This document shows, piece by piece, positions 1-64,000 of a stretch of 64,000 nucleotides of DNA. The notes beneath the pieces are model-generated. The model searched no databases, had not been told where the DNA came from, and saw only the letters and a program-made list of their open reading frames with translations. The position numbers and the translations under genes were made by a program. This stretch comes from an uncultured Clostridia bacterium (GTDB taxonomy: Bacteria; Bacillota; Clostridia; Christensenellales; CAG-138). Location of the stretch: contig CAMVNO010000003.1 of NCBI GenBank assembly GCA_947168855.1, forward strand, positions 281,474 to 345,473, read 5' to 3'. Numbering within the stretch: the stretch's first letter is position 1; every line of letters begins with the position of its first letter.

Positions 1-281
1 AAACCTTCCCGTGCACTACGCTCCTGAAGGGCGCGACGACGCTGGTGCATGCAAAGGGCCGCACGGCGTTTCTGACGTTCGGAAACCCCGGTCTCAGCAA
101 GGGCGGCAGCGGCGACGTTCTGACGGGACTCATCACGGCGCTGCTTGCGCAGGGACTTGCGCCGTTCGACGCGGCGCGGACAGGCGCATATCTGCTCGGC
201 GTCAGCGCGGATCGCGCGCTGAAGCTTCTCGGGGAGCGCGCATTGCTTGCCAGCGACGTCATTGATATGGTACAATACTGA
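1..281 (+). CDS. nnrD: NAD(P)H-hydrate dehydratase, C-terminal part (cut by window edge)
   Basis: The reading frame is open at the left edge and gives about 92 C-terminal residues. It carries the GNPGLSKGGSGDVLTG segment typical of the ribokinase-like ADP/ATP-dependent NAD(P)H-hydrate dehydratase (YjeF C-terminal domain), where the GSGD region contributes the catalytic aspartate and the nucleotide site. The enzyme repairs hydrated nicotinamide cofactors in the cytoplasm. In many bacteria it is fused to the YjeF N-terminal epimerase, which would lie outside this window, so the full architecture is unknown. The stop is one base ahead of the hflX start, so the two genes are probably co-transcribed. 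Confidence 0.88.
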   Translation, partial: TFPCTTLLKGATTLVHAKGRTAFLTFGNPGLSKGGSGDVLTGLITALLAQGLAPFDAARTGAYLLGVSADRALKLLGERALLASDVIDMVQY

Positions 282-282
282 T

Positions 283-2070
283 ATGGAAGAAAAAAAGATA
301 CACGGCAATGTTGCGGGCATCCGCGACACAATCTTACAGGAAATGCAGTCGCTGTACGACGAAGCGCAGCCGACCGGCGTGTTTGCTTCGACGGCGCTTC
401 TTGAAAAGCTTGCCGATTATACCGAGCGGATCGGACGCGAGATCTCGGTCTATTTGTCGCGCTCCGGCGCGGTGAAGGACGTTTCGGTCGGCGACGCGTC
501 GACGGTCTCCATGCCGGACATGCGTCTTGTGCGAAACGCGGATCGTCTCGCGGGCGTGCGGTGCATCCATACGCATCCGAACGGAAGCGGGTACCTTTCC
601 GACGTCGATCTCGGCACACTCAACTCGATGCGCCTCGACGCCATGGCGGCAGTCGGCGTGCGGGAGGGCAAGCCGACCTCAGTGTATGTCGCGTTCGTCG
701 GCGAGATGGAGGACGAGGAGCGCAAGCCCGTGATCTACGGACCGATGCGCGCAGACCGATTGCCGCAGGACGCGCTTCTGAACGCGCTGATCGAAGCGGA
801 CAACCGTCTGAAAGCGCCGGCATACGCCGTCACGCAGGCGGAGCCGGAACGCGCTGTGCTGGTCGGCATCGACAATGACGACGGTTACGATACGCTGGAG
901 GAGCTGAAAGCGCTTGCGGATACAGCGGGCGTCAACGTCGTGCACATCGAACGGCAGCGCAAGCGCCCGATCGACAACGGCACCTACGTCGGCTCCGGCA
1001 AGGCGGATGAGCTTCGATTGATCGGCAGCGCGACGGAAGCGGATGTGTTCATCTTTGACGACGAGCTGACGGCGATCCAGATCCGCAATCTGGAGAGCAT
1101 TCTGGGCGCGCCGGTCATCGACCGCACGATGCTGATCCTCGATATCTTCGCCTCCCGCGCGACCACGCGCGAGGGTAAGCTGCAGGTCGAACTCAGCCAG
1201 CTCAAATACCGCCTGCCGCGGCTTCTCGGCGTCGGCGTGGCGATGTCCAGACAGGGCGCTTCCGGCGTCGGCATGCGCGGTCCCGGCGAGAAGAAGCTCG
1301 AGATCGACCGGCGCCGCATTCGCCGCCGGATCTACGAACTCGAACAGGAGCTCAAAGAAGTCGAAAAACAGCGCGGGATACGCCGCGCCGTCCGGAAAAA
1401 GAGCGAAACGCCGATCGCGGCGCTCGTCGGCTATACGAACGCGGGCAAGAGCACGCTTCTGAACGTGCTTTCGGACAGCGATGTGCTTGCCGAAGACAAG
1501 CTGTTTGCCACGCTCGACCCCGTCGTGCGCAGCATCACGCTTCCGAACGGAACGCCGTGCCTGCTGTCCGATACGGTCGGCTTTATCAACAAGCTTCCGC
1601 ATGACCTTGTGCAGGCGTTCCGTTCCACGCTCGAGGAGGTACGCGACGCCGATCTGATCCTGCACATCGTCGACGCAAGCTGCCCGTATTATGAGGTGCA
1701 GATGCGCGTGACGCAGCAGGTGCTTGAAAGCCTCGGCGCGGGCAATACGCCGTGCATCGAGGTGTACAACAAGTGTGATCTTCCCGAAGCGATCCCGTCG
1801 AAACGCGAGAAAACCGTTGCGATCAGTGCAAAGACGGGGATGGGCATACCGACGCTTCTGGAGCGAATCGAAACGGAGCTGAACCGCACGCAGCGGCGCG
1901 TGGAGCTCGTGATCCCGTACGATCGCTACGAGGCGATCCGGGTGCTGCACGAGATCGGGACGGTGCTTTCCGAATCGCATGAAGCGGACGGAACGCACGT
2001 CACGGCAATGCTCGAGGAGAGCAAGCTCTATCGCCTGAAAAACGTGCTTGACGGTCGTTCTGACGAATAA
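283..2070 (+). CDS. hflX: Ribosome-associated GTPase HflX with N-terminal JAMM-like domain
   Basis: The 595-aa product has an HflX core: glycine-rich GVGMRGPGEKK segment, coiled region, then a G domain with Walker A GYTNAGKST (about 383-391), DTVG (430-433) and NKCD (496-499). HflX proteins split or rescue stalled ribosomes. The roughly 170-residue N-terminal extension contains HTHP followed by SDVD (H96, H98, S106, D109), which matches the HxHP..SxxD signature of JAB/MPN metalloprotease folds. Long HflX forms of about 600 residues are usual in Clostridia. The ATG at 283 lies directly after the nnrD stop and lacks a clear Shine-Dalgarno; a TTG at 247, with GGGGAG upstream, would add 12 residues and overlap nnrD. 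I prefer 283 with translational coupling. Confidence 0.93.
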   Translation: MEEKKIHGNVAGIRDTILQEMQSLYDEAQPTGVFASTALLEKLADYTERIGREISVYLSRSGAVKDVSVGDASTVSMPDMRLVRNADRLAGVRCIHTHPNGSGYLSDVDLGTLNSMRLDAMAAVGVREGKPTSVYVAFVGEMEDEERKPVIYGPMRADRLPQDALLNALIEADNRLKAPAYAVTQAEPERAVLVGIDNDDGYDTLEELKALADTAGVNVVHIERQRKRPIDNGTYVGSGKADELRLIGSATEADVFIFDDELTAIQIRNLESILGAPVIDRTMLILDIFASRATTREGKLQVELSQLKYRLPRLLGVGVAMSRQGASGVGMRGPGEKKLEIDRRRIRRRIYELEQELKEVEKQRGIRRAVRKKSETPIAALVGYTNAGKSTLLNVLSDSDVLAEDKLFATLDPVVRSITLPNGTPCLLSDTVGFINKLPHDLVQAFRSTLEEVRDADLILHIVDASCPYYEVQMRVTQQVLESLGAGNTPCIEVYNKCDLPEAIPSKREKTVAISAKTGMGIPTLLERIETELNRTQRRVELVIPYDRYEAIRVLHEIGTVLSESHEADGTHVTAMLEESKLYRLKNVLDGRSDE

Positions 2071-2137
2071 GGTCGCAGATTCGCGAATTGTTTACAATCG
2101 TCTTACATTTATTTTGCTTCCGCGGCTTGCCTGTGGC

Positions 2138-2166
2138 TTTTCAAATGCGTCGGCTTGTGGTATACT
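2138..2166 (+). promoter_or_regulatory. Predicted sigma-A promoter (extended -10) for the dockerin peptidase gene
   Basis: TTTTCA (2138-2143), a 17-bp spacer and TATACT (2161-2166) with TG one base upstream of the -10. It lies in the 115-bp gap after hflX, 20 bp before the next start codon. Confidence 0.45.
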
Positions 2167-2185
2167 GTATTCGTAGGAATATGTT

Positions 2186-4225
2186 ATGAAGCGCATTTTT
2201 TCGCTCCTTCTCGCCATGATCCTGATCCTTGCGGCGTTCCCGCAGGCGGTGATCGGCGAGACGGCACAATCGCATACCATGCAGGCGGACCGTGTTCTGA
2301 TCTATAATCCGCTGCCGTATGATGCAGAGGAGAACAGGCTCTTTTCGGGTACGATCACGCAGGCGCAGGCGGATGTTGAGCCGGTCGGAGATGCGGCGTT
2401 CACACCCGGAATGCACAAAACCGGCAGGGATCTGTCACGCGGAAGAAAGGACCAGAGCCTGCAGGATTTCTGGGTCTGCACCGATCTCAATACCTATCGC
2501 TACGATCGGCATACATTTCAGCTTGCTGCGGAAGGCGAGCACTGCCGCATCTGGACGATGCAGGAGGACAGCCTTTCCTTTACCGGTGAGCAGACCGCCG
2601 CAATGCTGGAGCAGTTCGAAACGGTCATTTATCCGACCGAAACCGCGTATTTCGGCGGGTTCCGCGACATCGGCGGCGACGGCAAACTCGAGATCGTTAC
2701 CTATGCCATGAACAGCTCTTCGGTCTGCGGATTCTTTGATTCCTACGACCTGTATACGCGGGAGGAGATCTCCGCGATTGATCCCGACGACGCGGACAGC
2801 TACAACTGCCTTCCGATCATCAACGTCAATTCCCGTATGGCGGACAGGGACCGCGTTGTTTACGGTACGCTTGCGCATGAATTTCAGCATCTGATCCTGA
2901 GAAGCGCGGTGCTTGCGTCGCCCGCCAACGCCGATCTGCTCGGAAGAGAAAAGACGATCGACGTCTGGCTCAACGAGGGCTTTTCCATGGCGGCGGAGGA
3001 ACTCTGTTATCCCGGATCGGTTGCGGATCAGGGCTATACGGAAGCGTTCGGCAATTCGGAGAAGGTGCGGCTCGGCATGAGCTATCGGCATTTTGACGCA
3101 ACCGCCTCCGACGTCGGCGCATACGGACAGTCGTTTTTGTTTGCGGAGTATCTGCGCACACAGTGCGGCGACGGTGTGTTCCGTGACATTCTGGCATACT
3201 GGCGCGGCGCAAAAAGCCTGTCCGCACTCAGCGAAGCGCAGGCGATCCGCGCGCTTCTGCGCAGCGAACAGGTCGACGCGACGGAATCGCTTCTGACATA
3301 CGACGAACCCGTATCGGAAAAGCTCGGATCCGAAGAGGAGATCCTGCTTTCGAAATTCGCGCTTGCATTCCGCCTTGCGATCCTTCTGAATGCGCAGGAG
3401 GGACTGTATGCGATCGGCGATTCTTCACCCTTGACGCCGGCATATTCGGGCGCCGGGCGCCGGATCGAAGGCGGCGGCGCGCTTCTCATCGAATGCAGCG
3501 GAACATTCACGGTTCCTGCGGATGCGGACAGCGGACTCGTCTTTGTCGGGATCTCGGACGGCGCCGTCACGGATGTTTATTCCGTACCGGAGCCGGAGGA
3601 AGGGCTTTATGTGATCGCTGCGCAATACAACGGCGAATGGCTGGCGATCCCCGCGGAGCCTTCGGCGGATCAATATCTGAAGCCCGTTGCAGTCTGCCCG
3701 AACGCCGACGGAACGATCTATTCCTCCGCGGCGAACGGCGCGATCTTCCGCACAGAGCGCACGAACGACGGCTTCCGGTTCGTCTGCAGCGACGCGAACG
3801 GCGTTTATGCGTTGGGACGCACCGAAGGCACGGGGCAGACGCTGCGCGTTTCCGACACGGAGGATGTATTTGCGTGGTCACATTTTGCGGACGGCAGCGA
3901 TCGGCTGCAGGCGGACGGATTCTACGGGCGTGCGATTCTGTACGGCAGCTTTCAGGGCGGGTTCGGCTATTTCGCTCCCGCATACTTTGATAACGAAGCG
4001 TTTGCAAAGCCGCAGATCCTGCGCGTTCTGACGGTTTCCCGCGGCGATGCGAACCTTGACGGAAAGGTGACTTCGGCTGACGCGGCGCTGGTTTTACGGG
4101 CGGTCGTCGGATTGTCAACCGTGAATAAAGCGATGTACGGCGCAGGCGACGTGGACGGCGACGGTATGCTCTCGGCAGCGGACGCCGTAAAGATCCTGCG
4201 CATTGTGATACAACTGGATTATTGA
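2186..4225 (+). CDS. Secreted HExxH metallopeptidase (M30-like) with C-terminal type I dockerin
   Basis: The 679-aa protein begins with a signal peptide (KR, then a hydrophobic stretch to about residue 22 and a likely cut near IGETA). The zinc motif HEFQH sits at 231-235 and a downstream NEGFSMAAEE (E264) is the expected third ligand of a gluzincin; the spacing and the NEGF segment resemble hyicolysin-type M30 peptidases. Residues about 620-679 form a dockerin: two calcium-loop repeats, GDANLDGKVTSADA and GDVDGDGMLSAADA, each followed by a helix. The middle (about 370-610) has ricin/beta-type low-identity sequence that I cannot assign. The start has AGGA nine bases upstream. The dockerin implies attachment to a cohesin-bearing scaffold or cell-surface partner, but no cohesin gene is in the window. 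It is followed 15 bp later by another exported protein. Confidence 0.85.
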   Translation: MKRIFSLLLAMILILAAFPQAVIGETAQSHTMQADRVLIYNPLPYDAEENRLFSGTITQAQADVEPVGDAAFTPGMHKTGRDLSRGRKDQSLQDFWVCTDLNTYRYDRHTFQLAAEGEHCRIWTMQEDSLSFTGEQTAAMLEQFETVIYPTETAYFGGFRDIGGDGKLEIVTYAMNSSSVCGFFDSYDLYTREEISAIDPDDADSYNCLPIINVNSRMADRDRVVYGTLAHEFQHLILRSAVLASPANADLLGREKTIDVWLNEGFSMAAEELCYPGSVADQGYTEAFGNSEKVRLGMSYRHFDATASDVGAYGQSFLFAEYLRTQCGDGVFRDILAYWRGAKSLSALSEAQAIRALLRSEQVDATESLLTYDEPVSEKLGSEEEILLSKFALAFRLAILLNAQEGLYAIGDSSPLTPAYSGAGRRIEGGGALLIECSGTFTVPADADSGLVFVGISDGAVTDVYSVPEPEEGLYVIAAQYNGEWLAIPAEPSADQYLKPVAVCPNADGTIYSSAANGAIFRTERTNDGFRFVCSDANGVYALGRTEGTGQTLRVSDTEDVFAWSHFADGSDRLQADGFYGRAILYGSFQGGFGYFAPAYFDNEAFAKPQILRVLTVSRGDANLDGKVTSADAALVLRAVVGLSTVNKAMYGAGDVDGDGMLSAADAVKILRIVIQLDY

Positions 4226-4239
4226 TCGGAGGATCGAAT

Positions 4240-7200
4240 ATGCGGTCTCAACCATGGAAAAGAATAACGGCATGTCTCTTGATCGTGTGCATGGCAATTT
4301 CGCTTGCGGGATGCAATCTGGGCGTGCAGGAAACGGCAAAGGGCATTGTGATCAGCGAGGTCGTTTCCAGCAACGGGCAGAGCTACGAGCATCCGTATTA
4401 CGGCTCGCCCGACTGGATCGAGCTGCACAATGAATCGGATCATCCGATCGACCTTTCGCTGTGGAGCATTACCGACAACATCAGGAACCCGGAAAAGGCG
4501 TTTACGCTGCCGGAGCTTATTCTGCCTGCGGACGGATATCTTTTGCTGCTTGCGACCAAACAGGACAAGACCGACACCTTCACGTGGGACGGACAGAGCC
4601 CCATCTGCCTCGGCTTTTCGCTGAAAGCGGCAGGGGAAGACCTCGTTCTGATCAATGAAAACCTGCAGACCGTCTATGAGCTTGCGGTTCCAGAGCTGAA
4701 TCGCGATATTTCCTATGCGCGGCGGGAAGACGGCACCTACGGCTATTGCGAAACGCCGACGCCCGGGAGCGCAAACCAAGGCAATATAACAGACACGCAG
4801 CCTGTTCCGAAGGAGCCGGAAGCGCCCGTGCCGATGACCGGCGTTGAGATCAGCGAGGTATCCTCGCGCAATACGCTTCTGACGTGCGGCGGCTGTTATA
4901 AATGCGACTGGGTGGAACTGCACAACACAACGGGCAAAGACATTTCGCTGGAGGGATTCACGCTCTGCGACGCGCCGAGCGATTACGACGACGCAAACCT
5001 GTCGGGCGTGCTGCCCGCAAACGGATATCTGATCGTGTATTGCTGCGGGAAGGATTGCGAAACCAGGGATCAGCACGTATGCGTCGATCTCGGCGTCAGC
5101 CGCTACGGGGACACGCTGTATCTCTTCGATCCGAACGGATTCGAGCTGGAAACGGTTCAGGTGCCGGAAATGCCGTATAAGGATGTAAGCTTTGCGCGCC
5201 GCGCAGACGGCACGTTCGGCTACTGCGAGACGCCGACGCCCGGCGAAGCAAATACCGCGGACATCACAGATGAGCCTCCGTATCGTCCGGAAGAAACGCC
5301 GGAACCGGAAAAGCCCGAAAAAGACGATGAGCCTGTTGATCCGACGGTCAACGCCGTGCGCCCGACGACGCTCCGCATCAGCGAAGCGCTTGCCAACAAT
5401 GCTTACAGCATTACGGACAGCGAGGGCGAGCGCTGCGATTGGGTCGAGCTGCACAACACGACGGGACAGTCGCTGACGCTTTCGGGCTGGTACCTTTCGG
5501 ATAATCCGAAGAACCTGACCAAATGGGCGTTTCCCGAGTTCACAATGACCGGGAGCTATCTCATTATATTCCTGTCCGGCAAGACGGAGATCTCCGGCGA
5601 ACTGCACGCAAGCTTTTCGCTCGGCACGGGCGAGACGCTGTACCTGTACAATGCGCAGACGGGCGAGCTTGATTGGGTGACGATCCCGGAGCTTCCCGAC
5701 AACGTTTCGGTCGGGCTTGATGAAAACAACGAACAGGTCTACTATCGCTACCCGACGCCGGGCGAACCGAACGGGCATGCGGAAAAGACTGCGGAGGCGA
5801 TCGGTTTTTTTCAACCTGACGGCGTATACATCTCCGAGGTATGCGCCATTCACGATCGGGGAAGCAAGGAAAAGGACTGGATCGAGCTGTATAACGGCGG
5901 GGACAAATCGGTATCGCTCGACGGCTGGTATCTGAGCGATTCGCTGAAGGATCTCACAAAGTACCGGATCACATCCCTGAAGGTCGGCGCAAAAGACTAT
6001 GCCGTGGTGCAGACGACCGGCTCCTATGCAGATCAGGAGAAAGGCGATGCGAATTTCGGCGTCAGTCCGACCGGCGAGGCACTGTATCTGTCCGATTCCA
6101 AAGGCGTTGTGCGCGACGTGTTTCAGACGGGCGTACAGCGCAACGGCATTACGAGCGGAAGGGTCGAAGGCGACAATCATATCCGCCGCATCTTCTTTAC
6201 CGAAAAGACAAAAGGCAAAAAGAACAGCGAAAATCGCTGCGCCGGCTATACAGGTCAGCCGATATTTTCGGAAACGGCGCTGTATCATCAGAACGCGTTT
6301 TCGCTGACGATCTCGTGCCCCGATCCGAACGCGGAGATCCGATATACAACGGACGGCAGCGAACCGGACAGGACGAGCAGCCGGTATTCGGGTCCCATCA
6401 GCATCAGCGGCAACACTGTGATCCGTGCCGTCGCGTATGCGGACGGACTGCTTCCCAGCGAGATCGTGACCTTCCATTATCTGTTTGAAACGCCGCATAC
6501 GCTTCCGGTCGTGTGCATTGCAATGGCGCCCGCAGATTTCAACGCCGTCTATAGGGTGAAGCTGCACAAGGATATCAAGGAGCGCAAGGGCTATGTCAAT
6601 TACTACGAAACCGACGGGCTGATGGGTACGGCGTTTCCCTGCGACATCAAGGCGAAGGGACAGGGCACGCTGAAATACATTTCGCAGAAATCCCTGACGC
6701 TGTCGCTCCGCGCGCAGTACGGCATGTCGCACGTCGAGTACCCGTTCTTTCCGGACTATGCCTATACGCGGTTCGGCTCCTTTGCGCTCAGACAGGCGGG
6801 ACAGGACTATGACAAGGCGCGGCTGTGCGACGCGTTCGCTTCCCGCGCGTGCCTCGGACTCAACGTGGACTGCGCCAATTCGCGCTTCTGCGTGGTCTAT
6901 GTCAACGGCAGTTATTACGGCATTTACGATTTCAACGAAGACCTGAATTCCAGATATCTGGAAACGCATTTCGGCGTCGATCCGGATACCGTCAATACCA
7001 TCATGCGGAACGGCGCGATCGCGAGAAAAGGATCGAACACGCAGTTCAAATCGGATTTCAACGAAGCAAAGAATGCAAATCTGTCCTCGGACAGCGCATA
7101 CGAGAAATTCATCCAAAAGGTCGACCCCGACGCGTTTATCGACTATGTGATCTGTCGGCAGGTGTTTCTCGATACGGACTGCTTCAATCAGAAATATTGG

Positions 7201-7662
7201 CGCACGACCGATTACCGCGTTCGCTGGCGTCCGCTTCTGTACGATCTGGATCTGATCCTCAGCAGCGGTTCCACGCGCAATATCGCGTATCTGTATTTCA
7301 ACAAGGGAGGCACGCCTTCGAATAACGGATCGCTGACCTATTTCTATTTCTCGGTCGCATTGAAGACCAACGCGGGCTGGCGGCAGAAATTCATCGAACG
7401 GTACGTCGAGCTTGTGATGACGCAGCTCTCCTCGGAACGTCTGACGGCGCTGCTCGACAAGATGACAGAGGAGCTGGAACCGGAAATGCAGCGGCATATC
7501 GACCGATGGAAGAATCCGAAAAGCATGTCGGCGTGGAAGAAATCGATCCAAACGCTTAGGGATAAGGTTGCGAAGCGGCCGATGATCGCGCTCGAGCATA
7601 TCCAAAAAGAATTCAAGATCCCACAGTCCGAAATGGACGCGCTGATCGCAAAATATCAATAA
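4240..7662 (+). CDS. Large lipoprotein: four lamin-tail repeats, chitobiase-like domain and CotH kinase domain
   Basis: The 1140-aa product has a lipobox (SLAGC, C25), so it should be a diacylglyceryl-anchored surface protein. Four lamin-tail (LTD) repeats start near residues 37, 201, 378 and 528, each with an ISEV..N opening followed by DWIELHN or DWVELHN and a GxYLxIF strand; repeats 1 to 3 are joined by P/E-rich linkers. About 671-750 matches a chitobiase C-terminal/Fn3-like fold (IRYTTDGSEP). Residues about 754-1055 form a CotH domain, with KGQGTLKYISQKS, YGIYDFNEDLN and a WRPLLYDLD end motif. CotH proteins in spore coats are atypical protein kinases. ATG 4240 was chosen over 4222 because CGGAGGA (4228-4234) precedes it. 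Tandem with the dockerin peptidase and closed by a strong terminator. Confidence 0.9.
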   Translation: MRSQPWKRITACLLIVCMAISLAGCNLGVQETAKGIVISEVVSSNGQSYEHPYYGSPDWIELHNESDHPIDLSLWSITDNIRNPEKAFTLPELILPADGYLLLLATKQDKTDTFTWDGQSPICLGFSLKAAGEDLVLINENLQTVYELAVPELNRDISYARREDGTYGYCETPTPGSANQGNITDTQPVPKEPEAPVPMTGVEISEVSSRNTLLTCGGCYKCDWVELHNTTGKDISLEGFTLCDAPSDYDDANLSGVLPANGYLIVYCCGKDCETRDQHVCVDLGVSRYGDTLYLFDPNGFELETVQVPEMPYKDVSFARRADGTFGYCETPTPGEANTADITDEPPYRPEETPEPEKPEKDDEPVDPTVNAVRPTTLRISEALANNAYSITDSEGERCDWVELHNTTGQSLTLSGWYLSDNPKNLTKWAFPEFTMTGSYLIIFLSGKTEISGELHASFSLGTGETLYLYNAQTGELDWVTIPELPDNVSVGLDENNEQVYYRYPTPGEPNGHAEKTAEAIGFFQPDGVYISEVCAIHDRGSKEKDWIELYNGGDKSVSLDGWYLSDSLKDLTKYRITSLKVGAKDYAVVQTTGSYADQEKGDANFGVSPTGEALYLSDSKGVVRDVFQTGVQRNGITSGRVEGDNHIRRIFFTEKTKGKKNSENRCAGYTGQPIFSETALYHQNAFSLTISCPDPNAEIRYTTDGSEPDRTSSRYSGPISISGNTVIRAVAYADGLLPSEIVTFHYLFETPHTLPVVCIAMAPADFNAVYRVKLHKDIKERKGYVNYYETDGLMGTAFPCDIKAKGQGTLKYISQKSLTLSLRAQYGMSHVEYPFFPDYAYTRFGSFALRQAGQDYDKARLCDAFASRACLGLNVDCANSRFCVVYVNGSYYGIYDFNEDLNSRYLETHFGVDPDTVNTIMRNGAIARKGSNTQFKSDFNEAKNANLSSDSAYEKFIQKVDPDAFIDYVICRQVFLDTDCFNQKYWRTTDYRVRWRPLLYDLDLILSSGSTRNIAYLYFNKGGTPSNNGSLTYFYFSVALKTNAGWRQKFIERYVELVMTQLSSERLTALLDKMTEELEPEMQRHIDRWKNPKSMSAWKKSIQTLRDKVAKRPMIALEHIQKEFKIPQSEMDALIAKYQ

Positions 7663-7668
7663 AAAAGC

Positions 7669-7698
7669 CGGACTGAAGCGATTTCAGTCCGATTTTTT
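7669..7698. terminator. Rho-independent terminator, probably bidirectional
   Basis: CGGACTGAA (7669-7677) pairs with TTCAGTCCG (7683-7691) across a 5-nt loop. It is followed by ATTTTTT on the plus strand and preceded by AAAAAA, so it can serve the CotH gene and the convergent radical SAM gene. Confidence 0.9.
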
Positions 7699-8702
7699 CA
7701 AAACCGTCGGCTGCCGGATCGACGCTCGTCTGTTACGTCGTATATGCTCAGATCGTGGTCCTTTTGATACTGCATGCGGTAGCAGCCGAACAGATCGCGG
7801 ATGCGATAAAAACATTCGCCGTTCGGATCGCCGTACATCGCCGCAAGCGTCGGAAAATCCGGGAACGCCGCGTAGTATGCGTCGTCCAGAGCTTCGGTTT
7901 CCCGCAAGACCGAAAGCGCGTCCATCGTCTCATATCGGTCGATGTTGTCCCGGCGCAGGGAGATCAGGATCATTCTCTTATGACTTTCCGCAGCTTCCGG
8001 CTCCGAAAGCCACTCGCGTTCCGTGCGGAAAATGCCCGTGTTCAGCAGCCGCTGCGTGTCCGGGGAAAGCGTATGAAATGCGTTCAGATCAAGGCGAATA
8101 CGCTGCAGCAGCTTTCCGCGGCCCTCTCCGTGCGGAATCGTCAGAAACACCCTGCTGCTTCCGGCGCCCTGCAAAAGATCGACAAGCGCGTCGACGTCGC
8201 CGATATTTTCACAGTTCAGCGGAATCCCGGTCGTAAACGGCAGATCGACGGCGCGTGCCGCGCGAAGCATCCGCATCAAGAAAGCAAAATCGCCTGTCCG
8301 ACCCGCAAACCGGTCGTGATAATCGGAAAGCCCGTAGAAGGTGAAATTCAGCTCTTTGACGCCTTCTTCCTTCAGCGTCTGCATCAGCACAAGACACTCC
8401 GCATCGTTCCGCATGCGCATTCCGTCGCACTGCAGAAACTCTGCCGAAGGACTGTTCAGCTCCCGAAGCGTTCGAAGCGCTGCCGGAAGGTCCGGATGCT
8501 CCATCGCATAGCCGAATGAAAACTTGGCGGACAGGTCCGGTCGATGCGTATTGAGCTCACGAATCAACCGCTTTGCAAGCGAAACGCTGCGGTCCCACGA
8601 TGCGCCTTCGATCGTGCCGTTCCAGCTCAAAAGACAGTAACGGCACCTGTTTTGACAAGGTACGCAAAGACTGTGGATCAGTACGGACGTCGTCTGCATC
8701 AT
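7698..8702 (-). CDS. Radical SAM protein of unknown substrate
   Basis: The 334-aa protein has the radical SAM cluster motif CQNRCRYC (C16, C20, C23) right at the N-terminus, preceded by an extra Cys (C13), and a TIM-barrel-like remainder with GIPLNCEN. A GECFYRIRDLFGC stretch near the C-terminus has two cysteines, too few for a full SPASM domain. AAGGA lies 8 bases before an ATGATG start. The gene starts 10 bp after the methyltransferase stop, so the pair is an operon driven by the promoter at 9392-9420. Peptide or small-molecule modification is an inference from the pairing; no precursor peptide was seen nearby, so the substrate remains open. Confidence 0.8.
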   Translation of the reverse strand: MMQTTSVLIHSLCVPCQNRCRYCLLSWNGTIEGASWDRSVSLAKRLIRELNTHRPDLSAKFSFGYAMEHPDLPAALRTLRELNSPSAEFLQCDGMRMRNDAECLVLMQTLKEEGVKELNFTFYGLSDYHDRFAGRTGDFAFLMRMLRAARAVDLPFTTGIPLNCENIGDVDALVDLLQGAGSSRVFLTIPHGEGRGKLLQRIRLDLNAFHTLSPDTQRLLNTGIFRTEREWLSEPEAAESHKRMILISLRRDNIDRYETMDALSVLRETEALDDAYYAAFPDFPTLAAMYGDPNGECFYRIRDLFGCYRMQYQKDHDLSIYDVTDERRSGSRRF

Positions 8703-8712
8703 AGGATTCCTT

Positions 8713-9375
8713 TCATTTCTTTTCCAGAACGATCAAAAAACCGCCGTCATTCGCAATGACGTGCCGGTCGGAAAACGCGGCGGTCAGGCGTGCGGCTTCC
8801 AATGGCGTATAGGGATGGAAGACCATGCCGTTCCACTTGCCGCCGCAGTAGCAATAGTCCCCGTCGGCATTGATCTTGTGCGGCTCGGATTCATATTCTT
8901 CATCCGTCGGATCGACCGTCAGGACAACACAGCCGCCGGACCTTGCGAGCCGAAAAAGCGCCGAAACGGCATGCATGGCGTCGGCGATCGGCAAGTGGTC
9001 GAGCACATCCCGCGCGATGACCGCGTCAAAAAGTCTGTCCGGAAAGCCGGGGGAGAGCAGGTCGGCGGTTTTGAACCCGTCTGAAGGATACCCGTTTTCC
9101 GAAAGCAGCCGCCGAGCCGTTTGCACGGCGGTCCCGGAGACGTCAAAGCCGGAGACGGTAAAACCGTTTTTGAAAAGCTTCAGCGCATATGCGCCGCAGC
9201 CGCAGCCGGCGTCGCAGACGGTTTTGCATCCGCGTTCCCGCAGAATGTCGATGATCGCATCGGGGGACGCTTCAATCGCTGCGGCAAACGCCGCAACGCG
9301 TTCTGCCGAAACATCCGCCCATATGCGGTCCCAATATGTATAATCGGTTCTGTCTGCTTGATGATCGAATGCCAT
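8713..9375 (-). CDS. Class I SAM-dependent methyltransferase
   Basis: The 220-aa product carries the SAM-binding motif VCDAGCGCGAYAL (about residues 53-65), an acidic GFDVS after strand 2 and a DVLDHLP motif IV region, as in ubiE/BioC-like methyltransferases. An upstream in-frame start at 9450 exists, but a near-perfect promoter lies at 9392-9420, inside that extension, and GAGG (9382-9385) sits 6 bases before the ATG at 9375, so 9375 is the supported start. The C-terminal part has CYCGGKWNG, a possible substrate pocket. Co-transcribed with the radical SAM gene downstream. The methyl acceptor is unknown. Confidence 0.85.
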   Translation of the reverse strand: MAFDHQADRTDYTYWDRIWADVSAERVAAFAAAIEASPDAIIDILRERGCKTVCDAGCGCGAYALKLFKNGFTVSGFDVSGTAVQTARRLLSENGYPSDGFKTADLLSPGFPDRLFDAVIARDVLDHLPIADAMHAVSALFRLARSGGCVVLTVDPTDEEYESEPHKINADGDYCYCGGKWNGMVFHPYTPLEAARLTAAFSDRHVIANDGGFLIVLEKK

Positions 9376-9391
9376 AATTTGCCTCAAACCT

Positions 9392-9420
9392 ATCATAAAC
9401 GCTCGGTCCGCGTCTGTCAA
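9392..9420 (-). promoter_or_regulatory. Consensus-like sigma-A promoter for the methyltransferase-radical SAM operon
   Basis: On the minus strand: TTGACA (9415-9420), 17-bp spacer, TATGAT (9392-9397). Transcription should begin near 9385, leaving only about 10 nt before the ATG at 9375, with the GAGG ribosome site at the extreme 5' end. Confidence 0.85.
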
Positions 9421-9431
9421 CGTGAAAGAAG

Positions 9432-9455
9432 CCCTTTTGCCGGCAGACAAAAGGG
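9432..9455 (-). terminator. Hairpin downstream of the CPBP gene, likely terminator
   Basis: CCCTTTTG (9432-9439) pairs with CAAAAGGG (9448-9455) around the loop CCGGCAGA. On the minus strand it is followed by CTTCTTTC. The rest of the 9376-9520 gap contains the next promoter and no gene. Confidence 0.6.
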
Positions 9456-9520
9456 ATTATATTTTTGGGTAAGAGCGTGTAAAAAGGTGCGTGTCGAACA
9501 TATCGACAAACGGGCAACTG

Positions 9521-10162
9521 CTAAACAACAAACATCCTGACGATTACGTTCAAAAAGTCGTATAGCCCGTGACCGAAAGCGACTCCGGGATATCCGCATT
9601 TCTTAATACCGTACTTTGCAAATCCAAAGCAGAGACCGATCCCGAATGTAAAAAGCACCTGAATAAAACTGCCGTTAATCAGATGCCATAGACCAAACAG
9701 CAGAGAGGCGATCACAACGCCGATCCACTTGTTTTTCTGAAAGAAACTCATGAATGCGTCCTGCAAATAGACTCTGAATATCAATTCTTCTACGGGTCCG
9801 ACGATCAAAAGACAGAACAACAAATTGTATAGTATCTGGAACCACGAGAATTCAGTATGCTCTCCGACCAAGGAGAAGCCGCAAAGCGCCGGAATTACGG
9901 CAATGAATAAAGACAGGACAAGCGCAAGAGCAAATCCCACCGCATATTGACTCCCCTTTTTCAAGTCAATATCGACCTTCATTTTTGTAAGCTTTATCGC
10001 CGCAAACGCGATCAGACCATTCATCAGATTGAGTGCGACCAAAGCAGCGATCCTTAGCCATACAGCATCAATACGGTTTATGAATCTCGAAATATACGTC
10101 ACTGCTGCGATAAGAATAACAGAACAGCATAGAATCGCGATGTTTTTCCCGGTTTTTTGCAT
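9521..10162 (-). CDS. CPBP family intramembrane glutamic protease
   Basis: The 213-aa protein is almost entirely hydrophobic, with about six membrane segments, and has the CAAX-protease/bacteriocin-processing (CPBP) motifs in order: EELIFR (about 125-130), FGLWH (156-160) and a C-terminal FGHGLYDF (His about 198). Members are membrane proteases of the Rce1/MroQ type; in bacteria they act in bacteriocin immunity, peptide maturation or anti-sigma processing. The start at 10162 has GGAGG 9 bases upstream; a longer frame to 10252 would overlap the -10 element. It is a single-gene unit with its own promoter, and its base composition is visibly more AT-rich than its neighbours, which may reflect transfer. 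The substrate is unknown. Confidence 0.85.
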   Translation of the reverse strand: MQKTGKNIAILCCSVILIAAVTYISRFINRIDAVWLRIAALVALNLMNGLIAFAAIKLTKMKVDIDLKKGSQYAVGFALALVLSLFIAVIPALCGFSLVGEHTEFSWFQILYNLLFCLLIVGPVEELIFRVYLQDAFMSFFQKNKWIGVVIASLLFGLWHLINGSFIQVLFTFGIGLCFGFAKYGIKKCGYPGVAFGHGLYDFLNVIVRMFVV

Positions 10163-10251
10163 AATGGGCGTCCTCCGAATGCGTATTGATCCATAAAGGG
10201 ATCGCTTTTGCTTATAATGGAACTCCGCAAAACCGTAAATCCGGCAAGACA

Positions 10252-10280
10252 ATTATACCATATTCGACCAAATGAAACAA
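10252..10280 (-). promoter_or_regulatory. Extended -10 promoter for the CPBP gene
   Basis: On the minus strand: TTGTTT (10275-10280), 17-bp spacer, TATAAT (10252-10257) preceded by TGG, i.e. an extended -10. The predicted 5' leader is about 80 nt. Confidence 0.7.
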
Positions 10281-10286
10281 CAAGAA

Positions 10287-10318
10287 AACCTCTCTTGTTC
10301 CGGCAGACAAAAGAGGTT
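10287..10318 (-). terminator. Hairpin with CCGGCAG loop, likely terminator of the ssrA region
   Basis: AACCTCT (10287-10293) pairs with AGAGGTT (10312-10318), and TTGT with ACAA inside, with loop TCCGGCAG. On the minus strand it is followed by TTCTTGTTG. It lies between the tmRNA-tail repeats and the CPBP promoter and has nearly the same loop as the hairpin at 9432-9455. Confidence 0.55.
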
Positions 10319-10326
10319 TCGTTGTT

Positions 10327-10648
10327 GGGAGTCGCTTCTCACTGCGGTTCGGTCACGGCGCGGCTCTGAAGTCGCACTGCGGCTTCATTCACCCCCGCGC
10401 CGGGTTCTCCTCCCCCCGCATAATTCATAATGGAAAAGGTCCACCGGATGAACCGGCAGACCTTTTCCAATGGTGGAGGCGGGGGGAGTCGCTTCTCACT
10501 GCGGTTCGGTCACGGCGCGGCTCTGAAGCCGCACTGCGGCTTCATTCACCCCCGCGCCGGGTTCTCCTCCCCCCGCATAATTCATAATGGAAAAGGTCCA
10601 CCGGATGAACCGGCAGACCTTTTCCAATGGTGGAGGCGGGGGGAGTCG
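10327..10648. repeat. 157-bp tandem repeat containing the tmRNA 3' end and its terminator
   Basis: Unit A is 10327-10483 and unit B 10484-10640; they differ at one base by eye (GAAGTCGC versus GAAGCCGC). A third copy starts at 10641 but diverges after GGGAGTCG, where the real tmRNA sequence continues. Each unit holds the last 21 nt of tmRNA including CCA, the hairpin GGAAAAGGTC/GACCTTTTCC, and about 100 nt of structured DNA with a GAAGCCGC-ACT-GCGGCTTC hairpin nested between CGGCGCGG and CCGCGCCG. This fills most of the 465-bp gap between the CPBP gene and ssrA; no protein-coding gene is supported in it. Confidence 0.95.
10589..10625 (-). terminator. ssrA terminator hairpin (second copy at 10432-10468)
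   Basis: GGAAAAGGTC (10589-10598) pairs with GACCTTTTCC (10616-10625), with CCGG/CCGG pairing in the loop. It begins 2 nt beyond the mature tmRNA 3' end. The identical hairpin recurs exactly 157 bp away at 10432-10468. Confidence 0.6.
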
Positions 10649-10983
10649 AACCCCCGTCCGAAAATCCGTTGGCAGGATTTTCTCCGAGCGCAGTCGGTGT
10701 TTTGGGATTCCCCTCGCGCGGCGCCCTCCGACAGGCTCCGCGTTACGGTAGCTTCATAAAGTCCGGCCTGCGGCAAAGCTTACGCAGGTTCGTTCCCTAC
10801 CCTGATGACGCCCGGTTCCGAAGCGGTAAGTTTCCTCGGGCGGACGCGTAGCTGCGGTTATGCAGCTGCGAGTTGAGTGTGATTGTTGTCAGTTATTTTA
10901 GACAGTTCCCGTTTTTAACGAAGCACGGGGCTTCGGCTCGCTGATCCCGCTTCCGCGATCCCCGTCGAAACCATTTCGCCCCC
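10628..10983 (-). ncRNA. ssrA: Transfer-messenger RNA (tmRNA)
   Basis: On the minus strand the RNA begins GGGGGCGAAATGGTTTCGAC and ends CCCCCCGCCTCCACCA; the 7-bp acceptor stem (10977-10983 with 10632-10638, one G-U pair) and the T-arm GGGGGTTCGACTCCCCC are clear. The encoded tag ends ...DNNHTQLAAA then UAA (stop 10858-10860). By position the resume codon is ACU (10891-10893), giving a likely tag TDNNHTQLAAA, unusual because resume codons are generally Ala or Gly type. A TACAAT element at 11006-11011 could be its -10, although the operon with smpB is also plausible. tmRNA with SmpB frees ribosomes from mRNAs without stop codons. Confidence 0.96.
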
Positions 10984-11024
10984 AAGACCGTTAAGCGGTT
11001 GCTTTATTGTATGCCGACACGCGG

Positions 11025-11492
11025 TCAGCGATACTGCTTTTTGATGTTCCGATCCATATCGCGATCGGCGTCGCGCTCCGCAATGCTCGCGCGCTTGTCG
11101 TAGAGCTTTTTGCCCTTTGCAACAGCCAGCTCGACCTTGACCTTGCCGTCTTTGAAGTAGACGGACAGGGGAACGAGGGAGTAGCCGTCCGCCTGGGAAA
11201 GCGTGTTGAGCTTTCGGATCTCACGCGCGTGCGCCAGGAGCTTGCGCGTGCGGAACGGATCGTGGTTATGGATGTTTCCCTGCTCGTACGGGCTCACATG
11301 CATGCCGATTAAAAACAGCTCACCGTTTTTGATATGGGCATAGCTGTCCTTGAGATTCAGGGATCCCTTTCGGATCGATTTGACCTCGGTTCCCTGCAGT
11401 ACGATCCCGCACTCATAGGTGTCTTCGATAAAGTAATCGTGACGCGCCTTGCGGTTCTGCGCGGCGATTTTGATTCCCTTGTGTACCGGCAC
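11025..11492 (-). CDS. smpB: SsrA-binding protein SmpB
   Basis: The 155-aa protein matches SmpB along its full usual length: [10 protein letters not shown] near the N-terminus, [22 protein letters not shown] and a basic C-terminal tail with KGKKLYDKR, which inserts in the mRNA channel during trans-translation. The start is GTG at 11492, with AAGGAGG (11500-11506) 7 bases upstream. It lies directly upstream of ssrA, the classic pairing, with 41 bp between its stop and the tmRNA 5' end. Confidence 0.97.
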
Positions 11493-11558
11493 GGCACGTC
11501 CTCCTTTCAGGCTTAATCAGTCAAAATCGGCTTTTGAAAATTCCTTACATAGCAGAAA

Positions 11559-11580
11559 CGGTGCATCTTCCGATGCACCG
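11559..11580 (-). terminator. Hairpin between secG and smpB
   Basis: CGGTGCATC (11559-11567) pairs with GATGCACCG (11572-11580) around TTCC. The minus-strand tail is only GTTTCT, so termination may be weak and smpB may be read partly from the secG promoter. Confidence 0.5.
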
Positions 11581-11600
11581 CCGTACGCATTCTGTACGCC

Positions 11601-11861
11601 TCAGATCGATTTGCCCGCGAATCTGGCGATCAGCATAAGAGCGATTGCCATGACCGCGATCACGATCGAAAGCACAACGGTGATCTTCTGAAGCTTTGCT
11701 TCACGGCTTGCAGCTTTTCCGCGCTGCGAGAAAGAAACGGTGTCGCCGCCGTATGCTGCGCCGAGACCGGAAGACTTGGTCTGCTGGATCAGCACGACCA
11801 CGCACATCAGAATCGACGAAAGCACGAGAATACCGGCCACAACCCACATTAAAATATCCAT
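11601..11861 (-). CDS. secG: Preprotein translocase subunit SecG
   Basis: The 86-aa product has two membrane segments (about 2-22 and 55-75) separated by the SecG loop with VVLIQQTKSSGLGAAYGGD. SecG is the small stimulatory subunit of the SecYEG channel. The start at 11861 has GGAGG 7 bases upstream, and the longer frame to 11906 would run over the promoter, so 11861 is chosen. It lies upstream of smpB, an arrangement common in Firmicutes (secG-rnr-smpB, here without rnr). Confidence 0.93.
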   Translation of the reverse strand: MDILMWVVAGILVLSSILMCVVVLIQQTKSSGLGAAYGGDTVSFSQRGKAASREAKLQKITVVLSIVIAVMAIALMLIARFAGKSI

Positions 11862-11892
11862 ATCAGTTCCTCCAAAAATATCTGCGGGAATG

Positions 11893-11921
11893 ATTATAAC
11901 ACGCACCTAAAGAAAATGCAA
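11893..11921 (-). promoter_or_regulatory. Sigma-A promoter for secG
   Basis: On the minus strand: TTGCAT (11916-11921), 17-bp spacer, TATAAT (11893-11898). The -35 overlaps the base of the upstream terminator hairpin. Confidence 0.8.
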
Positions 11922-11958
11922 GCATAAAACGAAAAAGTTTGTATCGTTTTATGCCTGC
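11918..11958 (-). terminator. Terminator of the pgk/tpiA-gpmI operon
   Basis: GCATAAAACGA (11922-11932) pairs with TCGTTTTATGC (11944-11954), and the stem extends by GCA/TGC after one mismatch. The minus-strand tail TTGCATTTTCTTT is T-rich. Confidence 0.7.
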
Positions 11959-11979
11959 ATAATCGGCATTGCCAATCGC

Positions 11980-13521
11980 TTATCCGAGCAGCGACTTTCC
12001 TGTCATCTCTGCAGGGATCGGGAGCTTCAGAAGCTCAAGAAGCGTCGGGGCAAGATCACAGAGCCTGCCGCCTTCGCGAAGCTTCGCGTCCTTACGCGTG
12101 TCGTCGACCAGAATGCACGGCACCGGAAGCGTGGTGTGCGCGGTAAACGGCGCGTTCTGCGCTTCGTCCCACATCAGCTCACAGTTGCCGTGGTCCGCTG
12201 TGACGATACAGCGCCCGCCGGTAGCAAGGATCGCGGTCACGACCGTGTTCAGACATTCATCGACTGCGTGGACTGCATGGACAGCCGCGTCCATCACGCC
12301 CGTGTGTCCGACCATGTCCGGGTTTGCGAAGTTCAGGATCATCACGTCGTACTTGCCGCTTTCGATCCGCGCCTTCGCCTCCGCAGCGACCTCATATGCA
12401 CTCATCTCGGGCTTGAGATCGTACGTTGCGACCTTCGGCGAGGGAATGAGACAGCGATCTTCGTTCGCATTCGGCGCTTCGACGCCGCCGTTGAAGAAGA
12501 ACGTGACGTGCGCATATTTTTCCGTCTCCGCAATCCGAAGCTGCGACAATCCCTTGTCCGCGATATACGCGCCGAAGGTGTTGTTCAGCGACTGCGGTTT
12601 GAACGCAACATGCAGCGCGTTCTCGAACGTCTTGTCGTACTGCGTCATGGATACGTAGTAGAGCGGGAAGAAGCCGAATCTGCGCTCGAAGCCGTTGAAA
12701 TCCTCGAAGATGTACGCGCGGCTGATCTCTCTTGCGCGGTCCGGACGGAAGTTGAAGAAAATCACGCTGTCGTTTGCCGCGATCGTCGCGGTGGGCTTGC
12801 CGTCGGTCAGCACGACCGTCGGCTGCACGAACTCGTCGGTGTCGCCGCGATCGTAGCTATTCTGCATCGCCTCGGGACCGGAGGAGGCGGTTAAGCCTTC
12901 TCCGTACGTCAGCGCCGCGTACGCGCGTTCCACACGTTCGAAGCGGTTGTCGCGATCCATCGCGTAGAATCTGCCCATGACGGTTGCAATCTTTCCGCAG
13001 CCGATCTCCGAAAGCTTTGCGTCGAGCTGTTCGAGATACATCTTGCCGGAGGACGGGGGAACGTCGCGTCCGTCCATGAAGCAATGGACATAGACCTTTT
13101 TGAGCCCGTTCCGTTTTGCAAGCTCCACGAGTGCATAGAGATGCTCGAGGTGGCTGTGCACGCCGCCGTCGGAGCAGAGCCCCATCAGGTGCAGCGAGGA
13201 ATCGTGCGCTTTGCAGTTTTCGATCGCGCCGGTAAACGCCGGGTTCTCGAAGAAATCGCCGTCCTGAATCGCCTTCGTGATGCGGGTCAGCTCCTGATAG
13301 ACGATGCGCCCCGCGCCGATGTTGGTATGCCCGACCTCGGAGTTGCCCATCTGCCCGTCGGGAAGCCCGACGTCCATGCCGCTTGCGCCGATCAGCGTGT
13401 GCGGGTAATCCTTCCACAGACGCATGAAATTCACTGCGCCGTCGGTCAGGATCGCGTTATACTGTTTTTCCTCGCGATAGCCGAAGCCGTCGAGGATGAT
13501 CAATGCGGTAATCGGCTTCAT
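11980..13521 (-). CDS. gpmI: 2,3-bisphosphoglycerate-independent phosphoglycerate mutase
   Basis: The 513-aa protein interconverts 3- and 2-phosphoglycerate in glycolysis using two manganese ions. Family landmarks are the N-terminal LIILDGFG (metal ligand D11), the phosphorylated serine in GNSEVGH (S61), HCFMDGRD and FNFRPDRAR in the middle, and TADHGNCE near the C-terminus. Length is standard. Its ATG overlaps the stop of the PGK-TPI fusion by one base (TGATG), so translation is likely coupled and three consecutive glycolytic activities are made from one transcript. Confidence 0.97.
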   Translation of the reverse strand: MKPITALIILDGFGYREEKQYNAILTDGAVNFMRLWKDYPHTLIGASGMDVGLPDGQMGNSEVGHTNIGAGRIVYQELTRITKAIQDGDFFENPAFTGAIENCKAHDSSLHLMGLCSDGGVHSHLEHLYALVELAKRNGLKKVYVHCFMDGRDVPPSSGKMYLEQLDAKLSEIGCGKIATVMGRFYAMDRDNRFERVERAYAALTYGEGLTASSGPEAMQNSYDRGDTDEFVQPTVVLTDGKPTATIAANDSVIFFNFRPDRAREISRAYIFEDFNGFERRFGFFPLYYVSMTQYDKTFENALHVAFKPQSLNNTFGAYIADKGLSQLRIAETEKYAHVTFFFNGGVEAPNANEDRCLIPSPKVATYDLKPEMSAYEVAAEAKARIESGKYDVMILNFANPDMVGHTGVMDAAVHAVHAVDECLNTVVTAILATGGRCIVTADHGNCELMWDEAQNAPFTAHTTLPVPCILVDDTRKDAKLREGGRLCDLAPTLLELLKLPIPAEMTGKSLLG

Positions 13522-15458
13522 CAGAAATGGACCACCTTTGAGAAGTCTTCCGCCTTGAGGCTTGCGCCGCCGATCAGACCGCCGTCGATCTCAGGCATCG
13601 CCATGAGCTCGGAGGCGTTCTTCGGATTCATGCTGCCGCCGTACTGGATGCGGACCTTGTTCGCCGTCGCTTCGCCGAACACGCCCGCGATCGCCTTGCG
13701 AATCACGCCGATCGTCGCGTTCGCGTCTTCCTTGGTCGCGGTCTTGCCGGTGCCGATCGCCCAGATGGGCTCGTACGCGATGACGAGGGATTCAACCTGC
13801 GCGTTCGTCATATCCTTGAGCGCCGCAACGGTCTGGTTGGAAACGAGCTCGTCCGTGACGCCCGCCTCGCGCTGTTCGAGCGATTCGCCGACGCAGATGA
13901 TCGGCGTAATGCCCGCGTTCAGCGCGGCAAGCGCGCGCTTGTTGACGGTTTCGTCCGTTTCGCCGAAGTACTGACGGCGCTCGGAGTGACCGATGATCGC
14001 GTATTCGACGCCGCGCGCCTTCAGCATATCCGCGGAGATCTCACCGGTGAACGCGCCCTTTTCCGCCCAATGGATGTTCTGCGCGCCGAGCTTGATGTTC
14101 GTGCCCTTGATCGCCTTGCCGACGCAGCACAGATCCACGTACGGCGGGCAGACGACGACTTCGCACTTCGCGTCCTTTACGAGCGGGATCAGCGCCTCAA
14201 CGAGCTCTTTCGCCTCATCGGGCGTTTTGTTCATCTTCCAGTTGCCCGCAATGATCGGACGACGTCCTTCGGGCTTGTCGTTCAGCACCGCCACACCGGG
14301 AAGGATCTTGCCCTCGAGGAACTCGAGCGACGCACCGCCGCCGGTGGAAATATGCGTCATCTTGCTTGCGAAGCCAAGCTTCTTCACCGCGGAAGCGGAA
14401 TCGCCGCCGCCGATGATCGTGGTGCCTGCGCAGTCCGCGCATGCCGCGGCGACCGCTTTGGTGCCCTCGGCAAACGCCGGGAACTCGAACACGCCCATCG
14501 GACCGTTCCAGATGACCGTCTTTGCTTCGAGGATCGTTTTGCGGAACAGCTCGCGGGTCTGCTCGCCGATGTCGAGACCCATCCAGCCTTCGGGGATCGC
14601 GTCAGAGGGAACGGTTTTGTGCTCCGCATCCGCCGCGAATTCCTTTGCCACTACGGTGTCGATCGGGAGCAGCAGGTTCACGCCGCGCTCCTTCGCTTCC
14701 GCCATCAGATCCTTCGCGAGGTCGATGCTGTTCTCGTCAAGCAGGGAGGTGCCGATCTCATAGCCCATCGCCTTGAAGAACGTGTATGCCATGCCGCCGC
14801 CGATGATCAGGCTGTCGCACTTTGCGAGCAGGTTTTTGATGACGCCGATCTTGTCCGCGACCTTTGCGCCGCCGAGGATCGCCACGAACGGACGGACCGG
14901 GTTATCGAGCGCTTCGCCCATAACGCCGAGCTCCTTGCCGATCAGGTAGCCCGCAACGGCCGGGATGTAATTCGCAACGCCCGCCGTGGACGCATGCGCG
15001 CGGTGCACGGTGCCGAACGCGTCGGAGACGAACAGGTCCGCAAGGCTTGCAAGCTGCTTTGCGAATTCCGGATCGTTCTTTTCTTCTTCCTTATGGAAGC
15101 GGGTATTCTCGAGCAGGACGATTTCGCCGTCCTTCATGTCCGCGATCGCCGCCTTTGCGCTCTCGCCGATCGTGTCGGTCGCAAACCAGACGCGCGTATC
15201 GGGCAGCAGCTCCGCAAGACGCTGACCGACCGGTTCCAGAGAATACTTCGGATTGACCTCGCCTTTGGGTCTGCCGAGATGCGAGCAAAGGATGACCTTT
15301 GCCTTGTGGTCCAGAAGGTACTTGATCGTCGGCAGCGCAGCAACGATGCGCTTGTCGTCCGAGACGGTCCCGTCTTCTGCGAGCGGTACGTTGAAGTCCA
15401 CGCGCACAAGAACTCTTTTGCCGGTTACATTGACATCTTCGATCGTCATTTTTGCCAT
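13521..15458 (-). CDS. pgk/tpiA: Bifunctional phosphoglycerate kinase-triosephosphate isomerase fusion
   Basis: A single 645-aa frame without internal stop encodes PGK (about 1-395) followed by TIM (about 400-645). PGK landmarks: [27 protein letters not shown] and GGGDSASAV (351-358). TIM landmarks: AGNWKMN (K408), IIGHSERR (H491), [11 protein letters not shown] (E563), YGGSMNP and GGLIGGASL. The linker is only a few residues ([12 protein letters not shown]). Such fusions are known from Thermotoga maritima. GGAAAGGA lies about 10 bases before the ATG. gpmI follows with a one-base overlap. The enzyme would convert 1,3-bisphosphoglycerate to 3-phosphoglycerate with ATP formation and equilibrate the triose phosphates. 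Confidence 0.98.
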
Positions 15459-15520
15459 AGTTTTATATTCCTTTCCTGAAATTCCTGTATCATGAAGCGG
15501 TTGCCCGCGTCATTTCGTTC

Positions 15521-16222
15521 CTATGAACGGCTTGTCAGCTGCATACCCTCTGCCGCGTACAGCACATGCCGGTCGATGATCGGCGGATACGGCGCACCGT
15601 CCGGAAACAGATGGGTGAGGATCGCCGCTTCGCAGTCTGCCTGCTGCCGCAGCGAAAGCACCTGCGCGACGGTCATGTGGTTCTTTAAGGCCTTCTCGTT
15701 CGTTTCATCCCGCAGGCATGCATCCGCAAGCAGCAGATCGGCGCCCTTCGCCGCGTCGATCAGCCCGTCGAACCAGCCGGTATCGCCGGTATAAAACAGC
15801 GAATGCCCGTTCGCGTCCGTAATGCGCACGCCCGTCGTCGGAACCGCGTGCCGTACCGACGTAAACCGCAGCGTCAGCGAACCGACCGTCGCCTGCATAC
15901 CGTCCGTCGTCTGTATGGGATCGAACACGGGAAACCGCAGCTTGTCCGTTTCGGGCGAAAAGACCCGAAGCGGCGACTGCATCAGCCCGAACTCGCACAT
16001 GTACCGGAACAAATGGATCTCGCCCGCGTGATCTGCGTGCATGTGCGAAAGAACGATCGCGTCGAGCGCGGGCAGATCCGGATACAGGGCGCGAAGCTTC
16101 GAGAGCGCGCCGCTGCCGCAGTCAAGAAGAATCTTCGTATCGCCGTCCTCCACAAGATAGGAGGAACAGCCGCCGTCCGGCGCCGGAAAAGGACCCCATA
16201 CGCCCAAAAGCGTCAGTTTCAT
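15521..16222 (-). CDS. Metallo-beta-lactamase-fold hydrolase (RNase Z/PhnP-like)
   Basis: The 233-aa protein has the metal motif SHMHADHAGE, preceded by LLDCGSG, and later histidines in RHAVP, YTGDTGWFD and a C-terminal THLFP, the order seen in RNase Z-like and PhnP-like phosphodiesterases. An ILLDCGSGA strand and no extra domain suggest a small cytoplasmic phosphodiesterase, but the substrate cannot be told. Its ATG overlaps the stop of the coiled-coil gene by 4 nt (ATGA), placing it last in the ruvCAB transcript. Confidence 0.85.
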   Translation of the reverse strand: MKLTLLGVWGPFPAPDGGCSSYLVEDGDTKILLDCGSGALSKLRALYPDLPALDAIVLSHMHADHAGEIHLFRYMCEFGLMQSPLRVFSPETDKLRFPVFDPIQTTDGMQATVGSLTLRFTSVRHAVPTTGVRITDANGHSLFYTGDTGWFDGLIDAAKGADLLLADACLRDETNEKALKNHMTVAQVLSLRQQADCEAAILTHLFPDGAPYPPIIDRHVLYAAEGMQLTSRS

Positions 16223-16947
16223 GTATCGTCCTCCGTTGCGGCAAGAATTTCGTCGATGATCGTGTCAACGTCGGAATCCCGTCCGCCGTGTTCGTCCTTC
16301 GCAATTTTGTCGACGGTCCAGAGCTGGTCCTCGCCGCCTTCACGGCTCGGCGTAAAGGACAGCGGCTGCACGGTGTAGTCGGGCATCTCCGGCACATCCG
16401 ACGACCGCTCTGCGTCGTCCGTCGCGGACAGTCCGGACAGGGGAGAACCGTCGGCGCCGAGAAGCTTCGGCACCGCTTCGTGCAGCGCGCGGGAAAGCTC
16501 GGCAAACCGCTTTGCGCCGTCCTGCGCCGCCTGCAGCTGCTCCTGCACCATCGTATCGTAATGATTGAGCAGCGCGGAATACTGTTCGATCTGCCGGCGC
16601 AGATCCTCGCGCTTTTTTTCGTTTTCGCCTTCCGCTTCCCGGATGATCTCTCTTGCGCTGCGATACGCATCGTCTACGGCGGATTCCGCCTTTTTACGAA
16701 GCGTTTCGCATTCGTTCTGCGTCTGCTCCAAAAGCACCGCCGCTTTTCTCTGCGCGTCGGTGATCATGTTGTCTGCCGTGGCGGTCGCTTCGTTCAGCGC
16801 GCGTCCGATCCCGCGCTCGCGCCGCTCGACGTCGATGATGCGGTCCTTGAGACGCTTGTTGTCCGCGGTGAGCGATTCGATCTGCTGATGCAGAAAAAGG
16901 ATCTGCGATTCCTGCTCTGCAATGATGCGCTGTTTTTTGCCGAACAT
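16219..16947 (-). CDS. DivIVA-like coiled-coil protein
   Basis: The 242-aa product starts MFGKKQR and continues as a nearly unbroken coiled coil (about 8-150) with EQESQILFLHQQIESL, KRLKDRI and AYRSAREIIREAEGE, followed by an acidic, disordered tail. This resembles DivIVA/GpsB-type or cell-division scaffolding proteins in layout, but I see no clear DivIVA membrane-binding loop, so the function is only suggested. The start at 16947 has GGAGG 6 bases upstream and lies one base after the ruvB stop; the longer frame to 17049 would run deep into ruvB. Confidence 0.7.
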   Translation of the reverse strand: MFGKKQRIIAEQESQILFLHQQIESLTADNKRLKDRIIDVERRERGIGRALNEATATADNMITDAQRKAAVLLEQTQNECETLRKKAESAVDDAYRSAREIIREAEGENEKKREDLRRQIEQYSALLNHYDTMVQEQLQAAQDGAKRFAELSRALHEAVPKLLGADGSPLSGLSATDDAERSSDVPEMPDYTVQPLSFTPSREGGEDQLWTVDKIAKDEHGGRDSDVDTIIDEILAATEDDT

Positions 16948-16948
16948 A

Positions 16949-17977
16949 CTAAACCTCCAGACGTTCCTGCTGCACCGCAGCGGGTACGGGGTAGTCCAAA
17001 TGCCGGTATGCATCCGGCAAAACGATCCTGCCGCGCGTGGTACGCGCAATGAAGCCGAGCTTCAGAAGATACGGCTCATATACATCCTCGACCGTGCCCG
17101 CGTCCTCGCCGGTATATGCGGCGATCGTGTCCAGACCGACCGGACCGCCCTTGAACACCTCGATCATGGCGGTCAGCATCTTGCGGTCGACCGCGTCAAG
17201 ACCGAGCTCGTCGATCTTCAGCATCTGAAGCGCGTTCTGCGCGGTGGGAAGGTCGATCACGCCGCTGCCGCGCACCTGCGAATAGTCGCGTACGCGCCGC
17301 AAAAGCCGGTTGGCGATACGCGGCGTTCCGCGTGAGCGCGACGCGATCTCCAATGCGCCTTCCTCGTCGATCTCGATATGCAGGATGTCCGCGCTGCGCG
17401 TTACGATCTCCTTCAGACTTTCGGGCGTATACAGCTCCAGCTGCTCCTTGATGCCGAAACGGTCCCGCAGCGGGGAGGAAAGCATGCCGAGCCGCGTCGT
17501 CGCGCCGATCAGCGTAAACCGCGGCAGATCGAGCCGGATGCTCCTTGCGCCGGGACCCTTGCCGATGATGATATCGAGCGCGAAATCCTCCATGGCAGGG
17601 TACAGGACCTCCTCGACGTTCGGGTTCAGCCGGTGGATCTCGTCGATGAACAGCACGTCGCCCGGGCTGAGATTCGTGAGGAGCGCCGCAAGATCGCCCG
17701 CGTGTGTGATCGCGGGACCGCTGGTCACGCGGAGGCTCACGCCCATTTCATTTGCAATGATGCCCGCAAGCGTCGTCTTGCCGAGACCCGGCGGCCCGTA
17801 CAGAAGAGCGTGGTCCAGCGATTCGCCGCGGGACTTTGCCGCCTCGATATAGATCTGCATATGCTCCTTGACGCTCTCCTGACCGATGTATTCGGACAGA
17901 AAATGCGGGCGGATGCTGTATTCGTTTTTTGCGTCCTCTTCCTGCAGGGAGGAGGAGATCAGTCGATCGTCCTGCAT
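16949..17977 (-). CDS. ruvB: Holliday junction branch migration helicase RuvB
   Basis: The 342-aa AAA+ ATPase has [12 protein letters not shown] near the N-terminus, Walker [10 protein letters not shown], Walker [10 protein letters not shown], sensor 1 GATTR and arginine finger region SPLRDRFG, and a C-terminal winged helix. Length and motifs are those of functional RuvB, the motor that drives branch migration with RuvA. Its start is 3 bp after the ruvA stop and its stop one base before the coiled-coil gene. Confidence 0.98.
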
Positions 17978-17980
17978 GTC

Positions 17981-18577
17981 TTACCCCTTTGCCATGCTTC
18001 GTAAAGCTTTTGTGATCAATTCCTCGACGCTGTCCGCTTCTTTGATCTTTGCGACAGCGCGGGACGCGGTCAGCCCGTCGTAGCCGAGCGACGTCAGCGC
18101 GGCGACCGCCTCGCTCTGCATGCTCGGCAGGGAAGGCTTGGATTCCGCGGCCTTGACCGGAGCGGCGCCGACGGATTCCTGACGGATCGATTCGCCGAGC
18201 TCTAAAATCACGCGCTGAGCGGTCTTTCTGCCCATGCCGACGACGCGGTCAAACGCCGCGGGGTTGTCGGTCACGATCGCGGCGCGCACATCCGAAGGTG
18301 TCATCGTCGACAGCACCGAAAGCGCCACCTTGGGTCCGATGCGCGAGACGTTCAGAAGCTTCCGGAACATGTCCCGCTCCTCGGTGTCCGCAAAGCCGTA
18401 CAGCGCCTGCACGCCCTCCGCGAGATGCAGATGCGTGAAGAGCTTCGCCTGTCCGCCGACCGTGAGCGTTTTCAGCGTCATCGTGCTGCAGAACAGCTCA
18501 TAGCCGACGCCCGCCGCTTCGATCACGGCGCGATCCGCGCCGGTTTCGTCTATCGTTCCTCTGATATATGCGTACAT
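17981..18577 (-). CDS. ruvA: Holliday junction DNA-binding protein RuvA
   Basis: The 198-aa protein has the RuvA N-terminal OB fold (MYAYIRGT, GYELF), two helix-hairpin-helix segments (LNVSRIGPKVAL and VVGMGRKTAQRVILEL) and the mobile C-terminal domain III that contacts RuvB (VAALTSLGYD). It holds the four-way junction open for RuvB. Second gene of ruvCAB, 9 bp after ruvC. Confidence 0.98.
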   Translation of the reverse strand: MYAYIRGTIDETGADRAVIEAAGVGYELFCSTMTLKTLTVGGQAKLFTHLHLAEGVQALYGFADTEERDMFRKLLNVSRIGPKVALSVLSTMTPSDVRAAIVTDNPAAFDRVVGMGRKTAQRVILELGESIRQESVGAAPVKAAESKPSLPSMQSEAVAALTSLGYDGLTASRAVAKIKEADSVEELITKALRSMAKG

Positions 18578-18586
18578 CGTTTACTC

Positions 18587-19090
18587 CTATTTGATCCGGT
18601 ATTCTTCCTGCGCGGGTCCGGCGTGGAACGCAAGACACAGCGCCGCGGCAAGCGCGTCCGCCGCGTCATCCGGCTTCGGCTCCGTTTTGAGCCCCAGAAG
18701 CACGCGGATCATCTGCTGGACCTGCTTCTTGTCGGCATGCCCGTTGCCGCAGACGGACTGCTTGATTTCCATCGGCGTGAATTCATACATGGGAATCCCG
18801 CATTGCTGTACGCCGAGGATCGAAACGCCGCGTCCGGAACCGACGGAGATCGCCGTAGTGATGTTGTGATAGAAGAACAGCTCCTCAAACGCCGCCATGT
18901 CCGGATGATACAGCTCGCAAAGCTGCCGGGTCCCGAGATACAGCTTTTCAAGACGATCGGGAAAAGGCAGCGATTTGTCCGTCTCCACGACGCCGAAATC
19001 GACCGGAACGACCGATTGACCGTTCTTCTCAATGACGCCGTAGCCCATGATCGCATAACCCGGATCGATTCCCAAGATGCGCAAAGCCAT
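18587..19090 (-). CDS. ruvC: Crossover junction endodeoxyribonuclease RuvC
   Basis: The 167-aa resolvase begins MALRILGIDPG with the first catalytic aspartate, and has the further acidic residues in AAFEELFF and the C-terminal DDAADALAAAL, forming the RNase H-fold active site. KQSVCGNGHADKKQVQ is the conserved central region. It cuts Holliday junctions bound by RuvAB. GGAGG precedes the start, and a strong promoter (19114-19142) heads the five-gene transcript. Confidence 0.97.
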   Translation of the reverse strand: MALRILGIDPGYAIMGYGVIEKNGQSVVPVDFGVVETDKSLPFPDRLEKLYLGTRQLCELYHPDMAAFEELFFYHNITTAISVGSGRGVSILGVQQCGIPMYEFTPMEIKQSVCGNGHADKKQVQQMIRVLLGLKTEPKPDDAADALAAALCLAFHAGPAQEEYRIK

Positions 19091-19113
19091 ACCTCCACAT
19101 ATAATTTCAACAT

Positions 19114-19142
19114 ATTATATCATAGCATAGGACCCGATGCAA
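19114..19142 (-). promoter_or_regulatory. Sigma-A promoter for ruvC-ruvA-ruvB
   Basis: On the minus strand: TTGCAT (19137-19142), 17-bp spacer, TATAAT (19114-19119). No LexA-type box was recognised around it. Confidence 0.8.
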
Positions 19143-19218
19143 GAAATCCGCATAAAAAAACAGATGATTTTTATACATCCGGCAGCGAAGGAAAGCGGCG
19201 GATGCCTGTATATTTATG

Positions 19219-19247
19219 TTGCAGGCGGGTCCGGTTTATGATACAAT
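19219..19247 (+). promoter_or_regulatory. Sigma-A promoter for the PI-PLC gene cluster
   Basis: TTGCAG (19219-19224), 17-bp spacer, TACAAT (19242-19247), 31 bp before the start codon. Confidence 0.7.
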
Positions 19248-19278
19248 TACTATAATATAGGAAACGGAGGATCTCCGC

Positions 19279-20283
19279 ATGGAAACCAAAAAGAGCAAAA
19301 AAGCAAAGCGGCTGCTGCATCTTCTGTGGATCATTCCGCTGCTGATCGTTCTGACGCTCGGCACGATCCTGTATCTCGTGCCCGCGCTGGAAACCGTCGA
19401 CCGCACGCCGGTCGAGGGTTCGGCGGACTGGATGAAGCACCTTCCCGACGACATGCCGCTTTCGAAGGTCGTTCTGCCCGGCACGCACGACAGCGCGACA
19501 AAGAACGTACAGCTTGCGTACATCACGAGATGTCAGGCGCTTTCGATCGGCGAACAGCTCGAAGCCGGCTTCCGGTATCTGGATATCCGTCTCGGCGCAA
19601 GCGGCGAGCAGTTTCGTATGATGCACGGCTTCACAAGCTGCACCACGTCCGGCTGGCCGTGGGCGGCGACGCTGTATCTCGACGACGTACTTTCCGATTG
19701 CTACGCCTTCCTGGTGGCGCATCCGAGCGAAACGATCGTCTTTGCGGTCAAGCAGGAATACGGCGGCGAAACGCCGGAACAGTTCGAAGCGCTGCTCTCC
19801 GCGTACATTGCGAAGAATCCGGACGCATGGCTGCTTTCCGACACGATCCCCACGGTGGGCGAGGCGCGCGGCAAAATCTTTCTCACGCGGCATTATGAGA
19901 ACGCTTCGGCGCCGGTGCCGACGCTCGGATTTCCGTGCTACTGGCAGACGCAGAACGGGCACGACGACGTGACGCCGAACGCCGCTGCGCACGAAAACGG
20001 CAGCTACACGCTGATCGTGCAGGACCGTTACGAATACGACGCGCCGGATAAGCTGGACGCGTTCCGGAAGGGACTGAAAGCCGCGCAGACGGACGAAACG
20101 CACCTAACGATCAGCTTCCTGTCCACCAAGGGCAGCGGCTCGTTCGGACACCCGTACAGTCTCGCAAAGACGCTGAATCCCGAGCTGATGCAGCTCACCG
20201 ATCCGCTGATCGGCTGGATCGTCACGGACTTCGGCTCGCCTGCGATCGCGGCGCGCATCTATAAAACGAATTTCAACAGATGA
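19279..20283 (+). CDS. Membrane-anchored PI-PLC-like phosphodiesterase
   Basis: The 334-aa protein has one N-terminal membrane anchor (about 11-34) and an external PI-PLC X-type domain: LPGTHDSAT (H70, D71), FRYLDIRLG and MMHG (H116), matching the two catalytic histidines and the substrate-binding arginine of bacterial phosphatidylinositol-specific phospholipase C; an ISFLSTKGSG strand follows. Family members cleave PI or GPI-type phosphodiesters by a metal-free cyclic mechanism. GGAGG lies 9 bases before the ATG. Its post-membrane PVEGSA linker recurs in the next gene product, so the two probably share topology and location. The substrate in this host is unknown. Confidence 0.85.
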   Translation: METKKSKKAKRLLHLLWIIPLLIVLTLGTILYLVPALETVDRTPVEGSADWMKHLPDDMPLSKVVLPGTHDSATKNVQLAYITRCQALSIGEQLEAGFRYLDIRLGASGEQFRMMHGFTSCTTSGWPWAATLYLDDVLSDCYAFLVAHPSETIVFAVKQEYGGETPEQFEALLSAYIAKNPDAWLLSDTIPTVGEARGKIFLTRHYENASAPVPTLGFPCYWQTQNGHDDVTPNAAAHENGSYTLIVQDRYEYDAPDKLDAFRKGLKAAQTDETHLTISFLSTKGSGSFGHPYSLAKTLNPELMQLTDPLIGWIVTDFGSPAIAARIYKTNFNR

Positions 20284-20301
20284 GGAAGAGAGTACGGTCA
20301 T

Positions 20302-21366
20302 ATGAAAAAAGCATTGAAGATCATCGGGATCATCCTGCTGTGCCTGGTACTGCTCTTTGCCGGCTACGTCGCTTATGTGCTGATCGGCTACCACCGCATC
20401 GGCGATCAGCCGCTTCCGGTCGAGGGCTCGGCGTCCGGCACGCTCGGCACGGGAACGGAATACAAGGCCGTTTCCTACAATATCGGCTTCGGCGCGTATG
20501 AATCCGATTTCGGCTTCTTCATGGACGGCGGAAGCCGCGCGCGGGCGTGGTCGAAGAGCCGTCTCGACAACAATCTCCGGAACATTGCGCGCGTTCTTAA
20601 GGAAACGAACGCCGATCTGTATCTCATTCAGGAGATCGACATCGGCTCGACGCGGAGCTATCAGGTCGACGAGCGCCCGTACCTTATTGACGCGCTCGGC
20701 GGGACGGCATACACCTTTGCGCAGAACTACGATTCGTCGTTCCTTGCCTATCCGGTCACACAGCCGTTCGGCAAAGCGCGGTCCGGACTGATGACGTTCT
20801 CGAAAGCGCCCGTCACGACGGCGGAACGCCGGGAGGTTCCGGTCGAATCCGGCTTTACGAAGTTCCTCGATCTCGACCGCTGCTATGCAAAGCACCGTAT
20901 TCCGCTTGCGGACGGCGGCGAGCTGGTGCTCTATAACCTGCATCTGTCCGCTTATACGTCCGACGGCAAGATCGCCTATGAACAGCTGGAAATCCTGCTG
21001 AGCGACATACAGTCCGAATACGAAAAGGGAAATTGCTGCATCGCGGGCGGCGATTTCAACAAGGACCTGCTCGGCGATTCCTCGCAGTATTTCGGCAAAT
21101 CGGATATCGAGTATACCTGGGCGCAGCCGATCCCGGACAGCATGTTCGAGGGACGGAACATCACGCTGATCGCGCCGATCGACGAAGCGAACCCCGTTCC
21201 GAGCTGCCGCAACGCCGACGGACCGTATCACGAGGGACAGTATACGCTGACGATCGACGGCTTCCTGGTCACGGACAACGTCGAGGTTGTCTCCGCGACG
21301 GTGATCGACACCGGCTTTGTGTATTCCGATCACAATCCGGTTGAGATGCGATTCATTCTGAACTGA
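20302..21366 (+). CDS. Membrane-anchored endonuclease/exonuclease/phosphatase-fold protein
   Basis: The 354-aa product has one membrane segment (about 6-28) and an EEP domain with the metal and catalytic landmarks in order: VSYNIGFG (N60), LIQEID (E111), YNLHLSAY, GGDFNKD, IDGFLVT and SDHNPV. These enzymes hydrolyse phosphodiesters or phosphomonoesters, including nucleic acids, sphingomyelin and phosphoinositides. With a PI-PLC-like neighbour 18 bp upstream and the same anchored layout, an extracellular phospholipid or phosphoinositide substrate is a reasonable inference. The following gene starts 12 bp later. Confidence 0.85.
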   Translation: MKKALKIIGIILLCLVLLFAGYVAYVLIGYHRIGDQPLPVEGSASGTLGTGTEYKAVSYNIGFGAYESDFGFFMDGGSRARAWSKSRLDNNLRNIARVLKETNADLYLIQEIDIGSTRSYQVDERPYLIDALGGTAYTFAQNYDSSFLAYPVTQPFGKARSGLMTFSKAPVTTAERREVPVESGFTKFLDLDRCYAKHRIPLADGGELVLYNLHLSAYTSDGKIAYEQLEILLSDIQSEYEKGNCCIAGGDFNKDLLGDSSQYFGKSDIEYTWAQPIPDSMFEGRNITLIAPIDEANPVPSCRNADGPYHEGQYTLTIDGFLVTDNVEVVSATVIDTGFVYSDHNPVEMRFILN

Positions 21367-21378
21367 AGGAGAAACAAT

Positions 21379-21825
21379 ATGGCGAAGCTCTTCATTTATT
21401 ATACGCTGTCCGGAAACGGCGACGCCGCTGCGGACTATCTGAAAGAAAAGGGATACGAGATTCGCAGGGTCGAACCTGCTAAGCTGCCGCCGAAGAAATT
21501 CTTCCTGCAGATCCTGCAGTGCGGCTTCAACGCCGGTCGGAAGTACTGCGAACCGCTGAAGGCGTATGACGCAGACGTTTCCGCGTTCGATGAGATCGTG
21601 ATCGGCTCGCCGGTCTGGAACGGGCGGCTGTCCTGCCCGATCAACACCGTTCTCAAAGAGACGGAGCTCAAGGGCAGGCAGGTGACGTTCGTGCTGTATT
21701 CCGGCAGCGGCGAGGCAAAGAAGGCCGAAGAGCAGATCCGCGCGGCGCTGCCCGATGCGAAGATCATCCACCTCAAGGAGCCGAAAAAGAATCCCGAAAT
21801 GCTCTATCGGCTTTCGGAACTCTGA
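21379..21825 (+). CDS. Flavodoxin-like protein
   Basis: The 148-aa product has the flavodoxin FMN-loop pattern near the N-terminus (YYTLSGNGDAAADYL), a second loop GSPVWNGRLSCPIN and a third VLYSGSGEAKKA, so it should bind a flavin non-covalently and carry electrons or act as a small NAD(P)H:quinone reductase. AGGAG precedes the start. It is in line with two membrane hydrolases and a lipase-like gene; no redox partner is evident. Confidence 0.8.
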   Translation: MAKLFIYYTLSGNGDAAADYLKEKGYEIRRVEPAKLPPKKFFLQILQCGFNAGRKYCEPLKAYDADVSAFDEIVIGSPVWNGRLSCPINTVLKETELKGRQVTFVLYSGSGEAKKAEEQIRAALPDAKIIHLKEPKKNPEMLYRLSEL

Positions 21826-21828
21826 TCC

Positions 21829-22650
21829 ATGGAACATACGGTCTGCAAAACCGCATATCCGATCCTGCTGGTGCACGGCGCCGGCTTCCGGGACCTGAAG
21901 ATCCCCGTTTATTGGGGCAGGATTCCGAATGTGCTGCGCGGACACGGCGCAGCGGTCTTTTTCGGCGAACAGGACTGCTGGGCAAGCACGGAGACGAACG
22001 CGTACGCGCTCTGCGAGCGGATTGACGCGATCCTTTCGGAGACCGGCGCAAAGAAGGTCAACATCATCGCGCATTCGAAGGGCGGTCTGGAGGTGCGCAT
22101 GGCGGCTTCGTCGCTCGGATACGGCGCGAAGATCGCAAGCATCACCACGATCGGCACGCCGCATCGCGGGTCAAAGACGTTCACACAGTTTCTGCGTGCG
22201 CCGCGTGTGTTCTTCTCCGTCGCGGCGTTTGCGGTCAATAACTGGATCCGGCTCGTCGGCGACCGGAAGCCGGATTTTCGCCGTGTGTGCGAGGAGTTTT
22301 CCGTTTCGCATATGGAGCGGTTCAACGCGGAGAATCCGGACGTGCCCGGCGTCTTTTATCAAAGCGCCGCAGGCGTGATGAAGCATCCGTTTTCGGATAT
22401 CAACCTGTTCACGGCGTGCTGTGTGCTGAACCGCATTGAAGGACCGAACGACGGACTGGTCTCCGTCGAATCGGCAAGATGGGGTGAACGCTGCATCGAG
22501 CTTCGCGGCAGCACCCGCCGCGGGATCTCGCACCTTGATGAGATCGACCTGCGCCGTTCGCCGTTCTCGCGAAAGACGGGGAAGGGCGTGCGGGACATCA
22601 CGGATTTCTATGTCGAGCTCGTCCACGATCTCAAAAACCGAGGTTTCTGA
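21829..22650 (+). CDS. Alpha/beta hydrolase, triacylglycerol lipase-like
   Basis: The 273-aa protein has an oxyanion-hole HGAGF near the N-terminus, the nucleophile elbow AHSKGGLE (Ser within HSKGG, variant of GHSxGG), TIGTPHRGS, an acid in EGPNDGLVS and a candidate catalytic His in ISHLDEID, as in bacterial lipases and PGAP1-like esterases. No signal peptide is visible, so it is cytoplasmic or exported by other means. It starts 3 bp after the flavodoxin stop and is closed by a strong terminator. Confidence 0.8.
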   Translation: MEHTVCKTAYPILLVHGAGFRDLKIPVYWGRIPNVLRGHGAAVFFGEQDCWASTETNAYALCERIDAILSETGAKKVNIIAHSKGGLEVRMAASSLGYGAKIASITTIGTPHRGSKTFTQFLRAPRVFFSVAAFAVNNWIRLVGDRKPDFRRVCEEFSVSHMERFNAENPDVPGVFYQSAAGVMKHPFSDINLFTACCVLNRIEGPNDGLVSVESARWGERCIELRGSTRRGISHLDEIDLRRSPFSRKTGKGVRDITDFYVELVHDLKNRGF

Positions 22651-22657
22651 ATCAAAA

Positions 22658-22686
22658 AAAGACCCGCGAAACATTCGCGGGTCTTT
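22658..22686. terminator. Bidirectional rho-independent terminator
   Basis: AAAGACCCGCGAA (22658-22670) pairs with TTCGCGGGTCTTT (22674-22686) around ACA. It separates the convergent lipase and SH3 genes. Confidence 0.9.
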
Positions 22687-22696
22687 GCCTGTCGCC

Positions 22697-23560
22697 TTAC
22701 TTTTTCTTATTGACTTTGATGTACTCGGCGTACATATAGCCCTTCTTGCCGTCGGGCGTCTTGACGTAATACCAGCTCTTGCCGCTGCTGTCTTTTTCGG
22801 TCTTGAGGATCGTAACGGCCGTGCCGCTTTCATATTCCTTGATGCACTCGGATTTGTTGTTGGCACTCTTGCGAAGCGCGATCCGGGAGACGATGACCTT
22901 GCCGGTCTGTTCTCCGGAAGCGGCGCTGGTCGGCGCGGAACCCTTGGTGATGTAATCGCTCTTGATGTAGCCGTATTTGTCGCCGCACTTTAAGAACCAC
23001 CAGCCGTCCTGTTCCACGTAGAGCGTGACGGCGGTATTCTTTGCGATCTTGGATTTCACCAGCGTAGAGTTCTTGTTCGGCTCCTTGCGCATATTGACCT
23101 TGTCCGCGCTGACGTAGCCCTTCTGCGCATTGTTCTTCATTGCGGTGGTGGGCGACGTATAGTACTTGGAGGCGGACGGCGAAGCGCTCGCGCCGGAAGC
23201 GGCGGGAGAGGCGGCGCCGGGCGTTGTGATCACGATCGAGCTGGGACCTGCGGACTCGCTGCCGTTCGGCGTTGCGTTCGGGTCGACGGTTGCGTTCGGG
23301 TCGACGGTTGCGTTCGGATCGGGTGTTTCGTTCGGATCGGGCGTGACCGGTTCTGGCGTGGCCGGCTCGGGAGAAGGCTCCGCAGTCTCCTCGGGCGCGA
23401 TGCTTTCCTGCGCGCTCGGATCGACGGTGCGGTTATCGTTTTTCTTGCAGCGGGAAACGCCGACGATCGTCAGGATAATGATCGCGATCAACAGGACGCC
23501 GATCGCCGATAAAAACATGATACCGGCAGGAGTGGGTTTGAATTTCAGTTTCTTTGCCAT
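22697..23560 (-). CDS. Membrane-anchored protein with two SH3b domains
   Basis: The 287-aa product has a short basic N-terminus, one membrane helix (about 13-35), a Pro/Glu/Asp/Asn-rich linker containing DPNAT and PDPNET repeats (about 65-100), an Ala/Ser-rich stretch, and two bacterial SH3 domains: about 148-205 (KVNMRKEPNKNSTLV, WWFLKCGDKYGYI) and about 220-283 (ALRKSANNKSEC, WYYVKTPDGKKGYM). SH3b domains bind peptidoglycan or regulate wall enzymes, so this is a likely wall-contacting membrane protein without its own catalytic domain. The start has a GGAAGGGGA site. Transcribed alone, towards the lipase gene. Confidence 0.85.
   Translation of the reverse strand: MAKKLKFKPTPAGIMFLSAIGVLLIAIIILTIVGVSRCKKNDNRTVDPSAQESIAPEETAEPSPEPATPEPVTPDPNETPDPNATVDPNATVDPNATPNGSESAGPSSIVITTPGAASPAASGASASPSASKYYTSPTTAMKNNAQKGYVSADKVNMRKEPNKNSTLVKSKIAKNTAVTLYVEQDGWWFLKCGDKYGYIKSDYITKGSAPTSAASGEQTGKVIVSRIALRKSANNKSECIKEYESGTAVTILKTEKDSSGKSWYYVKTPDGKKGYMYAEYIKVNKKK
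23271..23324. repeat. 18-bp tandem repeats in the SH3 protein linker
   Basis: Three consecutive 18-bp units begin at 23271, 23289 and 23307; the first two are identical (GTTGCGTTCGGGTCGACG) and the third differs at its end. They encode VDPNAT-type hexapeptides, a likely site of length variation between strains. Confidence 0.8.
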
Positions 23561-23741
23561 GTCGATTCCCCTTCCTAAAAGTGAGATTCTCCTTTATGTA
23601 CCCTTATCATACACGATTTCTCTGAAAAAGAAAAGTATGTAAATAGATATTTTTTGCTAAATTTTTGCGGAATTTTCATGAAGAAACGCAGTTTTGCGGC
23701 GTATCATGCAAAAATATAGAAAAAGTTGTTGCAAAAAGATA

Positions 23742-23770
23742 TGGAAATTGCGAGAACAGTATGCTATAAT
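23742..23770 (+). promoter_or_regulatory. Extended -10 promoter for the hydrogenase operon
   Basis: TGGAAA (23742-23747), 17-bp spacer, TATAAT (23765-23770) preceded by TGC. The 248-bp gap here is strikingly AT-rich compared with flanking DNA, with A-tracts between 23600 and 23740 that may bend DNA or bind regulators; no gene is seen in it. Confidence 0.65.
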
Positions 23771-23808
23771 ATTCGATGGTCAATAATCTCATCTTTTAAG
23801 GAGGATGT

Positions 23809-24306
23809 ATGACGAACAAAATCACCGAAATCCCGTTTCGGGGAACGCCCGAACAGGAAGCCAAACTGAAGGAGGTCATTGCGCAGCACAAGGGTCAGAC
23901 TGACGCAATGATGCCTGTGCTGCAGAAGGCGCAGGAGATCTACGGCTATCTGCCGATCGAAGTGCAGACCATGGTCGCGGAAGGACTCGGCGTGTCGCTT
24001 GAACAGGTTTACGGCGTTTCCACGTTCTATTCCTGGTTCACGCTGGAACCGAAGGGCGAGCATCTGATCCGCGTCTGCCTCGGAACCGCCTGCTATGTCA
24101 AGGGCTCTGCGGACATTCTTGCGGAGCTGGAGCGTCAGCTCGGCATCAAGGCGGGGCACACCACCAACGACGGCAAGTTTACGCTCGAAGCAACCCGCTG
24201 CCTCGGCTGCTGCGGTCTTGCTCCGGTTATGACGATTGACGACGACGTTTTCGGAAGACTGGTTCCCGCTGACGTCAAGGGTATCTTGGACAAATTCCGC
24301 GCATAA
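23809..24306 (+). CDS. hydC: NADH-dependent [FeFe]-hydrogenase subunit HydC (NuoE-like, thioredoxin-fold 2Fe-2S)
   Basis: The 165-aa protein matches the 24-kDa NuoE/HydC family: helical N-terminal half with MMPVLQKAQEIYGYLP and VYGVSTFYSWF, then a thioredoxin-like domain with cluster cysteines C90, C95, C131 and C135 (CLGTAC, CLGCCG). In trimeric bifurcating hydrogenases this subunit binds HydB and carries one [2Fe-2S]. AAGGAGG precedes the ATG. It is first of ten co-directional genes ending with hydB and hydA, and seven regulatory or accessory genes separate it from its enzyme partners. Confidence 0.93.
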   Translation: MTNKITEIPFRGTPEQEAKLKEVIAQHKGQTDAMMPVLQKAQEIYGYLPIEVQTMVAEGLGVSLEQVYGVSTFYSWFTLEPKGEHLIRVCLGTACYVKGSADILAELERQLGIKAGHTTNDGKFTLEATRCLGCCGLAPVMTIDDDVFGRLVPADVKGILDKFRA

Positions 24307-24322
24307 TCGAAAGGAAACGAGT

Positions 24323-24661
24323 ATGACTATCCGGGAGATCGCCGAACGAATCGACGCAGTTGTATATGCCGAGCCGGAACAGATGGACGAGGATATGAAC
24401 GGCGCGTTCGGCAGCGACATGATGAGCGACGTGCTTGCTTTCGCGGAAGACCGTGACGTGCTTCTGACGGGGCTTTTAAATCCGCAGATCGTGCGCACGG
24501 CGCATATGCTTGACATGAGCTGCATCATCATTGTCCGCGGAAAGACGGCAACGGAGGAGATCAAGCGGCTTGCCGCCGACAATCAAATCGCGCTGCTCGA
24601 GACCAAGCTGACGATGTATGAAGCCAGCGGCAAATTGTACGAAGGCGGTCTGGGAAGATGA
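24323..24661 (+). CDS. DRTGG domain protein (first copy)
   Basis: The 112-aa product (MTIREIAERID...) looks like a stand-alone DRTGG/HPr-kinase N-terminal-like domain, with GAFGSDMMSDVLAF, LLTGLLNPQIVRTAHMLDM and ALLETKLTMYEASGKLYEGG. Such domains also occur in phosphotransacetylases and CBS proteins and are thought to bind small ligands; no catalytic residues are apparent. AAAGGAAAC precedes ATG 24323; a longer frame from 24236 would overlap hydC. Its last 4 bases overlap the next start (ATGA). A second homologous gene lies at 26393. Confidence 0.8.
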   Translation: MTIREIAERIDAVVYAEPEQMDEDMNGAFGSDMMSDVLAFAEDRDVLLTGLLNPQIVRTAHMLDMSCIIIVRGKTATEEIKRLAADNQIALLETKLTMYEASGKLYEGGLGR

Positions 24662-25092
24662 CGGCAGACAGTAATGCACTCCATTTCCATTATGATGTGG
24701 ACGGGAACAATTTCACGTCCGCGGGCGAGGCTTCCGTTCAGGTGAAGCGGATGCTGCGGCAGATGGGATATCATCCCGATCTGATCCGCCGTATTTCCGT
24801 TGCAATGTACGAGGGCGAGATCAACATGGTCATCCACGCCAAGGGCGGGGACGCCGATGTTTACGTCACGCCGGACTGCATCACGGTCGTCCTGAAGGAC
24901 GTCGGTCCCGGCATCAAGGATGTCAATCTTGCCATGCAGGAAGGCTATTCCACCGCACCGGACAATATCCGTTCGCTCGGCTTCGGCGCCGGCATGGGTC
25001 TGCCGAACATGAAGCGTTACTCGGATGAGCTCAAGATCGATTCCGTCGTCGGCGTAGGCACGACGATTGAGATGACTTTCAGATCGGCATAA
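24658..25092 (+). CDS. Anti-sigma-factor-type ATP-binding protein (GHKL, RsbW-like), first copy
   Basis: The 144-aa protein is a single HATPase_c domain: N-box EGEINMVIHA, G1 box DVGPGI, G2 box GFGAGMGLPNM and a final GVGTTIEMTF strand. This matches RsbW/SpoIIAB-like serine kinases that bind partners or phosphorylate anti-anti-sigma factors. No anti-anti-sigma (STAS) gene is nearby, so the target is unclear; the neighbouring DRTGG proteins are candidates. Overlaps the upstream gene by 4 nt and is 9 bp before the iron-sulphur protein gene. Confidence 0.85.
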   Translation: MTADSNALHFHYDVDGNNFTSAGEASVQVKRMLRQMGYHPDLIRRISVAMYEGEINMVIHAKGGDADVYVTPDCITVVLKDVGPGIKDVNLAMQEGYSTAPDNIRSLGFGAGMGLPNMKRYSDELKIDSVVGVGTTIEMTFRSA

Positions 25093-25101
25093 GGAGGAAC
25101 C

Positions 25102-26385
25102 ATGATCGTATACAAGCATTCCGTCTCATTAGATGCGACCAAGTGCAAGGGGTGTACCACCTGCTTGCGCCGCTGCCCCACGCAGGCGATCCGCATCCGC
25201 GACGGCAAGGCTTGTATCAATCCGAACCTCTGCATCGACTGCGGCGAATGCATCCGCCATTGCCAGTACAAGGCGAAAAAAGCGGATTTCGACGAATGGG
25301 ATTCGATCGATCACTCGAAATACCTGATCGCGCTTCCCGCGCCGTCGCTGTTCGGTCAGTTCGCAAACCTCGACGATACCGACTATCTGCTGCAGGGGCT
25401 CAAAAACCTCGGCTTCAACGACGTGTTCGAGGTTGCCAAGGCAGCGGAAATGGTCACGGACTACACCCGCACCTACATGCATCGCATGGGGATGTCGCAT
25501 GCGCCGTTCATCAGCACGGCGTGTCCGGTCGTGGTCCGGCTCATTTCGCTTCGGTTCCCGTCTTTGAGAAGCAAGATGGTTCCGATCTGCCCGCCGATCG
25601 AGCTTGCGGGCAAGCTTGCGAAGGAACGCGCCCTCAAAGAGCATCCCGAGCTTTCGTCCGACGACGTTCGTACCGTGTTCATCTCCCCGTGCCCCGCAAA
25701 GGTCAGCTGGGTCAAGAACACGCCGGCGGATAAGGAATGCTATGTGGACTACGTGGTCTCCATGAGCGACATCTACTTCCGCGTCCTTTCCAAAATGAAT
25801 CGGGCAAAGATTCCGGAGGTGACTTCCGAATCCGGCATGATCGGCATGAGCTGGTCGTCGTCCGGCGGCGAAGCAAGCGCTTTGATGAACGATCACTATC
25901 TGGCGGCGGACGGCATCGAGAACATCATCCGCGTGCTCGACGATATCGAGATGGGACATTTCCCGGACCTGAAATTTGTCGAGATGAACGCGTGTCCCGG
26001 CGGCTGCGTCGGCGGCGTGATGGCGGTCGAGAACCCCTATATTGCCCGCGTACGGATCCGTGCGCTGCAGCGGTATATGCCCGTCGCGCAGAATCATGTG
26101 ATCCTCGGCGAGAACGATCCGATCCCGAGCGAGGTCATGACGGTCGAACCAGGCGAATACAGCTCCGCGGAGATTCTGGGCGCCGATCGGATGCAGTCGT
26201 TCCGCATGATGGCGGAGATCGAGCGCATCTACAAGATGCTGCCCGGCATGGACTGCGGTTCCTGCGGCGCACCGACCTGCCGCGCACATGCGGAGGACGT
26301 TGTGAGAGGCGAATCCAAGCTGGATGACTGCGTGATCCGCATGCGCGAGATCCTGAGAGAAATCGAACGCGACGACGGAAAGTGA
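25102..26385 (+). CDS. Hydrogenase-like iron-sulphur protein with degenerate H-cluster domain (HydS-type)
   Basis: The 427-aa protein has two [4Fe-4S] ferredoxin motifs (CKGCTTCLRRCP and CIDCGECIRHC), then a domain homologous to the [FeFe]-hydrogenase large subunit: L1 STACPVV, L2 SPCPAKV, L3 NACPGGCVGG, and a C-terminal Fes-type motif CGSCGAPTC. The four cysteines expected to hold the cubane of the H-cluster remain, but the L2 glutamate, the GGGxP ending of L3 and the proton-relay cysteine position of L1 are changed. It is therefore probably an electron-transfer or sensing protein and not a hydrogenase. AAGGAGG precedes the ATG. It sits between two ATPase/DRTGG sets in the operon. Confidence 0.85.
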   Translation: MIVYKHSVSLDATKCKGCTTCLRRCPTQAIRIRDGKACINPNLCIDCGECIRHCQYKAKKADFDEWDSIDHSKYLIALPAPSLFGQFANLDDTDYLLQGLKNLGFNDVFEVAKAAEMVTDYTRTYMHRMGMSHAPFISTACPVVVRLISLRFPSLRSKMVPICPPIELAGKLAKERALKEHPELSSDDVRTVFISPCPAKVSWVKNTPADKECYVDYVVSMSDIYFRVLSKMNRAKIPEVTSESGMIGMSWSSSGGEASALMNDHYLAADGIENIIRVLDDIEMGHFPDLKFVEMNACPGGCVGGVMAVENPYIARVRIRALQRYMPVAQNHVILGENDPIPSEVMTVEPGEYSSAEILGADRMQSFRMMAEIERIYKMLPGMDCGSCGAPTCRAHAEDVVRGESKLDDCVIRMREILREIERDDGK

Positions 26386-26392
26386 GAGAGCT

Positions 26393-26722
26393 ATGACAGT
26401 ACGCGATCTGATCGAGAAAACCGGATACGAACCCCTGCTGCTGTCCGAAGAGGACCGCGAGATCACCGGCGGATACGCGGGCGATCTTCTGAGCTGGGTC
26501 ATGGGACGCGCCGAAAGCGGCGATTGCTGGGTCACGATCATGTCCAACGTGAACGTGGCGGCGGTCGGGCAGCTGACGGACTGCGCCTGCATCGTGTTTT
26601 CGGAGGGCGTCCGTCCGGACGAAGCGGCGGTCAACGCCGCAAGGCTGCACGGGCTGAACCTGCTTTTGACCGAGAAATCCACATTTGAGGTCTGCACCGA
26701 GGTCGGTGCGCTGCTCAGATGA
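26393..26722 (+). CDS. DRTGG domain protein (second copy)
   Basis: The 109-aa product (MTVRDLIEKTGYEPL...) has the same layout as the first DRTGG protein: GGYAGDLLSWVMG, a central SNVNVAAVG strand, DCACIVFSEG and LLLTEKSTFEVC. It differs enough from the first copy to suggest separate roles, possibly different ligands. Its stop overlaps the PHP gene start by 4 nt, so the two are translationally coupled. Confidence 0.78.
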   Translation: MTVRDLIEKTGYEPLLLSEEDREITGGYAGDLLSWVMGRAESGDCWVTIMSNVNVAAVGQLTDCACIVFSEGVRPDEAAVNAARLHGLNLLLTEKSTFEVCTEVGALLR

Positions 26723-27438
26723 GGACGGTCGCGTACGATCTGCATCTGCATTCGTGCCTGTCTCCGTGCGGAGACATGGATATGACGCCCTGCAACATCG
26801 CGGGAATGGCGCATCTTTGCGAACTCGGCATCGTTGCGCTGACGGACCATAACGCGGTCGACAACTGTCCTGCATTCTTTGCAGCGTGTGAAGAGTACGG
26901 GATCGTGCCGATCGCGGGCATGGAACTGACGACGGCGGAGGATATTCATCTTCTGTGCATCTTTGAAACGCTCAACGAAGCGCTTGCCTTCGGAGCGGCG
27001 GTCAAGGAGCACCGGATGAAGATCAAAAACCGTGTCGAGATCTTCGGCGAGCAGCCGATCCTGAACGAACGGGACGAAAAGATCGGAGAGGATCCGTACT
27101 TTCTCCCGGCGGCGACGGATCTGGACCTTTGCGCGGCGGCGGAACTGGTCAGCGCGCACAACGGCGTCTGCTGGCCGGCGCACATCGACCGGGATTCAAA
27201 CGGACTTCTGGCTGTTCTCGGCGCATTTCCGCCGGAACCGGTGTTCCGCATCGCCGAGCTCAGAGATTCCGAAAATGCGAAGCTTGCCGAAGGACGCACG
27301 ATCGTGGTCTGTTCGGACGCGCACCGGCTCTGGGAGATCGGTCAGGCGGGCGGAACGCTGACGCTGGACACGGACGAGACCGATCCGGACGCCGTACGGC
27401 ACGCGTTGTTTACGAAGCTCAGGGAGGGGAGACTGTGA
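26719..27438 (+). CDS. PHP-domain phosphoesterase
   Basis: The 239-aa protein has the four PHP metal motifs: DLHLHSCLSPCGD, LTDHNAVDNC, GMELTT with a later HLLC, and SAHN..PAHIDRDS and CSDAHRLW. This is the trinuclear metal phosphoesterase fold of polymerase-associated PHP and histidinol-phosphatase-like enzymes. A small phosphorylated metabolite or RNA end are both possible substrates. Conserved association with DRTGG proteins in this operon suggests a role in a phospho-signalling step. Overlaps both neighbours by 4 nt. Confidence 0.85.
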   Translation: MRTVAYDLHLHSCLSPCGDMDMTPCNIAGMAHLCELGIVALTDHNAVDNCPAFFAACEEYGIVPIAGMELTTAEDIHLLCIFETLNEALAFGAAVKEHRMKIKNRVEIFGEQPILNERDEKIGEDPYFLPAATDLDLCAAAELVSAHNGVCWPAHIDRDSNGLLAVLGAFPPEPVFRIAELRDSENAKLAEGRTIVVCSDAHRLWEIGQAGGTLTLDTDETDPDAVRHALFTKLREGRL

Positions 27439-27989
27439 AGGAGCTCAGCCTGAACATACTCGATATTGCGCAAAACTCGATCCGCGCGGAAGCGACTCTG
27501 ATCGAGATCCTGCTGGACGAGACGGACACGTCTCTGAAGCTGACGATCCGGGACAACGGCTACGGGATGTCGGAAGCATTTCTGAAAACCGTCGTCGATC
27601 CGTTCTCCACGACGCGCACCACGCGCAAGGTGGGAATGGGAATCCCGCTTCTGAAGCTTGCCGCAGAGCAGACGGGGGGAACGCTGACGATCCGGTCCAC
27701 GGAACGCGCGGTCGATCCCGAACACTGCGGAACGGAGATTTCCGCGACGTTCGACAAGACGCACCTTGATTTTACACCGCTCGGCGACGTGGTCTCCACG
27801 ATCACGCTGCTGATCCGCGGAAGCGCGAAAACGGATTTTCTTTTCCGGCACACCATGAAGGACCGCACGGTCGAGCTCGACACGCGCGAGGTCCGACAGG
27901 TTTTAGGGGACGACGTACCGCTCGACGAATACGAAGTCCTCGCATGGATCCGGGATATGCTGACGGAGCAGTATGCTTCGGAGGCTTGA
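27435..27989 (+). CDS. GHKL ATPase (histidine kinase-like ATP-binding protein), second copy
   Basis: The 184-aa product begins with GTG at 27435 inside the PHP stop (GTGA), with GGGAGGGGA upstream. It has a GHKL core: LDIAQNSIRA (N-box), IRDNGYGM (G1), RKVGMGIPLLKLAAEQTGG (G2) and TEISATF. The extra C-terminal 60 residues (FLFRHTMKDRTVELD...) are not recognised. It lacks a phosphoacceptor or sensor domain. The first part of the longer open frame is only shadow sequence of the PHP gene. It is the second ATPase in the operon and more like a histidine-kinase ATPase than RsbW. Confidence 0.82.
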   Translation: MKELSLNILDIAQNSIRAEATLIEILLDETDTSLKLTIRDNGYGMSEAFLKTVVDPFSTTRTTRKVGMGIPLLKLAAEQTGGTLTIRSTERAVDPEHCGTEISATFDKTHLDFTPLGDVVSTITLLIRGSAKTDFLFRHTMKDRTVELDTREVRQVLGDDVPLDEYEVLAWIRDMLTEQYASEA

Positions 27990-28032
27990 AATATTCAGAA
28001 AAGAAATAACAGAAAACGAAAGGATCAAACTC

Positions 28033-28404
28033 ATGAAATCATTGAAAGAACTTGCAGAAATTCGTGAAAGAATGAAAAACAAGGTCGCTCTTCGGGAAGG
28101 CACCGGTGAGATCCGCGTCGTCGTCGGCATGGCGACCTGCGGCATCGCGGCAGGCGCACGCCCCGTTCTGAACGCCTTTGTGGAACAGGTTGCGGAGCAG
28201 AACCTCAGCGACCGTGTGACCGTCACGCAGACCGGCTGCATCGGCATGTGCCGCTTTGAGCCGATCGTCGAAGTCTTTGAGGGTGATAAGGAGCGCGTGA
28301 CCTATGTCAAGGTCAAGCCCGAAATGGTTCCCGAGATCATCAAGCAGCATCTCATCGACGGCAAACCCGTCACAAAATACACCATCGGTGCGGTGGAAGC
28401 ATAA
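28033..28404 (+). CDS. Thioredoxin-like 2Fe-2S ferredoxin
   Basis: The 123-aa protein resembles the stand-alone NuoE-type/thioredoxin-like [2Fe-2S] ferredoxins found with HydB: MATCGIAAGA for one pair of ligands region and TGCIGMC for the other. A helical N-terminus KSLKELAEIRERM resembles the equivalent gene in clostridial hydrogenase operons. ATG 28033 with AAAGGA upstream is preferred over 27973, which would overlap the ATPase gene. Position immediately before hydB suggests it exchanges electrons with that flavoprotein. Confidence 0.87.
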   Translation: MKSLKELAEIRERMKNKVALREGTGEIRVVVGMATCGIAAGARPVLNAFVEQVAEQNLSDRVTVTQTGCIGMCRFEPIVEVFEGDKERVTYVKVKPEMVPEIIKQHLIDGKPVTKYTIGAVEA

Positions 28405-28419
28405 CGGAGGAAAGACAGA

Positions 28420-30213
28420 ATGATTCGTACGCATGTTTTGATTTGCGGCGGTACGGGTTGTACCTCTTCCGGCAGCGTCAAGATTGCCGATGCACTGGAA
28501 GAACAGATCGCATTGAACGGCCTTGCTGATGAAATCAAGGTCGTACGCACGGGCTGCTTCGGCCTTTGCGCACTCGGTCCGGTCATGATCGTGTACCCGG
28601 AGGGCACGTTCTACAGCCGCGTGAAGCTCGAGGATGTTCCCGAGATCGTTTCGGAGCATCTCCTGAAGGGCCGCGTCGTCGACCGTCTCGTATATCGCGA
28701 GACCGAAGGCGAGGAAAAGGTCGAGGTCCCGTCGCTGCAGGAAACCGGCTTCTACAAGACGCAGATGCGTGTTGCGCTTCGCAACTGCGGCGTCATCAAC
28801 CCGGAGCAGATCGACGAGTACATCGCGATGGACGGCTATGCCGCTCTCGGCAAGGTGCTCACCGAAATGACGCCGGAAGAAGTCATCCAGGTCATGAAGG
28901 ATTCGGGTCTTCGCGGCAGAGGCGGCGCAGGCTTCCCGACCGGCATGAAATGGGATTTCGCGGCAAGAAATAAGGTCCCGCAGAAGTACGTCGTCTGCAA
29001 CGCGGACGAGGGCGACCCCGGCGCGTTCATGGACCGTTCCGTCCTTGAAGGCGACCCGCACGCGGTTCTCGAGGCAATGGCGATCGCGGGCTATGCGATC
29101 GGCGCAAACAAGGGCTACATCTACGTTCGTGCAGAGTACCCGATCGCGGTCAAGCGTCTTGAGATCGCAATCGGTCAGGCGCGTGAATACAACCTGCTCG
29201 GCAAGGACATCTTCGGCACCGGCTTCGACTTTGACATCGAAGTACGTCTCGGCGCAGGCGCGTTCGTCTGCGGCGAAGAGACCGCGCTTCTGACCTCCAT
29301 CGAGGGCAACCGCGGCGAGCCGAGAAACAAGCCCCCGTTCCCGGCGAACAAGGGTCTGTTCGGTCAGCCGACGATCATCAACAACGTCGAAACGCTCGCC
29401 AACATCCCGCAGATCATCCTGAAGGGCGCAGACTGGTTCGCATCCATGGGCACCGAACGCTCCAAGGGCACCAAGGTCTTCGCGCTCGGCGGCAAGATCG
29501 TCAACACGGGTCTTGTTGAGATCCCGATGGGCACCACGCTCCGCGAGATCATCTACGACATCGGCGGCGGCATTCCGAACGGCAAGAAGTTCAAGGCGGT
29601 TCAGACCGGCGGTCCGTCCGGCGGCTGCATCCCCGCGGAATACCTCGACCTGCCGATCGACTATGACAACCTCATCAAGATCGGCGCGATGATGGGCTCC
29701 GGCGGTATGATCGTCATGGACGAAACGACCTGTATGGTCGACGTCGCGCGCTTCTTCCTCGACTTCACGGTCGACGAGAGCTGCGGCAAGTGCACCCCGT
29801 GCCGTATCGGTACGAGACGCCTTCTCGAAATGCTTGACAAGATCACGTCCGGCAACGGCACGCTCGAGGATCTCGACAAGATGGAAGAGCTGTGCAACTA
29901 CATCAAGGCAAACGCAATGTGCGCGCTCGGTCAGACGGCGCCGAACCCGGTCCTCAGTACGCTGAAGTATTTCCGCGACGAGTACGAAGCGCACGTCGTC
30001 GAAAAGCGCTGCCCGGCGGGCGTCTGCAAGAACCTCATGCATTATGAGATCCAGCCCGACAAGTGCCGCGGCTGCACGCTCTGCGCGCGCAAGTGCCCGG
30101 CAGGAGCGATCACGGGCAAGGTCAAGGAACCGCATGTCATCGACCAGTCGAAGTGCATCAAGTGCGGCGCCTGCATGGAAGGCTGTAAGTTCTCGGCCAT
30201 CGTCAAGAAATAA
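28420..30213 (+). CDS. hydB: NADH-binding flavoprotein subunit HydB of bifurcating [FeFe]-hydrogenase (NuoF-like)
   Basis: The 597-aa protein has an N-terminal thioredoxin-like [2Fe-2S] domain (CGGTGC ... TGCFGLC), the NuoF core with FMN loop GLRGRGGAGFPTG and NADH loop GAGAFVCGEETALL, the N3-type cluster SCGKCTPCRIG, and two C-terminal [4Fe-4S] motifs (CRGCTLCARKCP, CIKCGACMEGC). This is the full HydB layout, longer than respiratory NuoF. In HydABC enzymes the flavin couples NADH and reduced ferredoxin oxidation for H2 production. GGAGG lies 11 bases upstream; hydA starts 11 bp after the stop. Confidence 0.96.
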   Translation: MIRTHVLICGGTGCTSSGSVKIADALEEQIALNGLADEIKVVRTGCFGLCALGPVMIVYPEGTFYSRVKLEDVPEIVSEHLLKGRVVDRLVYRETEGEEKVEVPSLQETGFYKTQMRVALRNCGVINPEQIDEYIAMDGYAALGKVLTEMTPEEVIQVMKDSGLRGRGGAGFPTGMKWDFAARNKVPQKYVVCNADEGDPGAFMDRSVLEGDPHAVLEAMAIAGYAIGANKGYIYVRAEYPIAVKRLEIAIGQAREYNLLGKDIFGTGFDFDIEVRLGAGAFVCGEETALLTSIEGNRGEPRNKPPFPANKGLFGQPTIINNVETLANIPQIILKGADWFASMGTERSKGTKVFALGGKIVNTGLVEIPMGTTLREIIYDIGGGIPNGKKFKAVQTGGPSGGCIPAEYLDLPIDYDNLIKIGAMMGSGGMIVMDETTCMVDVARFFLDFTVDESCGKCTPCRIGTRRLLEMLDKITSGNGTLEDLDKMEELCNYIKANAMCALGQTAPNPVLSTLKYFRDEYEAHVVEKRCPAGVCKNLMHYEIQPDKCRGCTLCARKCPAGAITGKVKEPHVIDQSKCIKCGACMEGCKFSAIVKK

Positions 30214-30224
30214 GGAGGGCGACT

Positions 30225-31967
30225 ATGGATACCATTAAAATGAAAATTAACGGAAGAGAGATCGAGGTTCCCGCGGGTTCCACCATTCTGGAAGCGGCGG
30301 AGCTTGCCGGCATCCGGATTCCGACCCTTTGCTACATGAAGCAGATCAACGCGATCGGCGCCTGCCGTATGTGCGTTGTCGAAGTCAAGGGCGCGCGCAG
30401 TAACCCCGTTGCGTGCCTGATGCAGGTTGCGGAAGGCATGGAAGTGCAGACGAATACGCCCGCGCTTCGCGCATCCCGCAAGATGACCCTCGAGCTGATG
30501 CTTTCGAACCACCGCATGGACTGCCTGAGCTGCGTGAGAAGCGGCAACTGCGAACTGCAGGCGCTTTCCCAGGAATACGGCTGCGACGCGCATAAGTTCG
30601 ACGGCGCACCCACCGAGCCGGACATCGACGATTCCGCGATCCATCTCATCCGCGACAATTCGAAGTGCATCCTTTGCCGCCGCTGCGTAGCGGTCTGCAA
30701 ATACAACCAGCACTGCAACGTCATCGGCGCAAACGAGCGCGGCTTCAAGACCCACATCGCAAGCGCGTTCGATCTGCCGCTGGCGACCACATCCTGCGTC
30801 AACTGCGGTCAGTGCATCAGCGTCTGCCCGACCGGCGCGCTCACCGAGCGTGACGACACCGACAAGGTCTGGAAAGCGCTCTCCGATCCCGAAATGCATG
30901 TGGTCGTCGGTCCCGCACCGTCCGTCCGCGTACAGCTCGGCGAAGAATTTGACATGCCGATCGGCACGAACGTCGAAGGCAAGATGATCGCAGCGCTCCG
31001 CCGTCTCGGCTTCGACAAGGTATTCGACGTCGACAACGCGGCTGACGTCACGATCATGGAAGAGGGCACCGAGCTGATCGGCCGTCTCAAGAACGGCGGC
31101 AAGCTCCCGCTCATCACGAGCTGCAGCCCCGGCTGGATCAAGTTCTGCGAGCACTACTATCCGGAATTCATTCCGAATCTTTCGAGCTGCAAATCGCCGC
31201 AGGGCATGTTCGGCGCACTTGTCAAGTCCTACTATGCCGAGAAGATGGGCATCGACCCGAAGAAGATCTTCGTCGTTTCCATCATGCCGTGCACCGCGAA
31301 GAAATTCGAGGTACAGCGTCCCGAGCTCGGCAAGGACGGCAGACCGGACGTCGACGTATCGCTCACCACGCGTGAACTGGCTCGCATGATCCGCCGCGCG
31401 GGCATCAAGTTTGCGGATCTCCCCGACGAGGTCTGCGATCCGATGCTTGGCGTCGCTTCCGGCGCAGGTCACATCTTCGGCGCAACCGGCGGCGTTATGG
31501 AAGCTGCTCTGCGTACCGCGTACGAAGTCGTCACCGGCAAGACGCTTGAGAAGGTCGAATTCCACGACGTCCGTGGCACCGCGGCGATCAAGGAAGCCGA
31601 ATACGATCTGAACGGCGTCAAGGTCCGCGTTGCGGTCACCAGCGGTCTCGAGAATGCTTCGAAGCTTCTTGACATGATCAAGAGCGGCGAGAAGCAGTAC
31701 GAGTTCGTTGAGGTCATGGCGTGCCCCGGCGGCTGCGTCAACGGCGGCGGTCAGCCGATCCAGCCCGGCGCAGTCCGCAACTTCGTGGATCTCCGCGCAA
31801 AGCGCGCGGCGGGCCTCTACGGCGAAGACGACAACATGCCGCTCCGCAAGAGCCATGAGAACCCCGAAGTGCAGGCGCTCTATCGCGACTATCTCGGCGA
31901 GCCGAACGGTCACAAGGCGCACGAGCTATTGCATACGCACTACACCGAGCGCGGTCTGTACAAATAA
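30225..31967 (+). CDS. hydA: [FeFe]-hydrogenase catalytic subunit HydA (bifurcating, group A3 type)
   Basis: The 580-aa protein has an N-terminal plant-type [2Fe-2S] domain (CYMK.. ACRMC, C64), a His/Cys cluster motif (HRMDCLSCVRSGNC, 96-109), two [4Fe-4S] motifs (CILCRRCVAVC, CVNCGQCISVCP) and the H-cluster domain with L1 TSCSPGW (298-304), L2 MPCTAKKFE (354-362) and L3 MACPGGCVNGGGQP (498-511), ending in a small-subunit-like ARAHE-type tail (KAHELLH). L1 reads SCS where the textbook motif is SCC. AGGAGG precedes the ATG. Maturases HydEFG are not in the window. A terminator follows. Confidence 0.96.
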   Translation: MDTIKMKINGREIEVPAGSTILEAAELAGIRIPTLCYMKQINAIGACRMCVVEVKGARSNPVACLMQVAEGMEVQTNTPALRASRKMTLELMLSNHRMDCLSCVRSGNCELQALSQEYGCDAHKFDGAPTEPDIDDSAIHLIRDNSKCILCRRCVAVCKYNQHCNVIGANERGFKTHIASAFDLPLATTSCVNCGQCISVCPTGALTERDDTDKVWKALSDPEMHVVVGPAPSVRVQLGEEFDMPIGTNVEGKMIAALRRLGFDKVFDVDNAADVTIMEEGTELIGRLKNGGKLPLITSCSPGWIKFCEHYYPEFIPNLSSCKSPQGMFGALVKSYYAEKMGIDPKKIFVVSIMPCTAKKFEVQRPELGKDGRPDVDVSLTTRELARMIRRAGIKFADLPDEVCDPMLGVASGAGHIFGATGGVMEAALRTAYEVVTGKTLEKVEFHDVRGTAAIKEAEYDLNGVKVRVAVTSGLENASKLLDMIKSGEKQYEFVEVMACPGGCVNGGGQPIQPGAVRNFVDLRAKRAAGLYGEDDNMPLRKSHENPEVQALYRDYLGEPNGHKAHELLHTHYTERGLYK

Positions 31968-31983
31968 TTGATCCGACACAGAG

Positions 31984-32009
31984 GGCGGGAGAGCGATCTC
32001 CCGCCTTTT
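31984..32009 (+). terminator. Rho-independent terminator of the hydrogenase operon
   Basis: GGCGGGAG (31984-31991) pairs with CTCCCGCC (31998-32005), followed by TTTT. Confidence 0.88.
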
Positions 32010-32072
32010 GCTGTGCCGAAACAGCGACTTTCAAAAAGAAAGCAGTTTTTTTCAACGGAAAAAAAGGATTTT

Positions 32073-32100
32073 TTGGAGTTTTGGCGTATATAATTATAGA
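32073..32100 (+). promoter_or_regulatory. Possible promoter for dgt-dnaG-sigA
   Basis: TTGGAG (32073-32078), 16-bp spacer, TATAGA (32095-32100), within a T/A-rich patch that also contains TATAAT at 32089-32094. Which hexamer pair is used cannot be settled by eye. Confidence 0.4.
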
Positions 32101-32120
32101 ATACTTTCGCGGAGGCGGCT

Positions 32121-33128
32121 ATGGAAGAAGGATCGGTCCGGAAAATGCGTGAAGAATGGGAAAAGCAGATGCTTTCCCCGTATGCGACGCTGTCGGTCAA
32201 CACGCGCGGACGCGAGGTTCCGATGGATCTTTGCCCGGTGCGCACGGAGTTCGTGCGCGACCGCGATCGCATCCTGCACAGCAAGTCCTTTCGTCGATTG
32301 AAGCATAAAACACAGGTCTTTCTGGCGCCGAAGGGCGATCATTACCGCACGCGGCTCACACACACGCTGGAGGTCACGCAGATCGCGCGGACGATCGCGC
32401 GGGCGCTCCGGCTTAATGAGGACCTCGCCGAAGCGATCGCCATGGGGCACGATCTCGGACATACGCCGTTCGGACATGCCGGAGAGGAAGTATTGAACGA
32501 GCTTCTGCCCGGCGGATTCAAGCATAACGAGCAGAGCCTGCGCGTCGTCGAAAAGCTCGAATACGACGGCAAGGGGCTGAACCTCACCTGGGAGGTGCGC
32601 GACGGCATCGTGAACCACACGAGCAGCGGGCATCCGGCGACGGTCGAGGGCAAGGTCGTTTCTCTGGCGGACCGCATTGCCTACATCAATCACGACATCG
32701 ACGACGCGATGCGCGCGGGCGTTCTGAACGAAGAAGATCTGCCGCGCTCCTGCATCGAGCTGTTCGGACCGACGCATTCCAAGCGCATCAACAGCTTGAT
32801 CATCAACGTGATCCAAAACAGTCAGAACAGCGCGGACATCCGCTTTTCGCCCGATTATGCCGACGAGTTCAAGGTTCTGCGCAAGTTCATGTTCGATCGC
32901 GTCTACCTGAATCCGGTCGCCAAGAGCGAGGAGGGCAAGGCGAAGGGCGTTGTGCGTGCGCTGTATGCGTATTATTACGAGCATCCGGAGCTTCTGGACG
33001 TCGAGTATCAGGCGACGCTTGAAGCGGAGGGCAAGGAACGCGCGGTCGCCGATTTTATCGCCGGCATGAGCGACACCTACGCAATCAGCACCTATGAACA
33101 CGTTTTCGTGCCGAAGAGCTGGAGCTGA
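32121..33128 (+). CDS. dgt: dGTP triphosphohydrolase-like HD-domain protein
   Basis: The 335-aa protein has the dGTPase family layout: FRRLKHKTQVF near the N-terminus, the HD metal residues in RTRLTHTLEVTQIAR and MGHDLGHTPFGHAGE, and SLADRIAYINHDIDDA for the final aspartate. It would cleave dNTPs to deoxynucleosides and triphosphate and help balance precursor pools. Upstream of dnaG and sigA it is in the place usual for Firmicutes. GGAGG lies 5 bases before ATG 32121. The short C-terminus matches the type-2 family. Confidence 0.93.
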   Translation: MEEGSVRKMREEWEKQMLSPYATLSVNTRGREVPMDLCPVRTEFVRDRDRILHSKSFRRLKHKTQVFLAPKGDHYRTRLTHTLEVTQIARTIARALRLNEDLAEAIAMGHDLGHTPFGHAGEEVLNELLPGGFKHNEQSLRVVEKLEYDGKGLNLTWEVRDGIVNHTSSGHPATVEGKVVSLADRIAYINHDIDDAMRAGVLNEEDLPRSCIELFGPTHSKRINSLIINVIQNSQNSADIRFSPDYADEFKVLRKFMFDRVYLNPVAKSEEGKAKGVVRALYAYYYEHPELLDVEYQATLEAEGKERAVADFIAGMSDTYAISTYEHVFVPKSWS

Positions 33129-33163
33129 AGCAATTTACAAAACACGGGGAAAGGAGGCGCGCG

Positions 33164-34921
33164 ATGGCATTTCCGAGCGCATGGCTCGATGAGCTGCTGC
33201 ACAAAAACGATATCGTATCCGTTGTGTCGGAATACGTCGAGCTGAAGCCCAAGGGCAGAAAGCTTTGGGCGTGCTGTCCGCTGCACGGCGAAAAAACGCC
33301 GTCCTTCTCCGTTTCGCCGGACAAGCAGCTTTTTTACTGCTTCGGCTGTCACGCGGGCGGCACGGTCATCCAGTTCGTGATGGACATGGAGCGGCTGACG
33401 TTCTATGAGGCGGTCCAGATGCTCGCAAACCGCGCGAATATGGAGCTGCCGAACGAGATCAACGACCGCGAGATGCAGCGCCAGCGTGCGTACAAGAAGC
33501 GGCTGATCGAGGCGAACACCGAGGCGGCGCGGTATTATTCCGGCTGCTTCCTGAATCCGGCGATCGGCAAGGACGCGCAAGGCTACGCCGCAAGACGCGG
33601 GCTGAACGCCGAGATCGTCACGCGATTCGGCATCGGTTACGCGCCGGATACCTGGGATTCGCTTCTGAAGCTGTTGAAGGGCAAAGGTTATTCCGAGAAG
33701 GAGCTGGTCGACGCGGGGCTTCTGGTGCACAACGCCGAGCGCAACACCGTCTACGACGCGTTCCGCGGACGGCTGATCTTCCCGATCCTCGGGGTGAACG
33801 GACAGGTCCTCGGCTTCGGCGCGCGCGTGATGGGCGACGAAAAGCCGAAATACATCAACACGGGCGATACGCCGGTCTACAACAAGCGCAACAACCTTTA
33901 CGGACTGTACCTGCACAAAAACGAAAAGCTTGACGACCTGATCATGGTCGAAGGGTACATGGACGTGATCGGACTGTATAAGGCGGGCGTGAAGAACGCC
34001 GTTGCGAGTCTCGGCACGGCGCTGACACAACAGCAGGCGCGGCTTCTGAAACGCTATGTCGAAAAGGTCTACATCTGCTACGACGGCGACGCGGCGGGGC
34101 AGAACGCCACGGTCCGCGGGCTTGATATCCTGAAAGCCGAGGGGCTGGAGGTCCGCGTCATCACGATCCCGGACGGGCTCGATCCGGACGAATACGTGCA
34201 GGTCTACGGCAAGGAGGGCTTCGACCGGCTCAAAGAAAATGCGCTTTCGCTGAACGCATTCAAGCTCGAAGCGATGGCGAAGGGGTACGATCTGAACGAC
34301 GAGAACGGACGCGAGCGCTATGCCAAAACGGCATGCGCGTTCGTTGCGGGTCTGCAGCCGATCGAGCAGGAACGGTATTACCGGCTGATCGCAAAAAAGA
34401 CCGGCTACGCGCTGGAAGCGCTTGAGGCGCAGGGCGTACGGAGCGGCGGTCTGCAGATGACGGAGGATCGCACGCCGATCCGCGGCGGCTTCCGCAGACG
34501 GATCGAAACGGGCGAAGACCCGCGCGATGTGACGGAACGCACACTGATTCTTGCGTGTCTGCATGATAAACTCGCGCTGAGCCGGGCGATTGCGGAGAAC
34601 GCGGCGGAGCTGATCAAGAACGACACCTACCGCGCCATGTTTCTGGCGATGTGCGAGCAGGGCAGCGCGTTCTCGGCGGCAAAGTACATCGGCGAGCTCG
34701 ATGAAAAACAGGCGGAGACCGCGTCGGCTGTGCTCAAGGAAGAGGACGCGATGGAGAACGCGATCGAGACAACGGCGGACTGCATTCGCCGCATGCGGCG
34801 TGAGAGCGCGGAGGATGAGATCGCGGCGCTGCGGGCAAAGCTCAATAAACCGGATTTGACGGCGGAGGAACGAAACGCCGTTTTGAAAGAGATCACCGAA
34901 CGCATACGGGCAAATAAATAA
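33164..34921 (+). CDS. dnaG: DNA primase DnaG
   Basis: The 585-aa primase has the CHC2 zinc finger ([12 protein letters not shown] ... YCFGCHAGG), the RNA polymerase domain with [10 protein letters not shown] and TOPRIM metal motifs ([20 protein letters not shown]), and a helical C-terminal region for helicase binding. It synthesises RNA primers at the replication fork. Start has GGAGG 9 bases upstream; sigA begins 11 bp after its stop, the ancient dnaG-rpoD pairing. Confidence 0.97.
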
Positions 34922-34932
34922 GGAGACGGGAC

Positions 34933-36465
34933 ATGGAAGAAACAAAAACCACCAAAAAGACCAGGAAGACCAAGCAGGAAGAGGTCAAGGACGTGACGGA
35001 ACCGGTCGAAGCGCAGGAAGCGCCCAAGAAGACCGCAAAACACGCGGCAAAGCCGAAAAAGGAAGAACCGAAGCCGGAAGAACAGCCGATCGAAACGCCG
35101 GTCGAATCCGCGCAGGAAGCGGTCGAACCCGAGCCCGAAAAGCCGAAGAAGGCTTCCAAAAGCCGCAAGAAGGCGGAGCCTAAGCCGGAAGAAGCACCGG
35201 TTGAGCCTGTGCAGGAACCCGAACCGGTCGAAGCACAGCCGGAACCGGAACCCGCGCCGGAACCGCTTCCCGAACAGGACAAGCCTGTGAAGAACAGCGC
35301 GAAGAAAGAATCAAAATCCGCGAAAAAGACCGAGAAACCCGAAGAAAAGCCGGAGCCGGAAGAGGAATCCGACGAGGATGAAGACGAACCGAAACCCGCC
35401 AATGCGGAGCAGCGCATTCGCGAGCTTCTGGAAAGCGGCAAGCAGAAGGGCGTTCTGACGTTCAACGAGGTCATGGATACGCTGAACGAGCTCGGCGTGG
35501 ACGCAGACCAGATGGACAAGATCTACGGCGAGCTGGAAGAGCTGAACATCGACATCGTCGAAGAGATCGAGGTTCCCGAGGATATCAACGAAGAGATCGC
35601 CGAGATCGAAACGATGCTGGCGCCGACCGAGGGCATCAACATCGACGACCCGGTCCGTATGTATCTCAAGGAAATCGGCAAGGTCCCGCTTCTGACCGCG
35701 CAGCAGGAAATCGACATCGCACAGCGGATGGCGGAAGGCGACCTCGACGCCAAGCATCAGCTTGCGGAAGCGAACCTTCGACTGGTCGTTTCGATCGCAA
35801 AGCGTTACGTCGGCCGCGGTATGCTGTTCCTCGACCTCATTCAGGAGGGCAACCTCGGCCTGATCAAGGCGGTCGAAAAGTTCGACTACCGCAAAGGCTA
35901 TAAGTTCTCCACGTACGCGACGTGGTGGATCCGTCAGGCGATCACCCGCGCGATCGCGGACCAGGCGCGCACGATCCGCATCCCGGTCCATATGGTGGAA
36001 ACGATCAACAAGCTGATCCGCGTCAACCGTCAGCTTGTGCAGGAGCTCGGCAGGGATCCGCGCCCGGATGAGATAGCAAAGGAAATGGGCATCTCGGAGG
36101 ACAAGGTCCGCGAGATCCTGAAGATCGCGCAGGAGCCGGTCTCCCTCGAAACGCCGATCGGCGAAGAGGACGATTCGCACCTCGGCGATTTTATCCCCGA
36201 CGATGATGCGCCCGCGCCCGCGGACGCCGTGGCGGTCGCGCTTTTGAAGGAACAGCTTGTGGAGGTTCTGAACACGCTGACCCCGCGCGAAGCGAAGGTG
36301 CTGCGTCTCCGTTACGGCCTGGACGACGGCAAGGCAAGAACGCTCGAAGAGGTCGGCAAGGAGTTCAACGTCACGCGTGAGCGCATCCGTCAGATCGAAG
36401 CAAAGGCGCTGCGCAAGCTCCGCCACCCGTCCCGGAGCAAAAAGCTCAAGGACTTCCTCGAATAA
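34933..36465 (+). CDS. sigA: Primary sigma factor SigA (RpoD) with long charged N-terminal extension
   Basis: The 510-aa protein has all regions of a housekeeping sigma: 1.2 ([16 protein letters not shown]), 2 ([34 protein letters not shown]), 3 ([14 protein letters not shown]) and 4.2 ([18 protein letters not shown]). Region 1.1 ([21 protein letters not shown]) starts near residue 157. Ahead of it lie about 156 residues of low-complexity sequence dominated by Lys, Glu, Pro and Ala ending in a poly-acidic run. Firmicutes SigA is normally near 370 residues, so this extension is unusual. AAGGAG precedes the ATG. The promoters noted in this window have the hexamers such a sigma would read. Confidence 0.97.
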
Positions 36466-36518
36466 TCCCGGAAAGGAGCGATACGTACCTAAATAGACGT
36501 ATTGCAGACGGTATCATC

Positions 36519-37628
36519 ATGAATACACAAAAGAACATTATTCTCACCGGCGACCGCCCGACCGGCAGACTGCATCTCGGTCACTACGTCGGCTCGCTGA
36601 AGCGCCGCGTGGAGCTGCAGAATTCCGGCAAGTTCGACGCGATCAACATTCTGATCGCGGACGATCAGGCGTTGACGGACAACGCGGACAACCCGGCAAA
36701 GATCCGCGACAACATCGTGCAGGTCGCTTTGGACTATCTTTCGGTCGGCATCGACCCACAAAAATCCACGATCTGCATCCAGTCCGCGCTGCCCGCGCTG
36801 CATGCGCTGACGTTCTACTATATGAACCTCGTGACGACCGCGCGGCTTTCCAGAAACCCCACCGTCAAGGCGGAGATCCAGATGCGCGGCTTTGCGGACG
36901 AGGGGCTTCCGGCGGGCTTTTTCAGCTATCCGGTCTCGCAGGCGGCGGACATCACCGCGTTCAACGCGACCGTCGTGCCGGTCGGCGAGGATCAGCTTCC
37001 GATGATCGAGCAAACGCGCGAGATCGTCGAGAAGTTCAACCGCATCTACGGCGAAACGCTCGTGTTCCCGAAGGCGCTGATCCCCGAAAACGCGACGCAG
37101 CGCAGACTTCCCGGCGTCGACGGCAAGGCGAAGATGTCGAAATCGCTCGGCAACTGCATCTATCTGTCCGACGACGCAAAGACCGTCAAAAAGCAGGTCA
37201 ACGGCAAGATGTTCACCGATCCACAGCACCTTCGCATCGAGGATCCGGGGCATCTCGAGGGCAACGTGGTATTCACCTATCTCGACGCGCTTGCGACGGA
37301 CGCGCACTTTGCGGAGTTTCTGCCCGAGTACGCAAACCTCGACGAGATGAAAGCGCATTATACCCGCGGAGGTTTGGGCGACGGAACCTGCAAGAAATTC
37401 CTCATCAACGTGCTCGAAAGTGAGCTTGCGCCGATCCGCGCGAAGCGCGCAGAGTTGGAAGCGGACATCGACACGGTCTATGACGTGCTTTTGGAGGGCA
37501 CGAAGAAGGCTGTCGAGATCACCAATGAGACGCTTGCACGCGTGCGCGCGGCGATGCGGATCAACTACTTCGACGATCGCGCGATCGTCAGGGAATGGGA
37601 AGCGCTCCTGAGAGCCGCGAAACAATAA
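36519..37628 (+). CDS. trpS: Tryptophanyl-tRNA synthetase
   Basis: The 369-aa class I synthetase has the HIGH-type motif [13 protein letters not shown] and the KMSKS loop (GKAKMSKS), plus [14 protein letters not shown] and a C-terminal helical domain. It charges tRNA-Trp. The 53-bp leader after sigA has AAGGAG too far upstream and no clear Shine-Dalgarno next to ATG 36519; ATACGT/ACGTAT around 36482-36503 can form a small hairpin that would bring the AAGGAG closer. Too short for a T-box. Its stop overlaps the SDR start by one base (TAATG). Confidence 0.96.
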
Positions 37629-38425
37629 TGAAAACGGTATTGCTGATCGGCGCAGGCGGGGGAATGGGTTCCGCCTGCGCCCATATGCTTTTATCGGACG
37701 GCGCGCGCGTACTCGGCGTCGACCGCCCGGGCACGGCGATGCCGGAGGGCGTCACGCCGCTTTTTGCTGACCTTACCGAACCGGACACGGTCACGGCGGC
37801 GTTTGACGCGGCAAAGACGCAGACGGATTCGCTCGACGCGATCGTCTATATGGCAGGGATCTACGACGCGGATTCGCTTGTCGAGATCGACGAGGACCGC
37901 ATGCGCCGCATCTTCGAGATCAACGTGTTCGGCGCGTACCGCACGGTCAAAGCATTTCTGCCGCTCATGCAGAAAGGCGCCCGCGTCGTGCTCGTCACAA
38001 GCGAGCTTGCGGACCTCGATCCGCTGCCGTTTACGGGGTTGTACGGCATCACCAAAGGGACGCTCGACAAGTACGCGTTCTCACTTGCGATGGAACTGCA
38101 GCTTCTCGGAATAACCGTTTCGGTCATCCGCCCCGGCGCGGTTCAGACACCGCTTTTAGGCGGTTCGGTCAAGAGCATCGAAGCGTTCACCGCGCGCACA
38201 AAACGGTATCCGGGCATTGCCGCAAAGTTTTTAAGCGTGACGAATTCAGTCGAAGCGAAGGCGGTCCCGCCCGAACAGGTCGCAAATAAGGTCAAAAAAG
38301 TCCTGACTGCCAAGCGCCCGCGTTTTGCATACAGCCTAAACCGCAATCCGCTGCTGCTTCTCTACGGGATCCTCCCTAAAAGGCTGAAGCTCTTTGCGAT
38401 CCGCACCGTTCTGAAAACCAAATAA
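37628..38425 (+). CDS. Short-chain dehydrogenase/reductase
   Basis: The 265-aa product has the SDR cofactor loop in a variant form (GAGGGMGSACA), VDRPG after strand 2, YMAGIYD for the NAG-type strand 4, and catalytic TSE..YGITK (Tyr, Lys of YxxxK). NAD(P)-linked, substrate unknown; a hydrophobic C-terminal tail (LLLLYGILPKRLKLF) could touch the membrane. ATG 37628 overlaps the trpS stop; the longer frame from 37595 has no support. Ends in a terminator shared with the convergent M18 gene. Confidence 0.85.
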   Translation: MKTVLLIGAGGGMGSACAHMLLSDGARVLGVDRPGTAMPEGVTPLFADLTEPDTVTAAFDAAKTQTDSLDAIVYMAGIYDADSLVEIDEDRMRRIFEINVFGAYRTVKAFLPLMQKGARVVLVTSELADLDPLPFTGLYGITKGTLDKYAFSLAMELQLLGITVSVIRPGAVQTPLLGGSVKSIEAFTARTKRYPGIAAKFLSVTNSVEAKAVPPEQVANKVKKVLTAKRPRFAYSLNRNPLLLLYGILPKRLKLFAIRTVLKTK

Positions 38426-38428
38426 AAC

Positions 38429-38453
38429 AAGCGGGAAGACAAGCTTCCCGCTT
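38429..38453. terminator. Bidirectional terminator between the SDR and M18 genes
   Basis: AAGCGGGAAG (38429-38438) pairs with CTTCCCGCTT (38444-38453) around ACAAG, with TTT on the plus side and A-rich sequence before it. Confidence 0.8.
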
Positions 38454-38468
38454 TCATATTTTTGGGGT

Positions 38469-39779
38469 TTATTCCAGCACGATCGCGTTTTGATCAGTGA
38501 TGACGAGCGCGCTTTCAAAGAACGCCTTTGCCGCGCGGACCATGTAGTCCGTATCCAGAACGCCGCCGGTCTCGACCGCGGAGTGCATGGCGAGCTGCGC
38601 AAGACCGATGTCGACGGTTTTCAGCGAAACGCGTGTATTGCTGATGCTGCCCAGGGTTCCGCCGCCGGCAATGTCGCTGCGGTTTGCAAAGTGCTGGACC
38701 GGCACGTCCGCCCTGCGGCAGATCTCCGCAAACAGCGCCTCGGAAAGCGCGTCGGTCGCGTAGCGCTGGTTTGCGTTATGCTTGATGACCACGCCGCCGT
38801 TGAGGTGCGGCGCGTTTTTCGGATCAGAAAGCTCCGGATGGTTCGGATGCAGCGCGTGTCCGTTGTCACAGGAGAGCATGAAGGAGGCGGGGAGCATTTC
38901 GGAAAGCGTATGTCCGTAATGCGCCGCGATGCGCGTAACCACGTCGAAAAGGAACGTGCTTGCGGCGCCCTGCTTCGTTTCGCTGCCGACCTCTTCGTTG
39001 TCAAACAGCGCATAGACCGGGATCGCCTTCGGAGCTTTGGCTTCGAGCAGCGCGGCAAGCGTCGTGTACGCGCACTGCAGGTCGTCGATGCGCGGCGCGC
39101 AGAAGAATGCATCGTCCGCGCCGAAGATCGAACCGCGGGTGCGGTTGATGACGAAGAGATCCATGGATACGATCGCGTCGGGCTCGACGCCGAGCCGTTC
39201 CGCAACGAGCTTTTTGACCGTGCCCTTGTCCTTTGTGTTGGACAGCAGCGGCAGCGTATCGACCGCCTTGTTGTATTTATAGCCGTTGTTGATCTCTCGA
39301 TTGAAATGGATGCATACATTCGGGATCAGGCAAAGATCGCGGTCGAACGTAACCACGCGCGTTTCGAACGCCGCGCCGTTTTTCACGATCGCGCGGCCGG
39401 CAAGCGACAGCGGACGGTCGAACCAGCTCGAGCAGATCATACCGCCGTAGCCTTCGGTGTTCAGCTTCAGATAGCGGTCGAACATGACGACCTCGCTGTC
39501 GGTTTTGAGCTTCCAGCTCGGCGAATCGCTGTGGCTTGCCGCGATCATAAAGCCCGGCTGCGGCGCCTCGGGCGCGACGAACGCGATCAGCGAGGAGCCG
39601 TTGCGCGTGACGTAATACTTTCCGCCCGGCGCGAGCTTCCATTCATTCCGGAAGGACAGGCGAACGAAGCCGTTTGCGTCCAGCATGGATTCCGCCTCGC
39701 GGACGGCGGCAAAGCTGACGGGGGAGCGCTCGATGAAGTCGAGCAGCGCGTTGGTGCGGTCAAAATCGGACTGATTCAT
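38469..39779 (-). CDS. M18 family zinc aminopeptidase
   Basis: The 436-aa protein matches aspartyl/aminopeptidase I-type M18 enzymes: ASHSDSP (H83, D85) for the first metal, RIDDLQC for the bridging aspartate, FDNEEVGS (catalytic Glu pair) and a C-terminal CDNGHALHPNH and AMHSAVET for the remaining histidines. It forms large tetrahedral oligomers that trim N-terminal residues from peptides in the cytoplasm. GGAGG 6 bases before ATG 39779 decides the start; the frame to 39881 overlaps the next gene. It is last in a four-gene envelope operon, which is an odd partner. Confidence 0.93.
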   Translation of the reverse strand: MNQSDFDRTNALLDFIERSPVSFAAVREAESMLDANGFVRLSFRNEWKLAPGGKYYVTRNGSSLIAFVAPEAPQPGFMIAASHSDSPSWKLKTDSEVVMFDRYLKLNTEGYGGMICSSWFDRPLSLAGRAIVKNGAAFETRVVTFDRDLCLIPNVCIHFNREINNGYKYNKAVDTLPLLSNTKDKGTVKKLVAERLGVEPDAIVSMDLFVINRTRGSIFGADDAFFCAPRIDDLQCAYTTLAALLEAKAPKAIPVYALFDNEEVGSETKQGAASTFLFDVVTRIAAHYGHTLSEMLPASFMLSCDNGHALHPNHPELSDPKNAPHLNGGVVIKHNANQRYATDALSEALFAEICRRADVPVQHFANRSDIAGGGTLGSISNTRVSLKTVDIGLAQLAMHSAVETGGVLDTDYMVRAAKAFFESALVITDQNAIVLE

Positions 39780-39781
39780 AC

Positions 39782-40144
39782 TTACCTCCTGAAAGATTGT
39801 GATTGAGACGGTCGATCCTTGTCGTGCCTGCGGCGCGGTTTCACGATCGCAAGCTGCAGAAGGACGCCGGAAGAGAGACACAGCAGCGGGATGACGAGAT
39901 CGGCGGCGATGAACAGATTCTCGCGCAGCGGATCGTTTTCGTCGGAGAGCGCTTTTCCGACACTATACACGGAGAAATCATGCTCCTGCATTGCCTGCCG
40001 GAGATATTGATCCTTTTGATCAGCTCCCGCGTCCGTCGCTTGCGCGCGCAAAGAGCAGATGATGAAGAACCCGAGGAACAGGATCGAGAGCAGCAGACCG
40101 ATATGCGCAAGGATCGTTGCGGTTTTGCGGATCGTTTTGTTCAT
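39782..40144 (-). CDS. Small membrane protein of unknown function
   Basis: The 120-aa product has two membrane segments (about 12-32 and 80-103) with an external charged loop containing DQKDQYLRQAMQEHDFSVY, and a basic Arg/Lys/Ser C-terminus. I recognise no family. It overlaps the NAGPA gene by 4 nt and ends 3 bp before the M18 start, so it belongs to that transcript and may help assemble or anchor its partners. Confidence 0.75.
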   Translation of the reverse strand: MNKTIRKTATILAHIGLLLSILFLGFFIICSLRAQATDAGADQKDQYLRQAMQEHDFSVYSVGKALSDENDPLRENLFIAADLVIPLLCLSSGVLLQLAIVKPRRRHDKDRPSQSQSFRR

Positions 40145-41511
40145 CGTGCGCCTCCCTTCGGGTCAATGAGGGCAAGGATATCGCTGTGCGTGCGGTCGTT
40201 GTGCCCGAACACGGTCTCATGCCAGACCATGCTGGAGGAACCGCCGCCGTCCAGATTGTACGCCATGGAGAATCCGAGATCCTCGCAGAGCTCGGAGAGC
40301 TCGATCAGCGTCATGCCGGGCGATTTTCCGTTGCCGTGGTTCTTTCCGTGGTAGTCGATCATGTCGCGCGTGCCGAGCACGACGAGCAATGCGTAATGAC
40401 CGGGCTCATAATAGCCGAGGACCGTCCGCGGATTGATCTTGCCGAGGCTGGAATTGAACTTCGTTTTCGCGGTCCCGTCGTCGTTCAAAAGCTTCGGACC
40501 GAAATAGAACGCCTGCCTTGGATACCGGCTCAGGATCTCGTCATAGTCGATCGTGTCGAGCACGCAGTCATAAACCTTCATCGACCCATCGTTGTACAGT
40601 ACGCAGAGATCGCGCGTGAACTTTGTCTGTCTGGAGCCGTCCTTCGGGAAGAGCTGCGCGCCGTTGCGGATCACGATCCCGTCCTCGATCTTGCCGGAAT
40701 TGAAATTGTCGCCGTTTGCGGCAACGATCGCGTGGATCTGTTCCGCATAGAACTGTGTATTCTGATTGTGATGATACGACAAACTGTAATTTGTTTTGAA
40801 GCAGTTTGCGTCGCGCACATAGATGTCGGCAACCTGATACTCGAGCTTGCGCTTCTGATAATGATAGATATCGACGGCCGCGTCCACGCCGCTGTATGTG
40901 TAGATCAGCGCCTTTTCCGTTCCGTCCGGCAGCGTTTCGATGACGTTGTCGTTGCCGAACGATTCCTCGACCGGCGTTTCACGAAATTTTTCCGGGAATT
41001 TCTCGGACAGCGGGATCATAGGCGTTGCAGTCGGTTCCGGCGTATGCTCCGTTTGGATCGGGTCGCTGTCGGTCGGCTCGCCGGACGTGGGATCCGGCGT
41101 CTGCATATCCGTGGCGATCGGTGTGGGAAGCGCGTATTCTTCGATCGTGTTCGGCTGTACCAGCGGATTTGTGCAGGTCTTGAGGTACAGCGTCATCGAC
41201 AGAGCCGCAAACAGAATGAGATCGCACAGAATGATCAGCCACATCCGCTCTTTGCGAAACGTCAGCTTCTTGAGCGTGCCGAAGATCCGCAGAAAATCCA
41301 GAAGCAGCACGGAAAGCACAAAGAGGATCGGAATCACGATCGGCAGCCATGGCATATTGGCGTAAATAAACGAATGCGGATTATAGTATTCCAGCAGATG
41401 AAACAGAATGTAGACTGCGGAAAAAACGATGCCGAGGTTCAGCAAAAGAACGGCGATCAATCGGATCACCGCCTGTGCGGTTTTTGAAAGGACGACACGC
41501 TTTCCGGACAT
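40141..41511 (-). CDS. Membrane-bound phosphodiester glycosidase (NAGPA family)
   Basis: The 456-aa product has three N-terminal membrane segments (about 13-37, 50-72, 88-109), a Pro/Thr-rich linker (about 120-165) and an external NAGPA domain with IVAANGDNF, a YFGPKLL strand and the C-terminal signature NLDGGGSSSMV. The family removes sugars linked by phosphodiester bonds, as in the mammalian uncovering enzyme and in bacterial teichoic or capsular polymers. Next to a GT2-GtrA transferase it probably processes a surface glycan. Starts 6 bp after the transferase stop. Confidence 0.88.
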   Translation of the reverse strand: MSGKRVVLSKTAQAVIRLIAVLLLNLGIVFSAVYILFHLLEYYNPHSFIYANMPWLPIVIPILFVLSVLLLDFLRIFGTLKKLTFRKERMWLIILCDLILFAALSMTLYLKTCTNPLVQPNTIEEYALPTPIATDMQTPDPTSGEPTDSDPIQTEHTPEPTATPMIPLSEKFPEKFRETPVEESFGNDNVIETLPDGTEKALIYTYSGVDAAVDIYHYQKRKLEYQVADIYVRDANCFKTNYSLSYHHNQNTQFYAEQIHAIVAANGDNFNSGKIEDGIVIRNGAQLFPKDGSRQTKFTRDLCVLYNDGSMKVYDCVLDTIDYDEILSRYPRQAFYFGPKLLNDDGTAKTKFNSSLGKINPRTVLGYYEPGHYALLVVLGTRDMIDYHGKNHGNGKSPGMTLIELSELCEDLGFSMAYNLDGGGSSSMVWHETVFGHNDRTHSDILALIDPKGGAR

Positions 41512-41517
41512 TGAGGA

Positions 41518-42579
41518 TCACCTGCCGCCTTCGCGGAAAACGATCGCCCGCTGCAAAAGATAGGAGAGCGGATACACGATCAGCTGCACCGGAATGTAGA
41601 CGATCCACTTGTTCATGCCAAGAGCAACGGCGCCGGCGGTGAGACCGCTTTGGATACCGAGGATGATGAGCGTCAGCAGGGCGAATTTCACAAAGCTCAT
41701 GCGCGCATCCTTCGCATGGAAGACCAGATAGCGGTTGAAGAAATAGTTGCAGGTAGCGGAGACGACCCTTGCGCCGATGACGCTCAGCAGACTCTGCAGC
41801 TCATCCCTTGCGATAAACTGCGACAAAATGCCCAAAAGGATCGCGTAAATCGCGTAATCGATCAGAAAAGATGCGAACGACGAAGCAACGAAGCGAAGGA
41901 ACGAGGTTCCCAGAAGCAGGACCTTATAGATGCGGAACGAATCCTTGACCGCGTGAAAATGAGAGGACTTGTTTTCCTCGATATAGACGGTGTCGATCCA
42001 CTCCTCGACGATGTCGATCCTGTTCTTTGTGCAGTGGATCAGTTGATTGATCTCATACTCGTAACGGTCGCCCTTGAGCGCGCACATCTCGGGAATGCGG
42101 AATGCGGAGAAAGCGCGCAGACCTGTCTGCGTGTCATAGACGCGGACGCCGGTGCAGAATTTGAATACGGCGCGGGTGATCGCATTGCCCGCACGGCTTT
42201 TGAAGGGGACGTTTCCGGTGAACTTGCGGGAACCGAGAACCAACGCGTCCGGATGCTCCCTGAGCCGATTTGCAACGCGCATCGCATCGGACACAAGATG
42301 CTGTCCGTCGGCGTCGACGGTCAGAACGGATTCGTCGGCGGGGAAGTGCTCGCCGATATACCGGAATGCCGTTTTCAAGGCGGCGCCTTTTCCTTTGTTG
42401 ACCTCGTGCTCCAGAAGAACCACATGATCGAACGAGCGAACCGCGTCGAACACGGGGCGGCAGGCTTCGCTGCTGCCGTCGTTGACAACGACGATCGGGA
42501 ATGTCGTCTGTTCGCTGAAATCTTTGAGTACGCCGAGAAGCTTCTCATCCGGTTCGTACGCGGGAATGACAACAATCAT
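41518..42579 (-). CDS. GT2 glycosyltransferase fused to a GtrA-like membrane domain
   Basis: The 353-aa protein joins a DPM1/PMT-like GT-A domain (VVIPAYEPDE, VVNDGSS, LTVDADGQH, QTGLRAF) to four membrane helices of the GtrA type (about 225-350: FASFLIDYAIYA, NYFFNRYLVF). It would transfer a sugar to a polyprenyl phosphate and help flip it. GGAGG 7 bases before ATG 42579 decides the start over 42618. It heads the minus-strand operon with NAGPA, a small membrane protein and M18. Confidence 0.92.
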   Translation of the reverse strand: MIVVIPAYEPDEKLLGVLKDFSEQTTFPIVVVNDGSSEACRPVFDAVRSFDHVVLLEHEVNKGKGAALKTAFRYIGEHFPADESVLTVDADGQHLVSDAMRVANRLREHPDALVLGSRKFTGNVPFKSRAGNAITRAVFKFCTGVRVYDTQTGLRAFSAFRIPEMCALKGDRYEYEINQLIHCTKNRIDIVEEWIDTVYIEENKSSHFHAVKDSFRIYKVLLLGTSFLRFVASSFASFLIDYAIYAILLGILSQFIARDELQSLLSVIGARVVSATCNYFFNRYLVFHAKDARMSFVKFALLTLIILGIQSGLTAGAVALGMNKWIVYIPVQLIVYPLSYLLQRAIVFREGGR

Positions 42580-42601
42580 GTTGCAACCTCCATAATAATT
42601 C

Positions 42602-42617
42602 AGTATACAGTATAGCA
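42602..42617 (-). promoter_or_regulatory. Extended -10 element for the glycosyltransferase operon
   Basis: On the minus strand TGC-TATACT (42609-42617), followed by a second TATACT at 42602-42607. A -35 like TTTCTT lies 16 bp upstream. The gap to 42800 also contains the divergent LCP leader. Confidence 0.5.
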
Positions 42618-42770
42618 CAAATCCGGTGAAAAGAAAGCTTTTTTTTCGGATTTTGCGACCGTATCGAAAGATACGGGGTGTTTATAAGGGAGGAATATAA
42701 AAATGCGTTGTTTTTGTAAAATGTTCGTAACGAATCTGAAATTGAATGGCTTTTTCATAATAAGGAGAGT

Positions 42771-42800
42771 ATGATTAAGAAAAAGATTCCGAAAGGATGA
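42771..42800 (+). CDS. Possible 9-residue leader peptide ahead of the LCP gene
   Basis: ATG at 42771 with AAGGAG just upstream encodes MIKKKIPKG followed by TGA at 42798-42800. The stop abuts the TTG at 42801, and the coding sequence contains the AAAGGA ribosome site of the LCP gene. It could couple or attenuate LCP translation, or be chance. Confidence 0.35.
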   Translation: MIKKKIPKG

Positions 42801-42806
42801 TTGGAT

Positions 42807-44705
42807 ATGACAAAAAAGAAAAAGGTCATATTGTTTGCGTCGATTGCCGGCTGCGCCGTGCTGCTTGGCGTCATTGCGGCGTTGATCTTCAGCTCGCTCG
42901 GGACGGGCAGCTCGTTCCGCGGCGGCAGATCGTGCGCGGCAAGGACCTCGCCCAAAATCGAAGCCGACCCCACGCCGACCAGTCAGCCTATCCTGGTCGT
43001 TCCGACGGACGAAGCGACGCCGGATCCCGGCACGCCCGAACCGGGGGCGACAAGCACGCCGGAACCCACGCCGACACAGGATCCCTATGAAGTTCTGATT
43101 GAGCAGGCGGATAAATCCATGATGAAGGATATCGTCAACATCCTTCTGGTCGGCGTCGACTATTCCGACGAGCGCGGAACAACAGAATGGAAAAAGCAGG
43201 GCGGCAAGTCGGAGTGGCATTCCGACGTCATGATCGTTCTCGCGATCAACTTTGCCGAAAACCGCGCAGATCTGATTTCGCTTCCGCGCGACACGTATGC
43301 GAAGATTCCGGACGTAAAGGGGATTTATAAGCTCAACGCGTCGCTGAATTGCGGCGGCGGACTGTATAACGACGATGGCACCTTTAATCCGGGCGGACTC
43401 AATAAGGTCTGTGAAGCGGCGGAGTGGATGCTCGGCGGCATTCCGGTGGATTATTATTACGCAGTCACCATGACGTCCCTGAAAGAACTTGTTGATCTGC
43501 TCGGCGGTCTGGAATACGACATGGATATCAACTTTAAGATTCAGGGCCGGTCCTATGAAAAAGGATTGCAGCATATCGACGGGCAGGCATTCCTTGATTA
43601 TTGCCGCATTCGTAAGAACGGGGCAAATGCATACATTCCGGCAGGGCAGGAAGGCGACGCAAAACGTGTGGAACGACAGAAACGGATCCTGATCGCGATG
43701 TTCAAGCAAATGAAGGCGGATCAGGTGATTGTCAAGCTGCCGGAAATCATCGACACCTTTGAAGGCGATCTGTTTACCAACTGCTCGTTTGCGCAGACAG
43801 CGTCGCTCGCCGCGTTTGCCTACAACCTTGATCCGGACAATATCAATATGTATTCGATGAGCGGAACCATGCAGTCCCTGTATCAATGGAATTTCTGCTT
43901 TACCAATCAGTCAAACCGCGTCGACATCATCAATAAGGTCTATCATCAAAAGGTCAAGCAGTATTCGCATTACACGCTCAAATATGCGCGCTACAACTGG
44001 TGCGATATGCTGTATACGCACTATAAGACGCTGCTCGATCCGCTGACCAAGTATGTTAAGAAGCAGATCGAGGAGGATGATAAGATTCCGGAATTCACTG
44101 CGGAACCGACCACGCCGCCTCCGACCAAAGCGCCGACAACGCCCGGAGAGGAAACGCCGCCTCCGACCGATAAACCGACCGATCCGCCGACGGAAAAGCC
44201 GACGGAAAAACCGACCGAAAAGCCGACCGAGAAACCGACCGACAAGCCGACCGATCCGCCGACGGACCCGCCGACCGATCCGCCGGACGATCCCGAAGAA
44301 GGGAGTGACGGAGGCGCGACACACAGCGCAAAGCGCGGCATTCTCCGCAAGTCAAACGGAAAGGATAAACGGCAGTATTCGCAGCAGGACCGTGACTTGT
44401 TTGAACAGTACAAGACCTGTCTTGAGGAGCTCGAAACGCTGCATAAGGAAGCGGATAAGGAAGCAAAGAAATACAGAAACGGCAAGAGCAACTCGCTCGA
44501 TGACATCGGTCAGAAGTATCTGAAGAAGCTTGCCGAAATACAGACGCTTGCGATCAAGCTCGCAAAGTCGTTCAAATACGACAAGGTCAAGAATTTCACG
44601 GTAGGCTACGCACCGACGGGAACCTATTGGAATACGATCTCGCCATGGGCGATCAATTACGGGCTGGATAAAAAATTCAACCAGATCAGAGTCGATTTCA
44701 ATTAA
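42807..44705 (+). CDS. LytR-CpsA-Psr (LCP) family protein with long proline-threonine C-terminal region
   Basis: The 632-aa protein has one N-terminal membrane helix (about 7-30), a P/T/E linker, then an LCP domain (about 105-340) with NILLVGVDYSDE, DVMIVLAINF, SLPRDTY (Arg161), GGIPVDYYYAV and VERQKRIL. LCP enzymes transfer polymers such as teichoic acids from lipid carrier to peptidoglycan. After it come about 70 residues of TDKP/TEKP/TDPP repeats (about 431-501) and a further 130-residue basic, helical domain that I do not recognise. Start: ATG 42807 with AAAGGA 9 bases upstream; TTG 42801 is possible. Adjacent, divergent to a sugar transferase operon. Confidence 0.9.
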   Translation: MTKKKKVILFASIAGCAVLLGVIAALIFSSLGTGSSFRGGRSCAARTSPKIEADPTPTSQPILVVPTDEATPDPGTPEPGATSTPEPTPTQDPYEVLIEQADKSMMKDIVNILLVGVDYSDERGTTEWKKQGGKSEWHSDVMIVLAINFAENRADLISLPRDTYAKIPDVKGIYKLNASLNCGGGLYNDDGTFNPGGLNKVCEAAEWMLGGIPVDYYYAVTMTSLKELVDLLGGLEYDMDINFKIQGRSYEKGLQHIDGQAFLDYCRIRKNGANAYIPAGQEGDAKRVERQKRILIAMFKQMKADQVIVKLPEIIDTFEGDLFTNCSFAQTASLAAFAYNLDPDNINMYSMSGTMQSLYQWNFCFTNQSNRVDIINKVYHQKVKQYSHYTLKYARYNWCDMLYTHYKTLLDPLTKYVKKQIEEDDKIPEFTAEPTTPPPTKAPTTPGEETPPPTDKPTDPPTEKPTEKPTEKPTEKPTDKPTDPPTDPPTDPPDDPEEGSDGGATHSAKRGILRKSNGKDKRQYSQQDRDLFEQYKTCLEELETLHKEADKEAKKYRNGKSNSLDDIGQKYLKKLAEIQTLAIKLAKSFKYDKVKNFTVGYAPTGTYWNTISPWAINYGLDKKFNQIRVDFN

Positions 44706-44712
44706 ATTCATA

Positions 44713-44741
44713 TTGACAAACATCAAAACAGATGCTACAAT
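44713..44741 (+). promoter_or_regulatory. Near-consensus sigma-A promoter of the ArsR-DUF2087 operon
   Basis: TTGACA (44713-44718), 17-bp spacer, TACAAT (44736-44741). The spacer holds CATC-AAAACA-GATG. Confidence 0.88.
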
Positions 44742-44742
44742 A

Positions 44743-44762
44743 ATTTCGATGAACATCGAAAT
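44743..44762 (+). promoter_or_regulatory. Perfect palindromic operator, likely for the ArsR-type repressor
   Basis: ATTTCGAT-GAAC-ATCGAAAT begins one base after the -10 element, covering the expected transcription start near 44748. A repressor bound here would block initiation. The ArsR-type gene is second in the same transcript. Confidence 0.75.
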
Positions 44763-44779
44763 GAAAGGGAGTGTCTGTT

Positions 44780-45118
44780 TTGACAGTTTTGGATAAGTAT
44801 AATCGGACGCTGACGGAGGAATCCGTTCGCGAAGCACAGCTTGCCGCAGAAGCGGCAAAGCAGGACGCCGCGCGTGAGCAGTCGATCCATCTGATGAAGG
44901 CGAGCATGCTCGGCGACATGCTGAAGGTCCTCGGACGTGTAGAACAGGAGGGCAAGCGTCCCAACGCATTGGAAACACTGATCGAATCCTTCATGGCGGA
45001 GGCGGAACGCCTGCGCAGGCTCGGCGATTACGACGGATCCGACCGCGCGGAGCAGAAAGCGATCACCGTACAGTTCGCGCTCGATGCTCTGAAGGAGGCG
45101 GAACAGAATGGAGAATGA
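44780..45118 (+). CDS. Small helical protein of unknown function
   Basis: The 112-aa product (TVLDKYNRTLTEE...) is predicted all-helical, rich in Ala, Glu and Lys, with EAQLAAEAAKQDAA and AEAERLRRLGDYDGSDRAE. No family recognised. TTG 44780 has GGGAG 8 bases upstream; the GTG at 44771 has no room for a ribosome site. Its end overlaps the ArsR-type gene by 11 nt. It could be a partner of the regulator or an effector of the locus. Confidence 0.65.
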   Translation: MTVLDKYNRTLTEESVREAQLAAEAAKQDAAREQSIHLMKASMLGDMLKVLGRVEQEGKRPNALETLIESFMAEAERLRRLGDYDGSDRAEQKAITVQFALDALKEAEQNGE

Positions 45119-45692
45119 AACGCTGATCCTGCTGAAAACGGTCGCAGACGAAACGCGGCTGCGCATTCTGCGCGCGCTTGCGGAAAAGGACTGTTATGCG
45201 GAGCTGCTTGCCGAGCGGCTGGATCTCTCTCAGGCAACCGTATCGTTTCACATGAAAAAACTCATACAGGCGGGATTGGTCGACGCGCGGCGTGAGCAGT
45301 ATTACGTGGTGTATTCGCTCAAGCACAGCATCTTTTCGCACACGCTCGGGGAACTGATCCTGAATAACGACGACGGACAGACGGCGGAGGCGCTGCGTGA
45401 GGAACAATACCGGCGCAAGGTGCTGAAGAGCTTTCTCCCGAACGGCTACTGCGAGACGATGCCTGCACAGCTGAAAAAGCGGATCATCGTATACCGCGAG
45501 ATATTTGCGCGCTTTGATGCCGGACGGACCTATACGGAAAAAGAGGTCAATGCGATCATTTCCGAGGTCCACGGGGATTACTGCACGGTTCGCAGGGGCT
45601 TTGTCGGCATGGGGTGGATGCAGCGAAACAACGGAATCTATACGGTCAATCCAAACCCCGATTTTGATCGTTATATGGACATCAACAGCTGA
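45108..45692 (+). CDS. ArsR-type winged-helix regulator with C-terminal DUF2087 domain
   Basis: The 194-aa protein has an N-terminal ArsR wHTH (about 5-85: LKTVADETRLRILRAL, DLSQATVSFHMKKLIQAGLV, YYVVYSL) and a C-terminal DUF2087 region (about 115-190: KRIIVYREIFARFD, YTEKEVNAII, VRRGFVGMGWMQRN). No metal-binding ELCVCDL-type motif is present, so it is probably not a metal sensor. The operon promoter carries a palindrome suited to a dimeric regulator, so it likely represses itself and both neighbours. Confidence 0.85.
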   Translation: MENETLILLKTVADETRLRILRALAEKDCYAELLAERLDLSQATVSFHMKKLIQAGLVDARREQYYVVYSLKHSIFSHTLGELILNNDDGQTAEALREEQYRRKVLKSFLPNGYCETMPAQLKKRIIVYREIFARFDAGRTYTEKEVNAIISEVHGDYCTVRRGFVGMGWMQRNNGIYTVNPNPDFDRYMDINS

Positions 45693-45705
45693 AGGGAACG
45701 GAAAC

Positions 45706-46218
45706 ATGAAAGAAGAATTCGATTTCGGATTGTTGAATTCGCAAACCGACGAACGGTACGGAAGCCGTCCGTACGGGCTGCTCGGTACGATCGCAAAGAA
45801 CGGATGCGGCATGATCGCGTTATACAACATCGAACGCGCGGCGGACGACAAGACGCGGTTTGAACCGTATTATGCCGATCGAAAACAGATCAGGACAAAC
45901 CTGTTCGGTCTTCTCGGCACACGTCCGTCCGCAATCAATAAAAGGCTGCGCAAAAAAGCGTTTGAGGTCGTTTCGATCCGGCTCAAAGATGCGGAACAAG
46001 CGGAAATGTTCGACGGCGTGATCGTGCTGTCGTGGTATTTTTTCGGCGCGCATTACGTTGCGGGAATCGGAAACGACAGCGGGACGTATACCTTTTACAA
46101 TCAGTTCGTACGGCCGAGACCGATGAAACTGACGGAGTTTCTGCACACACTCAAAGATCAAAAACAGCACGTGCTCCGGATCTGGGGCGTACGATTCCCG
46201 AAAAAGCAAAGCGAATAA
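45706..46218 (+). CDS. Putative papain/C39-like cysteine-peptidase-fold protein
   Basis: The 170-aa product has NGCGMIALYNIERA, with a cysteine followed by a helix, and later FGAHYVAGIGNDSGTYTFYNQF, with a histidine opening a strand and an Asn/Tyr-rich next strand. This order and spacing resemble the Cys-His-Asp/Asn set of C39-like peptidases, but conservation is not strong, so the call is tentative. No signal peptide. ATG 45706 is chosen because the longer frame runs through the ArsR gene. Last in the operator-controlled operon; a long hairpin follows. Confidence 0.5.
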   Translation: MKEEFDFGLLNSQTDERYGSRPYGLLGTIAKNGCGMIALYNIERAADDKTRFEPYYADRKQIRTNLFGLLGTRPSAINKRLRKKAFEVVSIRLKDAEQAEMFDGVIVLSWYFFGAHYVAGIGNDSGTYTFYNQFVRPRPMKLTEFLHTLKDQKQHVLRIWGVRFPKKQSE

Positions 46219-46224
46219 ACAGAA

Positions 46225-46266
46225 AGAGGGTGTTCAGAAACATAGAACTGTTTCCGAACACCCTCT
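46225..46266. terminator. Long hairpin closing the ArsR operon, possible terminator
   Basis: AGAGGGTGTTC (46225-46235) pairs with GAACACCCTCT (46256-46266), and GAAACA with TGTTTC inside after one mismatch. There is no long T-run on either side, so termination by it is uncertain. Confidence 0.5.
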
Positions 46267-46288
46267 TCGTGAATTCTCGCTTCGCTCC

Positions 46289-46503
46289 GTGAATTGTCCT
46301 TTGGACATGAATTGCGCCCAAAGGCGCATGAATTGACGGCAATGCCGTCATGAAGGTCGGTTTTCCGGACGGAAAACCTTCATAAATGACAACAAAGTTG
46401 TCAATTCACGGCGAAGCCGATTCATGCCGTCAGGCAATTCATGCAGCCGTGCTGCAATTCATAGGGGATGTTAAGAAATGCAAGACGCTTTCTTAACATC
46501 CCC
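46289..46503. repeat. Array of eight small hairpins with TGAATT/AATTCA spacers plus a 15-bp closing hairpin
   Basis: Hairpins: GTCC (46296), GCGCC (46314), GACGGC (46335), GGTTTTCC (46359), GACAAC (46388), CGGC (46409), TGCC (46425) and TGCAGC (46442), each directly followed by its reverse complement across a 3-4 nt loop. Left spacers read TGAATT and right spacers AATTCA, so the whole array is itself a loose palindrome centred on 46368. The stem GGGGATGTTAAGAAA (46464-46478)/TTTCTTAACATCCCC ends it. This is the entire 300-bp gap between the peptidase-like gene and rpe; no gene is seen. Confidence 0.9.
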
Positions 46504-46518
46504 CAATGTTTCATCGGA

Positions 46519-47166
46519 TCAACCGCGCAGCGCTTTGATCATTTCGGCGGGATCGGGCGCTTTGAACACCGCGCTTCCCGCGACGAGCACATCCGCGCCG
46601 GCTTCGATGCAGAGCCTGGCGGTGTCCGGATTCACGCCGCCGTCGATTTCGATCAGCGTTTGAAGCCCGCGTGAGCGGATCTCGCTTCGCAGCGCGCGGA
46701 TCTTGTTGAGCGTTTCCGGAATGAACGACTGCCCGCCGAAGCCGGGATTGACGCTCATCAAAAGCACCAGATCGCATTCGGGCAGCAGATGTACGCAGGC
46801 GCCGATCGGCGTTGCGGGATTCAGCACAATGCCTGCCTGCATCCCGGCGGCGCGGATCGACTGCAGCGCGCGGTGCAGATGCCGTTCGGAGGATTCCGCA
46901 TGGATCGTCAGGATGTCCGCGCCTGCTTTTTTGAATGCCTCGATCCAGTCGCTCGGATGCTCGACCATCAGATGCACGTCAATGGGCAGATCGGTCAGCG
47001 GACGGAGCGCCTTGCACATGTCGGGACCGAAGGTGATATTCGGCACGAAATTGCCGTCCATGACGTCGAAATGCACCCAGTCGGCGCCCTGCGCGGCAAG
47101 CCGGGAAACCGCTTCGCCCATCGCGGCAAAGTTTGCGGAAAGAATCGAAGGTGCGATTTTAATCAT
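46519..47166 (-). CDS. rpe: Ribulose-phosphate 3-epimerase
   Basis: The 215-aa TIM-barrel enzyme has the family motifs APSILSANF, WVHFDVMDGNFVPN, PIDVHLMVEHP, VNPGFGGQ and EIDGGVNPD, which hold the metal ligands and the catalytic aspartates. It interconverts ribulose-5-phosphate and xylulose-5-phosphate. AAGGAGG lies upstream of ATG 47166, inside the rsgA C-terminus (8-nt overlap). It ends the core block where Firmicutes usually continue with thiN; here a hairpin array follows. Confidence 0.96.
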   Translation of the reverse strand: MIKIAPSILSANFAAMGEAVSRLAAQGADWVHFDVMDGNFVPNITFGPDMCKALRPLTDLPIDVHLMVEHPSDWIEAFKKAGADILTIHAESSERHLHRALQSIRAAGMQAGIVLNPATPIGACVHLLPECDLVLLMSVNPGFGGQSFIPETLNKIRALRSEIRSRGLQTLIEIDGGVNPDTARLCIEAGADVLVAGSAVFKAPDPAEMIKALRG

Positions 47167-48034
47167 AACGATGTTTCCTCCTTGTTTGATAATCCAACGC
47201 GATCTCGCGATATCGTTCATACCTGCCCTGCTTTAGCTCTCCGGAAGCAAGCAAGGGCTTCACGCCGCAGTCCGGCTCCGAAAGATGCATACAGCCGGGG
47301 AAGCGGCACGGAAAGGCGTTTTTGAACTCAGGATAACAGGCGTCCAGCTCCTCCTGCTCAAGGATCTCGGTCTCAAACATGGAGAATCCGGGCGTATCCA
47401 TAACGGCGCCGTTTTCGTACTGCCAGAGCTCGGCATGCCGGGTGGTATGCCGCCCGCGATCCGTCTTTCGGGAAAGCACGCCCGTTTCCAGATGCAGATC
47501 CGGGATCAGCGCATTCAGAATCGAGGACTTTCCGACGGCGGACTGCCCCGCAAAGCAGCTGACCTTTCCGGCCAGCCTCGCGCGCAGCGCGTCGAGCCCT
47601 TCGCCGGTTTCGGCGCTGACCGACAGGATCGGAAACGCCGCATAGTCCGACAGGAACGTCTTTACGATCGTTTCGTCCGCCGTGTCGATCTTGTTCAGCA
47701 CAGGGACGGGGTCGATCTGCATGCGCTTCGCCGAAATGATCAGCCGGTCGACCAGCAGCCAGTCCGGTTCCGGCGCGGACGCGGAAACCACGATCAGGAG
47801 CTGATCGACGTTTGCAACGGGCGGACGCACCAGAAGATTTCTGCGCGGCAGGATCTCACAGAGCTGCGCGTATCCCTGTTCCTTACGCTCAATGCGCACA
47901 CGGTCGCCGACGGTCGGCACAAGACCTTCCCGCCGGAATGCGCCGCGCGCCTTGGAGGTCACGATCTCGCCGGATTCCGTCAGCACCTCGTAGAAGCTGC
48001 CGATGCCTTTTAACAACAACCCCGATTCCATCAT
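47159..48034 (-). CDS. rsgA: Small ribosomal subunit biogenesis GTPase RsgA
   Basis: The 291-aa protein has an OB fold, a circularly permuted GTPase domain (G4 NKID before G1 GQSAVGKSS, then DTPGF) and a C-terminal zinc site (CYPEFKN, CRFPGCMHLSEPDC). It checks late 30S assembly. It starts with ATGATG overlapping the kinase stop by 4 nt and overlaps rpe by 8 nt. Confidence 0.97.
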   Translation of the reverse strand: MMESGLLLKGIGSFYEVLTESGEIVTSKARGAFRREGLVPTVGDRVRIERKEQGYAQLCEILPRRNLLVRPPVANVDQLLIVVSASAPEPDWLLVDRLIISAKRMQIDPVPVLNKIDTADETIVKTFLSDYAAFPILSVSAETGEGLDALRARLAGKVSCFAGQSAVGKSSILNALIPDLHLETGVLSRKTDRGRHTTRHAELWQYENGAVMDTPGFSMFETEILEQEELDACYPEFKNAFPCRFPGCMHLSEPDCGVKPLLASGELKQGRYERYREIALDYQTRRKHRYD

Positions 48035-49848
48035 TTTGCAAACGTAACGGACTGCGGGGAGGATTGCGGATCGCCGTTCACGTACAGGTAAAGGTTCCGC
48101 GTAACGGGTTCGTACCAGTAGACGGTCGCGGTCTCGGAAAGCTCGGATTTCTTTTCGTTCTGGCGCAGCCGGGAATGCAGGATCACGCGGTAGGGGATCT
48201 CCTCGAACGTTGCGGTCTCGAATCCGATTTCAACGAGCTTCGTTTGTTCGTCGTCCGCGAAGGAAAGCGGGAAGGAAATATCCGCTTTGCACGAGCCGGG
48301 CGAGCGCCGGTATACGACCAGACGGTACTCCGCATCGACCGGATAGGACAGCTTTGTCAGCTCGGGCTCCCGGGAAGGCGCCGGGGAGGGCGTCACCGCG
48401 CTGTCCTGAATCGGCAGCGGCGTCGGGGTTTCCGTTGTCTGGGGGATAAACTCGGTCATAGGCGTGTCGGTCGGTTCCGTCACTACCATGTCCGTATCGC
48501 CGGACGGCGCGGGGGTAAACGCCGGTTCCGGCGTTTCCGGTTCCGGTACCGGCGTAAACGTCCCGGCGGGTGTTTCGGACGGGACGGGCGAGGTCTGTTC
48601 AAACAGCTTACGTTCCTCGGCAGACGGAATCAGGATCGCAACAACGGTGTTGGCGCGCGTGTCCGGCGCCGCGGAATCGGTAAACGATACCGAAAGATTC
48701 GTAAGGCCGTAATCCTGATACAGGAGGCGAAGCGCGTCGTCCAGCGAATAGCCGATCAGGTTCGGAACGCGGCTGCTTCGGATCACGGAATCCTCGCCCG
48801 AATCGGGCGCTTCAAACGTCGGTTCTTCCGAAGCGGGGATCGTAAGCGAATGTTCGGCGCCTGATTCGCGCGGCGTTTCTTCGCGGCAGGAGGTGGCGTA
48901 GATCAAAACAAAGATGCCGATGAGCGCGATCGGTAAAAAGACGCACATGGCGATCAGCACGTAAACCGACGGACGGGTAGTCGTTTTTGCGCCTTTGTCG
49001 TTCGGATCGTTGACAAACGTACCGTTCGGGTCGGACAGCGACCGGACAAGGTCGGTCCGCATGGCACGCGCGGTCTGATATCGGTTTTCGGGTTCCTTCT
49101 CAAGCGCTTTCAGAACGATGTCATTAAGAGAACGCGGCAAATCGTTAACGAGCTGAATGGGCGGGACCGGCTTCTCCTGCAGGTGCATAAGCGCAACGCT
49201 CACCGTCGAATCCGCTTCAAAGGGCACCGTGCCGGTCAGCATTTCATAGAGACAAACGCCGACGGAATACAGATCGCTCTGCTCGGTCGCAAGCGTGCCC
49301 TTTGCCTGCTCGGGCGAGATATAGTGCACGGAACCGAGGACCTTGCTGCCGGAGAACGTCACCGTCGACGCCTTCGCCTCGCGCGCGATGCCGAAGTCCG
49401 CAAGCTTCACACGTCCCTTATCGGTTACGATCACGTTCTGCGGTTTGACGTCGCGGTGGATGATGCCGTGGGAGTGCGCGGCAGAAAGCGCGTCGAGGAT
49501 CTGGCAGGTAATGCCGATCGCCGTACGCACGGGCAGCGCGCCGTTTGACGCGATCAGATCCTTCAGCGTGCGTCCCTCCACGTATTCCATCACAAGATAC
49601 GGCAATCCGTTATGCGTGCCGGCGCCGTACGCGCGCACGATATTTTCGTGCGACAGCGTCAGGATCGCGTTCGCCTCGCGGGAAAAGCGGCGAAGAAACT
49701 CCGCGTCGTCCTTAAACTCGTCCTTGAGCATCTTGACGGCGACCGTTTTGCGGTTGCTCATGTTGATCGCTTTATAGACCTGCGCCATGCCGCCGCTTCC
49801 GATCAGCTCGACGATCCGGTATTTTCGGTCGAGGATCGTTCCGATCAT
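48031..49848 (-). CDS. prkC: Membrane Ser/Thr protein kinase with a single PASTA domain
   Basis: The 605-aa kinase has a Hanks-type domain (about 1-270: IGSGGMAQVYKA, K39, HRDVKPQN with D133, DFG with D151, YISPEQ), one membrane helix (about 296-318) and outside the cell one PASTA unit (about 360-415: VPNLIGYSLDDALRLL), then a long Pro/Thr/Glu-rich stretch and a 90-residue beta-rich C-terminal domain that I do not recognise. PrkC-type kinases normally carry three or more PASTA units that sense muropeptides. It overlaps the PP2C gene and rsgA by 4 nt each. Confidence 0.94.
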   Translation of the reverse strand: MIGTILDRKYRIVELIGSGGMAQVYKAINMSNRKTVAVKMLKDEFKDDAEFLRRFSREANAILTLSHENIVRAYGAGTHNGLPYLVMEYVEGRTLKDLIASNGALPVRTAIGITCQILDALSAAHSHGIIHRDVKPQNVIVTDKGRVKLADFGIAREAKASTVTFSGSKVLGSVHYISPEQAKGTLATEQSDLYSVGVCLYEMLTGTVPFEADSTVSVALMHLQEKPVPPIQLVNDLPRSLNDIVLKALEKEPENRYQTARAMRTDLVRSLSDPNGTFVNDPNDKGAKTTTRPSVYVLIAMCVFLPIALIGIFVLIYATSCREETPRESGAEHSLTIPASEEPTFEAPDSGEDSVIRSSRVPNLIGYSLDDALRLLYQDYGLTNLSVSFTDSAAPDTRANTVVAILIPSAEERKLFEQTSPVPSETPAGTFTPVPEPETPEPAFTPAPSGDTDMVVTEPTDTPMTEFIPQTTETPTPLPIQDSAVTPSPAPSREPELTKLSYPVDAEYRLVVYRRSPGSCKADISFPLSFADDEQTKLVEIGFETATFEEIPYRVILHSRLRQNEKKSELSETATVYWYEPVTRNLYLYVNGDPQSSPQSVTFAK

Positions 49849-50567
49849 GCTTCGCCTCCGTCATGGATCGCCAGAACGACCGTGATATTATCACGGCTGC
49901 CGGCAGTCAGAGCGCGCTGGATGAGCGCGGTGCAGGTTGCGTCCGGATCGGCGCAGTTGCGCAGATATGCGGCGATCTCCGGGGCGTCAAGAACCCCGCA
50001 CAGCCCGTCCGAGCACAGCAGCAGCATGTCGCCCTTCTTCCAGTCGCAGGAGAAAATATCGGCGGATACGCGCATTTCGGTGCCGACGGCACGCGTGATC
50101 AGATTGCGCCGGGGATGCGTTTTCGCTTCCTCGGGCGTAATGGCGCCGCGGCGGACCAGCTCTGCCACGAACGAATGGTCGTGCGTGATCTGACGGAGCG
50201 CGCTCCCGTCAAAATGATACAGACGGGAATCGCCGATGTTCGCGGCAATGAACCGATCCTCGAGGAGAATCGCGGCGACCAGCGTACAGCCCATGCCGTA
50301 CATTTCGTCATTCATCGACGCGCGGTTGTGCACAACGCTGTTTGCCTCGATAAAGGCGGAGGAGAGCGCGGCTTCCGGATCGTCGTGATTGGAAAGAAGC
50401 ATTTTTTCCAATGTCTCTACGGCGAGACGGCTTGCGATCTCACCCGCACGATGCCCGCCCATGCCGTCGGACACGGCGACTGCGTCGAGCGTTTTTGTGT
50501 GCAGAAGCAGATAGCTATCTTCGTTCTGCGGTCTCAGACCTGTTTCCGTTTTACCCGCGAATCTCAT
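49845..50567 (-). CDS. prpC: PP2C-type Ser/Thr protein phosphatase
   Basis: The 240-aa phosphatase has the PPM motifs RPQNEDSYLL, VSDGMGGHRAGE, AANIGDSRLY, LITRAVGT and CSDGLCG with SRDNITVVL, giving the aspartates for the two-metal centre. It reverses phosphorylation by the kinase encoded downstream. GGAGGG and ATG 50567 lie within the rlmN C-terminus (17-nt overlap). Confidence 0.96.
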   Translation of the reverse strand: MRFAGKTETGLRPQNEDSYLLLHTKTLDAVAVSDGMGGHRAGEIASRLAVETLEKMLLSNHDDPEAALSSAFIEANSVVHNRASMNDEMYGMGCTLVAAILLEDRFIAANIGDSRLYHFDGSALRQITHDHSFVAELVRRGAITPEEAKTHPRRNLITRAVGTEMRVSADIFSCDWKKGDMLLLCSDGLCGVLDAPEIAAYLRNCADPDATCTALIQRALTAGSRDNITVVLAIHDGGEA

Positions 50568-51594
50568 TGAGAACCCTCCTTCGTAATTGTCCGCATGCGC
50601 CTTCGATGTCGGCGCCCATTTCTCTTCTGACCGTTGCGGAAATATGCCGCGCTTCCAGCCAGTCCCGGAACTGATGCGCATATGTCCGCGTCACACCGTC
50701 CAGCCCGCGTTCCTTAACGGGATTCAGCGGGATCAGATTGACGTGGCACATCAGCCCTCTGAGCCTTGCGGCAAGCGCTTCGGCGTCCGCTTCGGAATCG
50801 TTCCTGCCGCCGATCAGCGCGTATTCAAACACCACGCGCCGTCCCGTGCGATCCGCATACGCCTTCGCCGCCTCCAGAACCTGCTCGATGGGGTAGACCC
50901 GGTTGATCGGCATCAGCTCGGAGCGGACCTCATTGGAATGCGCATGAAGCGAGATCGACAGCGTAATGTGCGGCGCGTCTTCGATCAGCCGATAGATCTT
51001 CGGTACGATGCCGCAGGTGGACAACGAAATATTGCGCGCGCTGATGTTCGGTCCCTGCTCGCTCGTGACGCGGCGCAGAAACGTCACGACGTTGTCGTAA
51101 TTGTCGAGCGGCTCTCCGCTGCCCATCAGAACGATATTGGTCACCGTGCGCGGTTTGCCGTCCGCGGGCGGCTCGTCGCGTTCAATCTCGGCAAGGAAGG
51201 AAAGCATCTCGCCGGGACGGAGCGAGCGTACGCAGCCTTCCAGCGTGCTTGCACAGAATCTGCAGCCCATATTGCAGCCGACCTGCGTGGAAAGACAGAC
51301 GGTGTTGCCGTAGGAATAGCGCATCAGAACGCCTTCGACCAGGTTTCCGTCCTCCAGCGCAAACAGGTATTTCACCGTTCCGTCCTTTGCGGACACGCGC
51401 TTATCGTAGATCGTCGCGCCGCCGAACGGGATCGTATCGAGCTTTGCGCGAAGGTCCTTCGGCAGATTCGTCATCTCCTGCGGACGAACGCCCTTATGGA
51501 GCCATTCGGTGACCTGCGCGATGCGGAATTTCGGCACGCCGAACGCGCCGACGGCGTCGGCGATCCCGGGATCGGTCATGTCCATCAAGTACAT
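50551..51594 (-). CDS. rlmN: Dual-specificity RNA methyltransferase RlmN
   Basis: The 347-aa radical SAM enzyme has CNMGCRFCAS for the [4Fe-4S] cluster, GSGEPL for SAM binding, and the C-terminal GADIEGACGQL with the methyl-carrying cysteine. It makes m2A in 23S rRNA and some tRNAs. AAGGAG 8 bases before ATG 51594. Sits between rsmB and PP2C in the standard Firmicutes order. Confidence 0.97.
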   Translation of the reverse strand: MYLMDMTDPGIADAVGAFGVPKFRIAQVTEWLHKGVRPQEMTNLPKDLRAKLDTIPFGGATIYDKRVSAKDGTVKYLFALEDGNLVEGVLMRYSYGNTVCLSTQVGCNMGCRFCASTLEGCVRSLRPGEMLSFLAEIERDEPPADGKPRTVTNIVLMGSGEPLDNYDNVVTFLRRVTSEQGPNISARNISLSTCGIVPKIYRLIEDAPHITLSISLHAHSNEVRSELMPINRVYPIEQVLEAAKAYADRTGRRVVFEYALIGGRNDSEADAEALAARLRGLMCHVNLIPLNPVKERGLDGVTRTYAHQFRDWLEARHISATVRREMGADIEGACGQLRRRVLNEIRG

Positions 51595-51598
51595 CGGT

Positions 51599-52843
51599 TC
51601 AGCTCCTTATAAATCTCGCAAAATAGAATCCGTCCGTGCCGTCGCGCGTGGGCAGAAGCTGCCGCTCCTCCTGAAGCGTAAACTCCGGATGCTCCGCCGA
51701 AAACGCACGTACGCGCTCACCGTTTTCGCGACGCACGATCGTGCAGGTCGCGTACACAAGCACGCCGCCGGGCTTCACATAGCGGCAGCAGGCGGAAAGA
51801 ATCGCGCCCTGCGCTCTGACAAGCGCGTTGACGGCGGTTTCGTCCTTATGCAGACGCACGTCCGGTTTTTCGGAAAGCAGTCCGAATCCGCTGCACGGAA
51901 CGTCTAAAAGCACAGCGTCGAACGCGTTCTCATACGTCGGATCAAACACCGCAGCGTCGCGGCAGGCGGTTTCGATCCGGATGCCCAGACGCGAAAAGGT
52001 CCGGTCCATCAGCTCTTTGCGGTGCGGATGCAGCTCCCACGCGGTGATTTCCGCCGTGTTTTCGGACAGCGACGCAAGATAGGCGGATTTGCCGCCCGGC
52101 GCGGCGCAGGCGTCCAGAATGCGTTTCCCATGCACATCGCCGAGCGCACGGCAGATCAGCATTGCGCCTTCGCCCTGTACGGCGAGCCTGCCGGAAACGA
52201 ACAGCGGATCGCGCGAAAGATCAAACCCCTCGGAAAGACGCAATCCGTTCGGATCCAGAGAACAGCGAACGGACGACGTCGGCAGAGCCGCCTGCAGTTC
52301 ATCCGTCGTAAACGGATACTGCGCGCGCACGACCGTTCCGATCGGCGCATGTGAAAGCAGCGCTTCAGCTTCCGCCTCGCCGTACGTCTGCACCCATTCC
52401 GACACGAGAAACGCCGGAACGCCGTAATAGACCGAAAGCCGTTCGACGGCGTCTGCGGGCAGCGGGGGAAGCGCGTCGCGCTCGCGGCCGAGCCGACGCA
52501 GCACGGCGTTCACAAGCCCGCTGCTGTCCCGCTTGCCGATCGCGCGGCAGAGCTTGACCGCCTCGTCGATCGCCGCATGCGCGGGCGTATGGAGGAACAG
52601 AAGCTCCGTTCCCGCCATGCGTAAAAGATTTCGGACCGCGCGTTTCTGCCGCCTGCAGAAATGCGCGAATACATAATCCAGATACGAAGCGCGCGCGATC
52701 GTTTCGTTGACCAGCGCATAGAGAAACGCAACGTCCTTCGGATCGACCGAAGACGCGGCTTCCTTCAGCGCAAGGTTTGCGTATGCGCCGTCCTCCAGGA
52801 TCCGGACGAGCGTTTCGAGTGCGGCGCGCCGTACGTTCAGCAT
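51599..52843 (-). CDS. rsmB: 16S rRNA (cytosine-967-C5)-methyltransferase RsmB
   Basis: The 414-aa protein has an N-terminal NusB-like helical domain and a C-terminal Fmu methyltransferase: LDACAAPGGKSAYL (SAM loop), DVPCSGFGLLSEKPDVR (catalytic Cys) and YATCTIVRRENGE (second Cys). ATG 52843 overlaps the fmt stop by 7 nt; a GTG at 52867 would add eight residues. A typical Firmicutes fmt-rsmB-rlmN order. Confidence 0.95.
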   Translation of the reverse strand: MLNVRRAALETLVRILEDGAYANLALKEAASSVDPKDVAFLYALVNETIARASYLDYVFAHFCRRQKRAVRNLLRMAGTELLFLHTPAHAAIDEAVKLCRAIGKRDSSGLVNAVLRRLGRERDALPPLPADAVERLSVYYGVPAFLVSEWVQTYGEAEAEALLSHAPIGTVVRAQYPFTTDELQAALPTSSVRCSLDPNGLRLSEGFDLSRDPLFVSGRLAVQGEGAMLICRALGDVHGKRILDACAAPGGKSAYLASLSENTAEITAWELHPHRKELMDRTFSRLGIRIETACRDAAVFDPTYENAFDAVLLDVPCSGFGLLSEKPDVRLHKDETAVNALVRAQGAILSACCRYVKPGGVLVYATCTIVRRENGERVRAFSAEHPEFTLQEERQLLPTRDGTDGFYFARFIRS

Positions 52844-53757
52844 ACCGTTTTCCCGTCGAGCGGACACCCGCGCAGAAACGTGCCGGCGTCCATACGCTTT
52901 TTGCCGCTTGCCTGCAGAGAGACGATCTCCAAAGCGCCGTCCGCGCAGATAAGATACAGTCTTCCGCCGCGTTCGCGCAGCGTGCCGGGCGCATCCGAAA
53001 AAGCCTCTTCCGTGCGCCGCGTTTCAAAGATCTTGATCGGCTGTCCGTCGAGCAGCGCAAAGGCGCACGGCCACGGATTCGTGCCGCGGACAAGATCGTG
53101 CACCGACTTTGCCGGTTTCGTGCAGTCGATATGCCCGTCCTCACGGGTCAGCATATGACAGACCGTCGCTTCGTCGGGATCCTGCGGAATGCGCGCAAGC
53201 GTTCCCGCCTCGAGCCGTTCAAGCGTTTTCAGCAGCAGCTCTGCGCCGAGCGCGGCAAGCCGTTCGGACAATTCCTCGTAGGTTTCATCGGGACCGATCG
53301 GCGTTGCGGCTTTCAGAAGGATATCGCCGGTGTCCATACCGATGTCGGTCATCATGGTCGTCACGCCGGTTTCGGCGTCGCCGGCGATGATCGCGCTCTG
53401 GATCGGCGAAGCGCCGCGGTATTTCGGCAGCAGCGAACCGTGCACGTTGATCGTGCCGAGCCGCGGGATCGCAAGATTTTTCGCAGACAGAAGCTGCCCG
53501 AATGCCGCGGTCACCATGAGATCCGGCCGGAATGCTTCGAGCGCCTCACAGCCTTGTGCCGAACGGATCTTTTCAAACTGGGAAACGGGGATTCCGTACT
53601 GCCCGGCAAGCACCTTGACCGGCGGAGGGGTGAGGATCGCTTTGCGCCCGACGGGACGGTCCGGCTGCGTGAAGACCCGAAGCGTATCCCCGCGGTCGAT
53701 CAGCGCCTTCAGAGAAGGCAAAGCAAATTCGGGCGTTCCGAGGAAAGCGATGCGCAT
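52837..53757 (-). CDS. fmt: Methionyl-tRNA formyltransferase
   Basis: The 306-aa enzyme has FLGTPEFALPSL at the N-terminus, the formyl-folate site INVHGSLLPKYRGASPIQ and the TGVTTMMTDIGMDTGDI loop, with the C-terminal tRNA-binding OB domain. It formylates initiator Met-tRNA and is matched with def directly upstream (3-bp gap). Confidence 0.97.
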   Translation of the reverse strand: MRIAFLGTPEFALPSLKALIDRGDTLRVFTQPDRPVGRKAILTPPPVKVLAGQYGIPVSQFEKIRSAQGCEALEAFRPDLMVTAAFGQLLSAKNLAIPRLGTINVHGSLLPKYRGASPIQSAIIAGDAETGVTTMMTDIGMDTGDILLKAATPIGPDETYEELSERLAALGAELLLKTLERLEAGTLARIPQDPDEATVCHMLTREDGHIDCTKPAKSVHDLVRGTNPWPCAFALLDGQPIKIFETRRTEEAFSDAPGTLRERGGRLYLICADGALEIVSLQASGKKRMDAGTFLRGCPLDGKTVC

Positions 53758-53760
53758 AGA

Positions 53761-54222
53761 TTACTCCTTAAAATCGGCGGGCGGTTCTGTAACCAGCCGC
53801 TTATAGACCTTGCCGTCGAGATGGTCCGTTTCATGGAAGACAGCGCGGGCAAACAGCCCTTCGCCTTCGTATTCATACAGATCGCCGTTGCGGTCGTATG
53901 CTTCGACCCGAACCCTGTTCGGACGCACGACATAGCCGCTTTCGCCGGGGAAGGAGAGACAGCCTTCCATGCCGCCCTGCTCGCCGGAGGATTCGAGAAT
54001 GACCGGATTGATCATTTCCACGGGACCGTCGCCCACGTCGATCACGCAGATACGGCGCAGAATGCCGATCTGCGGCGCGGCAAGACCGACGCCGTTTGCG
54101 TCGTTCATCGTTTCGATCATGTCGTCGATCAGCTCGGAAAGCTTTTTATCAAATTTTCTGACGTCCTTGCACGGCTTATAAAGCGCGGGGTCGTCGTTTG
54201 TGCGAATGATACGTATAGCCAT
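53761..54222 (-). CDS. def: Peptide deformylase
   Basis: The 153-aa metalloenzyme has the three family motifs GVGLAAPQIG, EGCLSFPG and HETDHLDG in order. It removes the formyl group from new proteins. GGAGG 6 bases before ATG 54222 decides the start over 54240. First gene of the def-to-rpe transcript, with its own promoter. Confidence 0.97.
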   Translation of the reverse strand: MAIRIIRTNDDPALYKPCKDVRKFDKKLSELIDDMIETMNDANGVGLAAPQIGILRRICVIDVGDGPVEMINPVILESSGEQGGMEGCLSFPGESGYVVRPNRVRVEAYDRNGDLYEYEGEGLFARAVFHETDHLDGKVYKRLVTEPPADFKE

Positions 54223-54246
54223 ATGAAGCCTCCATTTCACATATTA

Positions 54247-54275
54247 ATTATACATTTTTTATTGACCTTTGTCTA
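54247..54275 (-). promoter_or_regulatory. Sigma-A promoter for the def-fmt-rsmB-rlmN-... operon
   Basis: On the minus strand: TAGACA (54270-54275), 17-bp spacer, TATAAT (54247-54252), 25 bp before the def start. Confidence 0.82.
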
Positions 54276-54309
54276 TAAAATCGGTAAAATATCCGTATAA
54301 ACAGACAAT

Positions 54310-54437
54310 TCAACCGTCCGTAGAGAGAATTTTTGCCGCGATCAACCGACCGTGGAGAGCAAAAAACGGCAGCTCAACCGACAGGGTAGAGAGATTTTTC
54401 GAAATTCAACCGACGGTAGGTGGAAATTGAAACCGGC
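54310..54437 (+). repeat. Four direct repeats at exact 32-bp spacing, likely operator array
   Basis: TCAACCG occurs at 54310, 54342, 54374 and 54406. Each copy continues with a similar C/G-A-GAG block (for example CCGTAGAGAG, CCGTGGAGAG, GGTAGAGAG), while the second half of each 32-bp unit is A/T-rich and variable. The last unit overlaps the -35 of the promoter at 54421. Three helical turns separate successive copies, so all lie on the same DNA face. Confidence 0.85.
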
Positions 54438-54449
54438 AGATGCTATGAT
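54421..54449 (+). promoter_or_regulatory. Extended -10 promoter of the XRE-LiaF-like gene
   Basis: TGGAAA (54421-54426), 17-bp spacer, TATGAT (54444-54449) preceded by TGC. The -35 is poor, as expected for a promoter helped by a bound activator. Confidence 0.6.
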
Positions 54450-54478
54450 TCAGCCATCGAAAGAAGGAGGAAACTTTC

Positions 54479-55519
54479 ATGGAAAACAAAGAAACGCTCG
54501 GCAAGCGCATTGCCATGTTGAGAAAAGAAAAGGGACTCACACAGGAACAGCTCGCCGAAAAGGTCGGCGTCTCCGCGCAGGCGGTCAGCAAATGGGAAAA
54601 CGATATCAGCTGCCCGGACATCACGCTTCTGCCGCTGCTTGCGGACATTCTCGGGGTCACGGTGGACGAGCTTCTGGGCGTCAAGCCGGTCGAACCGCAC
54701 GTCATCATCTTAGATAAGGATGAAACGCCCAAGGACGAAGCAAAGAAGAACCGCCCGTTTACATGGGAATGGAACAAGCATAAAAAGAGCGCGAGATGGG
54801 GAACCATTGCGTTCTGCATCGGCGCGATCCTCGTTTGCCTGCTCTTCATTCTTCGCAGCTTCCCGCAGCTCGGTCTGTTCCAAAACTATGAAGACGTTAA
54901 CGCCTGGGATTATCTTTGGCCGATACTGATCTTTACCGTCGGTTTGATCAGCGTACGCGATCATGCCATCTTCGGTTCGCTCTTCATGCTGTGGGGCGTT
55001 TACGAGTTCCTGTGCAGCACGATCCCGGCACTCGGCGCCTATCAGATCAAATGGTATGTTGTGCTGCTGGTCATTGCCGTCATCATGCTGGTAAAGACGA
55101 TCATCGGAAAGAAGCGCATCATCTTCAACATGAAAAAGGACGACGAACATGCAGACCGTACGCCGCAACTGGAGGTCTCGCAGGATGACGACTATCTTGA
55201 AGCGGAGATGAGCTTCGGCTCCGGCGTCATCACCTATGACGGCGATACGCTGCGCGGCGGCAGCATCGACATGAACTTCGGCGATTACAAGGTCGATTTC
55301 CGCAAGGTCAGAACGTTCCAAAACGACTGCCTTTTGAAAATCGATCAGAACTTTGGCAGCTTAACGATCTTCCTGCCGTCGAACGTCCGCCTGGTGAAAT
55401 CGTCCGATACGTCGTTCGGTTCCTTCGCAACCTACGGCGAGCCGAGTCCGGACGCCGCGCAGACGATCATCATCCGCGCCGACGTGAACTTCGGCACGCT
55501 GCAGGTCAAGTACGAATAA
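54479..55519 (+). CDS. XRE-family membrane regulator with LiaF-like C-terminal domain
   Basis: The 346-aa protein has an HTH_3 domain (about 6-66: LTQEQLAEKVGVSAQAVSKWEN), a charged linker, four membrane helices (about 106-125, 143-158, 163-180, 190-208) and a C-terminal beta-repeat domain (about 240-346: MSFGSGVITYDGDTL, MNFGDYKVDF, QNFGSLTIFLP, VNFGTLQVKYE) like the cell-wall-stress LiaF/DUF2154 fold. A DNA-binding domain tethered to the membrane with an external or cytosolic sensing domain suggests response to envelope stress. GAAGGAGG precedes the ATG. Confidence 0.9.
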   Translation: MENKETLGKRIAMLRKEKGLTQEQLAEKVGVSAQAVSKWENDISCPDITLLPLLADILGVTVDELLGVKPVEPHVIILDKDETPKDEAKKNRPFTWEWNKHKKSARWGTIAFCIGAILVCLLFILRSFPQLGLFQNYEDVNAWDYLWPILIFTVGLISVRDHAIFGSLFMLWGVYEFLCSTIPALGAYQIKWYVVLLVIAVIMLVKTIIGKKRIIFNMKKDDEHADRTPQLEVSQDDDYLEAEMSFGSGVITYDGDTLRGGSIDMNFGDYKVDFRKVRTFQNDCLLKIDQNFGSLTIFLPSNVRLVKSSDTSFGSFATYGEPSPDAAQTIIIRADVNFGTLQVKYE

Positions 55520-55532
55520 CAAGGATACAAAT

Positions 55533-55563
55533 AACCGGTCGGGATTTGCTCCCGACCGGTTTT
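55533..55563. terminator. Bidirectional terminator
   Basis: AACCGGTCGGG (55533-55543) pairs with CCCGACCGGTT (55551-55561) around ATTTGCT, followed by TT and a G/T-rich run. It separates the convergent XRE gene and ABC exporter. Confidence 0.85.
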
Positions 55564-55575
55564 GTGTTTTGGCTT

Positions 55576-57441
55576 TTATTTCAGCGCTTCCTGCATCGCG
55601 TCCTCTTCATACTGATGCATATAGAGATCGTGATAGTATCCGCCCTTCTTAAGCAGCGTTTCGTGATCGCCCTCCTCGACGATCGCGCCGTTTCGGATGA
55701 CCAGAATGCGGTCTGCGTTGCGGATCGTAGAAAGGCGGTGCGCAACGACGATGCTGGTGCGGTCCTTCAGGACCTCGGTGATCGCGCTCTGAATGAGCTG
55801 TTCGGTCTCGGTATCGATCGAGCTCGTCGCCTCGTCGAGCACGAAGATCTGCGGGTTTGCCAGGATCACGCGCGCAAAGGAGATCAGCTGCTTCTGCCCG
55901 GTGGACAGCCGCACGCCTCCTTCGCCGACCTCGGTGTCGTAGCCCTTCTGCTGCCGCTCAATGAAGGTGTCCGCATGGACCATCTGCGCCGCGTGCCGCA
56001 CGCTTTCCTCGTCGGCGTCGGGCCTGCCGAAGCGGATGTTGTCGAGGATCGTGCCGGAGAACAGATGCGGACTCTGGAGCACGTAGCCCAGCGACGACTG
56101 CAGCCAAAGCTGCGAACGCTCGCGGTAATCGGTGCCGTCGATCAGGATGCGTCCGCTTCTCGGTTCATAGAAGCGGCAGATGAGATTGACGATCGTGCTC
56201 TTGCCCGCGCCGGTCTCGCCGACCAGCGCCACGGTCTCGCCCGCGCGGATATGCAGATTGAAATCCCGAAGCAGCGGCTCGGATTCCTTATAATAGAAAT
56301 CCACGTGATCGAACGTGATGTCGCCCGCGATCGGCTCCCAGTTTTCGCGCTTCGGATCCATGGACGTGCCGTATTTCGCTTCCGTCTCGGGCGTATCGCG
56401 CACCTCGGATTCGGTGTCGAGAAGGCTTAATACGCGCTCCGCGCTCGCCTGCGCGCTCTGCATGTCGGCAAAAATGCCGGCAAGCTGCTGGATCGGATCG
56501 AAGAGGCTCGACGCATAGTTGATAAACGACACGAGCGTACCGGCGGTGATCACGCCGAGGAAGGTTTCCGTGCCGCCGAGTGTCGCCTGCACACCGGCGC
56601 CGCCGAAGATCAGCGCAAGCGAAGTGCCGACCGCGCCGAGCGAAATGACCAGCGGGAAGAAGGTGGCGGACAGGACCGACGCCTTGATGCTTGCCTTGCG
56701 CATATCTTCGGTTACGGTCTCGAACTCCTTCGCGTTCTGTTCCTCGCGTACGAGCGTTTTCGTCGTCATCGCGCCCATGATCCCTTCGTTGAACGCGCTC
56801 GTGATGCGGGAGTTATGCTTTCTCGCAACGCGCTGATAGCGCAGGATGCGGCGCTGAATGTACAGACTGACGACGGCAAGCGGGGGAATGACCGCAAGGA
56901 CGATCAGCGCCAGCTTCCAGTTGAACCAGAACATCGCGCCGAAGCAGAACAGCATATAGAAGCCGCACCACAGAAAGTCCGTGATGCTCCACGCGATCAT
57001 GTCGGAAAGACGCGCGACGTCGCTGACCATGCGCGCCATCAGGTAGCCCGCGGAGGTTTTGTCATAGAACGAGAACGACAGCGTCTGCAGCTTCAGATAT
57101 GCCTCCTGCCGGATCGCGTAGGAGATCGCCATCTCCATTTCGCCGGAGCGCCCGATAAAGCGCGTGGTGCAGAAGCCCTGCACGATGACGAGCGCTGCGT
57201 ATACGGCGAAAAAAAGCCAGATGCCGTCCGCGGTCGGTTCCGCGTCGGGACGCACAAAGCGGTCGATGGCAAACCGCGTCAGAATGGGATAGAGCGCGTC
57301 GATGATCGCCACGATCAGCATGCTGACGAGAATGCGGACAAACAGCGCGCGGTTGCGCATTGCGTAACCGAACAGACGTTTCCACAGCTTCGCATCCATT
57401 TTTTCTTCACGATCGAATTCCGCTTCATTATCGAAACTCAT
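55576..57441 (-). CDS. ABC exporter half-transporter (second gene of heterodimer)
   Basis: The 621-aa protein joins six membrane helices (about 30-320) to a nucleotide-binding domain with Walker A GETGAGKST, signature LSTGQKQ (variant of LSGGQ), Walker B FVLDEATSS with catalytic Glu, and the switch His (VVAHRLST). A charged N-terminal tail (FDREEKMD) is typical. ATG 57441 overlaps the upstream partner by 4 nt. The Walker B is intact here, so with the next protein one of two ATP sites is normal. Exported substrate unknown; no resistance signature. Confidence 0.93.
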   Translation of the reverse strand: MSFDNEAEFDREEKMDAKLWKRLFGYAMRNRALFVRILVSMLIVAIIDALYPILTRFAIDRFVRPDAEPTADGIWLFFAVYAALVIVQGFCTTRFIGRSGEMEMAISYAIRQEAYLKLQTLSFSFYDKTSAGYLMARMVSDVARLSDMIAWSITDFLWCGFYMLFCFGAMFWFNWKLALIVLAVIPPLAVVSLYIQRRILRYQRVARKHNSRITSAFNEGIMGAMTTKTLVREEQNAKEFETVTEDMRKASIKASVLSATFFPLVISLGAVGTSLALIFGGAGVQATLGGTETFLGVITAGTLVSFINYASSLFDPIQQLAGIFADMQSAQASAERVLSLLDTESEVRDTPETEAKYGTSMDPKRENWEPIAGDITFDHVDFYYKESEPLLRDFNLHIRAGETVALVGETGAGKSTIVNLICRFYEPRSGRILIDGTDYRERSQLWLQSSLGYVLQSPHLFSGTILDNIRFGRPDADEESVRHAAQMVHADTFIERQQKGYDTEVGEGGVRLSTGQKQLISFARVILANPQIFVLDEATSSIDTETEQLIQSAITEVLKDRTSIVVAHRLSTIRNADRILVIRNGAIVEEGDHETLLKKGGYYHDLYMHQYEEDAMQEALK

Positions 57442-59255
57442 GCCTCTTCGCCTCCTTTCGCCGGAAAGTCCTGGATCTCGGCGATGCGCCGGTAGATCCC
57501 TTGCTCCTTAATCAATTCCGCGTGCGTGCCCTGCTGCACGAGCTTGCCGCGGTCAAGCACCAGAATGAGGTCCGCCTCCATAAGCGTCGTGATGCGGTGC
57601 GAGATGATGAACAGGATCCCGTTTCCGTGGTGCCTGCGCAGTGCGTCGCGGATCTTTGCGTCGGTCTCGGTATCGACCGCGCTCATGGAATCGTCGAAGA
57701 TCATGATCGGCGCCTTCTGCATCAGCGCGCGCGCAATGGCAACACGCTGCTGCTGCCCGCCGGACAGCGTCACGCCGCGTTCGCCGACGACCGTATCGTA
57801 TCCGTCCGCAAACCGTTCGATCACGTCGTGCACCGCCGCTTCACGCGCCGCCTCAAACAGCTCGGCCTCGCCGGCGTCCGGCGCGGTCAGCATAATGTTT
57901 TCGCGAATCGAGCGCGAGTACAGGAACGGTTCCTGCAGAACGATCGCAATGTTCCGGCGCAGAACCGCGTGATCGATGTCGTTGATCGGCGTTCCGTTGA
58001 TCGTGATCTCGCCGCCGGTGACGGGGTAGAGCCGCTGCAGAAGCTGTACCATGGAGCTCTTGCCGCTGCCCGTGCTGCCCAGGATGCCGACCGTCTGACC
58101 CGCCTTTGCGGTGAAGCTGATGTCGTCCAGAACATCGTTCTTCGATTCGTAGCCGAAGGAAACGTGGGAAAACGCGATGTCGCCGTTCAGATCGACGTCG
58201 GATCTCGCCGTGCCGGGCTCGGTTTCGTTGTCTGCGTTCATGATCTCGTTCAGACGGTCGAGCGATACCGTCGTCTTGCCCATGTCGGCAAGCACACGTC
58301 CAAGCTGACGCACAGGCCAGGTAAGGCGGCTCGTCAGCGACAGGAACAGATAGATATCGCCGAGCGAAAACGGATTGGCGCTGCCGCGCGTCTTCACATA
58401 GAACAGGATGCCGAATGCAAGCGACAGAGCGATCTGCAGATATCCGATCGCGTCGGAGGATCCCCAGTAGAAGCCGAGCAGATGGACCAGGCGGACATTT
58501 TTCTTACAGAAATCCCTGTTCAGCGCGGTGAATTTGTCGTACTCGGCGCGCTGCTGCCCGAACGCGCGCACAACACGCACGCCGGTCAGGTTCTCCTGCA
58601 CCGCGGTCGAAAGCGCGCCTTCCGCTTCGTCGACTTCCGTAAAGTACTTCCGGACGTAGCGGAAGTAGAGGAAGCTCGAGAACGTCAGGATCGGCATGAC
58701 CGCCATGGAGATCAGCGCCATCTCCCAGCGGATCGCGAACATCAGCGACGCCGCGACAACGAACATGACCGCGATCCGGACGATCTCGATCAGCTGATTC
58801 GTCACGAACTTACGCACGGTATCGACGTCGGAGGTGCAGCGCTGCACGAGATCGCCGGTCGAAACATGCTTGTGGTAGTCGTACGGGACCGCGTTCAGCT
58901 TGCGGTATAAACGGTCGCGCATGGACTTTGCCATGTGCTCCGCGCCCTTTGCAATGTGCATGCGCCTGAGCAGCGTAAACAAGCCGTTCAGAACGGTGAA
59001 CAGCAGGAAAGCAATCCCGCACAGCCAGTAGTTGCGTCCGAGCGGACCGAGCGATTTCAGCCATGCGAAGAGCGGCGCGGGGATCGAAGGATCCTGTCCG
59101 AGAAGGACCCAGTCCAGCGTGTAGCTCGTCACAATGGATGCGCAGTACAGCGCAACGATGCCGAGGACGACCTCGAACATGCTGATGATAAAATACCAGC
59201 CGGCGCCTTTCAGCGCGGGTAAAAACAACGGTTTATATCGATCATTCTTTTTCAT
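57438..59255 (-). CDS. ABC exporter half-transporter with degenerate Walker B (first gene of heterodimer)
   Basis: The 605-aa protein has the same layout: six membrane helices, Walker A GSTGSGKSS, canonical signature LSGGQQQ, but Walker B IMIFDDSMSAVD in which the catalytic Glu is Asp, then ISHRITT. The degenerate site is expected to be formed by this Walker A/B and the LSTGQ of the partner, as in TM287/288 and BmrCD. ATG 59255 with AGGAGA upstream is one base after the priA stop; the frame to 59342 is inside priA. Confidence 0.93.
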   Translation of the reverse strand: MKKNDRYKPLFLPALKGAGWYFIISMFEVVLGIVALYCASIVTSYTLDWVLLGQDPSIPAPLFAWLKSLGPLGRNYWLCGIAFLLFTVLNGLFTLLRRMHIAKGAEHMAKSMRDRLYRKLNAVPYDYHKHVSTGDLVQRCTSDVDTVRKFVTNQLIEIVRIAVMFVVAASLMFAIRWEMALISMAVMPILTFSSFLYFRYVRKYFTEVDEAEGALSTAVQENLTGVRVVRAFGQQRAEYDKFTALNRDFCKKNVRLVHLLGFYWGSSDAIGYLQIALSLAFGILFYVKTRGSANPFSLGDIYLFLSLTSRLTWPVRQLGRVLADMGKTTVSLDRLNEIMNADNETEPGTARSDVDLNGDIAFSHVSFGYESKNDVLDDISFTAKAGQTVGILGSTGSGKSSMVQLLQRLYPVTGGEITINGTPINDIDHAVLRRNIAIVLQEPFLYSRSIRENIMLTAPDAGEAELFEAAREAAVHDVIERFADGYDTVVGERGVTLSGGQQQRVAIARALMQKAPIMIFDDSMSAVDTETDAKIRDALRRHHGNGILFIISHRITTLMEADLILVLDRGKLVQQGTHAELIKEQGIYRRIAEIQDFPAKGGEEA

Positions 59256-59256
59256 G

Positions 59257-61494
59257 TTAAAACATCTCCTGTGGATTGATCTCAAGCTGCACCTCGGCGC
59301 AGGCGTCACGGTGCGCGTCATGGAACACCGAAACGGTCTCAAGCGCGTCCTTCAGCCGCTTTGTGCGCAGCAATTTAATCAGGATCTGGTATCGTGTGTA
59401 ACCCGAGATCCGCGCGACCGGCGCTTCCGCTGCAACGAGCAGCAGAAGATCCAGCCTGCCTTCTTCGCCGAGCGCCGCTCTGAGCGCCGACTCCAAAGCC
59501 TTCGCGTATTCGAGACAGGCGCGTTCCGCCGTACGTTCGTCGCGGTCCGCAAAAACGATGCGGAGGAAGAGCGAGAACGGGGGATAGAGCATCTTTTTCC
59601 GCGCGGCGATCTCGTAGTGGAAAAATCCAGGATAATCCTGCGCTTTCGCAAACCGGATGATCGGGTGATTCGGCTCGTAGGTCTGCAGAACGACGCGTCC
59701 GGGAAGATTGTCGCGCCCGGCGCGTCCCGCAACCTGGGTGAGAAGCTGGAACGTGCGTTCCGGCGCGCGGTAGTCCGGCAGATTCAGCGTGGTGTCCGCG
59801 GCGACGACGCCGACCAGCGTGACGTTCGGGAAATCGTGTCCCTTCGCGATCATCTGCGTGCCGATCAGCACCTGCGCCTCCCTGCGGTGAAATGCGGACA
59901 GGAGCTTTTCATAGCTGCCCTTTTCGCGCATCGTATCCGTGTCCATGCGAAGCGTTCTGACGGCGGGGAAGAGCGTATGAACCGCCTCTTCGACCTGCTC
60001 GGTGCCGATGCCGAACTGCTTGATAAACGGCTTTTTGCAGTTCGGGCACTCCTTCGGCAGCGGCTTTACGGCGCCGCAGTAGTGACAGCGCGTGCGCGAT
60101 TCCGTCTTGTGGTACGTCATGGAAATGTCGCAGTTGTCGCATTTTAAGACGTATCCGCAGCTGCGGCAGCTCACAAACGTCGCATAGCCGCGGCGGTTGA
60201 TGAACAGCATCGCCTGCTGGCCCGCGGCGAGACATTCGCTCATGCGTTCGGTCAGCTTATCCGAGAAGATACTGTTGTTGCCCATCAGAAGCTCGTCGCG
60301 CATGTTGACGACTTCAACGGTCGGCAGCGGTCTTCCCGCAACGCGGTCGGGCAGCGTCAACAGCTCGTATTTACCGCTGAGCGCCCTTGCATAGCTCATA
60401 AGCGACGGCGTTGCGCTGCCGAGCACAAGCGCGCCGCCGGTGTTTTTCACCCGCCGCGCGGCGATCTCACCCGCGAGGTATCGCGGCTGCGTTTCACTCT
60501 GATAGCTCGATTCGTGCTCCTCGTCAATGATGATCAGCCCGAGCCGCTCCACGGGCGCAAAGACCGCGCTGCGCGCGCCGATCACGATGTCGGCAAGCCC
60601 GAGCCGGATGCGCCGCCATTCATCAAAGCGCTCGCCTGGACTGAGCCTTGAATGCAGCACGGCGATCCGGTCGCCGAACCGGTCGGTAAAACGCCCGACG
60701 GTCTGTGGGGTCAGAGAGATCTCCGGCACCAGCACGATCGCCTGTTTTCCGAGCGAAAGGCAGTCCTCGATCGCGCGGAGGTAGACTTCCGTTTTACCGC
60801 TGCCGGTCACGCCGTGCAGCAGAAGAACGTCGCCTTCCGCACGGGCAACGGCGGATCGGATCGCGTCCGCCGCATGGGTCTGCGCATCCGTCAGCGTATG
60901 GTTCGGCGCGTGCAGCCGTATCTTTTCCGGACGGCGGAAGACCGTTTCGCTCTGCTCGGTCAGGAATCCTTTCCGGATCAGCGCCTTCACCGCGGCCGTG
61001 CTGCCCGGATAGAACGCGTTGATGTCCGGAAGCGAAGCCTCCGCACCGAGCTTTGCGACAAGCTCGAACACGCGCTTCTGCGCCGGCGCGTTTTTCAGCG
61101 CTTCCGAAACAGCTTCCGGGTCGACGCCCCCGGCGAGCATCACGGTGCGGACCTTCTTTTCCCGCACGCGCATCCCGCGCATCTGCGCCGGGATCATCAG
61201 CCGCAGCGCGTCGACGAACAGACAGTGATACGCGTCCTTCATCCATTCGGCAAGCGCGATCTGGTCCGGCAGGAGAACGGGGTACCGTTCGATGATTCTG
61301 GAGACGTCCTTGATCTCCGGATAGTCGGCGGAGCTTTTCAGCGCAACAACAAAGCCTTCCTTTTTATGATCCCCCTGTCCGAACGGAACCAGTACATGGT
61401 GTCCGACGGAAACGGGGAGCTCTTCGGGAATGCGATAGGTGAACCGACGGTCCACGGCGGTATGCGCGATGTCGACGATCACTTCGGCGTACAT
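59257..61494 (-). CDS. priA: Primosomal replication restart helicase PriA
   Basis: The 745-aa helicase has the 3'-DNA-binding N-terminal domain, Walker A GVTGSGKTEVYLRAI, DEEH box IDEEHESSY, the zinc-binding cysteines (CRSCGYVLKCDNCD and CHYCGAVKPLPKECPNC) and helicase motifs GTQMIAKGHDFPNV and AGRAGR. It reloads the replisome at stalled forks. AGGAG lies 5 bases before the ATG, directly after the T-run of a terminator hairpin. The usual next gene in Firmicutes is def; here an ABC exporter follows. Confidence 0.97.
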   Translation of the reverse strand: MYAEVIVDIAHTAVDRRFTYRIPEELPVSVGHHVLVPFGQGDHKKEGFVVALKSSADYPEIKDVSRIIERYPVLLPDQIALAEWMKDAYHCLFVDALRLMIPAQMRGMRVREKKVRTVMLAGGVDPEAVSEALKNAPAQKRVFELVAKLGAEASLPDINAFYPGSTAAVKALIRKGFLTEQSETVFRRPEKIRLHAPNHTLTDAQTHAADAIRSAVARAEGDVLLLHGVTGSGKTEVYLRAIEDCLSLGKQAIVLVPEISLTPQTVGRFTDRFGDRIAVLHSRLSPGERFDEWRRIRLGLADIVIGARSAVFAPVERLGLIIIDEEHESSYQSETQPRYLAGEIAARRVKNTGGALVLGSATPSLMSYARALSGKYELLTLPDRVAGRPLPTVEVVNMRDELLMGNNSIFSDKLTERMSECLAAGQQAMLFINRRGYATFVSCRSCGYVLKCDNCDISMTYHKTESRTRCHYCGAVKPLPKECPNCKKPFIKQFGIGTEQVEEAVHTLFPAVRTLRMDTDTMREKGSYEKLLSAFHRREAQVLIGTQMIAKGHDFPNVTLVGVVAADTTLNLPDYRAPERTFQLLTQVAGRAGRDNLPGRVVLQTYEPNHPIIRFAKAQDYPGFFHYEIAARKKMLYPPFSLFLRIVFADRDERTAERACLEYAKALESALRAALGEEGRLDLLLLVAAEAPVARISGYTRYQILIKLLRTKRLKDALETVSVFHDAHRDACAEVQLEINPQEMF

Positions 61495-61505
61495 ATCCGG
61501 CTCCT

Positions 61506-61536
61506 AAAAAAATGCCCGTGCGCGAACGCGACGGGC
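61506..61536 (-). terminator. Rho-independent terminator between rpoZ and priA
   Basis: On the minus strand GCCCGT-CGCGTTCGCG-C-ACGGGC is followed by ATTTTTTT. The T-run ends directly before the AGGAG of priA, so priA is reached only by read-through or from a promoter within the hairpin region. Confidence 0.82.
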
Positions 61537-61549
61537 GAAAAGACATTTT

Positions 61550-61744
61550 TCAGCCTTCCTTCGGTGCGTTCAGAATCAGCTTATCGTGGTACAGTTCATC
61601 CACGGCCATGGATACCGGCTTGTTGGTACCGAGCTTTTCCGGATGATCCTGGAGCTGTCTTGCACGATTGGCAACAGCGGTGACGAGCAGATAGCGGCAG
61701 CCCGCCTTTTCGACCAGCTCATTCAGAGAAGGATAATTCATCAT
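61550..61744 (-). CDS. rpoZ: RNA polymerase omega subunit
   Basis: The 64-aa protein has the omega core with ELVEKAGCRYLLVTAVANRARQL and MAVDELYHDKL. It stabilises the beta-prime subunit. Overlaps gmk by 4 nt and starts with ATGATG. Confidence 0.93.
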   Translation of the reverse strand: MMNYPSLNELVEKAGCRYLLVTAVANRARQLQDHPEKLGTNKPVSMAVDELYHDKLILNAPKEG

Positions 61745-62367
61745 ATCGTTTCGCCTCCATTCAGTTTCGTAATCAGTTCTGTATTTCTTCCGGTGCGGAG
61801 AAGCTCCGCGACGAGGATGGATTCCATTTCGCCGACCGCTTCCTCCACAACGTCGTTGATGACCATGTAGTCATATTCCGGCAGCGCCTTGAGCTCCTCG
61901 AGCGCCGTTGCGGTGCGGACGTCGATGGATTCCTGCGTTTCGGTCCCGCGTCCGACGAGCCGCGCCTTGAGGATCGAAAGCGACGGGGGAGCGATAAAGA
62001 TCATGACGGCGTCGGGACAGGCGGCTTTGACCTTCCGCGCGCCCTGCACGTCGATCTCGAGGATGACGTGGTTGCCCTTTTCGCGTTCCGCCTCCACGAA
62101 CGACTTCGGCGTGCCGTAGTAGTTCATGCCGAACACGTGCATGTATTCCAGGAAAGCGTTCTCCTCGATCATGCGCGTGAACTCTTCCTTCGTTTTGAAG
62201 AAATAGTGCACGCCGTCGATCTCGCCGGGACGCGGCGCTCGCGTCGTTGCGGAAACCGACATCCTGATCTCGGGGTGCTTTGCCATCAGCGCCGCGTTGA
62301 CCGTCCCTTTGCCGACGCCGGCGGGACCGGACACCACGAGCAGCAGCCCTTTTTTCTGTCTTGCCAT
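61741..62367 (-). CDS. gmk: Guanylate kinase
   Basis: The 208-aa kinase has the P-loop SGPAGVGKGT, the GMP-binding ATTRAPRPGEIDGVHYFF and NYYGTPKSFVEA regions and the LID DARTATALEEL-type segment. It phosphorylates GMP to GDP. Standard gmk-rpoZ order of Firmicutes. Confidence 0.97.
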   Translation of the reverse strand: MARQKKGLLLVVSGPAGVGKGTVNAALMAKHPEIRMSVSATTRAPRPGEIDGVHYFFKTKEEFTRMIEENAFLEYMHVFGMNYYGTPKSFVEAEREKGNHVILEIDVQGARKVKAACPDAVMIFIAPPSLSILKARLVGRGTETQESIDVRTATALEELKALPEYDYMVINDVVEEAVGEMESILVAELLRTGRNTELITKLNGGETI

Positions 62368-62377
62368 ATCATTCTCC

Positions 62378-62641
62378 TTATCCTTCCGCGCTCCATTCGG
62401 CGTTCAGCCTTCGCGCGATGGTTTCCGATTGCAGCGCGGACAAAACGACATGTCCGCTGTCCATGACAAGCACGGCGCGGGTCTTTCGCCCGCAGCTTGC
62501 GTCGATCAGAAGACGGCGTTCCCGCGCGTCCTGAATAAGCCGCTTCACCGGAGCGGAATCCGGTGTGATAACGGCGATGATGCGGGCGCCGGAGACGATG
62601 TTTCCGAACCCGACCGAAACCAGTGCAGAATTGTCCGTCAT
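62378..62641 (-). CDS. RemA-like (DUF370) DNA-binding regulator
   Basis: The 87-aa protein has the DUF370/RemA layout: [28 protein letters not shown] and a terminal [15 protein letters not shown]. RemA is a ring-forming DNA binder that activates matrix and osmoprotection genes in Bacillus. GGAG 9 bases upstream decides ATG 62641, inside the yicC end region. Located between yicC and gmk as in B. subtilis. Confidence 0.9.
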
Positions 62642-62646
62642 GCCGC

Positions 62647-63522
62647 TCACTCCACGTTCTGGATCTGTTCTCTGAGCTTTTCGATCTCCGCTTTGCAGCC
62701 GAGCACCGATTTGGTCAGCACGGCGTCGTTCGCCTTGCTGCCGATCGTGTTGCATTCGCGGTTCATCTCCTGCACGATAAAGTCCATATTCCGCCCGACC
62801 GGCTCCGCCGTGTCGAGATAGGTACGGAACTGCGCGATGTGGCTTTTGAGCCGCACAAGCTCCTCGTCGATACAGCAGCGGTCCGCAAACAGCGCCACTT
62901 CGGTTGCCAGCCGCGCGCGGTCGATCTCGGCGTCGTCGAGCACCGCTTCGATCCGCTCATTGAGCTTCTTTCGGTACTCCTCTGCAACGAACGGCGCGCG
63001 CGCAAGGATCTCTTCGCGATACGCGTCCATCGCGTTGACGCCTGCAAGCAGCGCGGTTCTGAGCCGCGCACCCTCCGCAACGCGCATTTCGATCAAGCCA
63101 TTCAGCGCGAGCGTCGTCGCATCCTTCGCAAGCGCGATCAGCGCGTCCGCGTCCTCATCGGCAGGCACGATCTCCGTCACGTCGGGGAGACGAAGGACGT
63201 TCGAGAGCGTCAGATCGTCCCGAAGATTCAGGTCTTCGTTCGCAGCTCTTGCCGCCTTCACATATTCGGACAGCAAAAGATCGTCCACGCGGACGCTCTT
63301 CGCGTCGCTGCGGGTGTTGCGGTAATTGACAAATACGTCGACGTGCCCGCGCACAAGACGCTCGGAGATCGTCGTGCGGATCGTATCTTCAATGCAGGAA
63401 AGCACGCGCGGAAGACGCATCGAAACATCCAGAAAGCGGTGATTCACGCTTTTGAGTTCGACGGTCAGCTCACGTCCGTCCAAAACGGCGACGCCTTTTC
63501 CGTATCCGGTCATGCTTTTCAT
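62647..63522 (-). CDS. yicC: YicC family endoribonuclease
   Basis: The 291-aa protein begins [10 protein letters not shown] and has [17 protein letters not shown] and the C-terminal [21 protein letters not shown], the YicC core. YicC-type enzymes are RNases implicated in sRNA decay and stress. GGAGG 7 bases before ATG 63522. Heads the yicC-remA-gmk-rpoZ operon. Confidence 0.95.
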
Positions 63523-63544
63523 ACACTTACCTCCGCAAATACAA

Positions 63545-63574
63545 AGTATACCATATTCCGGTCCGAAAACACAA
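63545..63574 (-). promoter_or_regulatory. Extended -10 promoter of the yicC operon
   Basis: On the minus strand: TTGTGT (63569-63574), 18-bp spacer, TATACT (63545-63550) preceded by TGG. Confidence 0.6.
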
Positions 63575-63607
63575 GAGCGGAATCGGCTTTTTTCGGGAAA
63601 AAACAGT

Positions 63608-64000
63608 TCAGAACAGCCGATACAGCTCGTCTGCGCCGGGCGGATCGAGCGGCGAACCGTCCGCAAAGCGGAAATCCTGCGCCGTAATGCGTCCGATCAC
63701 TGCGGCGGGAATGCCCGCATCCTGCAGGGCGGCGACCGTTTCGGCGCCGTTTTCGCAGGCGATCAGCAGGGAGCCGCTCGACATCAGCCGATACGGATCG
63801 AGCCCGACCGCGTCCGTGATCGCGACTGTTTCGGGAAGGACGGGGATCGCGCTTCGATCGACGACCGCGCCCAGGCGTTCCTGCGCCGCAAGCTCCCAGA
63901 TCGCGCCGAGCACGCCGCCTTCGGTCACGTCATGCATCGCGTGCGCGTTGTGCCGCATGGCGATCCGGCTTTCCGGCACAACGGAAAGATGCTTCGAGAG
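63608..64000 (-). CDS. AIR synthase-related (PurM/HypE-like) protein, C-terminal part (cut by window edge)
   Basis: The frame is open to the right edge and gives 130 C-terminal residues: AMHDVTEGGVLGAIWELA, the PurM C-terminal ATP-side motif, and PYRLMSSGSLLIA. This matches the stand-alone AIR-synthase-related/HypE-like family common in Clostridia. The N-terminal metal and ATP motifs lie outside, so function cannot be fixed. No maturation genes for NiFe hydrogenases are visible. Confidence 0.82.
   Translation of the reverse strand, partial: LSKHLSVVPESRIAMRHNAHAMHDVTEGGVLGAIWELAAQERLGAVVDRSAIPVLPETVAITDAVGLDPYRLMSSGSLLIACENGAETVAALQDAGIPAAVIGRITAQDFRFADGSPLDPPGADELYRLF

Follow-up and report, generated by a model that had tools for sequence, protein, structure and literature searches.

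A conserved gene set around a putatively sensory [FeFe]-hydrogenase lies beside hydrogenase, formate dehydrogenase and Rnf genes

What do seven genes for ATPases and other small proteins do between hydC and hydB of an electron-bifurcating hydrogenase operon? The window analyzed here, a stretch of 64,000 nucleotides from an uncultured Clostridia bacterium, contains such an operon (Table 1). All ten genes are on the + strand, and their content, order and span are as given in the original prediction. Overlaps of 4 nt were found at three junctions (DRTGG1/RsbW, DRTGG2/PHP and PHP/GHKL), one fewer than claimed, and the remaining gaps are 16, 9, 7, 43, 15 and 11 nt. The promoter-like site before hydC is weak, since the region contains five such sites against 3.0 expected. 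Terminator-like sites are not in excess in the region (7 versus 8.8 in shuffles). The HydABC proteins are of the bifurcating type: the cluster motifs of HydA, HydB and HydC are present, and HydA passes the curated NF040763 score. A damaged HydA was considered because the protein has TSCSPGW for TSCCPGW. This was rejected, since TSCSPGW occurs in 111 of 112 HydA frames and in the solved A. woodii HydA1.

Table 1. Features of the ten-gene operon (23809..31967) and its upstream site in the window
Feature	Position	Strand	Length (aa)	Match or remark
Promoter-like site, extended -10, before hydC	23742..23770	+		TGGAAA-17-TATAAT, TG before
hydC, NuoE-like	23809..24306	+	165	PF01257 1.7e-53
DRTGG protein 1	24323..24661	+	112	PF07085 1.3e-6, over cut-off
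RsbW/SpoIIAB-like GHKL ATPase	24658..25092	+	144	PF13581 2.5e-10
HydS, group D (M2e) putatively sensory [FeFe]-hydrogenase	25102..26385	+	427	
DRTGG protein 2	26393..26722	+	109	DRTGG 18.6 of 25.2 bits, below Pfam cut-off
PHP-domain metallo-phosphoesterase-like protein	26719..27438	+	239	PF02811 4.6e-9
Second GHKL ATPase, GTG start	27435..27989	+	184	PF02518 1.6e-12, residues 9-109
Ferredoxin-like thioredoxin-fold protein, three conserved Cys	28033..28404	+	123	
hydB, NuoF-like	28420..30213	+	597	
hydA, group A6 in NCBIfam	30225..31967	+	580	NF040763 898.6 bits, cut-off 765

The fourth gene had been described as a degenerate hydrogenase. We rejected this reading as a pseudo-enzyme on the cysteine count; its product, HydS, is intact and belongs to the "putatively sensory" [FeFe]-hydrogenases of group D (M2e). 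It consists of two ferredoxin-type motifs, a hydrogenase H-domain and a C-terminal cluster motif. Eight N-terminal cysteines form two [4Fe-4S] motifs (15, 18, 21, 25, 44, 47, 50 and 54), the four H-cluster cysteines are at 141, 197, 298 and 302, and the C-terminal Cx2Cx4Cx16C comprises C385, C388, C393 and C410. All 177 HydS rows have the four H-cluster cysteines, and 176-177 have each of the other cluster cysteines. The equivalent of K358 is kept in the window HydS and is lysine in 171 of the 177. No PAS domain was matched in the window protein at E up to 1.

Residue features of group D/M2e hydrogenases are described in passages of PMC8163306 and PMC10407848. At the C299 place the window HydS has A140 (A in 137 rows, S in 36, never C), at M353 it has S195 (S 112, T 61), and at M497 it has N296 (N 84, Q 59, L 18). 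According to the same passages, TamHydS of Thermoanaerobacter mathranii shares with the window protein the domain plan, the Cx2Cx4Cx16C motif and the changes of C299 to A and M353 to S, as well as a nearby bifurcating group A hydrogenase and HK-like ATPase. In contrast, TamHydS has L at the M497 place. The proton path of TamHydS (E252, E289, D265 and S249) has its equivalents in E257, E294, D270 and S254, matched through motifs and an offset that is 5 throughout, without direct alignment.

HydS relatives were counted at E up to 1e-40 in 398 genomes of the window's phylum, its own genome included, and were found in 160. From 92 HydS genomes we fetched 96 regions, to which a longer scan added its best 80 named loci (176 in all). 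Module genes were counted in the 149 loci that extend 2 kb or more to both sides of hydS, leaving out 27 shorter ones. An RsbW-like gene adjoins or is fused to hydS in 142 of the 149. PHP was found nearby in 131, DRTGG2 in 128 and DRTGG1 in 121, and all four surround hydS in 102, more than chance clustering. Some of the missing genes are artefacts of stop-to-stop frame calling, which once missed the window's own GHKL gene.

The gene order varied. The module lies ahead of the hyd genes in 71 of the 96 regions and diverges from them in 6, and none of the 96 is nested; the other 19 have no hyd gene in the contiguous cluster, several of these ending at contig ends. Of the best 80 named loci, 57 show the nested order of the window; the module comes before the hyd genes in 9 and diverges from them in 10, and 4 loci lack hyd genes. 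Thus, the nested order is a rumen/gut lineage variant. DRTGG-RsbW-HydS-DRTGG-PHP forms the common core. GHKL and the ferredoxin-like gene travel more often with hydC/hydB than with this core. GHKL is mostly between hydC and the ferredoxin-like gene; in one arrangement (9 loci) and in several loci that lack hyd genes, it directly follows PHP. The sensory and regulatory set predicted beside the bifurcating hydrogenase is well supported, but not as one seven-gene unit, because elsewhere it splits into the core and a hyd operon that usually includes GHKL and the ferredoxin-like gene. The survey of gene order that had been proposed shows conservation far outside close relatives. Beyond the window's GTDB phylum the basis is one case, the putative operon Halsa_1862-1871 of Halanaerobium hydrogeniformans as printed in PMC4237134. 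The printed order matches our arrangement B (hydrogenase, NuoF-like, ferredoxin-like, histidine kinase, NuoE-like, PHP), with two FeS/hydrogenase-like genes, an anti-sigma/ser-thr kinase and one unidentified ORF. The listing gives no functional reading (PMC4237134).

Natural fusions, defined as a single frame without internal stop holding both domains, join several of the module proteins. DRTGG1-RsbW is fused in six loci of three families (f48, f78 and f99), RsbW-HydS in two loci of f115, HydS-DRTGG2 in two loci of f44, and PHP-GHKL in five loci of f23. Every kind is present in at least two genomes, and each neighbouring pair from DRTGG1 through DRTGG2 is fused somewhere. No fusion with HydA, HydB or HydC was seen in the five module families examined. 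The fusions argue for physical complexes of the module proteins.

The remaining proteins keep their functional residues. In the RsbW-like protein E52, N56, D81, G83, G85, G96 and T99 are conserved in 172/172 rows, and the Bergerat ATP site, including the catalytic Glu (E52) and Asn (N56), is intact. D10, N14, D40, G42, G44, G67 and G69 of GHKL are kept in 99-100% of 155 rows; the family search found no phospho-acceptor domain in this protein and no match for its C-terminal part. The candidate metal ligands of PHP (H9, H11, D43, H44, E69, H77, H155, D200 and H202) are kept in 97-99% of 156 rows. DRTGG1 and DRTGG2 are paralogues. In DRTGG1 (141 rows) S35 never varies and T49 almost never, and S34, T48, D31 and N54 are invariant in DRTGG2 (150 rows); these are candidate phospho-acceptors or fold residues. 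Since the two ATP sites and the PHP metal site are intact, phospho-signalling by the module is plausible. The complete circuit of the original prediction is no more than a candidate, as the cluster has no STAS gene and GHKL no phospho-acceptor domain. The predicted 2Fe-2S ferredoxin has a ferredoxin-like thioredoxin fold, and among solved structures it best matches the N-terminal domain of a HoxF/HydB-type subunit. However, this fold usually uses four cysteines, and only three are conserved here (C36 in 140/140 rows, C69 and C73 in 139/140). The putative sensor is the group D hydrogenase and not the ferredoxin-like protein, which lacks a usual cysteine and whose gene is more often found with hydC/hydB.

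The enzyme genes beside the module are exchangeable. We surveyed 214 fetched stretches (the 176 and 38 more), in which a few contigs are duplicated and one locus is without HydS. The place of HydA is occupied in 12 of the 214 by a NuoG-like protein without H-domain, which runs into Fdh-alpha and matches HydA only over profile positions of about 4-220 of 586. The run passes one in-frame TGA in 12/12 loci. The formate dehydrogenase families were profile-checked for three of these loci, one of which has an adjoining FdhD gene, and another of the 12 also holds a full HydA. A further locus with a weaker molybdopterin match (178 bits) was left out of this count. HydA frames near the module are full in 130 cases versus 17 H-domain-less, with one more cut by a contig end. 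In two loci rnfC and rnfD are directly downstream of the module and no hyd genes are present. In the 176 loci (96 regions and the best 80), RnfC-like genes occur downstream in 19, Nfn-like genes nearby in 9 and RseC-like genes in 10. Signalling contexts were also found: minimal RsbW-HydS pairs beside a response regulator and histidine kinase in three loci (L049, L175 and L204), DRTGG-RsbW-HydS beside CheW in two (one by Pfam, one by eye), and a hydrogenase-MCP fusion. The partner label must change at least 10 times on a fast tree built from 99 HydS rows, against 21.3 times in shuffles; formate dehydrogenase accounts for 4 changes (at least 2 forced by well-supported branches) and Rnf for 2, with long branches making the details unsure.

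HydA at 1e-150 was found in 148 of the 160 HydS genomes versus 128 of the 238 without HydS (odds ratio 10.6), which favours a link of HydS to hydrogenase. No HydG was found at 1e-75 in 47 of the 160. Since one genome has HydF and no detected HydG, the HydG search can miss, and HydG absence alone was not counted; we used only genomes in which neither HydF nor HydG was found. HydF and HydG over cut-off are absent from the window's own genome, from five genomes of family f39 and from four others (G027, G104, G138 and G154). In the five f39 genomes (completeness 84-99%), HydS is the only PF02906 protein, HydA was not found at 1e-150, and Q stands in HydS at the K358 place as well as at that of TamHydS-E252, with the cluster cysteines kept. 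The HydS of G027, and that of G368 (locus L204), which possesses HydG, have E at K358. However, G104, G138 and G154 keep both K and E. Thus, loss of the [2Fe]-site residues without maturases is not universal, and it comes mainly from f39. Two other f39 genomes, in which HydS was not matched, possess HydA and HydG.

Within the window's genus, HydG over cut-off was found in none of 23 genomes (59-97% complete), and HydS in 22. HydA in six genus loci (of nine fetched, those with HydA within the stretch) keeps every H-cluster motif. The own genome has only a HydE-like protein that scores 181.7, short of the cut-off of 254.6. Since this genome is without HydG and HydF over cut-off, binding of the H-cluster and reaction with H2 by the window HydS are doubtful. 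The loss of two [2Fe]-site residues without maturases in f39, together with the Fdh and Rnf partners, suggests that H2 sensing by the module is optional and that hydrogen does not look essential.

From the gene content, conserved order, intact catalytic and cluster residues, fusions and partner exchange, which are direct observations, we consider it probable, with moderate confidence, that the genes form a portable regulatory module, in which redox (ferredoxin) sensing through the FeS clusters of HydS, with H2 sensing as an option, tunes a co-encoded ferredoxin/NAD enzyme by an ATPase/DRTGG/PHP switch. As the fusions suggest, DRTGG1, the RsbW-like ATPase, HydS and DRTGG2 would form one complex, and PHP and GHKL a second unit. 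The low-potential pool (ferredoxin) would reduce HydS via its FeS clusters, this reduction being the putative signal, and H2 may also reduce it where a complete H-cluster is present. The C-terminal cluster of HydS and the DRTGG proteins would relay the signal, and the ATPases receiving it would switch a partner by ATP-dependent binding or by Ser/Thr phosphorylation, if they act as kinases. The PHP phosphoesterase, as a presumed phosphatase, would reverse the switch. The output is predicted to tune the co-encoded enzyme, usually HydABC and elsewhere a HydBC-type formate dehydrogenase or Rnf. More tentatively, and with some doubt on our part, HydS could be an FeS redox sensor with a dispensable [2Fe] site that makes up, with the RsbW-like ATPase and the two DRTGG proteins, a new class of FeS-gated ATP switch transferred among hydrogenase, formate dehydrogenase and Rnf operons.

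Several observations count against the redox reading. Most HydS keep the K358 (171/177) and E252 equivalents, as in a working H2 site, the HydG-positive G368 has also lost K358, and most module loci sit with a full-length HydA. A role as H2 sensor has been proposed for TamHydS and for the group C HydS of R. albus and T. maritima. By analogy, HydS might be a dedicated sensor that binds H2 at a complete H-cluster, the module repressing or inducing hydABC. This is a strong rival, if on balance an unlikely one. It accords with the group D residues, the retention of all H-cluster ligands and the co-occurrence with HydA, and, according to passages of PMC8163306, purified TamHydS turns over H2 and sits before a bifurcating hydrogenase. 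Nevertheless, the modules in which Fdh or Rnf replaces HydA, the changed [2Fe]-site residues of the f39 HydS in genomes without HydA, HydF or HydG over cut-off, and the maturase results for the window's genus and own genome speak against it.

Two further alternatives concern the ATPases. The two GHKL ATPases and the FeS protein might reductively activate or assemble the neighbouring flavin/FeS enzyme, acting as an activase or assembly factor and not in signalling. The RsbW-HydS fusion, which places an ATPase on an FeS protein, would suit this role, as would the strict pairing of the module with large FeS/flavin complexes and the RseC-like genes adjoining GHKL in some loci. However, the resemblance to RsbW/SpoIIAB speaks for binding of a partner and action as a kinase, response regulators, a histidine kinase and CheW are found next to modules, and five genomes keep the module without HydA or another PF02906 protein, which leaves this explanation very improbable. 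Still less credible is a classical partner-switch on a sigma factor, with the RsbW-like protein as anti-sigma factor. SpoIIAB/RsbW anti-sigma kinases do share with it the GHKL fold, the N-box Glu and Asn and the G1 and G2 motifs, the nearest solved structure by sequence is SpoIIAB (1tid, 1.1e-6), and the best NCBIfam match is anti-sigma F (TIGR01925). In contrast, that match scores 58.1 bits, below the cut-off of 135 (NF003144 gives 21.4 of 145), no STAS antagonist was matched among the ten operon proteins and no sigma factor lies within the module. The five STAS matches of the genome are on contigs C1, C2 and C5 and none is on C3, the operon contig; the operon has a weak sigma-A-like promoter. 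Unlike SpoIIAB/RsbW, the protein is joined to HydS and DRTGG by fusion.

Parts of this module have been noticed before. For Clostridium thermocellum Cthe_0340-0342, a response of the upstream kinases/phosphatases to H2 or redox was suggested in 2012 (PMC3492117). In all Thermoanaerobacter examined, a kinase and a group D-like hydrogenase were reported upstream of hyd (PMC3608648). The passages of both papers contain no module-wide analysis or partner exchange. In passages of PMC8163306, TamHydS, encoded next to an HK-like ATPase and an AraC-type regulator, is hypothesised to be a sensor, and how group D hydrogenases pass their signal is stated as an open question. The window-type module adds the DRTGG, PHP and GHKL partners and the fusions to this picture. 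The group C HydS proteins (T. maritima, R. albus) and HfsB are likewise hydrogenase-derived putative sensors beside hydrogenase genes, but they carry PAS, whereas the window HydS has separate ATPase and DRTGG partners. The fusions, the Fdh/Rnf exchange and the loss of [2Fe]-site residues in f39 were not met in the published passages, and some of them may already appear in Calusinska 2010 or Zheng 2014. Literature on DRTGG together with hydrogenase yielded one unrelated-looking listing. Putative sensors like HydS are thus known, and what is newly outlined is the set of partners.

If the partner exchange and [2Fe]-site loss hold true, the label "H2 sensor" would widen to a sensor of low-potential electrons. 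It would control electron-bifurcating enzymes, which determine how much H2, formate and ethanol gut and biofuel anaerobes produce. Since the fusions name the direct partners of HydS, co-purification and ATPase tests are straightforward.

A gene for the redox regulator Rex lies near the module in 22 of the 176 loci (96 regions and the best 80). Rex-like sites with at most 3 mismatches to a consensus were found in 48 of 168 upstream stretches against 8.6 expected, an excess that is a hint because the shuffles kept base composition only. The Rex-like site in the upstream region of the window has 5 mismatches.

The sequence motifs of hydABC and of HydS, a putatively sensory [FeFe]-hydrogenase, were intact in the window's own genome and in its genus (g1). 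HydG was not detected over the cut-off in this genus (0/23 genomes), and HydF over the cut-off was absent from the own genome. An orphan HydE-like radical SAM protein was the sole maturase-type candidate.

In genera g110 and g42, congeneric genomes differ: each of those listed below carries either HydA and HydG, with HydS missing, or HydS alone of the three. In genome G337, a single internal TGA interrupts the HydA frame; HydF was present in this genome and HydG was not detected.

Locations of the features described in the text
Feature	Location	Strand
HydE-like protein	L254:4941-5924	
HydA frame with TGA	G337:C5:35302-37041	
HydA/HydG versus HydS alternation, g110	G108, G379	
HydA/HydG versus HydS alternation, g42	G247, G028, G295	
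H-domain/chemotaxis fusion	L049:7237-9147	-
Frames 3′ of the operon	window 32121-36465	

Formate dehydrogenase alpha genes with a NuoG/HydA-like N-terminus were found in 12 loci around hydS relatives (L183, L191, L192, L193, L196, L198, L200, L202, L203, L209, L239, and L241). All carry an in-frame TGA at a conserved position (HCARL-TGA-H), which is probably a selenocysteine codon.

Rex-operator-like palindromes were detected 5′ of the module in L043, L118, L138, and other loci, more commonly than in shuffled sequences. No such palindrome was detected 5′ of the window's own hydC. RseC-like genes adjoin the GHKL ATPase gene in 10 loci (L150, L154, L157, L169, L176, L180, L199, L206, L210, and L050), which suggests an additional redox component.

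In L049, an RsbW-HydS pair adjoins a gene for one protein that combines a hydrogenase H-domain with a methyl-accepting chemotaxis signalling domain. This fusion is a putative chemoreceptor whose stimulus would be H2 or the redox state. In the window, the frames downstream of the operon resemble, by eye, a dNTPase, the primase DnaG, and a primary sigma factor.
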